Assembly: GCA_001304505.1 (NCBI GenBank)
Contig: LJUQ01000003.1
Location: 1 to 53,109 of the forward strand
Reading direction: 5' to 3'
DNA from: Bacteroides sp. SM23_62_1
GTDB taxonomy: Bacteria > Bacteroidota > Bacteroidia > Bacteroidales > SM23-62
Length of the DNA: 53,109 nucleotides
The notes below the pieces were generated by a model that saw nothing but the letters and a program-made list of their open reading frames with translations, ran no database searches and had not been told where the DNA came from. A program made the position numbers and the translations under genes. Each line of letters begins with the position of its first letter. Position 1 is the stretch's first letter. Below, in pieces: positions 1-53,109 of this stretch.

Positions 1-1
1 G

Positions 2-577
2 TATGAGCTGTCTTCAAAAGTTAACAAAGCAAATGATCCTTTACTTGAAAAAGACTGGAATTACCTTCAGGTGAGTGATCACTTTTATTATATGTGTACA
101 AAGTTCTTCTCAGATGGAGCTGTTCATTCATATTTCAATCCATATGCATCCCCATATGATGCATTCATTAATTATATGAATATTCTGAGTGATTTTGCCA
201 TCAGGGTTAATACAGCTGTTCCCGAATCCGATATTGAGCAGGAGATTGCCAATCTTACAAGTATCATAAAGGAAAAAGACAAATTGATTGAAAAATATTC
301 AGCTGAACTTGAACGATTATCTTCGGATGTGTCTGTTGCTTCGGCAGAAGAATTAAATAAAATATCCTTAAAACCTAAAAAAAGTCATAAACCATCGGTT
401 TCTTCAGTTAAGAAAAAGGTTAGTAAAAAACCAGTCCAATCCACCAAACCTTTAAGGATTGCGCATCCTGAAAAAACAGAAAAGCCCCGAAAAACAAGGA
501 TATCGACATTAAATACTGGTGATACTGCAGGCAAAGAAAGAGTAAAAAAATCAACAGGGATAAAGAATAAAAAGTAA
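2..577 (+). CDS. Glycoside hydrolase family 57 alpha-amylase-like protein, C-terminal part (5' truncated by window edge), with coiled-coil and Lys-rich tail
   Basis: Open frame continues upstream of the called GTG at 71: YELSSKVNKANDPLLEKDWNYLQVSDHFYYMCTKFFSDGAVHSYFNPYASPYDAFINYMNILSDF, typical of the C-terminal region of GH57 amylases; adjacent to glycogen genes. Confidence 0.75.
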   Translation, partial: YELSSKVNKANDPLLEKDWNYLQVSDHFYYMCTKFFSDGAVHSYFNPYASPYDAFINYMNILSDFAIRVNTAVPESDIEQEIANLTSIIKEKDKLIEKYSAELERLSSDVSVASAEELNKISLKPKKSHKPSVSSVKKKVSKKPVQSTKPLRIAHPEKTEKPRKTRISTLNTGDTAGKERVKKSTGIKNKK

Positions 578-619
578 TTCCTGAAATCTTATTTTTGGAG
601 CTTAAAATTTACACGAAAC

Positions 620-3600
620 ATGGAAAGAAATAAGCTGGTTCCTGACTATCTTTTTGAAGTCAGCTGGGAGGTATGCAATAAAGTGGGAGGTATCCATACA
701 GTGTTGTCGACAAAAGCAAAGACCCTGAGGGCTGATCTTGACGACAGACATATCCTGATCGGTCCTGATGTCTGGAGGGATTCTGAGGCAAATCCGGAAT
801 TTGAGGAAGATACAAATCTTTACAGGGAGTGGAAGAGAAAAGCCCTTGAAGAGGGGATCAGAATCAGAATAGGACGCTGGAAGATAAGTAGCAGACCTGT
901 TGCAATCCTTTTGGATTTCACCACATATATATCCAGGAAGGATGAAATATTCAGCAAGTTATGGGAAAGCTTCAAGCTGGATTCCATTTCCGGTCAGTGG
1001 GATTACATCGAACCGGCATTGTTTGGTTATGCAGCGGGTAATGTCATAAATAGCTTCATCAACTTTAATCTGAATCCCAGGACGAGCATTGTTGCCCATT
1101 TTCACGAATGGATGACAGGGGCCGGTTTATTATATCTGAAGGAATATGTACCACAGGTAGCGACTGTATTTACAACACATGCAACAGTGATTGGGCGATC
1201 GATTGCAGGAAACCAGCTTCCTCTTTACAGTCGCCTCGATCAGTATGATGGTGATGTAAAGTCGAATGATTTCAATGTCGTTTCAAAGCAATCACTTGAG
1301 AAGCTTGCCGCCCAGAACGCAGATGCTTTTACCACCGTCAGTGAGATTACGGCCAGAGAGTGTACACAGTTTCTGAAAAAGGAGGTGGATATTATCACAC
1401 CGAACGGTTTCGATGATTCATTTGTGCCTCAGGGTGATGATTTTATCCGCAAAAGCCAGGAAGCCAGGGAATTATTACGGAATGTCAGTGAGACAATCCT
1501 TGGATACAGGTTAAAAAATGAACCTTTAATGGTTGCTACTAGTGGGAGATATGAATTCAGAAACAAAGGCCTGGATGTGTTTATTGATGCACTTGGAGAA
1601 CTCAATACTCAGGATCTCACACGTGAAATAATTGCATATATCTGGATCCCTGCACATCATTATGGACCACGAAAAGACCTCCTTGAAGCCCTCGAATCGG
1701 GGAATCTTCTTGATGCTAACGCCTCATGCCAGACACATTACCTTCATAATCCTGAAAATGATCCAATCATTAAGGGGATCATCAAACAGGGACTGGACAA
1801 TAGTCTATCGACGAAAGTCAAAGTAATCTTTGTACCATCTTATCTTCAGGGTAGTGATGGGATCTTCAATAAATCATATTATGATCTCCTTATTGGCATG
1901 GATATTACAGTATTTCCTTCGTATTATGAACCCTGGGGTTATACACCGCTTGAAAGCCTGGCATTCCACATACCTACAATCACTACTTCACTTGCAGGAT
2001 TTGGTCTATGGGTCAGGAAGAATTATCAGAAACCTGAAAATGGCATAACTATTATTGAAAGGGATGATCAGAACTTTGATACAGCGGCTACTTTCATCAT
2101 GAAGTCACTTCTGGACTATAGCAGGTTATCACCTGATCAGACAGAGAAAGCACGCCAATCTGCATATGATATTTCAAGAATGGCATTGTGGACCAATTTC
2201 ATAGAATATTACAAGATAGCTTATGACACTGCTCTTTATATTTCAAAACACCGCACGAATCTCTATTTCGATACCGGCAAGCCTGAGGTGGCAACAGCTC
2301 AGGTCATTTCCAGTAAGCCTGAATGGAAAACATTTGTTGTCGAAGAAAATATACCTGAAAAGCTTAAAGCCCTGGAGGATTTATCCAGAAATCTCTGGTG
2401 GTCTTGGAATCACAATGCCATGGAGCTTTTCAGTTCAATTGATGAGGATTTGTGGGAAGAATCCAACAGGAATCCGATAATATTTCTTCAAAAGATTCCA
2501 CTGGCTCAATTACAAAAGCTCGAGAAGGATCGCGAATTTCTGAAAAGACTGGATCGTATCACCTCAGAGTTCCATGCTTACATGGCTGCAGGAGAAAAAA
2601 AAGAAAGACCCAAAATCGCATATTTTAGTATGGAGTTTGGTCTTCATGATTCTCTGCGTATCTATTCAGGGGGGCTGGGTGTGTTGGCAGGAGATTATCT
2701 GAAAGAGGCAAGTGATTCAAACCGTGATTTGGTAGGAATTGGATTATTGTATAAGTATGGCTACTTCACACAGGTAGTATCGGCCAGTGGGGAGCAGATC
2801 GTGTCCGATGATCCCCAGGACTTCTCAAGTACTCCTGCTCAGCCTGTGAGGAATACAAAAGGTAAGTGGAAGACTATTACAATAAAACTCCCGGGAAGAA
2901 ACCTGCTTGCCAGGATATGGAAAGTTAATGTTGGACGTATTGAGCTGTATCTCCTGGATACTGATTTTGAAGAAAATATCGAACAGGACAGGACGATTAC
3001 CCATTTTCTTTATGGCGGGGATGATGATAACCGTTTCAAACAGGAGTTGCTCCTCGGAGTGGGAGGCATCAGGGCACTTCATGTATTGAACATCATTCCT
3101 GATCTTTATCACAGCAATGAAGGTCATTCGGCATTTATCGGACTGGAAAGATTAAGGGAGATCATTCAGAAAAATAATTTGAAATTCCAGGAAGCCCTGG
3201 AGGTTGTCCGTGCATCTACCCTTTTTACCACACATACGCCTGTGCCTGCCGGCCATGATACCTTTGATGAAGGCCTGGTCAGGACTTATCTGGCACATTA
3301 TCCTGACCGGCTCGGGATTACATGGAACCATATGATACAACTGGGGAAATTAAATCCCGACGATAAAAATGAACGGTTCTCCATGAGTTATCTGGCCATC
3401 AATCTTTCACAGGAAGTCAATGGAGTTAGCCGACTTCATGGAACAGTCGCCCAGAAGATGTTTTCTGATATCTGGAAAGGCTATACAGCAGATGAGTTGT
3501 ATATCGGTTATGTAACAAATGGTGTTCATGTACCTACCTGGATGGCCAGGGGATGGATTGATCTGTATACTGCACGACTCGATGAAGAATTTATTATGAA

Positions 3601-4855
3601 GCAATATGAAAAGGATACCTGGGGAAAAATATACAAGGTTCCTGACCAGTATATCTGGGATTTACGAAATCAGCAACGGGAAAAACTTATCGGGTTTATC
3701 AAGAGCAGCCTTAAAAATGCCATGGTTAAGAGACTGGAGAATCCGAGAATCATAATGGAAGCTGAAGAAAAATTCAGGGGCGATATTCTGACTATAGGTT
3801 TTGCCAGGCGTTTTGCAACCTATAAAAGAGCATATCTACTATTTCGTGATCCTGAAAGACTGGCATCCATTGTTAATCATTCTGACAGACCGGTACAATT
3901 TGTTTTTGCCGGCAAAGCTCATCCGAGAGATAAGGCGGGACAGGATCTTATCCGGATGGTTGTTGAAATGTCGAAAAGACCGGAATTCACTGGCAGAATT
4001 ATCTTTTTGCAGAATTATGATATCAGCCTGGCACAAAAACTGGTTCAGGGAATGGATATCTGGCTGAATACACCTACCCGTCCACTGGAAGCCTCCGGAA
4101 CAAGTGGTCAGAAGGTAATTATGAATGGGGGATTACATTTCAGCGTTCTTGACGGCTGGTGGGCAGAAGGCTATGTCGAAGGCGCAGGATGGGCCATTCC
4201 TGAAGAAAGAACCTACGATAGCCAGGATTATCAGGATGAACTTGATGCTGAAACAATTTATACACTTCTGGAAGATGAAATAGCACCGGCATTCTATACA
4301 AGGAATGATGATGGAATTCCTGAAAGATGGATCCAATTTATTAAAAAATCAATTGCTGAAATAGCACCGAATTTTACCATGAACAGAATGCTGATGGATT
4401 ACGAACAGAAATACTATCTAAAATTATTTGAGCGATCCGTTAAGATGCGTGCAAATGACTATCAGCTTGCAACGGAAATAACGAAGTGGAAGAAACAGAT
4501 TACACATGCATGGAATAATATTATGATTTTATCTTTTCAACATCCTGATATTTCAAGAACATCTGTGACACTTGGGAATGCATATAATGCAGAAGTGACC
4601 ATTGATCTTAATGGATTATCACCAGATGAAATAGGTGTTGAAGTAGTAATCAGGAACTTTGGACCGGGTGATCAATGTATAAAACAAACCTGCTCGATTG
4701 AACTCAAGATGCAGAGTATAATTAATGGAACGGCTTTATATTCCGGGGCTATCACTCCTGTTAAACCAGGTGTATTTGAGTACGGGATCAGGATATTTCC
4801 GAAACATAAAGACTTGCCTCACAGACAGGATTTCGCACTTGTAAAATGGGTATAG
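620..4855 (+). CDS. Fusion protein: GT3-type glycogen synthase (N-term) + GT35 alpha-glucan phosphorylase (C-term)
   Basis: N-term LFEVSWEVCNKVGGIHTVLSTKA, PSYYEPWGYTPLESLAF (GT3 glycogen synthase); C-term LSRNLWWSWNHNAMELF, IAYFSMEFGLHDSLRIYSGGLGVLAGDYLKEASD, EASGTSGQKVIMNGGLHFSVLDGWWAEGY (alpha-glucan phosphorylase). Confidence 0.9.
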   Translation: MERNKLVPDYLFEVSWEVCNKVGGIHTVLSTKAKTLRADLDDRHILIGPDVWRDSEANPEFEEDTNLYREWKRKALEEGIRIRIGRWKISSRPVAILLDFTTYISRKDEIFSKLWESFKLDSISGQWDYIEPALFGYAAGNVINSFINFNLNPRTSIVAHFHEWMTGAGLLYLKEYVPQVATVFTTHATVIGRSIAGNQLPLYSRLDQYDGDVKSNDFNVVSKQSLEKLAAQNADAFTTVSEITARECTQFLKKEVDIITPNGFDDSFVPQGDDFIRKSQEARELLRNVSETILGYRLKNEPLMVATSGRYEFRNKGLDVFIDALGELNTQDLTREIIAYIWIPAHHYGPRKDLLEALESGNLLDANASCQTHYLHNPENDPIIKGIIKQGLDNSLSTKVKVIFVPSYLQGSDGIFNKSYYDLLIGMDITVFPSYYEPWGYTPLESLAFHIPTITTSLAGFGLWVRKNYQKPENGITIIERDDQNFDTAATFIMKSLLDYSRLSPDQTEKARQSAYDISRMALWTNFIEYYKIAYDTALYISKHRTNLYFDTGKPEVATAQVISSKPEWKTFVVEENIPEKLKALEDLSRNLWWSWNHNAMELFSSIDEDLWEESNRNPIIFLQKIPLAQLQKLEKDREFLKRLDRITSEFHAYMAAGEKKERPKIAYFSMEFGLHDSLRIYSGGLGVLAGDYLKEASDSNRDLVGIGLLYKYGYFTQVVSASGEQIVSDDPQDFSSTPAQPVRNTKGKWKTITIKLPGRNLLARIWKVNVGRIELYLLDTDFEENIEQDRTITHFLYGGDDDNRFKQELLLGVGGIRALHVLNIIPDLYHSNEGHSAFIGLERLREIIQKNNLKFQEALEVVRASTLFTTHTPVPAGHDTFDEGLVRTYLAHYPDRLGITWNHMIQLGKLNPDDKNERFSMSYLAINLSQEVNGVSRLHGTVAQKMFSDIWKGYTADELYIGYVTNGVHVPTWMARGWIDLYTARLDEEFIMKQYEKDTWGKIYKVPDQYIWDLRNQQREKLIGFIKSSLKNAMVKRLENPRIIMEAEEKFRGDILTIGFARRFATYKRAYLLFRDPERLASIVNHSDRPVQFVFAGKAHPRDKAGQDLIRMVVEMSKRPEFTGRIIFLQNYDISLAQKLVQGMDIWLNTPTRPLEASGTSGQKVIMNGGLHFSVLDGWWAEGYVEGAGWAIPEERTYDSQDYQDELDAETIYTLLEDEIAPAFYTRNDDGIPERWIQFIKKSIAEIAPNFTMNRMLMDYEQKYYLKLFERSVKMRANDYQLATEITKWKKQITHAWNNIMILSFQHPDISRTSVTLGNAYNAEVTIDLNGLSPDEIGVEVVIRNFGPGDQCIKQTCSIELKMQSIINGTALYSGAITPVKPGVFEYGIRIFPKHKDLPHRQDFALVKWV

Positions 4856-4968
4856 AATAATTTGAATATTTAACGTTTTATGCTATTGGATAATGTAAAT
4901 TGTTGAAGATAAAACTTCCATAAAAAGCAGGGCCGCCGGCGCTGTCTCATGTAAATTTAATTAATAAT

Positions 4969-5092
4969 AACGCGTTGTGCGGTTAAATAATGCATGATAA
5001 TGAATATTATATTTTATATCAGGCCGTGCCGCCGGCGCGGCCTGATATAAATCTGATTAACAATATGATCGTCTATAACAACACAACACTTT
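4969..5092. repeat. Palindromic intergenic element, copy 1 (124 bp)
   Basis: AACGCGTTGTGC...TTTATATCAGGCCGYGCCGCCGGCGCGGCCTGATATAAA...CACAACAC; aligned by eye with 10276-10399. Confidence 0.85.
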
Positions 5093-5154
5093 TAATAATA
5101 ATATCGCCGTAATGGTACAATGCGTTTGAATATTTAATAAAGTTTTTTCAAAAA

Positions 5155-7173
5155 TTAATTACCATATACCCTCCTGGTAACAATTCTTTTAAAAACCAAT
5201 GCTGATCTGGCAGGAAGATAAACCTTGATCATATGTCTTGGTGCCGTGGAGTAATCAGGAAAGGAATAAAAAATCATTGAAGTGTCAACCAGTCCCTGTC
5301 CACCAAATTCACCTGCATCCGTGTTCAGAACAATTTGATACTTGCCGGGTTCGACAGCAAAACCATAATCTGTGAACGACTTTTGCGGATTAAAATTAAA
5401 CGCAAAAATCAACAGACCGCGTTCAAAAAACAGTACCTGGTCTCCCTGGTTAGCAGTAATCAGACGTGGCCACTGTTCATGAAGAATATTTTCTTTTGTA
5501 ATCAATGAAATCATCTCCCTGTCAAAAGCTCCAAGGAATTTATATCTCAGATCGGGATGGTCAATAAGGTTCCATTGCCGGCGGGCATAATGATATGACC
5601 AGTTATTTCCTTCTCTCGGAAAGTCTATCCATTCAGGATGTCCGAATTCATTTCCCATAAAATTGAGGTATCCACCTCCCGATGTGGCAATCGTAATTAA
5701 CCTGATCATTTTGTGCAGAGAAATACCCCTGTCAATGATCAGATTTGTACTTGACAGGTTCATATAATCATACATTTCCTTATCCATCAGGCGGAAGATA
5801 ATTGTTTTATCTCCAACAAGGGCCTGGTCGTGAGATTCTGCGTATGAAATAGTTTTTTCATCATCCCTTTTACGGGTCAGTTCATAGTATAATTCTGAAA
5901 TATCCCATGATTCATCCTGCCGTTCTTTGATAATTTTTATCCAATAATCAGGTGTACCCATTGCCAGGCGGTAGTCAAAACCTATACCACCGTCGTCAAA
6001 AGAAGTTGCCAGCCCGGGCATCCCGCTCATTTCTTCAGCAATGGTAATGGATCCCGGATTTACCTGTTTGATCAGCCTGTTTGCCAGCATAAGATATTGA
6101 ATGGCATCTTCGTCCTGCTGACCATCGAAATACATTTCGTAGCTGGTAAAGTCTCTTGAAAGTCCGTGATCAAGATAAAGCATGCTGGTAACCCCGTCGA
6201 AGCGAAAGCCATCAAATCTGAATTCTTCCAGCCAATATCTGCAATTTGAGAGCAGGAAATGAAGAACCTCGTTCTTCCCGTAATTAAAGCAGAGAGAATC
6301 CCATGCAATATGATCCCTGCGGGGTCCATCATGAAAGTACTGGTAGGGCGTTCCATCAAACCTGGCCAGTCCCTCGACTTCATTTTTTACCGAATGTGAA
6401 TGAACGAGATCCATGATCACCGCTATTCCTTCCTGATGTGCTGCATCGATAAGTTCCTTCAATTCATCGGGTGTACCAAAGCGTGATGAGGGAGCGAAAA
6501 AACTGGATACATGATAGCCAAAAGATCCATAATAGGGATGTTCCTGAACAGCCATCAATTGAATGGTATTATAACCTCCTTTAATAATACGTGGAAGAAC
6601 ATTCTGTCTGAATTCATTAAAAGTAGCCACCCTGCATTCTTCAGAGGCCATACCAATGTGAGTTTCATAGATTATGGGAGGACGGGCCGACATATTGATC
6701 CAGTCTTTCTTCCTGGTATAGGATTTTTCAGGTGCCCAGACCTGTGCATTGAACATCAATGTATCCCTGTCCTGAACGACACGGTTCGCCCAGGCTGGAA
6801 TTCGGTTGCCCTGATCTCCTTTCCAGTGAACAGATAAACGATAAAGATTACCATGCTTTAATTTATCCAGGGGAAGTTTGATTTCCCAGTTTCCATAACC
6901 TTTCTTTTCCATCATGTAATCTGGAGTTTCATCCCAATTGTTGAATTCCCCTATCAGATATATTTTTTCAGCATTCGGTGCCCATTCTCTGAAGATCCAG
7001 CCATCAGTCTCCCTGTGCATCCCAAAAAATAAATGTCCTGATGCAAAGTCTTTTAAACTTGTTGCTTTTCCAACGAGTTCTGATTCTTTGTGCATTGCCC
7101 TCTCATGACGATCCGAAATTCGTCTTGAAAAAGGTTCCAGCCATGGATCATTACGGACAATATTCAATTTCAT
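5155..7173 (-). CDS. glgB: 1,4-alpha-glucan branching enzyme (CBM48 + GH13)
   Basis: IFREWAPNAEKIYLIGEFNNWDE, IAVIMDLVHSHSVKN, FDGFRFDGVTSMLY, FMGNEFGHPEWIDFPREGNNWSY. Confidence 0.93.
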   Translation of the reverse strand: MKLNIVRNDPWLEPFSRRISDRHERAMHKESELVGKATSLKDFASGHLFFGMHRETDGWIFREWAPNAEKIYLIGEFNNWDETPDYMMEKKGYGNWEIKLPLDKLKHGNLYRLSVHWKGDQGNRIPAWANRVVQDRDTLMFNAQVWAPEKSYTRKKDWINMSARPPIIYETHIGMASEECRVATFNEFRQNVLPRIIKGGYNTIQLMAVQEHPYYGSFGYHVSSFFAPSSRFGTPDELKELIDAAHQEGIAVIMDLVHSHSVKNEVEGLARFDGTPYQYFHDGPRRDHIAWDSLCFNYGKNEVLHFLLSNCRYWLEEFRFDGFRFDGVTSMLYLDHGLSRDFTSYEMYFDGQQDEDAIQYLMLANRLIKQVNPGSITIAEEMSGMPGLATSFDDGGIGFDYRLAMGTPDYWIKIIKERQDESWDISELYYELTRKRDDEKTISYAESHDQALVGDKTIIFRLMDKEMYDYMNLSSTNLIIDRGISLHKMIRLITIATSGGGYLNFMGNEFGHPEWIDFPREGNNWSYHYARRQWNLIDHPDLRYKFLGAFDREMISLITKENILHEQWPRLITANQGDQVLFFERGLLIFAFNFNPQKSFTDYGFAVEPGKYQIVLNTDAGEFGGQGLVDTSMIFYSFPDYSTAPRHMIKVYLPARSALVFKRIVTRRVYGN

Positions 7174-7512
7174 AAAATCCGGTGCTTGAATAATGTTCAG
7201 AATTCAAACATCAGTGATAATCTGAAAAATATTCCAGAGTATAAGAATATCTAATCTGCATGAAATTTAAACAATTTCTGTTGATTATGCTTAGCCTTCT
7301 TTTATTTCCTTTCTCACAGCAGATCCTAACTTCCTTAGTTTTAGCCTCAGCCATAGCCTTATTTTTTCCCGTCAGCTGAAGCTGAAATCAATTGATGCTG
7401 AGAACGGGAATCAGACTTTCTCACCATGACCTGGCTAAAAATACCAGTTATTTCTTATTCAGCTGAGACAGATCAATTTTTATTATTTTTGCAATTCTGT
7501 TTTCGGAGAGTT

Positions 7513-8469
7513 GTGCAAATACATTATAACATTGAAAATTTCAAATCAAGGAATCCGGTAGTTACAGTTGGGATCTTTGATGGTGTTCACAGAGGCCACA
7601 AGTATATCATTAACAGGTTGATTGAAATTGCAGAAGTGAAAGGAGGCGAATCTGTGGTCATCACTCTGTGGCCCCATCCAAGACATGTTCTGAATCATGA
7701 TCCCTCCCTGACAAGGCTAATTACTACCCTTGATGAAAAAATTCAGATACTGTCAGAATTTGACATAAGTCACCTGGTTATCCTTGATTTCACGCATGAA
7801 TTCAGCAGGTTGTTATCCCATGAATTTATCAAAAATATACTTGTGGATAAGATCGGGATTAAGCACCTGGTTGTTGGTTATAATCATCGTTTTGGCAATG
7901 ATCGTGAAGGAGATATTCTGCGCTTGCAGAATCATGCCAGTAAACATCATTTTACCGTCGAGCAACTTTTATCATACGGGAACGGACAACAGATTATCAG
8001 CTCTTCCCTAATCAGGGATGCCTTGTTAAATGGTGACATCAGGACAGCCAATGAATCACTCGGTCACCGGTTTTTCATATCCGGCAAAGTCATTGGAGGG
8101 AGTCGTATTGGAAGATCAATTGGTTTTCCAACGGCAAATATAAGATCGGAACATCCATTGAAACTACTACCAAAAGATGGGGTATATGCTGCGAAAGTCC
8201 TGATAAGGGATACCTGGCATTTTGGTATGCTGAATATTGGGATTCGGCCAACTATAAATGATAATCCTGAGCACAAAACCATCGAAGTGCATATAATTGA
8301 TTTTGACAAAGATATTTATAACCAGCAGGTTCGAATTGATCTGGAGGAAAGAATCAGGGATGAAATGAAATTTGCTACAGTTGATATGCTTCGTGATCAA
8401 CTACTTAAGGATAAAAAAGTTGCTCTGGAAGTTTTCAAAAGGCTGGATACGGGGAAAGGCAATACCTAG
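7513..8469 (+). CDS. ribF: Bifunctional riboflavin kinase/FAD synthetase; start moved from 7426 to GTG 7513
   Basis: VVTVGIFDGVHRGHKYII, GKVIGGSRIGRSIGFPTANI, DGVYAAKV; similarity begins only at about residue 30 of the long ORF and a TATTTTTG -7 motif lies at 7484-7491. Confidence 0.92.
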   Translation: MQIHYNIENFKSRNPVVTVGIFDGVHRGHKYIINRLIEIAEVKGGESVVITLWPHPRHVLNHDPSLTRLITTLDEKIQILSEFDISHLVILDFTHEFSRLLSHEFIKNILVDKIGIKHLVVGYNHRFGNDREGDILRLQNHASKHHFTVEQLLSYGNGQQIISSSLIRDALLNGDIRTANESLGHRFFISGKVIGGSRIGRSIGFPTANIRSEHPLKLLPKDGVYAAKVLIRDTWHFGMLNIGIRPTINDNPEHKTIEVHIIDFDKDIYNQQVRIDLEERIRDEMKFATVDMLRDQLLKDKKVALEVFKRLDTGKGNT

Positions 8470-8507
8470 AATAAAAAGATTCCGGTATGGGAATTATAAG
8501 TAACTTT

Positions 8508-8570
8508 GTACTCACCCCCCTTATTATTCCCCCCTCTTTCCCGAGAGAGGGGGGCCAGGGGGGTGAGTAC
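8508..8570. repeat. Nested palindrome GTACTCACCCCCC...GGGGGGTGAGTAC (13-bp outer, 9-bp inner stem)
   Basis: Outer arms 8508-8520/8558-8570; inner CCCCCCTCT 8529-8537 / AGAGGGGGG 8546-8554. Confidence 0.9.
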
Positions 8571-8620
8571 ATAAGTATAGGAATAAGTCTTTAAAGAAGC
8601 ACATCAAGTCAATAATTATT

Positions 8621-10045
8621 ATGAAGAATTCTGAAACAATGGTAGAATCATTGCCCCATAAAGTAAAAGATGTTGAACTGGCTGATTTTGGCCGGAAGGA
8701 AATTGAAATAGCTGAAAAAGAGATGCCGGGATTGATGACTATCCGCAAAAAATATACATCTTCCAAACCTCTTAAAGGTGCGAGGATTACTGGTTCTTTG
8801 CATATGACAGTGCAGACGGCGGTGTTGATTGAGACACTTAAGGAGCTTGGAGCTGAGGTAAGATGGGCAAGCTGTAATATTTTCTCAACACAGGATCATG
8901 CTGCGGCAGCAATTGCAAAAGCAGGTATTCCTGTTTTTGCATGGAAAGGAGAGACGCTGGAAGAATACTGGTGGTGTACCGAACAGGCACTTACATTTCC
9001 AGGTGGACTTGGTCCAACCACCATTGTCGATGATGGTGGCGATGCCACATTGCTCGTTCATAAAGGATACGAGGCTGAAGAAAACCCATCGATCCTGGAT
9101 AAAAAGCCTGATAATAAGGAAGAAGGTGTTATACTGAAGAAACTCAGGGAGACACTGAATGCTGATCCGGAGAAATGGCACCGTATAGCTCCTCATATCA
9201 GAGGTGTATCGGAAGAAACAACAACCGGTGTACACAGGCTTTATCAGATGTATGAGAATAAAAAACTTCTTTTCCCCGCAATCAATGTGAATGATTCCGT
9301 CACAAAATCAAAATTCGATAATCTGTATGGATGCAGAGAGTCTCTTGCTGACGGGATAAAACGAGCTACTGATGTCATGATAGCGGGGAAAGTGGTGGTG
9401 GTACTTGGGTATGGAGATGTGGGCAAAGGCTCTGCACGGTCGATGAAGGCTTATGGATCAAGGGTTATCGTTACAGAAATTGATCCTATTTGTGCTCTTC
9501 AGGCTGCCATGGAAGGATTTGAAGTAAAAACCATCGAAGACTCCCTTGCCGAAGGTAATATATATGTCACCGCAACAGGAAATAGGGATGTTATTACTAT
9601 TGAACATATGGCCGCCATGAAAGACCAATCCATTGTATGTAACATAGGACATTTTGATAATGAAATACAGGTAGATAAACTGGACAAGTATCCCGGCATT
9701 AAAAAGATCAATATCAAGCCGCAGGTAGACAAATATATATTCCCGGATGGCCATGCCATTTTTCTTCTTGCAGAAGGCAGACTGGTAAATCTCGGTTGTG
9801 CAACAGGACACGCTTCTTTTGTCATGAGCAATTCATTTACAAACCAGACACTTGCGCAGATAAGCTTCTATCAGAATGATTATGACCTGGGTGTTTACAT
9901 GTTACCCAAAAAACTAGACGAGGAAGTGGCACGCCTTCATCTCGATCAACTGGGTGTTAAATTGACCAGGCTGACAAAAGAGCAGGCAGATTATATTGGC
10001 GTATCGCAGGATGGACCATATAAACCGGACCACTATAGATATTAA
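8621..10045 (+). CDS. ahcY: Adenosylhomocysteinase
   Basis: [61 protein letters not shown]-terminal [11 protein letters not shown]. Confidence 0.97.
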
Positions 10046-10134
10046 ATCAGGGCTGTATCACGGACATCCTGGATATTCTACGGGGAGAGGGTAAACCATC
10101 AGGATCTTTGTTTATATACCGGCGGGGATTTCTA

Positions 10135-10232
10135 ATCTGCTTCTACCAGTGATGAAGTGAATATCCCGGCTGGAAAATGTACCCGCCTGCTTCTAATGAT
10201 GAATTGAATGTCCCGGCTTTCCAGCCGGGACA
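10135..10232. repeat. Direct repeat (CTGCTTCTA...TGATGAA.TGAAT.TCCCGGCT) x2 ending in a 13-bp hairpin
   Basis: Two imperfect tandem copies; hairpin GAATGTCCCGGCT-TTCC-AGCCGGGACATTC. Confidence 0.75.
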
Positions 10233-10275
10233 TTCAGCTAAGCACCGGATTTTATTCAAATTCACTTTAATTCTT

Positions 10276-10399
10276 AACGAGTTGTGCTATTAAATAATAT
10301 ATGCAATTGAATGTTATCTTTTATATCAGGCCGCGCCGGCGGTGCGGCCTGATATAAATCTGATTATCAAGATTATCGTCTTTAATATCACAACACGTT
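10276..10399. repeat. Palindromic intergenic element, copy 2 (124 bp)
   Basis: AACGAGTTGTGC...TTTATATCAGGCCGCGCCGGCGGTGCGGCCTGATATAAA...CACAACACGTT; same length, ends and core as copy 1. Confidence 0.85.
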
Positions 10400-10907
10400 A
10401 ATTCTTAATGTACAATTGATTATTTCTTATAAAGGTTGTATAAGCTTTCAGGGGAAGAGCTGCAGGGCCTGACACAGGCGATGCTTCAAGCAGAATATTG
10501 AATTCAGACTGGCAACACGGGCATTTTGGTATCAACCAGGTATCATCCATATCGAGTGCACAATAATCGGTAGTGGCATTAAAAGTGCACGTAATATCGT
10601 ATGTTACAAATTCGTTGATGTCGAAACGGTATACAATCAATCCGTTTCCATAAACCTCCTGGCCGAGTGTTATCTCAGGGTATTTTGGCGAAGCGAAATG
10701 CAACACACCGAATCCATACTCATTGGGAGTGATTATTGCCGTTTCACCGACACCAAGGTATGAAAGATCTGTTTGAAGGTCTAATACAAGATTAACTGGC
10801 ACATAAGGAACATAGTCTTTATTATTATCCTTACATGATTCAACACCGGGGATTATGAAAATAAGAAAAAAAAGCCCTAATTTTGGAATATATTGCTTTG
10901 TTTTCAT
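10398..10907 (-). CDS. Hypothetical lipoprotein (start likely internal Met at 10907)
   Basis: MKTKQYIPKLGLFFLIFIIPGVESCKDNN signal/lipobox; the upstream 25 aa of the longer ORF would block the lipoprotein signal. Confidence 0.65.
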   Translation of the reverse strand: MKTKQYIPKLGLFFLIFIIPGVESCKDNNKDYVPYVPVNLVLDLQTDLSYLGVGETAIITPNEYGFGVLHFASPKYPEITLGQEVYGNGLIVYRFDINEFVTYDITCTFNATTDYCALDMDDTWLIPKCPCCQSEFNILLEASPVSGPAALPLKAYTTFIRNNQLYIKN

Positions 10908-10938
10908 ATAGATTTTCAAACTGACAAAATTAAATAAA

Positions 10939-11247
10939 TTGCAGATTAAAAGATTTATTTTAGGTTTCCTCATTTTCATCATTCCTGTTTTTCCAGTTTA
11001 CTCACAAACAAGAAAAGCAAGAAAAGCTATAAAAAAATCTGAAAGGGTTGAAGAAAATTCTAATAGAACATATGAAAGAGGGAGGAAAGATGCCATAAAA
11101 CAGCGTTATAAAATTCAGACAAATGAGGTGCAGAAAAGGATGAAGCAATCAAAGAAAAAGGCTGACCGATACAACAAGGCCAACAGACAACCATTTTACA
11201 AAGATTTATTTGACAGGAAAAAGAAGCATAAAAGAAGGAAAAGATGA
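10939..11247 (+). CDS. Small, highly basic secreted/periplasmic hypothetical protein (start uncertain, TTG)
   Basis: IKRFILGFLIFIIPVFPVYSQ signal peptide, then Lys/Arg-rich region ending KKHKRRKR; stop overlaps the next ORF's ATG (ATGA). Confidence 0.55.
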   Translation: MQIKRFILGFLIFIIPVFPVYSQTRKARKAIKKSERVEENSNRTYERGRKDAIKQRYKIQTNEVQKRMKQSKKKADRYNKANRQPFYKDLFDRKKKHKRRKR

Positions 11248-11720
11248 AAATTGATATTGATACTATTTTTTATATCGTTATCAGTATATTAATATTGATA
11301 GTCACCGGTTTATCCAGGCGCAAGAAAAAGGGTACAATTCCGGGGCAGGGATCACAAAATATACCTGGCCAGGTACCGGGAAGATCACCTGACGTAACCA
11401 GCAGCAGTGCGGAAGAAAGTATAAGTGATCCTTTTGAAAGGTTAGAAAAACTTTTTCTTCAACCTGAGACTGTTCCAACTCCTGAGTCTGTTACGTTAGA
11501 AGAGATTGTTGATGAAGAGGAAGCGTACTTTATGGAAAAAGAAGCTTCCAGTAAGGCTGAGCCGGAAAAACAAAAAATTCCGGATAAGGCAAAGGAACAG
11601 GAAATAAAACCGCCCCGGGATGAAGATAAACAGTATCCCGATCTTAACCTTTTTAAGGATATTGATGAGCTCAAAAGAGCAGTTATTTATGCTGAGATTC
11701 TAAACAGAAAAGAATTCTGA
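11244..11720 (+). CDS. Hypothetical protein with one N-terminal TM helix and acidic/Pro-rich cytosolic region
   Basis: IDTIFYIVISILILIVTGLSRRKKKG TM anchor; translationally coupled to upstream ORF. Confidence 0.6.
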   Translation: MKIDIDTIFYIVISILILIVTGLSRRKKKGTIPGQGSQNIPGQVPGRSPDVTSSSAEESISDPFERLEKLFLQPETVPTPESVTLEEIVDEEEAYFMEKEASSKAEPEKQKIPDKAKEQEIKPPRDEDKQYPDLNLFKDIDELKRAVIYAEILNRKEF

Positions 11721-11869
11721 AATTCGCAACTTTGTATCTCATATTATTCATATACAGTTTTTTATAAGAAAATAAATTTTTTTATCTTTGCTGCGTGAAA
11801 GGGTTCTGGTATTTATTATCTAAAATATCGGGATTCTTTTTTATTTTCTAATGACCTAAAGTAATAAGG

Positions 11870-12343
11870 ATGGGGAATGCATCATATATTACCCGTGAGG
11901 GATTGGAGAAAATCAAGAAGGAGCTGGATCAGCTCTTAAATGTGGAACGGCCGGCAATATCCAGGATGATTGCAGATGCAAGAGATAAAGGTGATCTTGC
12001 GGAAAATTCGGAATATCATGCTGCAAAAGAAGCACAGGGTATGCTGGAGATGAAAATTTCCCAGCTTGAAAATATTGTTGCTAATTCAAGAATAATTGAC
12101 AATGCCAATCTCGACTCCTCGAGAGTAAGGCTGTTAAACAAAATCAAAATCAGGAACAAGGAAACCAATGCTATCATGGATTACATTATTGTTCCTGAAT
12201 CAGAAGCTGATCTGAAAAATGGTAAAATTGCCATTAATACTCCTGTGGCACAGGGCCTTTTAGGCAAGAAGACAGGTGATGTTGTCAAGATCAGGGTGCC
12301 TTCAGGGGAAGTGGCACTGGAAATATTAAATATATCGGTTTAA
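11870..12343 (+). CDS. greA: Transcription elongation factor GreA
   Basis: YITREGLEKIKKELDQLLNVERP, ARDKGDLAENSEYHAAKEAQGMLE. Confidence 0.96.
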   Translation: MGNASYITREGLEKIKKELDQLLNVERPAISRMIADARDKGDLAENSEYHAAKEAQGMLEMKISQLENIVANSRIIDNANLDSSRVRLLNKIKIRNKETNAIMDYIIVPESEADLKNGKIAINTPVAQGLLGKKTGDVVKIRVPSGEVALEILNISV

Positions 12344-12345
12344 TT

Positions 12346-12741
12346 ATGGCATCTATATTTACCCGGATCGTTAAGGGTGAAATTCCCTGCTATAAAATTG
12401 ATGAAAACGATCACTACCTTGCTTTTCTTGATATCAATCCTCTTGAGAAGGGGCATACACTGGTTATCCCGAAGCAGGAAATTGATTATCTGTTTGATCT
12501 TGACGATGATCTTCTTGCAGGAATGAGTGTTTTTGCGAAAAAAATTGCAAGAGCCATTGACAGTGTGATGGATTGCAAGAGGGTTGGCGTGGCCGTTCTC
12601 GGACTGGAAGTACCACATGCCCATATTCATCTGATCCCCATAAATTCGTTATATGATATCGAATTTTCGAGGCCCAAATTACAGTTAAGTACTGATGAAT
12701 TTGAAGAGATAGCGGAAAAAATAAGGGGAGCCCTTAGATGA
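12346..12741 (+). CDS. HIT family protein
   Basis: IFTRIVKGEIPCYKIDENDHYLAFLDINPLEKGHTLVIPK, histidine triad HAHIHLIPI. Confidence 0.92.
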   Translation: MASIFTRIVKGEIPCYKIDENDHYLAFLDINPLEKGHTLVIPKQEIDYLFDLDDDLLAGMSVFAKKIARAIDSVMDCKRVGVAVLGLEVPHAHIHLIPINSLYDIEFSRPKLQLSTDEFEEIAEKIRGALR

Positions 12742-13285
12742 TCCGGCCGGGATTTTTTTTCAGATAATCTTTCCAGGTAGTATATGAGGGGCCGGTGTCC
12801 GGCAACTCTTTTTGAAAATAATGGCACATTGCGGCAGCAAGACCATCGGTGGCATCAAGATTGGATGGCATATCTTTGATATGAAGTAATTTTTCCAGTA
12901 TATACGCTACCTGTTCTTTAGATGCATTTCCTTCGCCTGTAATAGACATTTTTATTTTCTTGGGCGCATATTCAAAAATCGGAAGATCTCTTGAAAGAGC
13001 TGCTGATATTGCCACTCCCTGTGCCCGCCCGAGTTTTAACATAGATTGAACATTCTTGCCGTAAAAGGGAGCCTCAATAGCCAGCTCATCCGGATGATAT
13101 TGATCAATTAAAAAAACAGTCTGTTCAAAAATCTTTCTGAGTTTAATATAGTGGTCTTTAAGCTTTCCAAGATGAATGACACCCAGAGCAAGAAGTTCCG
13201 GATTCCTGTTATGGTCCCTGATTAATCCATAGCCCATGATATTTGTACCAGGATCAATTCCCAGTATGATCTTTCCTTCTTTCAT
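12734..13285 (-). CDS. ruvC: Crossover junction endodeoxyribonuclease RuvC
   Basis: ILGIDPGTNIMGYGLI, LAIEAPFYGKNVQSMLKLGRAQGVAI, DATDGLAAAMCHYF. Confidence 0.95.
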   Translation of the reverse strand: MKEGKIILGIDPGTNIMGYGLIRDHNRNPELLALGVIHLGKLKDHYIKLRKIFEQTVFLIDQYHPDELAIEAPFYGKNVQSMLKLGRAQGVAISAALSRDLPIFEYAPKKIKMSITGEGNASKEQVAYILEKLLHIKDMPSNLDATDGLAAAMCHYFQKELPDTGPSYTTWKDYLKKNPGRII

Positions 13286-14556
13286 ATTGCGCCTATTGCT
13301 GAAGCTACGGTGTGTCCTGATTTCCAGCGGTATCGTTCGGGAGTTGTTTTGGTGGTACCACTGAAGGTCCCATTTTCTATATAATAAAGTACTTCCTTCA
13401 GGCAGTCCTCCTCTTTGTTTCCGAACGCTTCATCAAGATCATCTGCCACCATCTGGTCAGGCTGCAATCCTTCGAAAAATTCTCCTTCATTATCCCGGTT
13501 ATACATAAAAAATGTAACCGGAACCAGAGTATAGTCGGTATACTGTTTTGCGATCATGCCTACCGGCTTACCCCCTGTAATATCGCCTATCATATATACA
13601 TCCATATAAGGAAGAAGTGCATTTATCAATACTTCGCTTGCAGATGCTGTGGATGCTGTTGTGATGAAAAAAATCCTCGTAAGGATAAGGGAATAATCTT
13701 CGGGTTTGAACCTCAGGGTAACATTCTGGTCAGATTTTTTATCGTTATAAACATATTTTACGAAGGCTCCCTTGTTGGCAATCTCACCCGCAATCAGATT
13801 GCCGAGGTAACGGGATACTTCAAGAATACCACCGGGATTATATCGGAGATCAACAACGAGTTCATCTATATTTTCCGCATCAAAATCACTGAATAAAACG
13901 GTTAGTTCGTCAGTGGCTGGATTGGTAAAATTTTGCAGGACAAAGTATCCGACTTGTTTGCCCGCCACATCAATGATATCTGAATGGAGAATTGCGTTTA
14001 TATTAATAAACTTCTTGGTGGAAGTAATAATCTGGGTGCCTGCACTCGGGGTTGTAAAGGTAAAGGTGTTCTGTATCCCTTCTTCATCCGGGCCTATCAA
14101 GGCAGTATCGATAACTGTTCCCGGGGTGATGGCCGTTCCGTTGATCTGTGTTACCTCCCATCCCCGTTCCACTCCTGCAGTATTCAGATCCGAATCATCA
14201 AAAATAAAAGCCACCTTGAGTTGACCCTCTGCACTCCATCGTAATCCAATGCCATGTCCTGTATATATCCCCCTGGAATTATAATCATTATAATCTGACG
14301 TTTTTTGTATATAGCTCCATTTATCAAGCTGATCGAAAATAAGTGTATCCAGAAGTTCTTGCTGACTGGTAAAGTTTTTTACTGAAACATTCGGCATTGT
14401 ATCATACCACAGGTACCACTGTTTCATATAATCCAGCAATTCCTGCTTTGTTAACTTACTCTCAGGTGGATTGATTTCACAGGAATGGAAGAGCCTGAAT
14501 GAAAAAAGGATCAAAATTACGAATATCAGTAAACGACTATTCCGGATGTTTTCCAT
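13282..14556 (-). CDS. S41 family peptidase (C-terminal processing protease-like), lipoprotein
   Basis: Lipobox LFHSCEINPPE; DELVVDLRYNPGGILEVSRYLGNLIAG; TTASTASASEVLINAL. Confidence 0.88.
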   Translation of the reverse strand: MENIRNSRLLIFVILILFSFRLFHSCEINPPESKLTKQELLDYMKQWYLWYDTMPNVSVKNFTSQQELLDTLIFDQLDKWSYIQKTSDYNDYNSRGIYTGHGIGLRWSAEGQLKVAFIFDDSDLNTAGVERGWEVTQINGTAITPGTVIDTALIGPDEEGIQNTFTFTTPSAGTQIITSTKKFININAILHSDIIDVAGKQVGYFVLQNFTNPATDELTVLFSDFDAENIDELVVDLRYNPGGILEVSRYLGNLIAGEIANKGAFVKYVYNDKKSDQNVTLRFKPEDYSLILTRIFFITTASTASASEVLINALLPYMDVYMIGDITGGKPVGMIAKQYTDYTLVPVTFFMYNRDNEGEFFEGLQPDQMVADDLDEAFGNKEEDCLKEVLYYIENGTFSGTTKTTPERYRWKSGHTVASAIGAI

Positions 14557-14583
14557 CGTTTTTGTTTTCAGTGTATATTCATA

Positions 14584-15456
14584 TTAACGTATTTTCTCGA
14601 TAATTATTCCTGTTATAATCAGGCATAATCCCAGGATAGTTGTACGATAAATCATTTCTCCAACAAATATATGAATAAGGATCAGAGAAAAGAAAGGTGC
14701 AAGGTACACAAGGTTGCTGATCCTGTCTGAAGTTTTGGACATTTTTAAAGCAGTAAGCCAGAATAGAAAAGTGAATCCCATCTCGAACATGCCTGCATAT
14801 AACGCAAGAAGTACACCTTTAAGATGTGCAAGAGTGATCGTTGTAATAAAGGGAGCAAGGATTGAAATATAAACTGCAGCAAAGAAGAAATTCAAAAGTA
14901 ATTTTGGTATTTCATCCCGTTTATCCCTTACATTGTATATCCAGTAAAAAGACCATATGAACGAGCTGCCCGTGGCAAGGATTACTCCAAATGGTTCTGA
15001 AATTTTAAGTGAGAAAGGCTCACCCTGGGAAGATATGAGATAAACCCCTGCAAAGCTTATGAAAAGTGCAATAAAACTCTTCAGGGCAATTTTTTGGCCA
15101 AGCAGTGGTATAGAGAGGAAAACCAGGACAATTGGCCAGATCATGTTTAATGGCTGGGCAACCTGGGCAGGTAGCAGGGAATATGCTTTGAATAGTACAA
15201 GGTAATAAAGAAATGGATTGAAAAATCCAAGTAATGCCGAACGAAATATCTCATTGGTGGAGTATTGAAATATCTGCTTGATTTTACCCGTGATAATTGC
15301 TGAACATAAATAAACAATGAAGGAAGTCCATGTAGCAAAGAACAATAACTGTACAAAATCCAGATAATTAAGGGCTATTTTAAACACAGAAGCTACAGTA
15401 GACCAGAAAAAAATGGCAATCCCCGCGTAGATATAAGCTTTACCCTGGTTCGTCAT
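14584..15456 (-). CDS. DMT-superfamily EamA transporter
   Basis: About 10 hydrophobic helices; FFWSTVASVFKIAL and QPLNMIWPIVLVFLSIPLLGQKI EamA-type repeats. Confidence 0.82.
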   Translation of the reverse strand: MTNQGKAYIYAGIAIFFWSTVASVFKIALNYLDFVQLLFFATWTSFIVYLCSAIITGKIKQIFQYSTNEIFRSALLGFFNPFLYYLVLFKAYSLLPAQVAQPLNMIWPIVLVFLSIPLLGQKIALKSFIALFISFAGVYLISSQGEPFSLKISEPFGVILATGSSFIWSFYWIYNVRDKRDEIPKLLLNFFFAAVYISILAPFITTITLAHLKGVLLALYAGMFEMGFTFLFWLTALKMSKTSDRISNLVYLAPFFSLILIHIFVGEMIYRTTILGLCLIITGIIIEKIR

Positions 15457-15780
15457 ATCAGATGAAAAAAACTGACCTCAGGCAGAAATTACGTGTTTTG
15501 TACTGCAGACTTGATGGATTTTAAACTGTCAAACATGCATTATCTGCGTAATCTGCGTTCTTTTCTGCAAAAATCTGCGAAAAGCTTTTTAAAAATATTC
15601 TAATTGATATCAATCCATTTTTCTTTTTTAAACATACAGCATTCGCCTGAAGCCTTAAATTTTATATTCAATTCATTTTGCGATATTGTCAAAGCTCTTT
15701 AAAATGTCTTTTTTGAATGTGAGTTCGATATAACAATATTCTGAAAACTAATGAATTAATACATTACCCAGGTATATACA

Positions 15781-16371
15781 TCATTCAGTAATTAGATCCA
15801 GCTTAAGTGAATCTATCAATGGCTTTAGATGCCAATAATCCTTCATATGTTTATCAATAAAACCTATATTAGACTGGATCCTTGAAAGCAGGTCATTGAG
15901 CAGGTCTTTTTCGGTTTCAATTAACTCCCCGAGCTCTTCGTAATTATTATTTCTCAACAGTCTGGTACGTATATCCCTCAGATTATTTTCGATCATGAAA
16001 ACCTCCTCACCGTAATTTTTACAGGCAGTTAGACATTCTTCTATATCCTTCCGGAGGTGTGTGTATTGTTCAATTTCTTCTACTATAAAAGAAGGTTGAG
16101 ATACACCCTGGTTTGAATCATTCAGGAAGGTCAAGTCATTTTCAATTTCATAGCTGAAATCACTCAGCATCTGCATTTCAGGTGAACTTATTTTATTCTG
16201 CAAATCAATTGTCAGGGAAATAAGGCTATCTATTTCTCTGATCTGGTTTTCCGGGGGAGGTGTATGACAGCAGGGGAAAAGTCCCGGGCACGCAATAAGC
16301 AGGAAACATATGCTTCGGACGAACAGCCCGGAACCTATATGCTTGATCGTTTGAACTTTGATTTCACGCAC
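15781..16371 (-). CDS. Hypothetical lipoprotein, mostly helical
   Basis: SICFLLIACPGLFPCC hydrophobic N-term with Cys, then coiled-coil-like region. Confidence 0.55.
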   Translation of the reverse strand: MREIKVQTIKHIGSGLFVRSICFLLIACPGLFPCCHTPPPENQIREIDSLISLTIDLQNKISSPEMQMLSDFSYEIENDLTFLNDSNQGVSQPSFIVEEIEQYTHLRKDIEECLTACKNYGEEVFMIENNLRDIRTRLLRNNNYEELGELIETEKDLLNDLLSRIQSNIGFIDKHMKDYWHLKPLIDSLKLDLITE

Positions 16372-16391
16372 ATGTAAAGGTATAAGATTCT

Positions 16392-17666
16392 TTAATCAAT
16401 CATTTCAAAACCGGCATAGGGCAAAAGAACTTCAGGAATTTTAATTCCATGGGGAGTTTGATTATTTTCAATTAACGCGGCAACAATTCTGGGTAATGCC
16501 AGTGCACTGCCATTCAGCGTATGTGCCAGTCTTGGTTTTTCATTTTCTTTATCTTTAAATCTAAGCTTAAGCCTGTTAGCCTGATAGGATTCAAAATTTG
16601 ATACAGAACTGACTTCAAGCCACTTTTGTTGTCCGGAAGCATAAACCTCAAAATCATACGTCATCGCTGAAGTAAAGCTTATATCACCACCACAGAGTTT
16701 CATGATACGGTATGGAAGTCCGAGTTTGTGAATAAGGTTTTCGATATGAACGGCCATCTCTTCGAGGGTTTCGTATGATTTATCGGGATGCTGGATCTGG
16801 ACGATTTCGACTTTGTCGAACTGATGCAACCGGTTTAGACCCCTGACATCTTTTCCCCACGATCCTGCTTCACGGCGGAAACAGGGTGTATAGGAAGTAC
16901 ATTTCAGGGGAAGATCGGAAGCAGCGAGGATAGTATCCCTGAAAAGGTTTGTTACAGGCACCTCTGCCGTGGGAATGAGATAGAATGAATCAGATGGGAC
17001 GGTATACATCTGACCCTCCTTGTCAGGCAATTGTCCTGTGCCGAATGCAGAATATTCATTGACCATCAGCGGAGGTAGAAATTCCTTATAACCAGCCCGG
17101 ATATTCTCATCCAGGAAAAAACTGATAAGGGCACGCTGTAATATCGCACCCTTCCCTTTATAAACGGGGAATCCTGCTCCGGTTAATTTAATTCCAAGAT
17201 CAAAATCAATGATATCATATTTCTTTATCAACTCCCAGTGAGGGACGGCATCTTTTGTCTGTTCCGGGATCTTCCCACCAGAGCGGATCAGTATGTTATC
17301 CATTTCCCCCTTTCCTGCAGGTACTGATTCATGAGGCAGATTGGGGATCTGGATTAATAAATCGTAGAGAATGGTCACAATATCGTCATGCTTTTTCTGT
17401 AAGGCATGAATTTCTTTTTTGAGACCGGCCATCCGGGTTTTTATTGTTTCAGCTTCCTTTTGTTTCCCTGATTTAATAAGAATTCCAATCTCTTTTGAAT
17501 AATTCTTCAGCTCTGCCTGTTTTTTATCTGTGCCGGCCTGAATGGTCCTGCGTTCGTTATCCGTTCTGATCACTTGATCCATTATCTGACTATCGTGAAA
17601 ATTCTTGATTTTTAGCCGGTTTATTACCAGATCCCTGTTTTCTCGGATGAATGAGACAGTTAGCAT
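16392..17666 (-). CDS. serS: Serine--tRNA ligase
   Basis: Class II motifs PCFRREAGSWGKDVRGLNRLHQFDKVEIV; HTLNGSALALPRIVAALIENNQT. Confidence 0.97.
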   Translation of the reverse strand: MLTVSFIRENRDLVINRLKIKNFHDSQIMDQVIRTDNERRTIQAGTDKKQAELKNYSKEIGILIKSGKQKEAETIKTRMAGLKKEIHALQKKHDDIVTILYDLLIQIPNLPHESVPAGKGEMDNILIRSGGKIPEQTKDAVPHWELIKKYDIIDFDLGIKLTGAGFPVYKGKGAILQRALISFFLDENIRAGYKEFLPPLMVNEYSAFGTGQLPDKEGQMYTVPSDSFYLIPTAEVPVTNLFRDTILAASDLPLKCTSYTPCFRREAGSWGKDVRGLNRLHQFDKVEIVQIQHPDKSYETLEEMAVHIENLIHKLGLPYRIMKLCGGDISFTSAMTYDFEVYASGQQKWLEVSSVSNFESYQANRLKLRFKDKENEKPRLAHTLNGSALALPRIVAALIENNQTPHGIKIPEVLLPYAGFEMID

Positions 17667-17885
17667 ATGAAAGGTTTTTCGGGAAGTTAATAAAAATAAA
17701 AAATCTGCAGGAATATTTAGTTATGAAATATTATATGAATAATATGATCGGATAGAAATGTCCATGTAATAAGTCAGATGGCACCAATACGGGATTTCAC
17801 AGGTGTTGTATATACATGACCATCTGATGCGGGAGATATTCAGACGTGCTGATATACAGGTAATTGAAACAGGTGCAGGAGATAT

Positions 17886-18146
17886 TTATTTTTCAGCGGG
17901 TAGAACAGATACAAATGATTTCTTGTTTGCTTTCCTTTTAAAAGTTACAATACCATCGGTAAGTGCAAATAATGTATGATCCTTTCCCATTCCTACATTT
18001 AAACCGGGATGATGAACAGTCCCCCTTTGCCTGACCAGTATATTCCCGGCTTTTGCATACTGTCCTCCAAATAGTTTTACACCAAGCCTTTTACTTTGTG
18101 ATTCCCTGCCGTTTCTGGAACTTCCAGCTCCTTTTTTATGTGCCAT
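17886..18146 (-). CDS. rpmA: 50S ribosomal protein L27
   Basis: [43 protein letters not shown]. Confidence 0.97.
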
Positions 18147-18158
18147 GGTTATAGGATT

Positions 18159-18878
18159 TTATGATTTCTTATTTTCTGATTTTCCTGTTTTTTTTGTCGC
18201 AGCAGTTTTTTTGGCTGCAGCTGTTTTCTTTGTTCCGGATTTTGCAGCTTTTACGGTTTTGGGCTTACCGGATGTTTCTGTGCCTGTTTTTTTCGCCTTA
18301 TTCTCAGATGATTTAGTGGCAGTTGAAATTTTTGATTTTGGAGTTGGTTTTTTAGCTGCTTTAGCCCGTTTTTCCCCGGATACTTTTACAGGTTTTTCAG
18401 TAACATCTTTAACTTCAGAGACAATACCAGGTTCTTTTACCGGAGTCACTTTTGTTTCATCAGTTGCCTGTTTAATTGTTTTTTCCGGTTTTTCTGTTTT
18501 CTCTGACTTAACAGTTTTTTTTGCTGTGCTTCTTGTTTCAATATCTTTCAGGATCTTGCTGCCGCCTTTTTCAAGAATCTCTTCAATCTGGACCTCCGTA
18601 TAAAACTGACGGTGTCCTTTCAGTACCTGATATCCTTTTCTGCGTTTTTTCTTAAATACTTTTATTTTATCTCCTTTGACATGTGAAAGAATTTTTCCTG
18701 TGATCAGTGCATCTGATAGAAGAGGATTACCAATGAGAATATCCTTATCATTATCAATCAACAAAACACGGTTGAAGTGAACAGGTGATCCCGCATCTCC
18801 TTCAAGAAGATGCACAAATATCTTCTGGTCTTTTTCAACCTTCATCTGCTGCCCTGCAATATCCACAATCGCATACAT
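18159..18878 (-). CDS. rplU: 50S ribosomal protein L21 with ~135-aa Lys/Ala/Thr/Pro-rich C-terminal extension
   Basis: MYAIVDIAGQQMKVEKDQKIFVHLL...VKGDKIKVFKKKRRKGYQVLKGHRQFYTEVQIEEI, followed by low-complexity basic tail. Confidence 0.93.
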   Translation of the reverse strand: MYAIVDIAGQQMKVEKDQKIFVHLLEGDAGSPVHFNRVLLIDNDKDILIGNPLLSDALITGKILSHVKGDKIKVFKKKRRKGYQVLKGHRQFYTEVQIEEILEKGGSKILKDIETRSTAKKTVKSEKTEKPEKTIKQATDETKVTPVKEPGIVSEVKDVTEKPVKVSGEKRAKAAKKPTPKSKISTATKSSENKAKKTGTETSGKPKTVKAAKSGTKKTAAAKKTAATKKTGKSENKKS

Positions 18879-18913
18879 CGGTCAATCATTTAATCTGTTA
18901 GAAATAAAGTGTG

Positions 18914-18944
18914 CAAAAATAAAAAAGAATAATTGATCCACAAA
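18914..18944 (-). promoter_or_regulatory. Bacteroidota-type promoter for rplU-rpmA
   Basis: Minus strand reads TTTG-N19-TATTTTTG (CAAAAATA 18914-18921, CAAA 18941-18944), matching -33 TTTG / -7 TAnnTTTG. Confidence 0.65.
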
Positions 18945-18953
18945 ATTTATTCC

Positions 18954-19676
18954 TCATCTCAATTCGAATTTTTGTCCGAGGTATACCCTGCGAACCTGTT
19001 CATCATTTGCCAGTTCATCGGAAGTTCCTGATTTCATTATCGTTCCTTCAAAAAGCAGATAAGCCCTGTCCGTGATCGAAAGGGTTTCATGGACATTATG
19101 GTCGGTAATTAAAATACCAATATTTTTATCTTTCAGGTTAGAGACGATCTCCTGAATATCTTCTACGGCAATGGGATCAACACCTGCAAAAGGTTCGTCA
19201 AGAAGTATAAATTTTGGTTTCAGTGCCAGCGCACGGGCTATTTCTGTTCTTCTTCTTTCACCACCTGATAATTGAATTCCCAGACTTTTCCTGATCTTTT
19301 CCAATCCAAATTCTCTTAATAGTGTCTCGGCCCTTTCACGTTGCTCTTCTTTTGGCAGGTCCGACATTTCCAGGATGGCATATAAGTTATCTTCCACACT
19401 TAGTTTTCTGAAAACAGATGCTTCCTGTGCTAGGTACCCGATTCCCATACGTGCTCTTTTATATACCGGCTCTTTTGTGATATCAGCATCATTGATAAAT
19501 ATTTTTCCGGAATTTGGAGCTATAAGACCAACAATCATATAAAATGTAGTTGTCTTACCTGCACCATTAGGTCCGAGGAGTCCAACAATTTCACCCTGCT
19601 CAACTTCTATTGATACCCTCTTGACCACGGTTTTATTCCGGTATCTTTTAACAAGGTATTTTGTATGCAACCTCAT
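18954..19676 (-). CDS. lptB: LPS export ABC transporter ATP-binding protein
   Basis: [68 protein letters not shown]. Confidence 0.95.
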
Positions 19677-19704
19677 AAGAGAAAAGTTTTATGACTGATC
19701 TTAA

Positions 19705-20538
19705 TCATGATTCTGCCTCATCCAGTTCTTCCTGTCTTTTTTGCTTGGTCTCAATTCTTTTTGAGATAAATATACCTACTTCATACAAAATTACCAGGGG
19801 TAATGCAACCAGAACCTGGCTGAAAATATCAGGAGGTGTGATAATAGCAGATAAAGCAAGAATAAGTATCAGTGAATGTTTCCTGTATTTCCTGAGAAAT
19901 TTTGGTGTGACCAATCCTACTTTGCTCAAAAAATAAACAAGAATAGGTAGTTCAAAAACAATCCCGCTTGCAAGAACAACCGAAGCCATTGTTGATACAT
20001 AGGAAATTAAATTGATCTGGTTTATTACCTGGTCGCTTACACTATATGATCCGAGAAAATGAATTGACAGAGGGGTAATGATAAAATACCCGAAAAGAAT
20101 CCCCAGTATAAAAAGCAGGGAACTGAAGAATACTGCACCCTTTGCATGTTTTTTCTCTTTGGGATATAATGCTGGTACAATAAACCTCCAGAATTGAAAG
20201 AAAACATATGGAAATGCCAGAACCAATCCTGCAACCAGTGAGACCATAATATGCATGGAAAATTGTCCTGCCATCTTGATACTGATAATTTCAAGTGGCC
20301 GTGAATTAATACATAGTCTTGGTATATTTACTATCCTACCGAAATCACATAAAAGGCGGTTAGTGACAAATTCAGGTGTTTTTGGCTCAAGCAGAATTGT
20401 GTTAAAGACAATATCTTTAAATATAAACGCAACAATTGCCACAACCAGAATAGCTAATAACGATTTAATAATATGCCATCGTAATACCTCAAGATGTTCC
20501 AGAAATGACATTTCATTGTTTTCCTTCTTCGCCATGTT
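19705..20538 (-). CDS. tatC: Sec-independent protein translocase TatC (start likely Met at 20538)
   Basis: MSFLEHLEVLRWHIIKSLLAI; FQFWRFIVPALYPKEKKHA; GIVFELPILVYFLSKVGLVTPKFLRKYRKH. Confidence 0.94.
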   Translation of the reverse strand, partial: NMAKKENNEMSFLEHLEVLRWHIIKSLLAILVVAIVAFIFKDIVFNTILLEPKTPEFVTNRLLCDFGRIVNIPRLCINSRPLEIISIKMAGQFSMHIMVSLVAGLVLAFPYVFFQFWRFIVPALYPKEKKHAKGAVFFSSLLFILGILFGYFIITPLSIHFLGSYSVSDQVINQINLISYVSTMASVVLASGIVFELPILVYFLSKVGLVTPKFLRKYRKHSLILILALSAIITPPDIFSQVLVALPLVILYEVGIFISKRIETKQKRQEELDEAES

Positions 20539-20730
20539 GCAAATCTTCTGAAATTTTGTACCGGATACAGGATAATATGAATAATAACACAATCCGTTAT
20601 ATCATTTATTCCATACAATTCCTGTATCTCAATTTATTTTCCCATTTTATTGAATCAAAACAAAATTGATAAATATATTGAACCTTCCCTTGCCATATTC
20701 CAGCCCTTCCCTCCGAACAAAATAAATACT

Positions 20731-20835
20731 AACCTGTTGTGGGGTTTGTTTTCAGGATATAAATGAATAATAATTACCTGACAACCCTATAAATAATTCA
20801 TTATTAATATCTTCGCCCAGTTCGCACAACGTGTT
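20731..20835. repeat. Related element with matching ends but different centre (105 bp)
   Basis: AACCTGTTGTGG...CGCACAACGTGTT; ends match copies 1 and 2, no GC-rich core. Confidence 0.5.
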
Positions 20836-21090
20836 AAATACTAATTATTTACCATTTATTGTCAATAATATGTCGTATATATATTTTTTATATATTTGCA
20901 CGATTTTTGAAAATACAAATGTATTGATATAATTCAAATTTCAGTAAGCAGTATCCACATTTACTTCCAGACTGCCAATCTCATTTCATCTATCAGTACT
21001 TTATTTTTCAATAAGTTATTTTTTCGTTAAAATGTTAAAATCAGTTTTGATTTTTAACATTATTTGTTTAAATTTAATATGAAGGAAATA

Positions 21091-21203
21091 GTTATACGGC
21101 ACATTTCTAAAAGACATTGATAATTAAGGTGTTACATAATCTTGCCGGCGGCAGATAGAAATCATCAATTAAATTTAATTTTATTTACAGAAAACCGTAT
21201 AAC
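21091..21203. repeat. 113-bp element with 9-bp perfect terminal inverted repeats and GC-rich centre
   Basis: GTTATACGG...TTGCCGGCGGCAG...CCGTATAAC directly upstream of recQ. Confidence 0.5.
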
Positions 21204-21232
21204 GGAATTTTAAGTTATTATTAATAATTGGG

Positions 21233-23419
21233 ATGAGCACAGAAGTTGATGTTTCATTAACCGGATACCTGAAGAAATATTTTGGTTTTGACACCTTCAA
21301 GGGGAATCAGGAGGTCATCATTAGAAGTGTTCTTACAGGTAATGACACATTTGTTTTAATGCCCACGGGAGGTGGCAAATCTTTGTGTTATCAGCTTCCA
21401 TCACTTCTAATGGATGGTACTGCTATTGTTATTTCACCTTTGATTGCCCTGATGAAAAACCAGGTGGATTCTATGCGTAGCTTCAGTACGACGGATGGTA
21501 TCGCACATTTCATGAATTCATCGTTGACGAAGCTTCAGATAGATAAAGTAAAATCTGATTTACTGGCACAGGTGACAAAACTATTGTATGTTGCCCCGGA
21601 ATCACTTACCAAACAGGAGAATATAGATTTTCTTAAAAGAATCAGAATATCTTTTTATGCTGTTGACGAAGCCCATTGTATCTCTGAATGGGGGCATGAT
21701 TTTCGTCCTGAATACAGGAGGATTAGACCGATTATCAATGAAATCGGGGCGGCTCCAATTATCGCTCTAACAGCTACAGCAACACCCAAGGTTCAGCATG
21801 ATATTCAGAAAAACCTGGATATGCTGGATGCCAATGTTTTTAAATCATCCTTCCGAAGACATAATCTCTATTATGAAGTAAGACCGAAAGTTAATGCGAC
21901 GAAAGAGATCATAAAATATATTCTGAACAATCCGGGGAAATCGGGCATTGTATATTGCCTGAGCAGGAAAAAAGTTGAAGAACTGGCTGAGACACTCAGG
22001 GTTAATGGAATAAAGGCATTACCCTACCATGCAGGCATGGATTCTGCGACAAGGACTCAAAACCAGGATAAGTTTTTGATGGAAGAAGCAGATGTTATCG
22101 TAGCTACGATTGCTTTTGGGATGGGAATTGATAAGCCTGATGTAAGGTTTGTAATCCATTATGATATACCCAAAAGTCTTGAAGGGTATTATCAGGAAAC
22201 TGGTAGAGCAGGGCGCGATGGGGGTGAAGGCCGTTGTATTGCATTCTATAGTTACCAGGATATTCAGAAACTGGAAAAATTCATGCAGGGTAAACCGGTT
22301 GCTGAACAGGAAATAGGCAAACAACTTCTTCTGGAAACCGTTGCATATGCTGAATCATCTGTCTGCCGTCCTATACAATTACTCAATTACTTTGGAGAGG
22401 TTATGGAGGAACCATGTGATAATTGTGATAATTGCCTGCATCCAAAAGAAAAAGTTGAAGCTAAAGAAGATATGATCCTGGCCCTGAACACCATTCTGGA
22501 AGTAAAAGAGAAATTTAAAGCCGAACATGTCGCAAATATTTTAGCAGGGAATATAAATTCCGCAATAAAATCCTATAAACATCATAAATTAATTATATTT
22601 GGAGCTGGTAGTGAAAAGGATAAAAAGTACTGGAATGCTCTGCTGCGACAGGCTTTGATTGCACAATTCATTACCAAGGATATTGAAAATTACGGCCTTT
22701 TAAAGATTATCAGGAATGGATATGAATTCCTTAAAAATCCTGTTTCATTTATGATTACTCAGGATCACGAGTTTGATATTACAGATGATCAGGGAGCAGC
22801 GGCACCAGGTGGGGGCACCGGTGCGGTCGATGAAGAATTGTTTCAGATACTGAAGGATCTCAGAAAGAAAATATCCAAGAAGTTAAACCTTCCACCCTTT
22901 GTGATATTTCAGGATCCCTCTCTCGAAGATATGGCAATTCAATACCCGATAAACCTCGAAGAACTGCAAAATATTCAGGGAGTTGGTGCCGGCAAGGCAC
23001 ATCGTTATGGCAAGGAATTCGTCGACATCATCAAAACATATGTTGAAGAAAAGGAGATTATCCGCCCGCAGGATATGGTCGTGAAATCAGTAGTAAATAA
23101 ATCAACTCTGAAAGTTAATATCATTCAAAGCATAGACAGAAAAATTTCCCTTGAAGATATTGCTGCAGCAAAGGATCTTGAAATGAATGAATTATTGAAA
23201 GAGATTGAAGCCATTGTAAACAGTGGAACAAAACTGAATATCAATTACTATATTAACGAGGTTCTGGATGAAGAACATCAACAGGAAATATATGATTATT
23301 TCCGTGAGGCTAAAACGGAATCCATTCAGGATGCATTAAATGAATTGGGAGAAGATGAATATACGGAAGAAGATATTCGTCTGGTCAGAATTAAATTTAT
23401 GTCCGAAATGGGACATTAA
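21233..23419 (+). CDS. recQ: ATP-dependent DNA helicase RecQ
   Basis: TFVLMPTGGGKSLCYQLPSLL, DEAHCISEWGHDFRPEYRRI, QETGRAGRDGGEGRCIAFYS, zinc-binding CDNCDNC, HRDC. Confidence 0.96.
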   Translation: MSTEVDVSLTGYLKKYFGFDTFKGNQEVIIRSVLTGNDTFVLMPTGGGKSLCYQLPSLLMDGTAIVISPLIALMKNQVDSMRSFSTTDGIAHFMNSSLTKLQIDKVKSDLLAQVTKLLYVAPESLTKQENIDFLKRIRISFYAVDEAHCISEWGHDFRPEYRRIRPIINEIGAAPIIALTATATPKVQHDIQKNLDMLDANVFKSSFRRHNLYYEVRPKVNATKEIIKYILNNPGKSGIVYCLSRKKVEELAETLRVNGIKALPYHAGMDSATRTQNQDKFLMEEADVIVATIAFGMGIDKPDVRFVIHYDIPKSLEGYYQETGRAGRDGGEGRCIAFYSYQDIQKLEKFMQGKPVAEQEIGKQLLLETVAYAESSVCRPIQLLNYFGEVMEEPCDNCDNCLHPKEKVEAKEDMILALNTILEVKEKFKAEHVANILAGNINSAIKSYKHHKLIIFGAGSEKDKKYWNALLRQALIAQFITKDIENYGLLKIIRNGYEFLKNPVSFMITQDHEFDITDDQGAAAPGGGTGAVDEELFQILKDLRKKISKKLNLPPFVIFQDPSLEDMAIQYPINLEELQNIQGVGAGKAHRYGKEFVDIIKTYVEEKEIIRPQDMVVKSVVNKSTLKVNIIQSIDRKISLEDIAAAKDLEMNELLKEIEAIVNSGTKLNINYYINEVLDEEHQQEIYDYFREAKTESIQDALNELGEDEYTEEDIRLVRIKFMSEMGH

Positions 23420-23477
23420 ATGACTGGTCTTCATTTTTTTCAACCTCATCCTCTGAGCAACATAAGAAATTCACTCC

Positions 23478-24365
23478 TTGAAAATAGTCTTACAAACTAT
23501 CAATCTGCATAAAAGCTACGGTCATGTTAGAGCGGTGAGCAACCTTTCTGTTTCCATTCATGAGGGTAATGTATACGGTATCCTGGGGCCTAACGGAAGT
23601 GGTAAAACAACTACGCTGGCAATTATCACTGGTGTAATAAGGCCGGATCTGGGTAATTTCTTCTGGTTTGAAGAAAAATCTTCCCATGATATAAGGAAAA
23701 AAATCGGTTCACTGATTGAAATACCTAATTTTTATCCATACCTGAGCCTGAAAAGAAATCTCATGATAATTGCAAGAATAAAAAATGTGCCGGAAACCGA
23801 TATCCCTCGTGTTCTGGATATTACTGGTTTATCAAAAAGAATGAATTCCAGGTATGACACATTATCACTGGGCATGAAACAACGTTTGGCGGTAGCATCT
23901 GTCCTGCTGGGAAATCCTGAAGTACTGGTCCTTGATGAACCAGCCAATAGCCTGGATCCTGAAGGTATTGCAGAAATCAGACAGATTATTAAAGGTGAAG
24001 CTGAAAAAAATAAGACAATTATTCTTGCCAGCCATATACTTGATGAAGTTGAAAAGGTCTGTTCCCATGTGGCCATTTTGAAAAATGGAGAAATGATTGC
24101 CCAGGGGAAGGTGAATGAGCTGCTTGTCTCAAAAGATCCGGTGATCATATCATCTGAAAATCTGGATTTACTCGAAGAGGAGTTGATACGTTCCGGTTTG
24201 ACAGAATCGGTGAACAGGCAAAACGATGAACTTCTGGTTGTGCTTAAAAAGGGTTATACCACGTCAGATATCAATTCCTATGCATTCAGCAAAGGTTTGG
24301 TTCTTACCAGGCTAGAAATAAGAAAAAGAAGCCTTGAATCACAATTCCTGGAGCTGGTAAAATAA
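23478..24365 (+). CDS. ABC transporter ATP-binding protein (BcrA/CcmA-like)
   Basis: GILGPNGSGKTTTLAIITG, LSLGMKQRLAVASVLLGNPEVLVLDEPANSLDPEGI; TTG start. Confidence 0.92.
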   Translation: MKIVLQTINLHKSYGHVRAVSNLSVSIHEGNVYGILGPNGSGKTTTLAIITGVIRPDLGNFFWFEEKSSHDIRKKIGSLIEIPNFYPYLSLKRNLMIIARIKNVPETDIPRVLDITGLSKRMNSRYDTLSLGMKQRLAVASVLLGNPEVLVLDEPANSLDPEGIAEIRQIIKGEAEKNKTIILASHILDEVEKVCSHVAILKNGEMIAQGKVNELLVSKDPVIISSENLDLLEEELIRSGLTESVNRQNDELLVVLKKGYTTSDINSYAFSKGLVLTRLEIRKRSLESQFLELVK

Positions 24366-24370
24366 ACTAT

Positions 24371-25198
24371 ATGAGGAAAATAATTGAAATAGAATTAATA
24401 AAAATAGCTTCATATAATGTATTCAGGGTTCTGATTTTACTTCATCTGATCCTTTTTTTCCTGGTTGTCCTGGTAACATCACAACTGGATATTACTGTTC
24501 CAGGATTCAGCACACATAACCTTTATCAGTTCCCGAATGTCTGGGAATATTTCCCATGGGTTGCAAGCTGGTTTAATATTTTACTTGCTATTATGATCAT
24601 CGTAATTACTGGAAATGAATATACTTATCACACCTTCCGGCAACATGTTATTGATGGATTAAGCCGCAATCAATTGCTATCCGGGAAAGGTGCAGTTATC
24701 ATAATCACCGCTGTTTATGGCACATTGATGGTTTTTTTGTTTTCGATGATTTTCGGTTTTATTTTCACCCGCAATTATACACTCTCTGTATTTTATGAGA
24801 AAATCTATATCCTGTTCGTTTATTTTCTACAGGCAATAGCATACATGTCATTGGGTTTTTTTATTGCTGTCCTTTTCAGGAATACAGGACTTTCCATTAC
24901 ATTGTTTATCCTCTTCAGGTTTGTTATTGAACCTGTCATCCGCCTGTTTTTTCCAAAACATATCCGGTTATTCTTCCCGGTCAAAGTCATATCCAACCTG
25001 ACACCTGTGCCGGAGTTTCTTTCAATTTTTTCCGGTAACACGGAGGTCGACAATACAGCGGTTGATACTTACAGTCTGCGTGAGATGGGGATCCTCCAGG
25101 AAGAATTGCCAATATTAATAAATATACTTCTTGCTGCCGGGTACACTCTCCTTTTTATATCTCTCGCCTGGTTTCTGTTAAGAAGAAGAAATCTGTAA
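24371..25198 (+). CDS. ABC-2 type transporter permease
   Basis: Six predicted TM helices, TGNEYTYHTFRQHVIDGLSRNQLLSGK, 5 nt downstream of the ATPase. Confidence 0.85.
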   Translation: MRKIIEIELIKIASYNVFRVLILLHLILFFLVVLVTSQLDITVPGFSTHNLYQFPNVWEYFPWVASWFNILLAIMIIVITGNEYTYHTFRQHVIDGLSRNQLLSGKGAVIIITAVYGTLMVFLFSMIFGFIFTRNYTLSVFYEKIYILFVYFLQAIAYMSLGFFIAVLFRNTGLSITLFILFRFVIEPVIRLFFPKHIRLFFPVKVISNLTPVPEFLSIFSGNTEVDNTAVDTYSLREMGILQEELPILINILLAAGYTLLFISLAWFLLRRRNL

Positions 25199-25205
25199 GA
25201 TTAAA

Positions 25206-26336
25206 TCACAATAGGACCGGTTTACTTTTTCTTCCCTTCCAGGTGAATGCAAATAGATTTCCCCCAATACCCGTTATGGTGATGTAGAAAAAATATAATA
25301 ATTCTACTGGTATAAATATTCTAAGAAGATACCTTGTTTTGTAAAAAGAAGTTGTGGTGTAAAGAAATATAAAATTAGCAACACATTTTACCATAAACAC
25401 GATCATAAATCCCTGTAAAAGTAATTTGCTGAAGATAGCCCCGACCAGTAAAACCATTAATAAGAAAGAAGTCACAAATACCACAATAGCAGTTATGATT
25501 AATGAAGGGTCCCTGTAATACCTGCTTTTTGATGTCCATCTCACACGCTGGTTAAAAAAATCTGTTGCACTTTTCGAATATGATGTTTCAACGAATGAAG
25601 ACCTTGATTTTAAAAAATGGATTTCATCAGGATATCGTTGTTTGACCCAGTGAAGAAAAAATACATCATCACCGGAAACTGTTAACGTTTGAACATGATT
25701 CGCAAACTGGAGATAAAGTTTCCTTTCGAATCCCATATTTGCGGCGTTGCATAATATCGGCCTGTTGACACCGGCTAATCCGGCCGAGCTGGTAACGAGA
25801 CTTAAAAATTCGAGGTTTTGTATCATGTCCCCGATTTTTTTACTGGCCGGATGAAGTACCGCTCCAAAAATAAGTTTGGATGATCTGGATGAATAATATC
25901 CTGCCATATCAGATATCCATGATTTTTTCAACCTGCAATCGCCGTCTGTAATGAGTACCAGGTCAGATTTTGCTTCTGTTATTCCTTCTATTAATGCGGC
26001 TCTTTTCCCCGATTTTTCATCCGGGAGCTGTAAAATCCTGATTTGATGGACACTTTTAAAGTTCTTGATCAATTTGTAAGTATCATCATCAGAATGATCA
26101 TCGACAATTAAAACCTCAAATTTTTCTTTTGGATATTCCTGCGATACAAGATCATTTAGCAGGTTGTGAATATTGGCTTCTTCATTTCTGACAGGAATCA
26201 CAACCGACAAAAAAAGCACCGGCTGTTTATCTGTTCCCCTGAATTCTTTAATCCTGAACCATCCGATCAGGATGGAAAAGATCAGGAACAGGTATATCAG
26301 GCAAATGATGCTGATGAATATCCAGAATGGGATCAA
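25206..26336 (-). CDS. Membrane-associated glycosyltransferase family 2
   Basis: LSVVIPVRNEEANIHNLLNDL, VLIVDDHSDDDT, LITDGDCRLKKSWI, QRVRWTSKSRYYRD (QxxRW). Confidence 0.9.
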   Translation of the reverse strand: MIPFWIFISIICLIYLFLIFSILIGWFRIKEFRGTDKQPVLFLSVVIPVRNEEANIHNLLNDLVSQEYPKEKFEVLIVDDHSDDDTYKLIKNFKSVHQIRILQLPDEKSGKRAALIEGITEAKSDLVLITDGDCRLKKSWISDMAGYYSSRSSKLIFGAVLHPASKKIGDMIQNLEFLSLVTSSAGLAGVNRPILCNAANMGFERKLYLQFANHVQTLTVSGDDVFFLHWVKQRYPDEIHFLKSRSSFVETSYSKSATDFFNQRVRWTSKSRYYRDPSLIITAIVVFVTSFLLMVLLVGAIFSKLLLQGFMIVFMVKCVANFIFLYTTTSFYKTRYLLRIFIPVELLYFFYITITGIGGNLFAFTWKGRKSKPVLL

Positions 26337-26432
26337 TTTGATAAAATATATTGTTAAATTGTTAAATTGTTATTTGACTGATAATAGATACTGAAACAAC
26401 TGGAATAAGATTAGATTAACAAATAATCCATA

Positions 26433-26834
26433 TTATAAAGGCAATAGTTCTTTGATTGTATTAATTAAGTGATTCAGATTGAATGGCTTGGATACGATTC
26501 TATCGCAGATGAAATCATCGGCCCGGATGGATTCACCATCGGCTACGCTGGCAGTAAGGATGATAACCGGAATATCAGGATGTTTGCTTTTAATTATTTT
26601 TGATGCTTCAAAACCATCCATCTCCGGTAACTGGATATCCATTAAAATTATATTGATCTTATTGCATATTTCACAGGTTTTTATTGCCTCAATACCCGAT
26701 TTTGCCCAGAGGATATTTATTTTGGTTTTCTTGAAAAGACTTTCTAATAATTTATAATTTGCAAGATCATCCTCAACAATTAAAACTGTAAATGCATTCC
26801 AATCAACTTTCTCTGTTTTTTCGTTATTCATCAT
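26433..26834 (-). CDS. Stand-alone response regulator receiver protein (CheY-like)
   Basis: TVLIVEDDLANYKLLESLF, IILMDIQLPEMDGFEASK, PVIILTASV, DRIVSKPFN. Confidence 0.92.
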   Translation of the reverse strand: MMNNEKTEKVDWNAFTVLIVEDDLANYKLLESLFKKTKINILWAKSGIEAIKTCEICNKINIILMDIQLPEMDGFEASKIIKSKHPDIPVIILTASVADGESIRADDFICDRIVSKPFNLNHLINTIKELLPL

Positions 26835-26863
26835 AAAACTTTTCTGTTTTTAGTCATTTCTAA

Positions 26864-28393
26864 TTATCCAAGTATCATCCCGATGATGGTAGCTGAAAGG
26901 AGTGAAGCAAGTGTTCCTGCAAGTAAAGCTTTGAGTCCGAAACGGGATAACAATACTCTCTGACCTGGTGCAAGTGCACCGATACCACCGATCTGTATTC
27001 CGATGGATGCAAAGTTTGCAAATCCACATAAAATATAGGTAGCGACAATGACAGATTTGGTTTCGGCAAAAGATCCGGCAGATTTCAGGTCTGCAAGACT
27101 CAGGTAACTGATAAATTCTGTTAATATAATTTTTTCACCTAACAATCTGCCAACCAGGGTGATATCTTCACCACATATACCTGTAAGCCAGATTACAGGG
27201 GCAAAGATATATCCAAGAATAAATTGCAGTGATAATTCATGATACTGTCCATGTGTAACCCGTTCAATCGCTGTATTCAGAGAAGTCCAGTCACCAATTT
27301 TTAAAAAAATAAAATTAACCATGGCGATAAAAGCCAGAAAGACCAATAGCATTGCAGCCACATTAACAGCTAATCTTAATCCCTGGTAGGTCCCGTTCGT
27401 AATAGCATCAAGGACATTTTTTCCTATCTGGTCTTTTGAAATGTGAATCCCTTCATCAATATTCTGGGTTTGTGGTACCAGAATCTTTGAGATAACTACA
27501 ACTCCGGGTGCAGCCATGACGGATGCTGTTAGAAGATGTTTGGCGAAGATTACACGCTGAACAGGATCATCTCCCCCAAGGATGTTGATGTAGACGGCCA
27601 GCACTCCACCGGCAAGCGTTGCCATGCCACCTGACATAACCAGCATGATTTCTGAAGGATTCATTTTTTCAAGATACTCTTTAATCATAAGAGGAGATTC
27701 TGTTTGCCCAACGAATATATTACCTGCCACGGACAGACTTTCTGCACCGGATAATTTAAGTGCCTTACTGAGTGCCCATGCCAGAGCGTATACAACAGCC
27801 TGAATAATACCAAAATAGAATAAAACACTCATCAATGCAGAAAAGAAAATTATTGTTGGCAGGATTGTTACGACAAAATTTATAAGAGGTGGTTCAATTA
27901 TACCTGTTTCTGTTGATTTAAAAAGAAATTCTGTTCCTGCAAATGTAAAATCAATTACTTTAATATATAGTTTCCCGGCAAATTCAAAGAATACCTGCAC
28001 TGCCGGGATCCATAGTATACAGATAGCAAGCAGCAGTTGAATAGCAAGCCCGATACCAACTAATTTCCAGGATACTGCCCTTATATTTGAACTGAAAAGG
28101 CAGGCAAGTAAGATCAGTACAATCATCCCGGCAATACCCCTTAAAATCCTGATCAGGTTAAAATGAAATTTGCTGGTTGCCGGAATAATCTGATTTGTCT
28201 CATTGAATGGTCTCGGTTTGGTTATAATGCCCGAATCTGCAACACCTTTGTTAAGACTATCTGGAAAAAGAACAGAGGAATTTACGACTGAATTACTGTC
28301 AGTTAGAGCAGTTTCTGAATACAGGGAAGCTATGGAGTGATTATTGTATAAAACAGGAATGATCAGGAGAAAACCGATAATGATTTTTTTCAT
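26864..28393 (-). CDS. Concentrative nucleoside transporter (NupC/CNT family) with N-terminal signal peptide and ~80-aa extension
   Basis: VAGNIFVGQTESPLMIKEYLEKMNPSEIMLVMSGGMATLAGGVLAVYI; LCGFANFASIGIQIGGIGALAPG; N-term MKKIIIGFLLIIPVLYNNHSIA. Confidence 0.92.
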   Translation of the reverse strand: MKKIIIGFLLIIPVLYNNHSIASLYSETALTDSNSVVNSSVLFPDSLNKGVADSGIITKPRPFNETNQIIPATSKFHFNLIRILRGIAGMIVLILLACLFSSNIRAVSWKLVGIGLAIQLLLAICILWIPAVQVFFEFAGKLYIKVIDFTFAGTEFLFKSTETGIIEPPLINFVVTILPTIIFFSALMSVLFYFGIIQAVVYALAWALSKALKLSGAESLSVAGNIFVGQTESPLMIKEYLEKMNPSEIMLVMSGGMATLAGGVLAVYINILGGDDPVQRVIFAKHLLTASVMAAPGVVVISKILVPQTQNIDEGIHISKDQIGKNVLDAITNGTYQGLRLAVNVAAMLLVFLAFIAMVNFIFLKIGDWTSLNTAIERVTHGQYHELSLQFILGYIFAPVIWLTGICGEDITLVGRLLGEKIILTEFISYLSLADLKSAGSFAETKSVIVATYILCGFANFASIGIQIGGIGALAPGQRVLLSRFGLKALLAGTLASLLSATIIGMILG

Positions 28394-28406
28394 TCAGAAT
28401 TTAGAA

Positions 28407-29024
28407 TTAACTGGTCTTTCGCCTGTTTAATTCATCTCGTATCATTGAAGCACGTTCATAATCTTCATTATTGATTGCTGTTTGCAGCATTTCCTTCAGC
28501 TCTTCATCAGATAGCTCCTTAAATTCCTCGCTGGATTTCCCGTGACCGGAAGATGTTGGTGATTTAACTGGCCCCGAATCTTTTTCAGATCCTTTTCCTG
28601 CGGTTTCTTTTCCAAATTCAAGAACGATCCCTGCCCTTTCCATTATTTCTTCGGTTGTAAAAATTGGGCATTTAAAACGCAATGCCAGTGCAATGGCATC
28701 GGAAGTTCTGGCGTCAACAGCCAGACGATTTTTACCATCATCACACAAAAGCTTTGAATAGAATACTCCTTCTTCAAGTTTATAAATATTAACTTCAAGA
28801 AGGTCAATTTTAAATGAAACGGCAAAATTCAAAAACAGGTCATGTGTAAGTGGACGCGGGGGTTTTAATCCTTCAAGTTGTATGGCAATGGCCTGGGCTT
28901 CAAATCCTCCAACGATAATGGGAATCCTTCTGTCACCGTTTTCCTCAGTCAGCACCAATGCATAAGCTCCTGATTGGGTTTGACTGTAGGATATTCCAAG
29001 CACGTTCAGTTTTATCTTACTCAT
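28407..29024 (-). CDS. Bifunctional nuclease (DUF151/BFN) domain + C-terminal UVR motif protein
   Basis: YALVLTEENGDRRIPIIVGGFEAQAIAIQLEG, VDARTSDAIALALRFKCPIF; C-term LSDEELKEMLQTAINNEDYERASMIRDELNRRK. Confidence 0.9.
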   Translation of the reverse strand: MSKIKLNVLGISYSQTQSGAYALVLTEENGDRRIPIIVGGFEAQAIAIQLEGLKPPRPLTHDLFLNFAVSFKIDLLEVNIYKLEEGVFYSKLLCDDGKNRLAVDARTSDAIALALRFKCPIFTTEEIMERAGIVLEFGKETAGKGSEKDSGPVKSPTSSGHGKSSEEFKELSDEELKEMLQTAINNEDYERASMIRDELNRRKTS

Positions 29025-29171
29025 CTGTCAGTGTTAGGCAGGTCGATCTGACCTTATCATTCACACAAATATAATGAAATGATTTTTTCTTGTACTAGTA
29101 ATTACAGACATTGTTGGATTAATAGAATGTTAAATTGTTAATTTGTTCATAAGGCTAATATGATACAAATA

Positions 29172-29290
29172 TGTCCGGTTAACAACCGGACTTAACAGTA
29201 ATTACCCCTGTTATATGGTCCGGTTAACAACCGGACTTAACAGTATTCACCTTCGTCGGAAGGTCCGGTTGGAAACCAGACCTTCTCTGG
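29172..29290. repeat. Three tandem CCGGTT-type hairpin repeats upstream of the large T9SS cargo gene
   Basis: TGTCCGGTTAACAACCGGACTTAACAGT at 29172-29199, near-identical at 29218-29244, diverged GAAGGTCCGGTTGGAAACCAGACCTTC at about 29259. Confidence 0.85.
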
Positions 29291-29465
29291 AGAACTTCAC
29301 ACCTTACCACCTTTGCAATTTCCCACACAAATTCCTGTATTTCATCCCTCCAGAAGGTAGTTCATCACAAAAATTTGACTATTATCCGGGAATGATATAA
29401 CTTGTATATAATAAGAGTGATTTGTGCACTGTTTTCAGGGATTGTCAAACGGTAAACAATCTGCC

Positions 29466-32400
29466 ATGAAAAAGTACATCATTCTCACCTGCTTTGCTTC
29501 CATAATCCATTTTTCTTTTATCACTTTAAATTTTTCTTTTGCCCAGACAACCATTGAAGTCTCGGGGGAGATCACTGAAAATACAACCTGGTCGGATGAT
29601 ACGGTAAAGGTGACAGGTAACCTGACCGTGCTTGATGATGTTACACTTACCATTGATCCGGGGACTTATGTTGAGTTCCAGGGGTATTACCAGCTTAATG
29701 TGAAAGGTAGACTTATTGCATCAGGGGCCCCCGGGGATAGTATTGTATTCACCATTAATGATACAACAGGATGGAGTACATACGACGATCCTTCAGGAGG
29801 ATGGGCAGGTATCCTGTTTGCTGATTCAACCGGGAGTATGGGAGATAATGACACATCAAGTCTTATAATTTGTAAAATTTCTCATACAAAGAACTCTTTA
29901 GACAGAATTTATGGGGGAGGGATATACCAATATAATTTCAGGAAATTGGAAATAGATGGTTGTTATTTTGCAAATTGCCATTCTGTATCACATGGAGGAG
30001 GTATTGCAATAATGGATTCCTATGTCAGAATAACAAACAGCACCTTTACCCGTTGCAGTGCATTGGAAGGAGCAGCAATTTATTGTGAGAATGGTTCTAT
30101 TTTATTACATTCTAATATATTTTTCAAAAATATTGGGAGTGACGAGAATGATGAAACATGGACGACTGGATGTATTGATCTGCAAAACCTTGATACTGCT
30201 ATAATAAAATATAACAAAATCTTTGATAACCAAACCAGTAATAACGGAGGAGGCATATATTTCAATGGATCATTAATTATTATTGAAAATAATGAAATAT
30301 ATCATAATTATGCCAGGTTTGACGGTGGTGGTATCTATCTCCATTCCGGGACAACGGCTATTATTAATAATAATCTGATCTGGGGTAACCACCTGACATG
30401 GGGTGGTGGATCCGGGATATACTCCGGAGACTTTGTTCATTTTACCTTTCGGAATAATCAAATATTCGATAACTATAGTATGTATTATACTAGGGGTGGA
30501 ATGAGATTTGATTTTCATCAATTGGAGAATGGAGTAGTTGAATTCAATCAGATACACCATAATACAAACGGAGGTTTTACTCTTTCAGGATCAGTGAGTG
30601 ATAGCAGTCTGGTCATTTCAAATAATCATATATACGAAAATACTTCACATGGAATTAGTATATATTATGGTAATGAAATCCTTAGAGAAAACGAAATTTA
30701 TAATAATTATGGTTACGGGATTGGATTATCGTATGATGAAACTCAATTAGAAAGAAACTTGATATACGGGAATACAGGGAGAGGGATCGCTACAATTATG
30801 AATTCAGCTTTTATAAGTAGAAATATTATAACCGGAAATAGCGGTGGTGGAATTAACATTGCTGAGGCATATCCATTAATCGTTCAAAATATTATCGTTA
30901 ACAATGAGGCAAAAATAGGTGGAGCGATTTCAATATATGATTCTGAACCATTAATAATTAACAATACCATCTATAATAATAAAGCCACTGATCCTGAATC
31001 AGGAGGTGCCATTTCCATTGGAATTTATTGTAATCCAAAATTTTATAATAATATCATATATAACAATTTTGCAGGAACACAGGCGAACCAGATTAGTTTT
31101 AGAACATTTGATGCCAAAGCTGATTTCTATAACTGTAACATACAGGGAGGTGAAGAAAGCTTTATATATCAGCCAGGTTCAACTCATTCCGGTATCTATC
31201 TCGATAACATTGATATTGATCCAAATATAAAAGAACCGAGCCCGGAACCGGGATACCTGGCAGATGGTTTAAACGCTGATTGGAGCCTGACAATGAATTC
31301 TCCATGTATAAATAAAGGTGTAAATTCCATTAAAGGTTTTGTTTTACCTGAAGTAGATTATGCTGGTAATAAAAGGATCAGTTTCATAGATGTTGATATC
31401 GGGGCCTATGAATATCATGACACGGTCCTCGAATTTTGCGGTCCAATCACTGAAAATACAATCTGGGCAGCTGACACCGTCAAATTATGTGATGATGTAA
31501 TCGTTGAAGATGGGAATCTTTTAAGAGTATTACCGGGTGTTTGTGTACAATCACAGGGACAATACGGTATTCAGGTAGAAGGCACTCTCCTTTGTGAAGG
31601 TGTTGCAAAAAGCCCAATTTTATTTACCGCAAAAGATACTACCGAGTTCTTTGAACCAATCTGTTTCGCAGGTGGTTGGAGTGGTATCGAGTTCGGTGCA
31701 GGTTCAGCGACAGACACATCAAAAATCTTCCACACAATATTTGAGTTTTGCATTGGAGGAGCTATCATGTGCGTACTTGCTCCAAAAATATTAATTTCTG
31801 ATTGTCTTTTCAGATGGAACCGTGGCGGTGGTGGTGCGATAGGAACTCTTCTTTCACCTATATCGATTATTCGTTCAGATTTCATAAATAATTTTGGTTT
31901 TGATGATGAAGGGGCTATTTCTCTCGAACGTTCAGATGCACAAATTGTATCATGTAAATTCATGGGAAACTCCTATACTTATGGTGGTGCAATTTTTATC
32001 TGGCGTTGCAGTCCAACCATAACAAAGTGTGAATTTACTAATAACCAATCAAGTCAGGGAGGTGGTGCCATTTATGCATATGAAAGATCCAGTCCAGTAA
32101 TCAGTCATAATCTGTTCCAGTTTAACAGGGATTATTCAGAATTGGTTGATTGGGGTGGAGGAGCAGTTTATGCCGAGGGAGGAGAGCCGATTATTTCTTA
32201 TAACACAATCATTAATAATCAGGCCTTTTATGGCGGAGGATTATTCGTTAAAAGAGTTGATGATAAGGAAAATCCGGTAATTTCAAACAATATCTTTGCA
32301 AATAACTCAGCAACTCAGGGTGGGGCAATATACAATTCTCAATGCAATATGAGCTTGATCAATAATACTATAGTCAATAATCATTCAATAGTTGCGGGTG

Positions 32401-34802
32401 GGGGAATATTCACAGAAGGAATGGCTAAACAAAACAGGATATATAATTCAATAATCTGGGGAAATGAGACAGCAGACTTATTAAATCAAATTCATATTGA
32501 TTATGATAAGGATACAAGTAATATGGAAATATATTACTCAAATATTCAGGGTGGTATTCTCGCGATTACAGGAAGTAAACCATTTATTTATGAAAATAAT
32601 CTGGACTCATTACCAAAGTTTATTAATCCAACCATTAATACCGGTGTTGATTTTCTTACAACTCCCACCGATTGGATGCTTTTATCCAATAGTCCTTCAG
32701 TAAACACCGGAACAAATGACATTTCTGATCTATATGTTGGTGATATTGACCTACTTGGAAATCCAAGAATACATTTCAGTAGAATTGATATGGGTGCAAT
32801 AGAAAACCAATCATATAAACCTGAAATATTAAAACAACCGACTTCACATATAGCATGTGTGGGAGAGGAAATCAAACTAAGTATCCAGGTAGATGATTCT
32901 GTTGATTATCAATGGACATATGAAAACAATAATATTCTGGGAGCAAATTCATCAGTTCTAAGGATTGATTCTTTAACCATAGATAAACAGGGTAATTATC
33001 AATGTATTGTTAAAAATAAATTTGGAACTGTTTACAGTAATCCATGTTTTATTCAGGTTAAGGAATTACCAGATATTCTTCAAAATCCCCAAAATACTTG
33101 GGCACAAGAAAATTCAACGGTTTCATTGGAAATCTTTGCCAGGGGTTCAGACCTTAAATACCAGTGGCAAAAAGATAGTTTGAATCTGACATTTCATCTT
33201 ACTCCAAAATTAAATATTGAAAATCCCGGATTGACCGATGAGGGTTTTTATCGATGTATTATTTACAATACATGTGATACAGTCACATCAGAGAATGCAG
33301 TCTTATACCTTGCCCCCCAAATATGCATGGTTACCGTCGATCCCTTAACCGGAAATAACCTGGTGATCTGGGAGAAAAAATCCAAAGCTCCCATTTCTGC
33401 ATATAATGTTTACAGGGAAAGCAAGGCTGCAGGTATCTATGATCTGATGGGAACGGTTACCCATAATGACCTGAGCATCTTTGTCGATACCACCGCTGAC
33501 CCAATGGTTCAGGCATATCTCTACAAAATCACCGGTGTGGACACCTCAGACTATGAAACAGATATAGACCTGTGTAAACCACACAAGACAATCCATCTGC
33601 TGGTTTCAACGAATCCGGAGCTGAACACAACACAGCTGGAGTGGGATAAATATTACGGTTTTAGTTACCAGACCTATCACATATACAGGAGTCCGATAAA
33701 ATCCGATTTTATCCAGATCCATTCCCTGTCAAGTTCCCTGAGTTCCTGGACAGATCCAGATCCTCTTCCTGACGTCGGTTATTACCGCATTGCTGTTGAA
33801 AAACCGAATCCCTGCTTCCCCACCGGTGGAAGCAAAAAGGCTGATGCCGGCCCCTACAGCCATTCGATGTCGAACATGGAGGATAACCGTCTACAGGAGG
33901 TTATGGGGAACCAGGCTCCAACAGATATAAACCTGACTGACAATACCGTAGCTGAGAATCAGTCGATCGGCACCCTGGTGGGCAGGCTGGAAACAACGGA
34001 TGCTGATACAGCAGACCACCATACCTATAAACTTGTGAGTGGTTCAGGTGATACAGACAACAACCGGTTCACCACGCTCGGCGACATGCTCATCACAGCA
34101 GAAATGCTGGATTATGAGACAAAGGATACCCTGTATGTGAGAATAAAATCGACTGATAAAGGGGACCTTTCTTTTGAAGATTCATTTTTCATCCTTGTAA
34201 CCGATGTTAACGAAGGAGCAGGGAACCTGGCACCAACAGGTATTACCCTGAACTTCAACTCAATTGACGAGAACAAACCTGTTGGAACAATGATCGGAAA
34301 GTTACAGACCATAGATCCAAATGAGGATGATATGCATACTTATGGACTGGTTGAAGGCCTTGGAGCAGATGATAATAACAGCTTCATATTACTGGGTGAT
34401 GCACTTCTATCCGGAGAGCAGTTTGATTATGAGACAAAAGGAGAGTATACCATCCGGATACGATCCAGGGATGATGGTGATGGCAGATTGTCATTTGAAA
34501 AGTCATTTACAATTTATGTTAACGACCTTCTTGAAACGGGATTAACGGATAACCGGATTAAAAACAGGAGTCTTGATATCTACCCGAATCCCTTCAATAA
34601 CAAAACATTGATTCAATTTGAAAATCCTGCCGGTGAAAAATACCGGATGTACATAACCGATCTTACAGGTAAAGTAGTCTATTTCAAAGATAACATCTTT
34701 ACCAGCCACATCGAATTCAACAGGCGAGATCTTCCGGATGGTTGTTATTTTGTTGAGTTGAGGGGAGTGAAGATCTTCAGGGGTAAAATCATATTAGAAT
34801 AA
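29466..34802 (+). CDS. Large secreted multidomain protein: two parallel beta-helix modules, Ig-like domains, FN3-like region, two cadherin-like repeats, T9SS type A sorting domain
   Basis: Signal peptide MKKYIILTCFASIIHFSFITLNFSFAQ; right-handed beta-helix repeats (GGGIY...NNxI); YQWTYENN / YQWQKDSLNL Ig-like; NQAPTDINLTDNTVAENQSIGTLVG and NLAPTGITLNFNSIDENKPVGTMIG; C-term LDIYPNPFNNKTLIQFEN...GKIILE. Confidence 0.9.
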   Translation: MKKYIILTCFASIIHFSFITLNFSFAQTTIEVSGEITENTTWSDDTVKVTGNLTVLDDVTLTIDPGTYVEFQGYYQLNVKGRLIASGAPGDSIVFTINDTTGWSTYDDPSGGWAGILFADSTGSMGDNDTSSLIICKISHTKNSLDRIYGGGIYQYNFRKLEIDGCYFANCHSVSHGGGIAIMDSYVRITNSTFTRCSALEGAAIYCENGSILLHSNIFFKNIGSDENDETWTTGCIDLQNLDTAIIKYNKIFDNQTSNNGGGIYFNGSLIIIENNEIYHNYARFDGGGIYLHSGTTAIINNNLIWGNHLTWGGGSGIYSGDFVHFTFRNNQIFDNYSMYYTRGGMRFDFHQLENGVVEFNQIHHNTNGGFTLSGSVSDSSLVISNNHIYENTSHGISIYYGNEILRENEIYNNYGYGIGLSYDETQLERNLIYGNTGRGIATIMNSAFISRNIITGNSGGGINIAEAYPLIVQNIIVNNEAKIGGAISIYDSEPLIINNTIYNNKATDPESGGAISIGIYCNPKFYNNIIYNNFAGTQANQISFRTFDAKADFYNCNIQGGEESFIYQPGSTHSGIYLDNIDIDPNIKEPSPEPGYLADGLNADWSLTMNSPCINKGVNSIKGFVLPEVDYAGNKRISFIDVDIGAYEYHDTVLEFCGPITENTIWAADTVKLCDDVIVEDGNLLRVLPGVCVQSQGQYGIQVEGTLLCEGVAKSPILFTAKDTTEFFEPICFAGGWSGIEFGAGSATDTSKIFHTIFEFCIGGAIMCVLAPKILISDCLFRWNRGGGGAIGTLLSPISIIRSDFINNFGFDDEGAISLERSDAQIVSCKFMGNSYTYGGAIFIWRCSPTITKCEFTNNQSSQGGGAIYAYERSSPVISHNLFQFNRDYSELVDWGGGAVYAEGGEPIISYNTIINNQAFYGGGLFVKRVDDKENPVISNNIFANNSATQGGAIYNSQCNMSLINNTIVNNHSIVAGGGIFTEGMAKQNRIYNSIIWGNETADLLNQIHIDYDKDTSNMEIYYSNIQGGILAITGSKPFIYENNLDSLPKFINPTINTGVDFLTTPTDWMLLSNSPSVNTGTNDISDLYVGDIDLLGNPRIHFSRIDMGAIENQSYKPEILKQPTSHIACVGEEIKLSIQVDDSVDYQWTYENNNILGANSSVLRIDSLTIDKQGNYQCIVKNKFGTVYSNPCFIQVKELPDILQNPQNTWAQENSTVSLEIFARGSDLKYQWQKDSLNLTFHLTPKLNIENPGLTDEGFYRCIIYNTCDTVTSENAVLYLAPQICMVTVDPLTGNNLVIWEKKSKAPISAYNVYRESKAAGIYDLMGTVTHNDLSIFVDTTADPMVQAYLYKITGVDTSDYETDIDLCKPHKTIHLLVSTNPELNTTQLEWDKYYGFSYQTYHIYRSPIKSDFIQIHSLSSSLSSWTDPDPLPDVGYYRIAVEKPNPCFPTGGSKKADAGPYSHSMSNMEDNRLQEVMGNQAPTDINLTDNTVAENQSIGTLVGRLETTDADTADHHTYKLVSGSGDTDNNRFTTLGDMLITAEMLDYETKDTLYVRIKSTDKGDLSFEDSFFILVTDVNEGAGNLAPTGITLNFNSIDENKPVGTMIGKLQTIDPNEDDMHTYGLVEGLGADDNNSFILLGDALLSGEQFDYETKGEYTIRIRSRDDGDGRLSFEKSFTIYVNDLLETGLTDNRIKNRSLDIYPNPFNNKTLIQFENPAGEKYRMYITDLTGKVVYFKDNIFTSHIEFNRRDLPDGCYFVELRGVKIFRGKIILE

Positions 34803-34884
34803 CGGTTTTTGGTAAGGGAAAAAAATCAAGAACTGAAGGGAATTGGTTCCTGGTTTGTATAAGTAGGCTAATGCTAAAGAAAAG

Positions 34885-34912
34885 TGTTAAGTTCTGCCGG
34901 TTTTCAACCGGA
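34885..34912. repeat. Inverted, diverged copy of the CCGGTT hairpin downstream of the T9SS cargo gene
   Basis: TGTTAAGTTCTGCCGGTTTTCAACCGGACA resembles the reverse complement of the upstream repeat, TGTTAAGTCCGGTTGTTAACCGGACA. Confidence 0.7.
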
Positions 34913-34985
34913 CACATTCCGGTACCCGGGATTAATTAGCAAAGTGTCTGATTCATTGAAGGTGTGGGTATTGAGCTGAACATCC

Positions 34986-35004
34986 ACCACGATTAAAATC
35001 GTGG
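34986..35004. repeat. Short palindrome CCACGATT-AA-AATCGTGG
   Basis: Perfect inverted repeat read directly. Confidence 0.7.
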
Positions 35005-35151
35005 GTTCTATGGGTATCATTCACCAATCATCATTTATTTCCTTAACTCCTCTACATTCTTCTTACTATCTGTTCTATACCCAATGCTTTATGTCCCATC
35101 CCCTTTAACCTATGCTCTTTGCTCTCTGCTCCCTGCTCCCTGCTACAACGA

Positions 35152-35183
35152 TTTGCCAGTTATACCAAAAAAGAATAAATTTG
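35152..35183 (+). promoter_or_regulatory. Bacteroidota-type promoter of tRNA-Leu
   Basis: TTTG (35152-35155), 20-nt spacer, TAAATTTG (35176-35183), 14 nt before the mature tRNA. Confidence 0.75.
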
Positions 35184-35197
35184 CAGCCTGAATAATT

Positions 35198-35279
35198 GCG
35201 GATGTGGCGGAATTGGTAGACGCGCAAGATTTAGGATCTTGTGCCTCACGGCGTGGGGGTTCGAGTCCCTCCATCCGCA
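35198..35279 (+). tRNA. tRNA-Leu, anticodon TAG
   Basis: Acceptor GCGGATG/CATCCGC, anticodon arm CAAGA-TTTAGGA-TCTTG, variable arm, GGTTCGAGTCC T arm; CCA not fully encoded. Confidence 0.95.
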
Positions 35280-35291
35280 CCTGATTATCAA

Positions 35292-35334
35292 CCGCCAGAA
35301 CGATAGGTTAAAACCTATGATCTGGCGGTTTTTT
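35292..35334 (+). terminator. Intrinsic terminator downstream of tRNA-Leu
   Basis: CCGCCAGA...TCTGGCGG followed by TTTTTT, with inner ATAGGTT/AACCTAT stem. Confidence 0.9.
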
Positions 35335-35361
35335 AAACAAAACAGTTTTAAAACTTAGCTA

Positions 35362-36717
35362 ATGAATATCACAAAGGAAAATACTAATGAGCTGAATGCG
35401 GTTCTGAAGCTTAAAGTCGAGCAGGAAGATTATGCGCAACGTGTTGAAAATACCCTGAAAGAATACAGGAAAAATGTTAAGATGCCAGGATTCAGGCCGG
35501 GGAAAGTTCCTGCAGGAATTGTGAAAAAACTATACGGAAGATCAATTCTGGTTGAGGAAATAAATAAAATAATATCGGAAGAAATTTCAAAATATTTGAC
35601 CAATGAGAAAATAAAAATTCTGGGGGAACCTCTTCCTAACGAAAACACAAGCAGGGAGATTGACTGGGATAACCAGACTACTTTTGAATTTGAATTTGAC
35701 CTTGGCCTGGCTCCTGAGTTTGAGGTGAATATTTCTTCCAGGGATAAGGTTCCACTTTATGAAATTCAGATTGATGACCAGATGATCAGTGAAACAAAAG
35801 AAAACTATGCAAGGCGTTTTGGTACAATGTTGAAAGTGGAAGAGATCACAGGTAATGAAATACTTAAGGGTGATTTCAGGCAGGTCGATAAAAATGGCGA
35901 AATTTTGGAAGAAGGGATATCAGCAGAATCCTCTTCCTTTTCACTGGAGGTTATGAAAGATAAAGATATCCTGCATTTATTCAAAGGTAAAAGAGTTGAT
36001 AATGAGGTTGATTTTAATGTTAGAAAAGCTTTTCCGAATGACAATGAGCTTGCATCCCTTTTGAACATTTCAAAAGATAAGGTATCGGTAATTTCACCAG
36101 ACTTTCGCTTTACCATTCGCGAAATATCCTCGTTTCAGAAAGCTGAATTTAACACCGAATTGTTTGATATGATGTATGAAAAGGATGTTGTTCATAATGA
36201 TGAGGAATTTACAGAAAAGATAAAGGAGGAAGTGAAACGCAGACTGGAACAAAACAGTGAATACAAATTTAAAGTGGATGCAAGAAAAACACTGATGAAA
36301 AAGGTTAAAGTTAGTCTGCCCAGTGAATTCCTGAAAAAATGGATTACAGCGATAAACAAGAAAGAAATCACTTCAGAACAGATTGAAAAGGAATACCCAA
36401 AATTTGAAGATGATTTAAAATGGCAGCTTATACAGGATAAAATTATTAAAGACCATAACATCAGAGTTGAGGAAGGTGAAGTAAAAGATTTCGCACGATC
36501 CTATGCTTTGCTTCAATTCAGGCAGTATGGTTTAACTGATGTCCCTGAAGATCAATTAACGAATTACGCAAATGGCCTGCTGAGCAATGAAGATGAGAAA
36601 AAAAGGATATATGACAGGCTGTATGAGGAAAAAGTATTTGATCATATCAGGGAACTTGTGAAGACAGATAAGAAAAAAATAACACTGGAAAAATTCAACA
36701 AGTTATTGGATGATTAA
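35362..36717 (+). CDS. tig: Trigger factor
   Basis: YRKNVKMPGFRPGKVPAGIVKKLYGRSILVEEINKIISEEI and overall architecture; upstream of clpP-clpX. Confidence 0.94.
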   Translation: MNITKENTNELNAVLKLKVEQEDYAQRVENTLKEYRKNVKMPGFRPGKVPAGIVKKLYGRSILVEEINKIISEEISKYLTNEKIKILGEPLPNENTSREIDWDNQTTFEFEFDLGLAPEFEVNISSRDKVPLYEIQIDDQMISETKENYARRFGTMLKVEEITGNEILKGDFRQVDKNGEILEEGISAESSSFSLEVMKDKDILHLFKGKRVDNEVDFNVRKAFPNDNELASLLNISKDKVSVISPDFRFTIREISSFQKAEFNTELFDMMYEKDVVHNDEEFTEKIKEEVKRRLEQNSEYKFKVDARKTLMKKVKVSLPSEFLKKWITAINKKEITSEQIEKEYPKFEDDLKWQLIQDKIIKDHNIRVEEGEVKDFARSYALLQFRQYGLTDVPEDQLTNYANGLLSNEDEKKRIYDRLYEEKVFDHIRELVKTDKKKITLEKFNKLLDD

Positions 36718-36880
36718 CGGATTCTGAATTACATTATAAAACACTGATATACAGGTATATGCATTGGAATATCAATTTTTCAGGTTAGATTGATAAGGAA
36801 TAAATGTTCACAGACTGAATATTTTAACCATATAACCGGTTTAATAATTAATTAACTTTACATCTTTAAATATATGAGAA

Positions 36881-37564
36881 ATGAGTTATTCGGATGAATT
36901 TCATAAGTATGCAACCCGGCATATGGGTATCAGCAGTATGACCATGCAGCGGTATTCTTCCATCTGGGGCAATTACATATCACCCACCATTATTGAGGAA
37001 AGGCAACTGAATATAGCTACAATGGATGTTTTTTCAAGGTTGATGATGGACAGGATCATATTTCTGGGATTACCTATTGATGATTATGTGGCAAATATTA
37101 TACAGGCGCAGCTGCTGTTTCTTGATTCCAATGATCCATCTAAAGATATTCATATGTATTTTAATACACCGGGAGGAACAGTTCATGCCGGTCTGGGGAT
37201 CTATGATACCATGCAATATATTTCATCTGATGTTTCAACCATCTGTACCGGGATGGCCGCATCCATGGGTGCTGTATTACTTGCTGCGGGTTCAAAGGGT
37301 AAGCGCTCTGCATTACAGCATTCCAGGATCATGATCCACCAGCCTATGGGAGGAGTGCAGGGACAGGCATCAGATATTGAAATCACAACAAGAGAAATTC
37401 TTAAGCTAAAGAAAGAATTATATATGATCCTGGCAAATCATACAGAAAAGACATTCGAAGAAATTGAACAGGATGCTGACCGGGATCACTGGATGACAGC
37501 CCATGAGGCACTGGATTACGGGATGATTGATGAAGTGATGGAAAAACAAAAATCTAAAAAATAA
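36881..37564 (+). CDS. clpP: ATP-dependent Clp protease proteolytic subunit
   Basis: MYFNTPGGTVHAGLGIYDTMQYI, GMAASMGAVLLAAG, RIMIHQPMGGVQGQASDIEI. Confidence 0.97.
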   Translation: MSYSDEFHKYATRHMGISSMTMQRYSSIWGNYISPTIIEERQLNIATMDVFSRLMMDRIIFLGLPIDDYVANIIQAQLLFLDSNDPSKDIHMYFNTPGGTVHAGLGIYDTMQYISSDVSTICTGMAASMGAVLLAAGSKGKRSALQHSRIMIHQPMGGVQGQASDIEITTREILKLKKELYMILANHTEKTFEEIEQDADRDHWMTAHEALDYGMIDEVMEKQKSKK

Positions 37565-37573
37565 AATCTATCG

Positions 37574-38794
37574 ATGGACAGATGCTCTTTCTGCGGAAGG
37601 GAAAAGAGGGATACCAACCTGTTAATTGCCGGTATCTCGGGTCATATCTGCGATAGCTGTATCGAACAGGCGAATAGTATCCTTCAGGAAGAAATAAAAA
37701 AGAAGAGTGAATTTGATCTCAACCAGATTACTCTTCTGAAACCCGGAGAGATTAAAAAATTTCTTGATCAGTATGTGATAGGGCAGGAAACTGCTAAAAA
37801 ATATATATCTGTTGCTGTTTATAACCATTACAAAAGGTTAATGGATTCTGAGAGAACCAGCAGGGATGATGTGGAAATTGAAAAATCAAATATCATACTT
37901 GTTGGTGAAACCGGGACAGGTAAAACGCTTCTGGCCAGAACAATTGCAAGGATGCTGCATGTGCCGTTCACAATTGTGGATGCAACCGTCCTGACAGAAG
38001 CAGGGTACGTAGGTGAGGATATTGAGAGTATCCTGACACGTTTGCTACAGGTAGCAGACTATAATGTTGAAGCTGCTGAAAAAGGTATTGTCTTTATTGA
38101 TGAACTCGACAAAATTGCAAGGAAAGGTGATAATCCATCCATCACCAGGGATGTATCGGGGGAAGGTGTTCAGCAGGGTCTCCTGAAACTATTGGAAGGA
38201 TCAGTAGTGAATGTGCCACCACAGGGAGGAAGAAAACATCCCGACCAGAAAATGATCCCTGTAAATACTAAAAATATACTGTTTATCTGTGGAGGTGCTT
38301 TTGACGGAATAGAGAAAAAGATCGGCCAACGATTGAATACAAAAGTTGTTGGCTATGTGGCAAGCCGGGAGACTAATAAAGTTAACAGAGATAACCTGCT
38401 TCAATATATCGCTCCACAGGATATGAAAGCCTATGGCCTTATACCTGAAATAATTGGCAGGTTACCCATTCTGACATACCTGGATCCGCTCGACCGCCAG
38501 GCTCTGAGAAGAATACTTACCGAACCCAAAAATGCAATTATTAAACAGTATCAGAGATTATTTGAAATGGATCATATTCAGTTGTCTTTTGACGAAAGTG
38601 TATTGCAATATATTGTAGACAAATCCATTGAGTTTAAACTGGGTGCAAGAGGATTAAGATCCATCTGTGAAGCTATCATGATCGATGCAATGTTTGACAT
38701 GCCTTCCCAGAAAGTGGATGAGGCAAAAATTACCCTGAGATATGCAAAGCAGAAAATTGAAAAAGCAGATATGAACCGGCTCAGGGTAGCATAA
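37574..38794 (+). CDS. clpX: ATP-dependent Clp protease ATP-binding subunit ClpX
   Basis: Zn finger CSFCGREKRDTNLLIAGISGHICDSCI; ILVGETGTGKTLLARTIA; FIDELDKIARK. Confidence 0.97.
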   Translation: MDRCSFCGREKRDTNLLIAGISGHICDSCIEQANSILQEEIKKKSEFDLNQITLLKPGEIKKFLDQYVIGQETAKKYISVAVYNHYKRLMDSERTSRDDVEIEKSNIILVGETGTGKTLLARTIARMLHVPFTIVDATVLTEAGYVGEDIESILTRLLQVADYNVEAAEKGIVFIDELDKIARKGDNPSITRDVSGEGVQQGLLKLLEGSVVNVPPQGGRKHPDQKMIPVNTKNILFICGGAFDGIEKKIGQRLNTKVVGYVASRETNKVNRDNLLQYIAPQDMKAYGLIPEIIGRLPILTYLDPLDRQALRRILTEPKNAIIKQYQRLFEMDHIQLSFDESVLQYIVDKSIEFKLGARGLRSICEAIMIDAMFDMPSQKVDEAKITLRYAKQKIEKADMNRLRVA

Positions 38795-38801
38795 ATTTTT
38801 A

Positions 38802-38833
38802 TTTGGATAAATAAAGAAAATCATTTTTCTTTG
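38802..38833 (+). promoter_or_regulatory. Probable promoter of the trp operon
   Basis: TTTG (38802-38805), 20-nt spacer, TTTCTTTG (38826-38833), one mismatch to TAnnTTTG; just after the clpX stop. Confidence 0.55.
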
Positions 38834-38870
38834 CATTAGAAATCAGGTTATGAAATATTTGTTAATATAT

Positions 38871-38912
38871 ATGAGCTGGTGGTGGCGTAATGAACATCCC
38901 GACGGGACGTGA
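38871..38912 (+). CDS. trpL: trp operon leader peptide MSWWWRNEHPDGT (three consecutive Trp codons)
   Basis: ATG AGC TGG TGG TGG CGT AAT GAA CAT CCC GAC GGG ACG TGA directly upstream of an attenuator and trpE. Confidence 0.85.
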   Translation: MSWWWRNEHPDGT

Positions 38913-38979
38913 GTTGCGTTATACCTGCTTGTATAAATAAAATTAGAGGCTTACCAACCACGGTAAGCCTTTTTTTTTT
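38894..38979 (+). promoter_or_regulatory. trp attenuator: 1:2 stem, 2:3 antiterminator and intrinsic terminator
   Basis: 1:2 stem ACaTCCC-GAC-GGGAcGT (38894-38910); terminator AGGCTTACC-AACCAC-GGTAAGCCT-T(9) (38947-38979); alternative pairing CGTG(a)GTTG(c)GT (38908-38919) with ACCAACCACG (38953-38962). Confidence 0.85.
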
Positions 38980-38992
38980 GAAAATTAGTGAT

Positions 38993-40399
38993 ATGAAACA
39001 GATAAACATTAAGACCAGGATTAAGAAAATCCTTGCTGATACCATCACTCCTGTCAGCATTTATCTCCGGCTAAGAGATATTTTTCCATACAGCCTTTTA
39101 CTGGAAAGTTCGGATTATCACAGCAGGGAAGATAGTCATTCTTTCATATGCCTGGACCCTGTTGCATACTTTATGGTTGAAAACGAAAAGATCAAAACAT
39201 GTGATCTGGATGGCAGTGTAAATGTGAAAGATGTTAATCCTGGTATTTCTATCCCGGATGAATTAAATGGTTTTATAAACAGATTCAGGAATATCGATGA
39301 ACACTCCGAGATTAAAACGAATGGATTTTTCGGTTATTCAACCTATGATGTTGTCAGATATTTTGAGGATATATGCTTCAGACACCAGCAGAATCCTGAC
39401 TATAAGATTCCGGATATGGTATACTGTATGTACAGATATATCATTGCAATTAATCATTTTCAAAATGTTCTTTACCTGGTTGAAAACCAGACAGATCAGT
39501 TAACAGGAGATCTTGATTACGTAGAATCATTATTATATAACAGGAACATTGCCACATATCCTTTTGAACCCAAGGGGAAAGAGGAATCCAATCTTTCAGA
39601 TGAAGAATATATGAATCTGGTCAGTGAGGGCATAAAACATTGCCACAGGGGTGATGTTTTCCAGATTGTATTATCACGACAATTCAGGCAATCATTCTCA
39701 GGAGATGAATTCAATGTTTACCGTTGCCTGCGATCTATCAATCCCTCTCCTTACCTGTTTTATTTTGATTACGGTAGTTATAAAATATTTGGGTCCTCTC
39801 CTGAGGCTCTTCTTCAGGTCATTTCGGGCAAAGCTTATATCCATCCTATTGCCGGTACTTTTAAAAGGACTGGGAATGATGAGGAAGATAAAAAGCTGGC
39901 TCTTGAACTGGCGGATGATAGAAAAGAAAACTCAGAACATGTGATGCTCGTTGACCTTGCCAGGAATGACTTAAGCAGGAATGCCGATCATGTAAAAGTG
40001 GAAACTTTCCGTGAGATTCAGTTTTTCTCACATGTCATCCATATGGTGTCAAAAGTATCCGGGATACTCCCAGATAATTATAATTCAATAAGGATTATGG
40101 CCGATTCCTTTCCGGCAGGTACATTATCCGGAGCTCCCAAATATAAAGCGATGCAACTTATCGACAGATATGAGAATCAAAACAGGGGATACTATGGCGG
40201 AGGGATCGGATATATCGGATTTAAGGGAGATTTTAATCATGCCATCATGATCAGGTCATTTTTAAGCAAGGACAATACCCTTTTTTATCAGGCAGGTGCA
40301 GGGATTGTGGCAGACTCAAAAGAAGAAAAAGAATTACAGGAAGTGAACAATAAACTGATGGCCCTGAAAAATGCTATTCTGCAGGCAGGGAAAATTTAG
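38993..40399 (+). CDS. trpE: Anthranilate synthase component I (start moved from 38909 to ATG 38993)
   Basis: FQIVLSRQFRQSFSGDEFNVYRCLRSINPSPYLFYFDYG, GSSPEALLQV, PIAGTFKRTGNDEEDKKLALELADDRKENSEHVMLVDLARNDL. Confidence 0.95.
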   Translation: MKQINIKTRIKKILADTITPVSIYLRLRDIFPYSLLLESSDYHSREDSHSFICLDPVAYFMVENEKIKTCDLDGSVNVKDVNPGISIPDELNGFINRFRNIDEHSEIKTNGFFGYSTYDVVRYFEDICFRHQQNPDYKIPDMVYCMYRYIIAINHFQNVLYLVENQTDQLTGDLDYVESLLYNRNIATYPFEPKGKEESNLSDEEYMNLVSEGIKHCHRGDVFQIVLSRQFRQSFSGDEFNVYRCLRSINPSPYLFYFDYGSYKIFGSSPEALLQVISGKAYIHPIAGTFKRTGNDEEDKKLALELADDRKENSEHVMLVDLARNDLSRNADHVKVETFREIQFFSHVIHMVSKVSGILPDNYNSIRIMADSFPAGTLSGAPKYKAMQLIDRYENQNRGYYGGGIGYIGFKGDFNHAIMIRSFLSKDNTLFYQAGAGIVADSKEEKELQEVNNKLMALKNAILQAGKI

Positions 40400-40403
40400 A
40401 ATA

Positions 40404-40973
40404 ATGAAAATAGCTGTTATTGATAATTATGATTCTTTCACATATAACCTGGTGCATGCTCTGAAACAGATTTCCCGGCAGCAGGTGGTTGTTTTTCGGA
40501 ATGACAGGGTAAATAATGAAGAGCTCAGGATCTTTGACAAAATCTTATTATCGCCCGGTCCCGGTATACCTGATGAGGCAGGAATGCTGAAATCTATAAT
40601 CAGGCGATGGGCCCCTGAAAAGAGTATACTTGGAGTATGTCTTGGTCACCAGGCAATTGCAGAAGTATTCGGGGGGAAACTCATAAATATCCGGAAAGTT
40701 TTTCACGGTGTTGCAACAAAAATAAAGATACTGAAATCAGATGATCACCTGTTTCTGGAATTGCCAGAATTTCTGGAAGGTGGCAGGTATCATTCCTGGA
40801 TCGTCTCCTCGAAAGATCTTCCGGATTGTTTTGAAATCACTGCAGAAGCGGAGGATGGTGAAATAATGGCAATATCGCATAAAGAATATGACCTGAAAGG
40901 TTTACAGTTTCACCCGGAATCAGTACTAACCACACTGGGAGAAAAGATTATTTCAAACTGGTTGAATTATTAA
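40404..40973 (+). CDS. trpG: Anthranilate synthase component II (glutamine amidotransferase)
   Basis: IAVIDNYDSFTYNLVHAL, LLSPGPGIPDEAGM, ILGVCLGHQAIAEVFGG, LQFHPESVLT. Confidence 0.95.
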   Translation: MKIAVIDNYDSFTYNLVHALKQISRQQVVVFRNDRVNNEELRIFDKILLSPGPGIPDEAGMLKSIIRRWAPEKSILGVCLGHQAIAEVFGGKLINIRKVFHGVATKIKILKSDDHLFLELPEFLEGGRYHSWIVSSKDLPDCFEITAEAEDGEIMAISHKEYDLKGLQFHPESVLTTLGEKIISNWLNY

Positions 40974-41033
40974 TTATGATGCATTATATGATTGAATATA
41001 TAGTGAACCTAATAATTATTTATCAATCTGACT

Positions 41034-42029
41034 ATGAAAAATATTCTGAATTATCTCTATGAGCATAAGATATTAACCAAGGAAGAAGCGAAACAGGTAC
41101 TTACCAATATTGCAAAAGGGCTTTATAATCATTCTCAGATTGCATCTTTTATAAGTGTCTACCTGATGAGGAGTATTACCCTTCAGGAACTCTCAGGGTT
41201 CAGGGATGCCCTGCTGGATCTGTGTATTCCTGTGAATCTTTCGGATTATGATACAATCGATGTTTGTGGTACCGGCGGAGATGCCAAAGATACTTTCAAC
41301 ATATCAACCATTACAACCTTTATCGTTGCGGGAGCCGGAGCAAAAGTAGCCAAGCACGGCAATTATGCTGTTTCATCAACATGCGGATCATCCAATATTA
41401 TGGAACACATCGGGTATAAATTTTCAAACGATGAAGATAAATTAAGGAGAGAGATAGAACTTGCCGGTGTCTGTTTTTTGCATGCACCCTTGTTTAATCC
41501 GGCCATGAAAAATGTTGCCCCGGTGAGGAGGGAACTTGGTGTAAAAACTTTCTTCAATATGCTTGGTCCCCTCGTTAATCCGGCATCTCCGAAAAAACAG
41601 ATGGCAGGAGTGTATAGTCTTGAACTGGCCAGGTTATATAGCTATATGTTTCAACAGCTGGAAAAAGATTTTGTGATCATCCATAGCCTGGATGGATATG
41701 ATGAGGTCTCCCTCACCGGGGAATGCAAAATCATCACACGTGATCTTGAACAAATACTCAATCCTGCTGACCTTGGATTGAAAAAGTGTCTTCCGGGTGA
41801 GCTGGCAGGAGGAAAAACAGTTGCTGAAGCTGCTGATATTTTTATTCATGTCCTTGAAAATACCGGAACACCTGCACAGCATGATATAGCAATTGCAAAT
41901 GCAGGCCTGGCACTCAAAGCATATTTCCCCGGGAAAAATATTCCGGAATGTATTGACGGCGCCAGAGAATCGCTGGAAAGCGGGAAGGCTCTCCATTCGC
42001 TTAAAAGGCTTATTGAATTGAATAAATGA
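41034..42029 (+). CDS. trpD: Anthranilate phosphoribosyltransferase
   Basis: TIDVCGTGGDAKDTFNISTITTFIVAGAGAKVAKHGNYAVSSTCGSSNIMEHIG. Confidence 0.96.
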   Translation: MKNILNYLYEHKILTKEEAKQVLTNIAKGLYNHSQIASFISVYLMRSITLQELSGFRDALLDLCIPVNLSDYDTIDVCGTGGDAKDTFNISTITTFIVAGAGAKVAKHGNYAVSSTCGSSNIMEHIGYKFSNDEDKLRREIELAGVCFLHAPLFNPAMKNVAPVRRELGVKTFFNMLGPLVNPASPKKQMAGVYSLELARLYSYMFQQLEKDFVIIHSLDGYDEVSLTGECKIITRDLEQILNPADLGLKKCLPGELAGGKTVAEAADIFIHVLENTGTPAQHDIAIANAGLALKAYFPGKNIPECIDGARESLESGKALHSLKRLIELNK

Positions 42030-42814
42030 ATATCCTGGAACAAATAATTACTTATAAGAACAAAGAAGTTAAACGGATGAAAGATCTTTATCCTGTGAAA
42101 CTGCTGGAACATAAAGTATACTTTCAGAGGAATACGAATTCATTATCCGGCAGCCTGGGAAAAAATAGACCAGGTATTATTGCAGAGTTTAAGAGAAAAT
42201 CTCCTTCTGCCGGTCAATTTGGTAATCAGACGGATTTAGGACAGGTAATAAGGGGCTATGTTGAATCAGGTGCCGCAGCTCTGTCTGTCCTTACTGATGA
42301 AAAATATTTTGGTGGCAACATTGAAGATTTGAGCGAGGCAAGGGAAAAAACAGATCACCCCATTCTGAGAAAGGATTTTATCGTGGATGAGTATCAGATC
42401 ATCGAAGCCAGGGCTGCAGGTGCTGATGCAGTGTTATTGATCGCAGAAATACTAACTGAAAATCAGGTTTATGAATTTACCGGCCTGGCCAGGTCGTTTT
42501 CCCTGGAAGTGATTCTGGAGATTCATCATTCAGATCAGTTGAACAAATTATGTGACGGGATCACAATTGTTGGCGTGAACAACAGGAATCTTGTAGACCT
42601 TACGGTCGATGTGAACAGGTCTTTTGAACTGGCCTCCAGCATTCCAGGCAAATTCATGAAAATCTCCGAAAGTGGTATCAGTTCACCGGACACAATCATT
42701 CAATTAACAGAAACCGGATATCAGGGTTTTCTTATCGGAGAGTATTTCATGAAACATGATACACCACAGGAGGCTTGTAAGAAGTTGATTGAAGAGATTC
42801 TGGCGGATGATTAG
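42026..42814 (+). CDS. trpC: Indole-3-glycerol phosphate synthase
   Basis: GIIAEFKRKSPSAGQF, LSVLTDEKYFGG, LRKDFIVDEYQIIEARAAGADAVLLI, VGVNNRNL, SESGI; ATGA overlap with trpD. Confidence 0.96.
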   Translation: MNILEQIITYKNKEVKRMKDLYPVKLLEHKVYFQRNTNSLSGSLGKNRPGIIAEFKRKSPSAGQFGNQTDLGQVIRGYVESGAAALSVLTDEKYFGGNIEDLSEAREKTDHPILRKDFIVDEYQIIEARAAGADAVLLIAEILTENQVYEFTGLARSFSLEVILEIHHSDQLNKLCDGITIVGVNNRNLVDLTVDVNRSFELASSIPGKFMKISESGISSPDTIIQLTETGYQGFLIGEYFMKHDTPQEACKKLIEEILADD

Positions 42815-42860
42815 ATAGAGGGAATGGAAGAAGGCTGGAGCATAATATTGCAATGAATCC

Positions 42861-42923
42861 GACTCACCCCCCCTTTTGATTCCTTCCTCTTATACGAGTG
42901 AGAGGGACTGGGGGGTGAATCCA
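42861..42923. repeat. Diverged copy of the TCACCCCCC...GGGGGGTGA palindrome, between trpC and trpF
   Basis: GACTCACCCCCCC...CCTCT...AGAGG...GGGGGGTGA; same nested layout as 8508-8570. Confidence 0.85.
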
Positions 42924-42939
42924 CAACACTTGAAAATAA

Positions 42940-43572
42940 ATGAGCCTTAAAATAAAAGTATGCGGCATGAAGGATCCTGATAATATCAGGTTGGTGTGTG
43001 AATTACAACCTGATTTTATGGGATTTATTTTCTATTCCGGTTCTCCAAGGTATTTTGAAGGAACTGATGATCCTTTCAGTCACACAGATGTACAAGGAAC
43101 GGAAAAAGTTGGAGTATTTGTTAATGAGACTGTTGAAAGCGTATTATATAAAATCGGGAGGTATAAGTTGGACATGGTACAACTTCATGGTAATGAAACA
43201 CCCGAATATTGTTCCACCATTAAAAGAGCAGGTATTCCCATCATTAAAGCCGCTTGCATAAATAATCATAAAGATTTGGAAAATCTTTCCGTGTTTGAAA
43301 ATCATTGTGATTATTTTTTGTTTGACAAGGGGGGACAAAAATTCGGTGGCACAGGTGAAAAATTTAGCTGGGAGATTCTTAAGTCCTATACCATGCATAT
43401 TCCTTTTTTTCTGAGCGGGGGGATTGGCCCTGATGATGCAGGGATCATAAAAGAATTGAATCATCCCGGCCTCTTTGCCGTTGACATCAATAGCCGGTTC
43501 GAAATTTCTCCGGGAATGAAAGATGTATCTCTTGTAAAAACCTTTATTAAATCTATAAGACAGCAGATATGA
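42940..43572 (+). CDS. trpF: Phosphoribosylanthranilate isomerase
   Basis: [63 protein letters not shown]. Confidence 0.94.
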
Positions 43573-44753
43573 CGTTCAAAGTAGATGAATATGGATACTA
43601 TGGGGAATTTGGAGGAAGTTATATTCCTGAAATGCTATACAGGAATGTGGAAGAATTACAAAGCAGATATTCTGATATACTTTCTGAGGAATCTTTCAGG
43701 AATGAATTTAAGGAATTGCTGGAAGATTATGCAGGCAGACCAACTCCTTTGTATTTTGCCTCCAGGCTTTCAGGGTATTATAAATCGAGGATTTATCTTA
43801 AAAGGGAGGATCTGAACCATACAGGGTCGCATAAAATAAATAATACGATTGGCCAGATCCTGATGGCAAAAAAACTGGGTAAAACAAGGATTATAGCCGA
43901 AACCGGTGCCGGGCAACATGGTGTTGCCACAGCAACTGTCTGTGCATTATCGGGTTTGGAATGTATTGTTTATATGGGGCGGGTTGATGTTGAGAGACAG
44001 CAACCCAATGTGCTGAAGATGAAAATGCTGGGGGCTGAGGTAGTACCAGTCGACAGTGGGAATCAAACCCTGAAGGATGCTACCAATGAAGCTATCCGGG
44101 ATTGGATTAGCCATCCACAGGATACGCATTATATTATCGGTTCTGTTGTTGGCCCTCACCCATATCCCGATCTGGTTGCAAGACTTCAGAGTGTAATCAG
44201 TGACGAACTAAAATGGCAGCTCAGGGAGAAAGAGGGGAGGGAAGCACCGGATTATATCCTGGCATGTGTGGGAGGTGGAAGCAATGCAATAGGGATATTT
44301 TATCATTATATTATGAACAGTGATGTAGAGTTGATAGGTGTGGAAGCTGCCGGTAAAGGTCTGGAAACAGGATTTTCTGCTGCAACGATGAGCCTTGGCA
44401 GTCCTGGAGTTATCCATGGGAGCCGTACTTTATTAATGCAGGATAATGATGGCCAGATACTTGAGCCTTACTCAATCTCGGCCGGACTGGATTATCCGGG
44501 TGTGGGTCCCGTACACGCTTTCCTCCATCAAACAGGCAGAGTCAGCTATATGAATGTGACAGATAAAGAAGCCCTGAATGCTGCGTTCCTTCTTGCAAGA
44601 ATGGAAGGCATTATTCCTGCCCTTGAAACAGCACACGCACTGGCAGTACTTGAAAAAATCACTTTCAGGGAAGAAGATGTAATTGTAATAAACCTGTCGG
44701 GAAGGGGAGACAAAGACATGGGTGCTTATACAAAAGAAATTGATAATGAATAG
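43569..44753 (+). CDS. trpB: Tryptophan synthase beta chain
   Basis: [75 protein letters not shown]. Confidence 0.97.
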
Positions 44754-45534
44754 AATAGATTTATTATTCAAACAGAAAGATAAAAATATTCTTTCGGTCT
44801 ATTTCACAGCCGGCTATCCCCGTCTTGAAGATACCATTCCGATAATCAGGGCATTACAACAGAATGGTGTGGATCTGGTCGAAATTGGAATCCCCTTCTC
44901 TGATCCCCTGGCTGATGGTAAAATATTACAGTTAAGCAATCAGCAAGCCCTCAGGAATGGAATGACACTGCAAATCCTGTTCAGTCAGCTGCAAAATATC
45001 AGGGAGGAAATCCGGATCCCTCTGATCCTAATGGGATATCTTAATCCTGTCCTGCGTTTTGGAATGGAAAAATTCTGTGAGACAGCAAACAGGATTGGTA
45101 TAGACGGAATTATTTTACCGGATCTGCCTCCGGATATTTATCAGAGGGAATTTAAGAATATATTCATGAAATATGGACTATACAAAATATTCCTGATTGC
45201 TCCGGAAACAGGTGAAGAAAGGATAAGAACTATAGACAGGGAAGGTAATGGATTTATATATATGGTTTCATCGTCCACCACAACAGGATCGACAGGCAAA
45301 TTAGGGGAAGTGCAGACCGGTTATTTTAAGAGGATTCATGATATGAAACTGAGACTCCCGGGATTGGTTGGATTTGGGATATCGTCTCATGAGACTTTTA
45401 TGCAGGCATGTAAACATGCCAGTGGTGCTATCATTGGCAGTGCCTTTGTCGGGGCACTAGGTGCGGAAGGGAACCTGGAAAGGATAATAAAGGATTTTGT
45501 GAATGGAATAAGGACAGGGGAGGAGCAAAGTTAA
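44746..45534 (+). CDS. trpA: Tryptophan synthase alpha chain (start at ATG 44746)
   Basis: [54 protein letters not shown]; 8-bp overlap with trpB. Confidence 0.95.
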
Positions 45535-45591
45535 GAGGGGTATAGGATAAATACTTCATTTTAAGACTTCAGCAAGGTGGAGTAGAGATAC

Positions 45592-45654
45592 TACCTCCTC
45601 TGTATCTCCCCCTGCGAGCAGGGGGAGATGTCTTTAATAACGGACGGAGAGGTT
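45592..45654. repeat. Palindrome with core ATCTCCCCCTGC-GA-GCAGGGGGAGAT downstream of trpA
   Basis: 12-bp perfect stem at 45604-45629 with outer ACCTC/GAGGT arms. Confidence 0.85.
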
Positions 45655-45687
45655 GAACAAAATCTTGAGGTGATAAAGCCGTTCCTT

Positions 45688-46545
45688 TTACCTTCCCTTC
45701 AGTTTAATTTCTTTTGTCTCACCGTTTACTGTAATTGTAGCTAAGTCGTCACATTCGCCATTACCATAATCGAGTGTAATCAAGGGATGGTCCTCCGGCT
45801 GGATCTCAATGGTACCGGAAGTAATCCACCGGCATGCCGTTTCGAAGAGCAGTGGATTGGTTATCGTTCTTGTATAGGTCTTACCGAACCTGTTTACACC
45901 GGTGGCTTCCCCCTCGATCAGGTATTTATCATCCCATCGCCATCGGGGAGTCAGTTGTCCCTCAATCCATGTCCTGGTATGGCTGAATTCACGGGTGATC
46001 TCTTTGCCTGTTGGAGTAATGATCTTTCCACCGGTTAGCTCGACTGTAAAATACATCAAACCATCCTTATTTAATCCTTCATTGGTCACGGACTTTGTAC
46101 CTTCAATTTTAAATTCATTCACATAAAAGTTGTTGAATGTAATGGTTCTGACAGATCCTTCCTTCAGATACCTGTCTGTAATGGTCACAATGATTTTACC
46201 CTTTCGTGTTACACCAAATGGGCCCTCACAGCCATCCGTGCCAAAATCGATGGTTACAATTTTTGGCCAGTAAACAGAATCGTTATGATCGACGTATATA
46301 ATCGGGCATGTATCCTGCACCGATTTTTTAAAAAGCGGGTGTGACCAGACATATTCAAGTTGTTCAAGGGCCATATCTACTTCTGTAAAAGCCTGGTCAT
46401 ACATCAGGGCAGTTACAGCTCCATCGTCGACCAGGATAATATCCTGATCGGTAATATTATCATCATTTCTTTCACATGCAGAGAAGAAGATTGATCCTAG
46501 GATGATGCATAATAAAAGATGGAATGGTATCAGGTTTTTCATCAC
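45688..46545 (-). CDS. Hypothetical lipoprotein
   Basis: MMKNLIPFHLLLCIILGSIFFSACERNDDN lipobox; no family recognised by eye. Confidence 0.65.
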   Translation of the reverse strand: MMKNLIPFHLLLCIILGSIFFSACERNDDNITDQDIILVDDGAVTALMYDQAFTEVDMALEQLEYVWSHPLFKKSVQDTCPIIYVDHNDSVYWPKIVTIDFGTDGCEGPFGVTRKGKIIVTITDRYLKEGSVRTITFNNFYVNEFKIEGTKSVTNEGLNKDGLMYFTVELTGGKIITPTGKEITREFSHTRTWIEGQLTPRWRWDDKYLIEGEATGVNRFGKTYTRTITNPLLFETACRWITSGTIEIQPEDHPLITLDYGNGECDDLATITVNGETKEIKLKGR

Positions 46546-46741
46546 AGTAGAGTTTTAAAATGATTCTTCGACAAAATTCGTTAAAATTTCTGTCACATTA
46601 TATAAGATAATATTTGCGCAAAAAGGTTTAAAGAATTCTGAATTTTTTTTAACCTTTACAACTGGAAAAATCGTGGAAATCAGTCAAATGATTTTCAACA
46701 AATAAGAATATTAATCCGCCAGTTAAGATGGATATCCCAGG

Positions 46742-47653
46742 ATGAAATTCTCAGGAATTACACGTGTTTATTTGAGCATTATCCTTGCAATGACGTTCTG
46801 GAGCCTGACATTTGTCTGGTTTAAGATCGTAAATGAAGTATACCCACCATTTACAATCATATTTCTGAGGCTGGTTATTTCCTCTGCCATCTTGCTGGTA
46901 GCCGGATGGGTAGCAAACGTTTTACAAAAAATCAGCCGGAAAGATTTTAAATGGATTTTACTGTTATCCGTTTTTAATCCTTTCCTGTATTACATTTGTG
47001 AAGGGCTTGGGTTAACGATGGTTACCTCGACCCTTGCAGCAATAATCATCTCAACAATTCCACTTTTTGTCCCGGTAGGAGCATCCATTTTCCTTCATGA
47101 AAGGTTAACCCCATTGAATATAGCAGGCATCTTCATTTCTTTCAGCGGTGTCCTGATTGTTCTTATAAAAAGAGATTTTTCATTTGGAGCTAATACACTG
47201 GGTGTCATTCTGCTGTTACTTGCAGTCTTTTGCGCTGTTAGCTATACCCTGATAGTTAAAAAGCTGATGGATCGGTATAATGCATTCAGCCTGACAGCAT
47301 ACCAGAATTTATTTGGAATCGTTTTTTTTCTGCCGCTGGTAGCCATCTTTGAGTTCAGATCAACAATGAATTCGGTTCTTACAGTAAAAGCTGCAATCTC
47401 ATTGATCTGTCTGGCAATTTTCGGATCGACGGTCGCATTTATACTATACAATTACAGTGTTAAGAACCTTGGAGCCTCAAAGGCAAATATCTTTACCAAT
47501 ATTATACCGGTACTCACAGCTATATTTTCCTATTTTATCCTGAATGAAACAATGACATTCCAAAAAATAACCGGAATTGCTGTAGTTCTGGCAGGACTGT
47601 TATTATCACAGATGGGAAGAATAAACAAAAAAGAAAGATTTGTTTCACCATAG
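46742..47653 (+). CDS. DMT-superfamily EamA transporter
   Basis: YLSIILAMTFWSLTFVWFKIV, TLAAIIISTIPLFVPVGASIFLHERLTPLNIAGIFISFSGVLIVL. Confidence 0.88.
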   Translation: MKFSGITRVYLSIILAMTFWSLTFVWFKIVNEVYPPFTIIFLRLVISSAILLVAGWVANVLQKISRKDFKWILLLSVFNPFLYYICEGLGLTMVTSTLAAIIISTIPLFVPVGASIFLHERLTPLNIAGIFISFSGVLIVLIKRDFSFGANTLGVILLLLAVFCAVSYTLIVKKLMDRYNAFSLTAYQNLFGIVFFLPLVAIFEFRSTMNSVLTVKAAISLICLAIFGSTVAFILYNYSVKNLGASKANIFTNIIPVLTAIFSYFILNETMTFQKITGIAVVLAGLLLSQMGRINKKERFVSP

Positions 47654-47783
47654 AAAAAAGAGTTTTTATATAATATTGATTATCATTTCAAAAGACAGAT
47701 CTTTCAGGTTAGAAATAAAATCTGTATATATTCGTTTTTTATACTAATATCACAGTTTAATAGAATTTTGATAGGTATTTCCC

Positions 47784-48836
47784 TTGAGGATAATTTTTGT
47801 TATCGGGTGCTTTTTTTTGTTACCTTTTTCTGTTCAGGCGCAACTGGGTGGCAGTCATACCTATGCATTTTTAAATCTAACAAATTCTGCGAGAGTAGCT
47901 TCCTTGGGGGGGAGGGTAAATGCAATCCGGGATGACGATCTTAACCTTCCATTTCATAATCCCTCACTGCTCAATGAAGACATGCACAACCACATGGTAT
48001 TTAATTATGTGAATTATTTCATAGATATTAATTACGGATATGCTGCATATGCGCGAAATGTCAGGAAGATTGGGAATCTGGCGGGCGGAATACATTATAT
48101 CAATTATGGTGAATTTGTTTCAGCCGATATGACCGGGAATAAAACAGGCACATTTAATGCTTCGGAACTTGCTCTGAACCTGATGTGGTCCAGGAGTTAT
48201 GACAGTATCTTCCATTTCGGTGTTAATCTCAAGCCTGTTTATTCCTCTCTGGAAAGATACAATTCATTTGGTATTGCTATTGACGCAGGTATGACATATA
48301 CCAGCAGGGATAAGTTATTTGCCGCGGCAATTGTTTTCAGGAATATAGGATTACAACTTAAAACATACCATGATCAACACAGGGAATCACTTCCCTTTGA
48401 GGTTCAACTGGGATTATCGCAAAAACTCAGGTACGCTCCTTTCAGGTTTTCATTCGTATTTCATAACCTTCAGAAATTTGATATCACCTACAGTAAAAAC
48501 AATAATGGTACTGGTGAAATTGATCCGATGACCGGTGAACAGGTTCAAAAAAATAAACTGGAACAATTTGCAGATCAATCCATGCGTCATCTGATTTTTG
48601 GCCTTGAGTTCTTACCCTTTGAAAATTTCCATATAAGAGCAGGATATAACTACCAGAGAAGAAATGAATTAAAGATTGAATCAAAGGTTTCGCTTGTAGG
48701 ATTCTCCTGCGGATTCGGAATTAAAATCTCGAAATTCCATCTGAGTTATGGCCGGGCATCCTACCATCTTGCCGGGGCATCCAACCACTTTTCTATAAGC
48801 TCAAACCTTTCATCATTTTATAAAAGGAACCAGTAA
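47784..48836 (+). CDS. porQ: Type IX secretion system protein PorQ
   Basis: QLGGSHTYAFLNLTNSARVASLGGRVNAIRDDDLNLPFHNPSLLNEDMHNHMVFNYVNYFIDINYGYAAYARN. Confidence 0.88.
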   Translation: MRIIFVIGCFFLLPFSVQAQLGGSHTYAFLNLTNSARVASLGGRVNAIRDDDLNLPFHNPSLLNEDMHNHMVFNYVNYFIDINYGYAAYARNVRKIGNLAGGIHYINYGEFVSADMTGNKTGTFNASELALNLMWSRSYDSIFHFGVNLKPVYSSLERYNSFGIAIDAGMTYTSRDKLFAAAIVFRNIGLQLKTYHDQHRESLPFEVQLGLSQKLRYAPFRFSFVFHNLQKFDITYSKNNNGTGEIDPMTGEQVQKNKLEQFADQSMRHLIFGLEFLPFENFHIRAGYNYQRRNELKIESKVSLVGFSCGFGIKISKFHLSYGRASYHLAGASNHFSISSNLSSFYKRNQ

Positions 48837-49119
48837 GACATGTTTTAATTTCCACTTTTTTTTTCATAATATAGCATGGAGTCGGACCTGATCTTTCCTT
48901 AGTTTTATTATAAAATATTTTTATCTCTTTATGATTATTTAACCATTTAGGTCCATAAAGTAACACAAAGGAACCTGATTTAAATTCTTTGTGTTCCTTT
49001 AAGTTATCCTTTGTGTACCTTTGTGGTTAAGTATTATAAATGCATATTTGTTCACATAATATAAACCAAATAAGTTTATCTATTTTTGTATTCCCTGATT
49101 ATATTTAACATGAGAACGG

Positions 49120-49845
49120 GTGTATCATATTCCTGAAAATATCGTTATTGCAGTAGACGGGCCCTCTTCCAGCGGAAAAAGTACATTTGCAAAAGCTATT
49201 GCCAGCGAACTTGGTATCACTTATATTGACAGTGGTGCCATGTACCGGGCCGTCACCCTGTTTTGTCTGCGAAATGGGTTGATCATAGATGGGATAATTG
49301 ATATCCCCTCACTCATTCATAGACTGAATCAGATCAAGATTGAATTCAGATTTAATGATACCTTGAACAGGTTGGAAACATACCTGAATGGTGAGAATGT
49401 TGAAGATGAGATCAGAAATGTTGCAGTATCAAAATTTGTAAGTCCGGTAAGTAAGGTTGAACCGGTCCGGGAAAAAATGGTGGATTTGCAGCGTTCCATG
49501 GCAAAGGACAGGAGTGTGGTTATGGATGGTCGTGATATTGGCACGGTGGTTTTTCCGGAGGCAGATATTAAATTATTTCTGATCGCGAATGAGGAAGTGA
49601 GAGCTCGCAGACGGTATGATGAACTTAGGCAAAAGGGTATTAATATCAGTTTTCAGGATGTATTGAATAACATAAGTGACAGGGATTACCAGGATTCAAA
49701 CAGGTCCATCAGTCCACTGGCACAAGCGAAAGATGCGATTGCACTGGATAACAGCAACATGGGTGTTGATGGCCAGATGGAATGGTTTAGAAAACTTCTG
49801 GATAGCAAGTACGGAAAAAAGCAGAAAAATGAAAGTCAGGATTGA
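49120..49845 (+). CDS. cmk: Cytidylate kinase (GTG start)
   Basis: IVIAVDGPSSSGKSTFAKAIASELGITYIDSGAMYRAVTLF, VMDGRDIGTVVFPEADIKLFL. Confidence 0.94.
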   Translation: MYHIPENIVIAVDGPSSSGKSTFAKAIASELGITYIDSGAMYRAVTLFCLRNGLIIDGIIDIPSLIHRLNQIKIEFRFNDTLNRLETYLNGENVEDEIRNVAVSKFVSPVSKVEPVREKMVDLQRSMAKDRSVVMDGRDIGTVVFPEADIKLFLIANEEVRARRRYDELRQKGINISFQDVLNNISDRDYQDSNRSISPLAQAKDAIALDNSNMGVDGQMEWFRKLLDSKYGKKQKNESQD

Positions 49846-50725
49846 AATTAACAAAGGATCGGGATTCTGTTTTGGTGTGCAGAATGCTGTCAATCTGGCT
49901 GAGCAGGAGCTGCACAGGAGTGGGAACCTGTACAGCCTCGGATCAATTGTTCATAACAAAGTGGAACTGGATCGGCTTAAAAGTATGGGGCTAAATGTGA
50001 TAGATTATGAGCAGTTCAGGAAGTTGAAGAATGTTAAAGTATTAATCAGGGCTCATGGCGAACCTCCCGATATCTATAAAATTGCTCACAGGAATAATAT
50101 CGAATTGATTGATGCAACATGCCCGATTGTCTCACAATTACAGGCAAGGATCAGAACAGGATATCAAAAAACAAAAAATATTGGTGGTTCGGTAGTTATT
50201 TATGGCAAACAGAATCACCCCGAAGCCAAGGCCCTTCTGGCACAGACTGAAGGTAAAGCAATTCTTGTTAACAACCAATCCGATCTGGATAAGATCAATT
50301 TCAAAAATCACATTTTCCTGTACTCGCAGACTACAATGAATAGCAAGGAATATGAAACTATCCTATCCGTCATTGCTGAAAAGATAACCGCTTCCGGAGG
50401 CCATCCGGACCAGCTGCTTCATGTCAATCGTACAATTTGCAAACAGATTATAAACAGAGAATCAGTATTAAGAAAGTTTGCTTGCAACTATGATATGATC
50501 CTGTTTGTAAGCAGTAAAGAAAGTTCAAATGGAAGAATGCTGTATCAATTATGTAAATCAATCAACCGGAAATCATACTTTATCACGAATCTCCAGGATC
50601 TCGTAAAAATCTCATTCAATAATGTCTCTTCTATCGGTATTTGTGGGGCAACTTCAACACCACAGTGGTTCCTGGAGAAAATCAGGATCAGGACGGAGGA
50701 ACTTTCAGGGAATAAACGGAAATGA
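49829..50725 (+). CDS. ispH: 4-hydroxy-3-methylbut-2-enyl diphosphate reductase (start moved from 49676 to ATG 49829)
   Basis: SGFCFGVQNAVNLAEQEL, SLGSIVHNKVELDRLKSMGLNVID, VLIRAHGEPPDIY, DATCPIV; the first 51 aa of the called ORF overlap cmk in another frame. Confidence 0.93.
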   Translation: MKVRIEINKGSGFCFGVQNAVNLAEQELHRSGNLYSLGSIVHNKVELDRLKSMGLNVIDYEQFRKLKNVKVLIRAHGEPPDIYKIAHRNNIELIDATCPIVSQLQARIRTGYQKTKNIGGSVVIYGKQNHPEAKALLAQTEGKAILVNNQSDLDKINFKNHIFLYSQTTMNSKEYETILSVIAEKITASGGHPDQLLHVNRTICKQIINRESVLRKFACNYDMILFVSSKESSNGRMLYQLCKSINRKSYFITNLQDLVKISFNNVSSIGICGATSTPQWFLEKIRIRTEELSGNKRK

Positions 50726-50813
50726 CAATATCCTCCTTATATTTTGATTTAATTCCTAATTTTACATTTCCAACAAATTATGATTTGATGATATAGAATC
50801 TTAATGAACAATT

Positions 50814-51794
50814 ATGGCCAAGCTTAAGAAAATCGGTGTTTTTACCTCAGGAGGTGATGCTCCGGGAATGAATGCAGCAATTCGTGCTGTTACAAGAACT
50901 GCAATATATTATGGTTTACATGTTATTGGTATACGGCATGGTTATGAAGGAATAATAAACGGAAATTTCAAGGAGCTTAAGGCATTTAATGTCAGTGATA
51001 TCATTCAGAGGGGTGGCACTATTCTAAAAACCGCAAGGAGTAAGGAATTCAGAACACCTGAAGGCAGAAAAAAAGCATTTGAAAGACTCAGATCAGCTGG
51101 TATTGATGCTGTTGTTGCTATTGGGGGTGATGGCACTTTTGCAGGAGCGAGACAGTTTACAGAAGAATTTGATGTTCCGTTTGTGGGGATACCGGGTACA
51201 ATAGATAATGACATTTATGGTACAGATTATACAATTGGCTATGATACAGCTTTAAATACTGTTGTTGAAGCAATAGATAAGATAAGGGATACAGCAAGTT
51301 CACATAACAGGTTATTCTTCGTGGAGGTTATGGGGCGTGATGCCGGATTTATTGCTTTGCGTTCGGGAATTGCCTGTGGAGCAGAAGCTATCCTCATCCC
51401 TGAGATAAAGAACCAGGTTTCAAATCTCAAGGATTTTCTTGAAAAGGGATTCAAGAGAAAAAAATCGAGCAATATCATTATTGTTGCAGAGGGAGAAGAG
51501 TCCGGAGGTGCCTTTGCGATAGCTGAAAAGGTTAAAGAAGATTTTAAGGATTATGATGTACGGGTTACTGTGCTTGGACATATTCAACGTGGTGGTACCC
51601 CTTCAGCTTATGACAGAGTGACTGCAAGTCTTTTCGGGCATGCTGCTGTACAGGCCCTTTTAGATGACCAGCAAAGTATTATGGTAGGTATGGTAAATGG
51701 TGAAATTGCGCATTGTACCTTCAACAAAGCAGTAAAGAAGCATAAACAGGTGGATATGGAAAAGATGGAGATTGCAGAGATCCTCTCTGTCTGA
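50814..51794 (+). CDS. pfkA: ATP-dependent 6-phosphofructokinase
   Basis: KKIGVFTSGGDAPGMNAAIRAVTRTA, AIGGDGTFAGARQF, GIPGTIDNDIYGTDYTIGYDTALNTVVEAIDKIRDTASSHNR. Confidence 0.97.
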   Translation: MAKLKKIGVFTSGGDAPGMNAAIRAVTRTAIYYGLHVIGIRHGYEGIINGNFKELKAFNVSDIIQRGGTILKTARSKEFRTPEGRKKAFERLRSAGIDAVVAIGGDGTFAGARQFTEEFDVPFVGIPGTIDNDIYGTDYTIGYDTALNTVVEAIDKIRDTASSHNRLFFVEVMGRDAGFIALRSGIACGAEAILIPEIKNQVSNLKDFLEKGFKRKKSSNIIIVAEGEESGGAFAIAEKVKEDFKDYDVRVTVLGHIQRGGTPSAYDRVTASLFGHAAVQALLDDQQSIMVGMVNGEIAHCTFNKAVKKHKQVDMEKMEIAEILSV

Positions 51795-51820
51795 TCACAT
51801 TGATATATATTCAGGGATTT

Positions 51821-51854
51821 GCCAGGCAATAAATACTCTTGCTTGGCTTTTTTT
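51821..51854 (+). terminator. Intrinsic terminator downstream of pfkA
   Basis: GCCAGGCAA-TAAATACTC-TTGCTTGGC followed by TTTTTTTT. Confidence 0.85.
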
Positions 51855-51881
51855 TATATATTTTGTCTTTGTTGATTTTTC

Positions 51882-53109
51882 ATGGCACACATTGAAACAT
51901 TTGCAGATGTTATTCTTCCCCTGTATGTCGCCGGCACGTTCACATACAGGGTGCCGGATAATTATGTCAATCAGGTAAAAACAGGAATGCGTGTGCTGGT
52001 ACCCTTTGGGCGCAGGAAAATATATTCTGGTATTATACTTCATTTGCATCATTCACCACCGTCAGGATTTCAAATTCGTGACATCCGATCTGTCATAGAT
52101 TCAATTCCCATAGTCAATACTTTTCAGTTAGATTTCTGGAAGTGGATAATGGACTATTATCTCTGTTCTCCGGGAGAAGTAATGAAAGCCTCGATCCCTG
52201 CCGGATTAAAAATGGAAAGCGAAACATTTTATTCCCTGAAAAAGATCCCTGGAAAGGACACGCATCTGGAAAAGGAAGAAACTAAAGTGATTACAGTTCT
52301 TGAGAATAAGAATGTCCTGAGTTTAAAGGAACTGAAAAAGCAAATTAGGCTAAAAGAACTGCAAAAATGGTTGGATATGCTTATAGCGAGAGGGATCCTT
52401 GCAACTGAGGAACGGATCAGGGAAAAATATCGCCCGAAAACTGAAACTTTCGTGGGGATAAATGATGTTTATCTCCAAAGGGGCACACTCGATAAACTGT
52501 TCAGTTCATTCAACCGTGCACCCAAACAATACAACCTTTTGCAGTCCTTCTTAAATATCATGAATAAAACTTCAGATGAAATAACTGAAGTCAAAAAACA
52601 GGATCTTCAGAATATACAGGGATACAGTGAAAGTGCTTTTCAAGCCCTTACGAGAAAGAATATTCTAACGGTACAGAAAAAAGAGATAACACGATTGCCA
52701 GATACAATTTCTCCTATATCGGCACTCAATCCTTTAACGTCTGTTCAGCAATCAGCATTTGATGAAATTAAGAAGATCTTTCAGGATAAAAAAGTTGCTT
52801 TACTTCATGGAATCACTTCAAGTGGTAAGACAGAGATATATTTTCATCTTATTAAAGAACAGATCAGGAATGGCAGGCAGGTTTTATATCTGTTGCCCGA
52901 GATTGTACTGACCGCCCAGATCGTCAGGAGGTTAAAAGCAGTTTTCGGTAGCCTGGTTGGTATTTATCATTCACGGTATAGTGATGCTGAAAGAGTGGAA
53001 ACCTATCTTAATCTCCTGGGTATTTCATCTGGTAGTCCCATCCAGATTATTCTCGGTGCACGTTCAGCCATATTCCTTCCTTTTAATAATCTTGGACTCA
53101 TCATTGTCG
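51882..53109 (+). CDS. priA: Primosomal protein N' (replication restart helicase PriA), 3' truncated by window edge
   Basis: MAHIETFADVILPLYVAGTFTYRVPDNYVNQVKTGMRVLVPFGRRKIYSGII; later LLHGITSSGKTEIYFHLIKEQI, VLYLLPEIVLTAQIVRRL; absent from ORF track because no stop in window. Confidence 0.93.
   Translation, partial: MAHIETFADVILPLYVAGTFTYRVPDNYVNQVKTGMRVLVPFGRRKIYSGIILHLHHSPPSGFQIRDIRSVIDSIPIVNTFQLDFWKWIMDYYLCSPGEVMKASIPAGLKMESETFYSLKKIPGKDTHLEKEETKVITVLENKNVLSLKELKKQIRLKELQKWLDMLIARGILATEERIREKYRPKTETFVGINDVYLQRGTLDKLFSSFNRAPKQYNLLQSFLNIMNKTSDEITEVKKQDLQNIQGYSESAFQALTRKNILTVQKKEITRLPDTISPISALNPLTSVQQSAFDEIKKIFQDKKVALLHGITSSGKTEIYFHLIKEQIRNGRQVLYLLPEIVLTAQIVRRLKAVFGSLVGIYHSRYSDAERVETYLNLLGISSGSPIQIILGARSAIFLPFNNLGLIIV

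Follow-up and report, generated by a model that had tools for sequence, protein, structure and literature searches.

The window analysed, 53,109 nucleotides of contig LJUQ01000003.1 from Bacteroides sp. SM23_62_1, contains a trp operon in the order trpEGDCFBA (38993–45534), separated from the end of clpX at 38794 by a gap that extends to the trpE start codon (38794–38993). The best NCBIfam model for trpE was TIGR00564 (E 4e-126, under the curated cut-off of that model). The first-pass annotation had described a trp attenuator in this gap, overrun by the supplied trpE ORF. The upstream ORF, starting at GTG 38909, does exist as an ORF, and TrpE homologues align from the ATG at 38993, as had been supposed. 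The attenuator stretch folded at −51.2 kcal/mol, compared with −30.7 kcal/mol for dinucleotide shuffles (z = −5.5; none of 200 shuffles equally stable). The features of the region are as follows.

38802–38805, forward strand: −33 promoter box TTTG of the pair TTTG-N20-TTTCTTTG; the pair is conserved in the family.
38826–38833, forward strand: −7 promoter box TTTCTTTG, TAnnTTTG with one mismatch, at a position conserved in the family.
38850–38912, forward strand: leader peptide ORF MKYLLIYMSWWWRNEHPDGT, 20 amino acids, most likely start (ORF; RF01692 alignment, spacing in relatives, promoter).
38868–38891, forward strand: predicted strand 1, containing the Trp codons and pairing with 38913–38935 (minimum-energy fold).
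38877–38885, forward strand: three consecutive Trp (UGG) control codons (sequence; conserved in relatives).
38894–38910, forward strand: predicted apical mini-hairpin with a UCCC-GAC-GGGA core.
38908–38935, forward strand: predicted strand 2; 38908–38919 and 38927–38930 pair with strand 3, 38913–38935 with strand 1 (state folding).
38947–38962, forward strand: predicted strand 3, the terminator 5′ arm and loop, partner of strand 2 (state folding, duplex test, column counts).
38947–38979, forward strand: predicted intrinsic terminator (strands 3:4), 9-bp stem 38947–38955/38962–38970 plus U-run, −14.2 kcal/mol.
38993–40399, forward strand: trpE, true ATG at 38993; homologues align from residue 1.
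40404–45534, forward strand: trpG-trpD-trpC-trpF-trpB-trpA, the remainder of the controlled operon (ORFs, NCBIfam).

The leader ORF had been placed at 38871–38912, and this segment reads, as described, ATG AGC TGG TGG TGG CGT AAT GAA CAT CCC GAC GGG ACG TGA, with three UGG codons in the RNA. A longer ORF in the same frame, with its start at ATG 38850, includes this segment as its 3′ part, and the start had probably been set too far downstream. Judged from the sequence, 38850 is most likely the leader start, because the first Trp is preceded by 7–10 residues in most relatives, because the AUG of the Rfam RF01692 model falls on 38850 when the model is aligned to the window, and because the promoter upstream is conserved in the family. 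The boxes of this promoter follow the Bacteroidota consensus (PMC7366714) and lie 43 nt before the Trp codons. The same pair, with a spacing of 19–20 nt and 42–43 nt before the Trp codons, was found in all five WWW-leader family members scanned (L003, L004, L006, L007 and L009), and a perfect TTTG plus TAnnTTTG combination occurred 30–70 nt before the Trp codons in 41 of 140 loci, versus none in shuffles. As the −7 box occupies positions −12 to −5 (PMC9723704), transcription is predicted to start near 38838. An improbable alternative is that the leader is the 13-codon ORF from 38871, read from a nearly leaderless RNA made at a second promoter-like pair (TTTG at 38830–38833, N20, AATATTTG at 38854–38861). 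This pair fits the consensus here as well as the first one does, but it was rejected since it is found in no family member, whereas the first is present in all five scanned; the residues ahead of Trp in most relatives and the RF01692 alignment also speak against the shorter leader.

The predicted fold also departs from that of the first-pass annotation, which had given 38894–38910 as the 1:2 hairpin, located after the Trp codons. A hairpin is indeed predicted there, as the tip of a much larger hairpin spanning 38868–38935 that includes all three UGG codons. The proposed pairing of strand 2 (38908–38919) with strand 3 (38953–38962) was recovered at −10.6 kcal/mol, its 10 bp interrupted by two single-base bulges, and the helix is longer than first described by 4 bp (38927–38930 with 38947–38950). 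The strong terminator reported before trpE was likewise found, with its 9-bp stem, T residues at 38970–38979 and 13 nt to the ATG at 38993. The CGUGAG core of strand 2 is conserved in relatives. Just ahead of strand 2, the mini-hairpin reads CCC-GAC-GGG in the window (38897–38907) and GGG-NNN-CCC in family members including L005, L006 and L009, which looks like an exchange of the arms with the hairpin retained.

Alternative structures were predicted for defined ribosome positions, the ribosome being assumed to cover 12 nt downstream from the first base of the A site. Without a ribosome the 1:2 helix formed, the 2:3 probability was 0 and the terminator probability was 1. When any of the three UGG codons occupied the A site and the transcript extended no further than strand 3, the 2:3 probability was 0.79–1.0; in this stalled state 38927–38930 also paired with 38947–38950, and the mini-hairpin core could still form alongside the 2:3 helix. 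With the ribosome at the UGA, strand 2 was covered and the terminator probability was again 1. The position of the ribosome thus switches the predicted fold between 2:3 and terminator, as the first-pass annotation had anticipated. Once strand 4 has been made, the equilibrium favours the terminator in every state, stalled ribosome included, and antitermination must therefore be kinetic.

We infer the transcription start, the translation of the leader, the ribosome positions and the Trp response to be as follows. RNA polymerase would start near 38838 and a ribosome would load at AUG 38850. When charged tRNA-Trp is scarce, the ribosome would stall on the UGG codons at 38877–38885 with strand 1 melted, and strand 2 could then pair with strand 3 while strand 4 is still to be synthesised, so that no terminator would form and the operon would be transcribed. 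With ample Trp, the ribosome would reach the UGA at 38910–38912 and cover strand 2, allowing the 3:4 terminator to form and transcription to stop at about 38979. If the leader is not translated, 1:2 would form, and termination would be expected too.

Conservation was examined with TrpE homologues drawn from six other genomes of the family, from a search of 393 genomes of the order, and from 80 loci in public genomes of several Bacteroidota classes. An ATG-started short leader with WW or W.WW was found in 140 of 187 distinct trpE upstream regions, compared with 2.2 in dinucleotide shuffles and none on the reverse strand; WWW leaders accounted for 108 of the 187 loci, with none in shuffles or on the reverse strand. 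In nearly all of the leader-bearing regions (138/140) a hairpin terminator separates the leader from trpE. Some regions outside the WW/W.WW pattern bear W-x-W leaders, among them L005 of the family (WCW), L054, L073 and L079. In 20 regions without a leader near trpE, trpB lies directly upstream in 16, and in 15 of those the leader precedes trpB. The attenuator is therefore found at the head of the operon irrespective of which gene comes first.

Several arrangements were noted in the course of this survey. In many genomes of the order the trp operon opens with trpB (L231–L250), and the attenuator precedes that gene. One locus, L103 (G012:C131:3152-3240 and 3294-3400), has two tandem attenuators before a single trpE, each with its own WWW leader, and two W-rich leaders were also seen at L040, L065, L101, L104 and L158. 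Pedobacter-type loci (L035, L073, L079, L089 and L094) have leaders with WWR, WQW, WWW or WWH and a different terminator core (CCCGACG...CGTCGGG type), and perhaps constitute a distinct sub-type.

For the pairing test, the strand-2 region of each locus was duplexed with its own strand 3 and with that of every other locus. Over all loci the 2:3 duplex had a mean of −13.4 kcal/mol for cognate and −9.9 kcal/mol for non-cognate partners; for 48 non-redundant loci the values were −13.6 and, with permuted partners, −9.6 kcal/mol (z −10.9; no permutation among 20,000 reached so low a value). In the window the 2:3 duplex is good and not outstanding, since 13 of 136 strand-3 partners bind the window's strand 2 better than its own strand 3 does. 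Among 20 aligned kin the 3:4 helix was 100% paired, with changes on both sides at 7 of 9 pairs compared with 3.0 in shuffles. In the same 20-sequence alignment the short 2:3 core was 93% paired, versus 18–51% when slid, and column covariation in it is weak because this core is nearly invariant among close kin. The expected number of 2:3 pairs over 136 loci was 3.2 in the free state, 11.7 in the stalled state and 3.3 with the ribosome at the stop codon, the stalled value exceeding the free one in 134 of the 136. Absence of the leader or the pairing from close relatives, which the first-pass annotation had named as refuting its reading, was not seen: both are kept throughout the family and the order and in further classes of Bacteroidota.

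Control by another route (a T-box, a TRAP-type protein, Rho or translational control of trpE), with the leader in a secondary role, is very unlikely: other roles are conceivable for the mini-hairpin and for the long 1:2 hairpin, but no T-box or other regulatory family scored above the Rfam thresholds in the window, and relatives have kept an intrinsic terminator together with its alternating helices. For the T-box, there was no match at gathering level in the window and none in the attenuator region up to E 10. The reading in which the terminator serves only to finish the transcript of clpX, with Trp codons there by chance, draws on the position of the clpX end (38794) just upstream, and it can practically be dismissed, since the leader/terminator pair accompanies trp operons in hundreds of genomes, trpB-first operons included, and the 2:3 pairing covaries.

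Classical ribosome-mediated attenuation is the best explanation of the conserved leader and pairing, the covariation and the state-dependent folds, all of which, like the individual parts, were computed. In agreement with a classical attenuator, the region has a tandem-Trp leader ORF upstream of trp biosynthesis genes, an intrinsic terminator between the leader and the first gene and, computationally, mutually exclusive 1:2, 2:3 and 3:4 helices chosen by ribosome position. On sequence and modelling grounds, trpEGDCFBA is therefore very probably controlled by a ribosome-mediated transcription attenuator.

A covariance model, R1, was built from the window together with its kin, 20 sequences in all. 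When the window's own genome was searched with R1, there was a single further match, outside the window (G000:C179:5570-5670, L252:1462-1605; 40.9 bits, E 4e-6), located 37 nt before a gene for a TrpB-like PLP enzyme identified as trpB2 (NF009057, 545.6 bits, cut-off 366). The leader peptide at this second site is MISYTHITFWFWCWCWLCAPGKL, and its strands 2 and 3 pair over about 13 bp with no mismatch (−15.1 kcal/mol), with a sequence different from that of the trpE site. Seven further R1 matches in 149 genomes lie directly before trpB2. Of the 48 trpB2 loci sampled in the order, 33 carry a W.?W leader and 30 combine leader and terminator; the shuffle rate for such a leader was 1.3% per locus. 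Pairing of 2:3 with the own partner surpassed that with permuted partners (z −8.0, 22 non-redundant loci). The source genome is a draft with 7% estimated contamination, and the trpB2 loci L254, L255 and L258 of the same family show the same arrangement. The own genome has 62 TGGTGGTGG sites, and among the 30 inspected none resembled a leader with a terminator.

These results point to a likely multi-site Trp attenuation regulon in Bacteroidota, in which the solitary paralogue trpB2 has its own leader-peptide attenuator of different sequence and the same design. No prior report of a trpB2 attenuator in Bacteroidota was found among the open-access papers searched. In Corynebacterium diphtheriae, a second trp locus, trpB2A, has been described with a candidate attenuator in front of it (PMC1262725). 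The attenuator before trpB2 offers a hint, from regulation, at the function of a gene that has been physiologically obscure. If the regulon holds, trpB2 would be called on when tryptophan itself is short; attenuation may then be a general, phylum-wide route of Trp sensing, and close coupling of transcription and translation would be required in bacteria that do not use Shine-Dalgarno sequences.

A single trp attenuator before a trp operon is ordinary, and it is the reach of the element that counts: it is near-universal at the order's sampled trp operon heads and common in the wider Bacteroidota. Indirectly, the conservation of a ribosome-dependent terminator also suggests that the ribosome follows RNA polymerase closely in this phylum. 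The public Rfam model, RF01692, found the element at its cut-off in 10 of 198 genomes of the order (about 5%) and in none of the window's family; most copies are consequently unannotated, and trpE starts may be miscalled over the attenuator.

When the whole window was searched with Rfam at gathering thresholds, no leader was matched and the sole gathering-level match was a tRNA. GibS, Phe_leader and L10_leader overlapped the hairpins or the terminator with low scores far under their own cut-offs and were discarded, and a search of plasmids at the DNA level gave no match. The enterobacterial trp leader (RF00513, E. coli trpL) shares with the window tandem Trp codons in strand 1, a 2:3 antiterminator and a 3:4 terminator, whereas the window has WWW instead of WW and a phylum-specific promoter. 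RF00513 was absent from the Rfam matches of the window, which lies below its 41-bit cut-off, and the trpE upstream regions of family members L004, L006, L007 and L009 gave 26–31 bits over the full length against the same cut-off; the resemblance is read as shared design, not descent. The actinobacterial trp attenuators of Corynebacterium and Streptomyces have a leader with a double or triple UGG and a classical terminator, but belong to another phylum and carry another conserved sequence, gGCC-rGCy-GGCC (PMC1262725). In Flavobacterium psychrophilum, of the same phylum as the window though in other genomes, there are strong clues for leader-peptide attenuation before amino-acid operons (PMC9723704, PMC6414381), and Bacteroid-trp was noted upstream of the trp operon, with attenuation proposed (PMC6414381).

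Bacteroid-trp is the family RF01692, listed by Weinberg et al. 2010 (PMC2864571), and it agrees in setting: Bacteroidota, the head of the trp operon, and a leader ORF with Trp codons that aligns start to start with that of the window. The Rfam model differs in ending at the 5′ arm of the terminator, without the 3:4 helix. The window scored 39.5 bits end to end over 38830–38955, under the gathering cut-off of 49 bits, and is not an RF01692 member by Rfam's own rule. In the opposite direction, R1 gave 66.9, 59.5 and 48.2 bits at the homologous place of the established RF01692 members L080, L244 and L250, versus at most 13.1 bits for 28 control loci; these matches favour common descent, most likely as one divergent family, but the element is short and under functional constraint. 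The attenuator of the window is thus probably a divergent relative of the Bacteroid-trp leader, and is of a kind already known.
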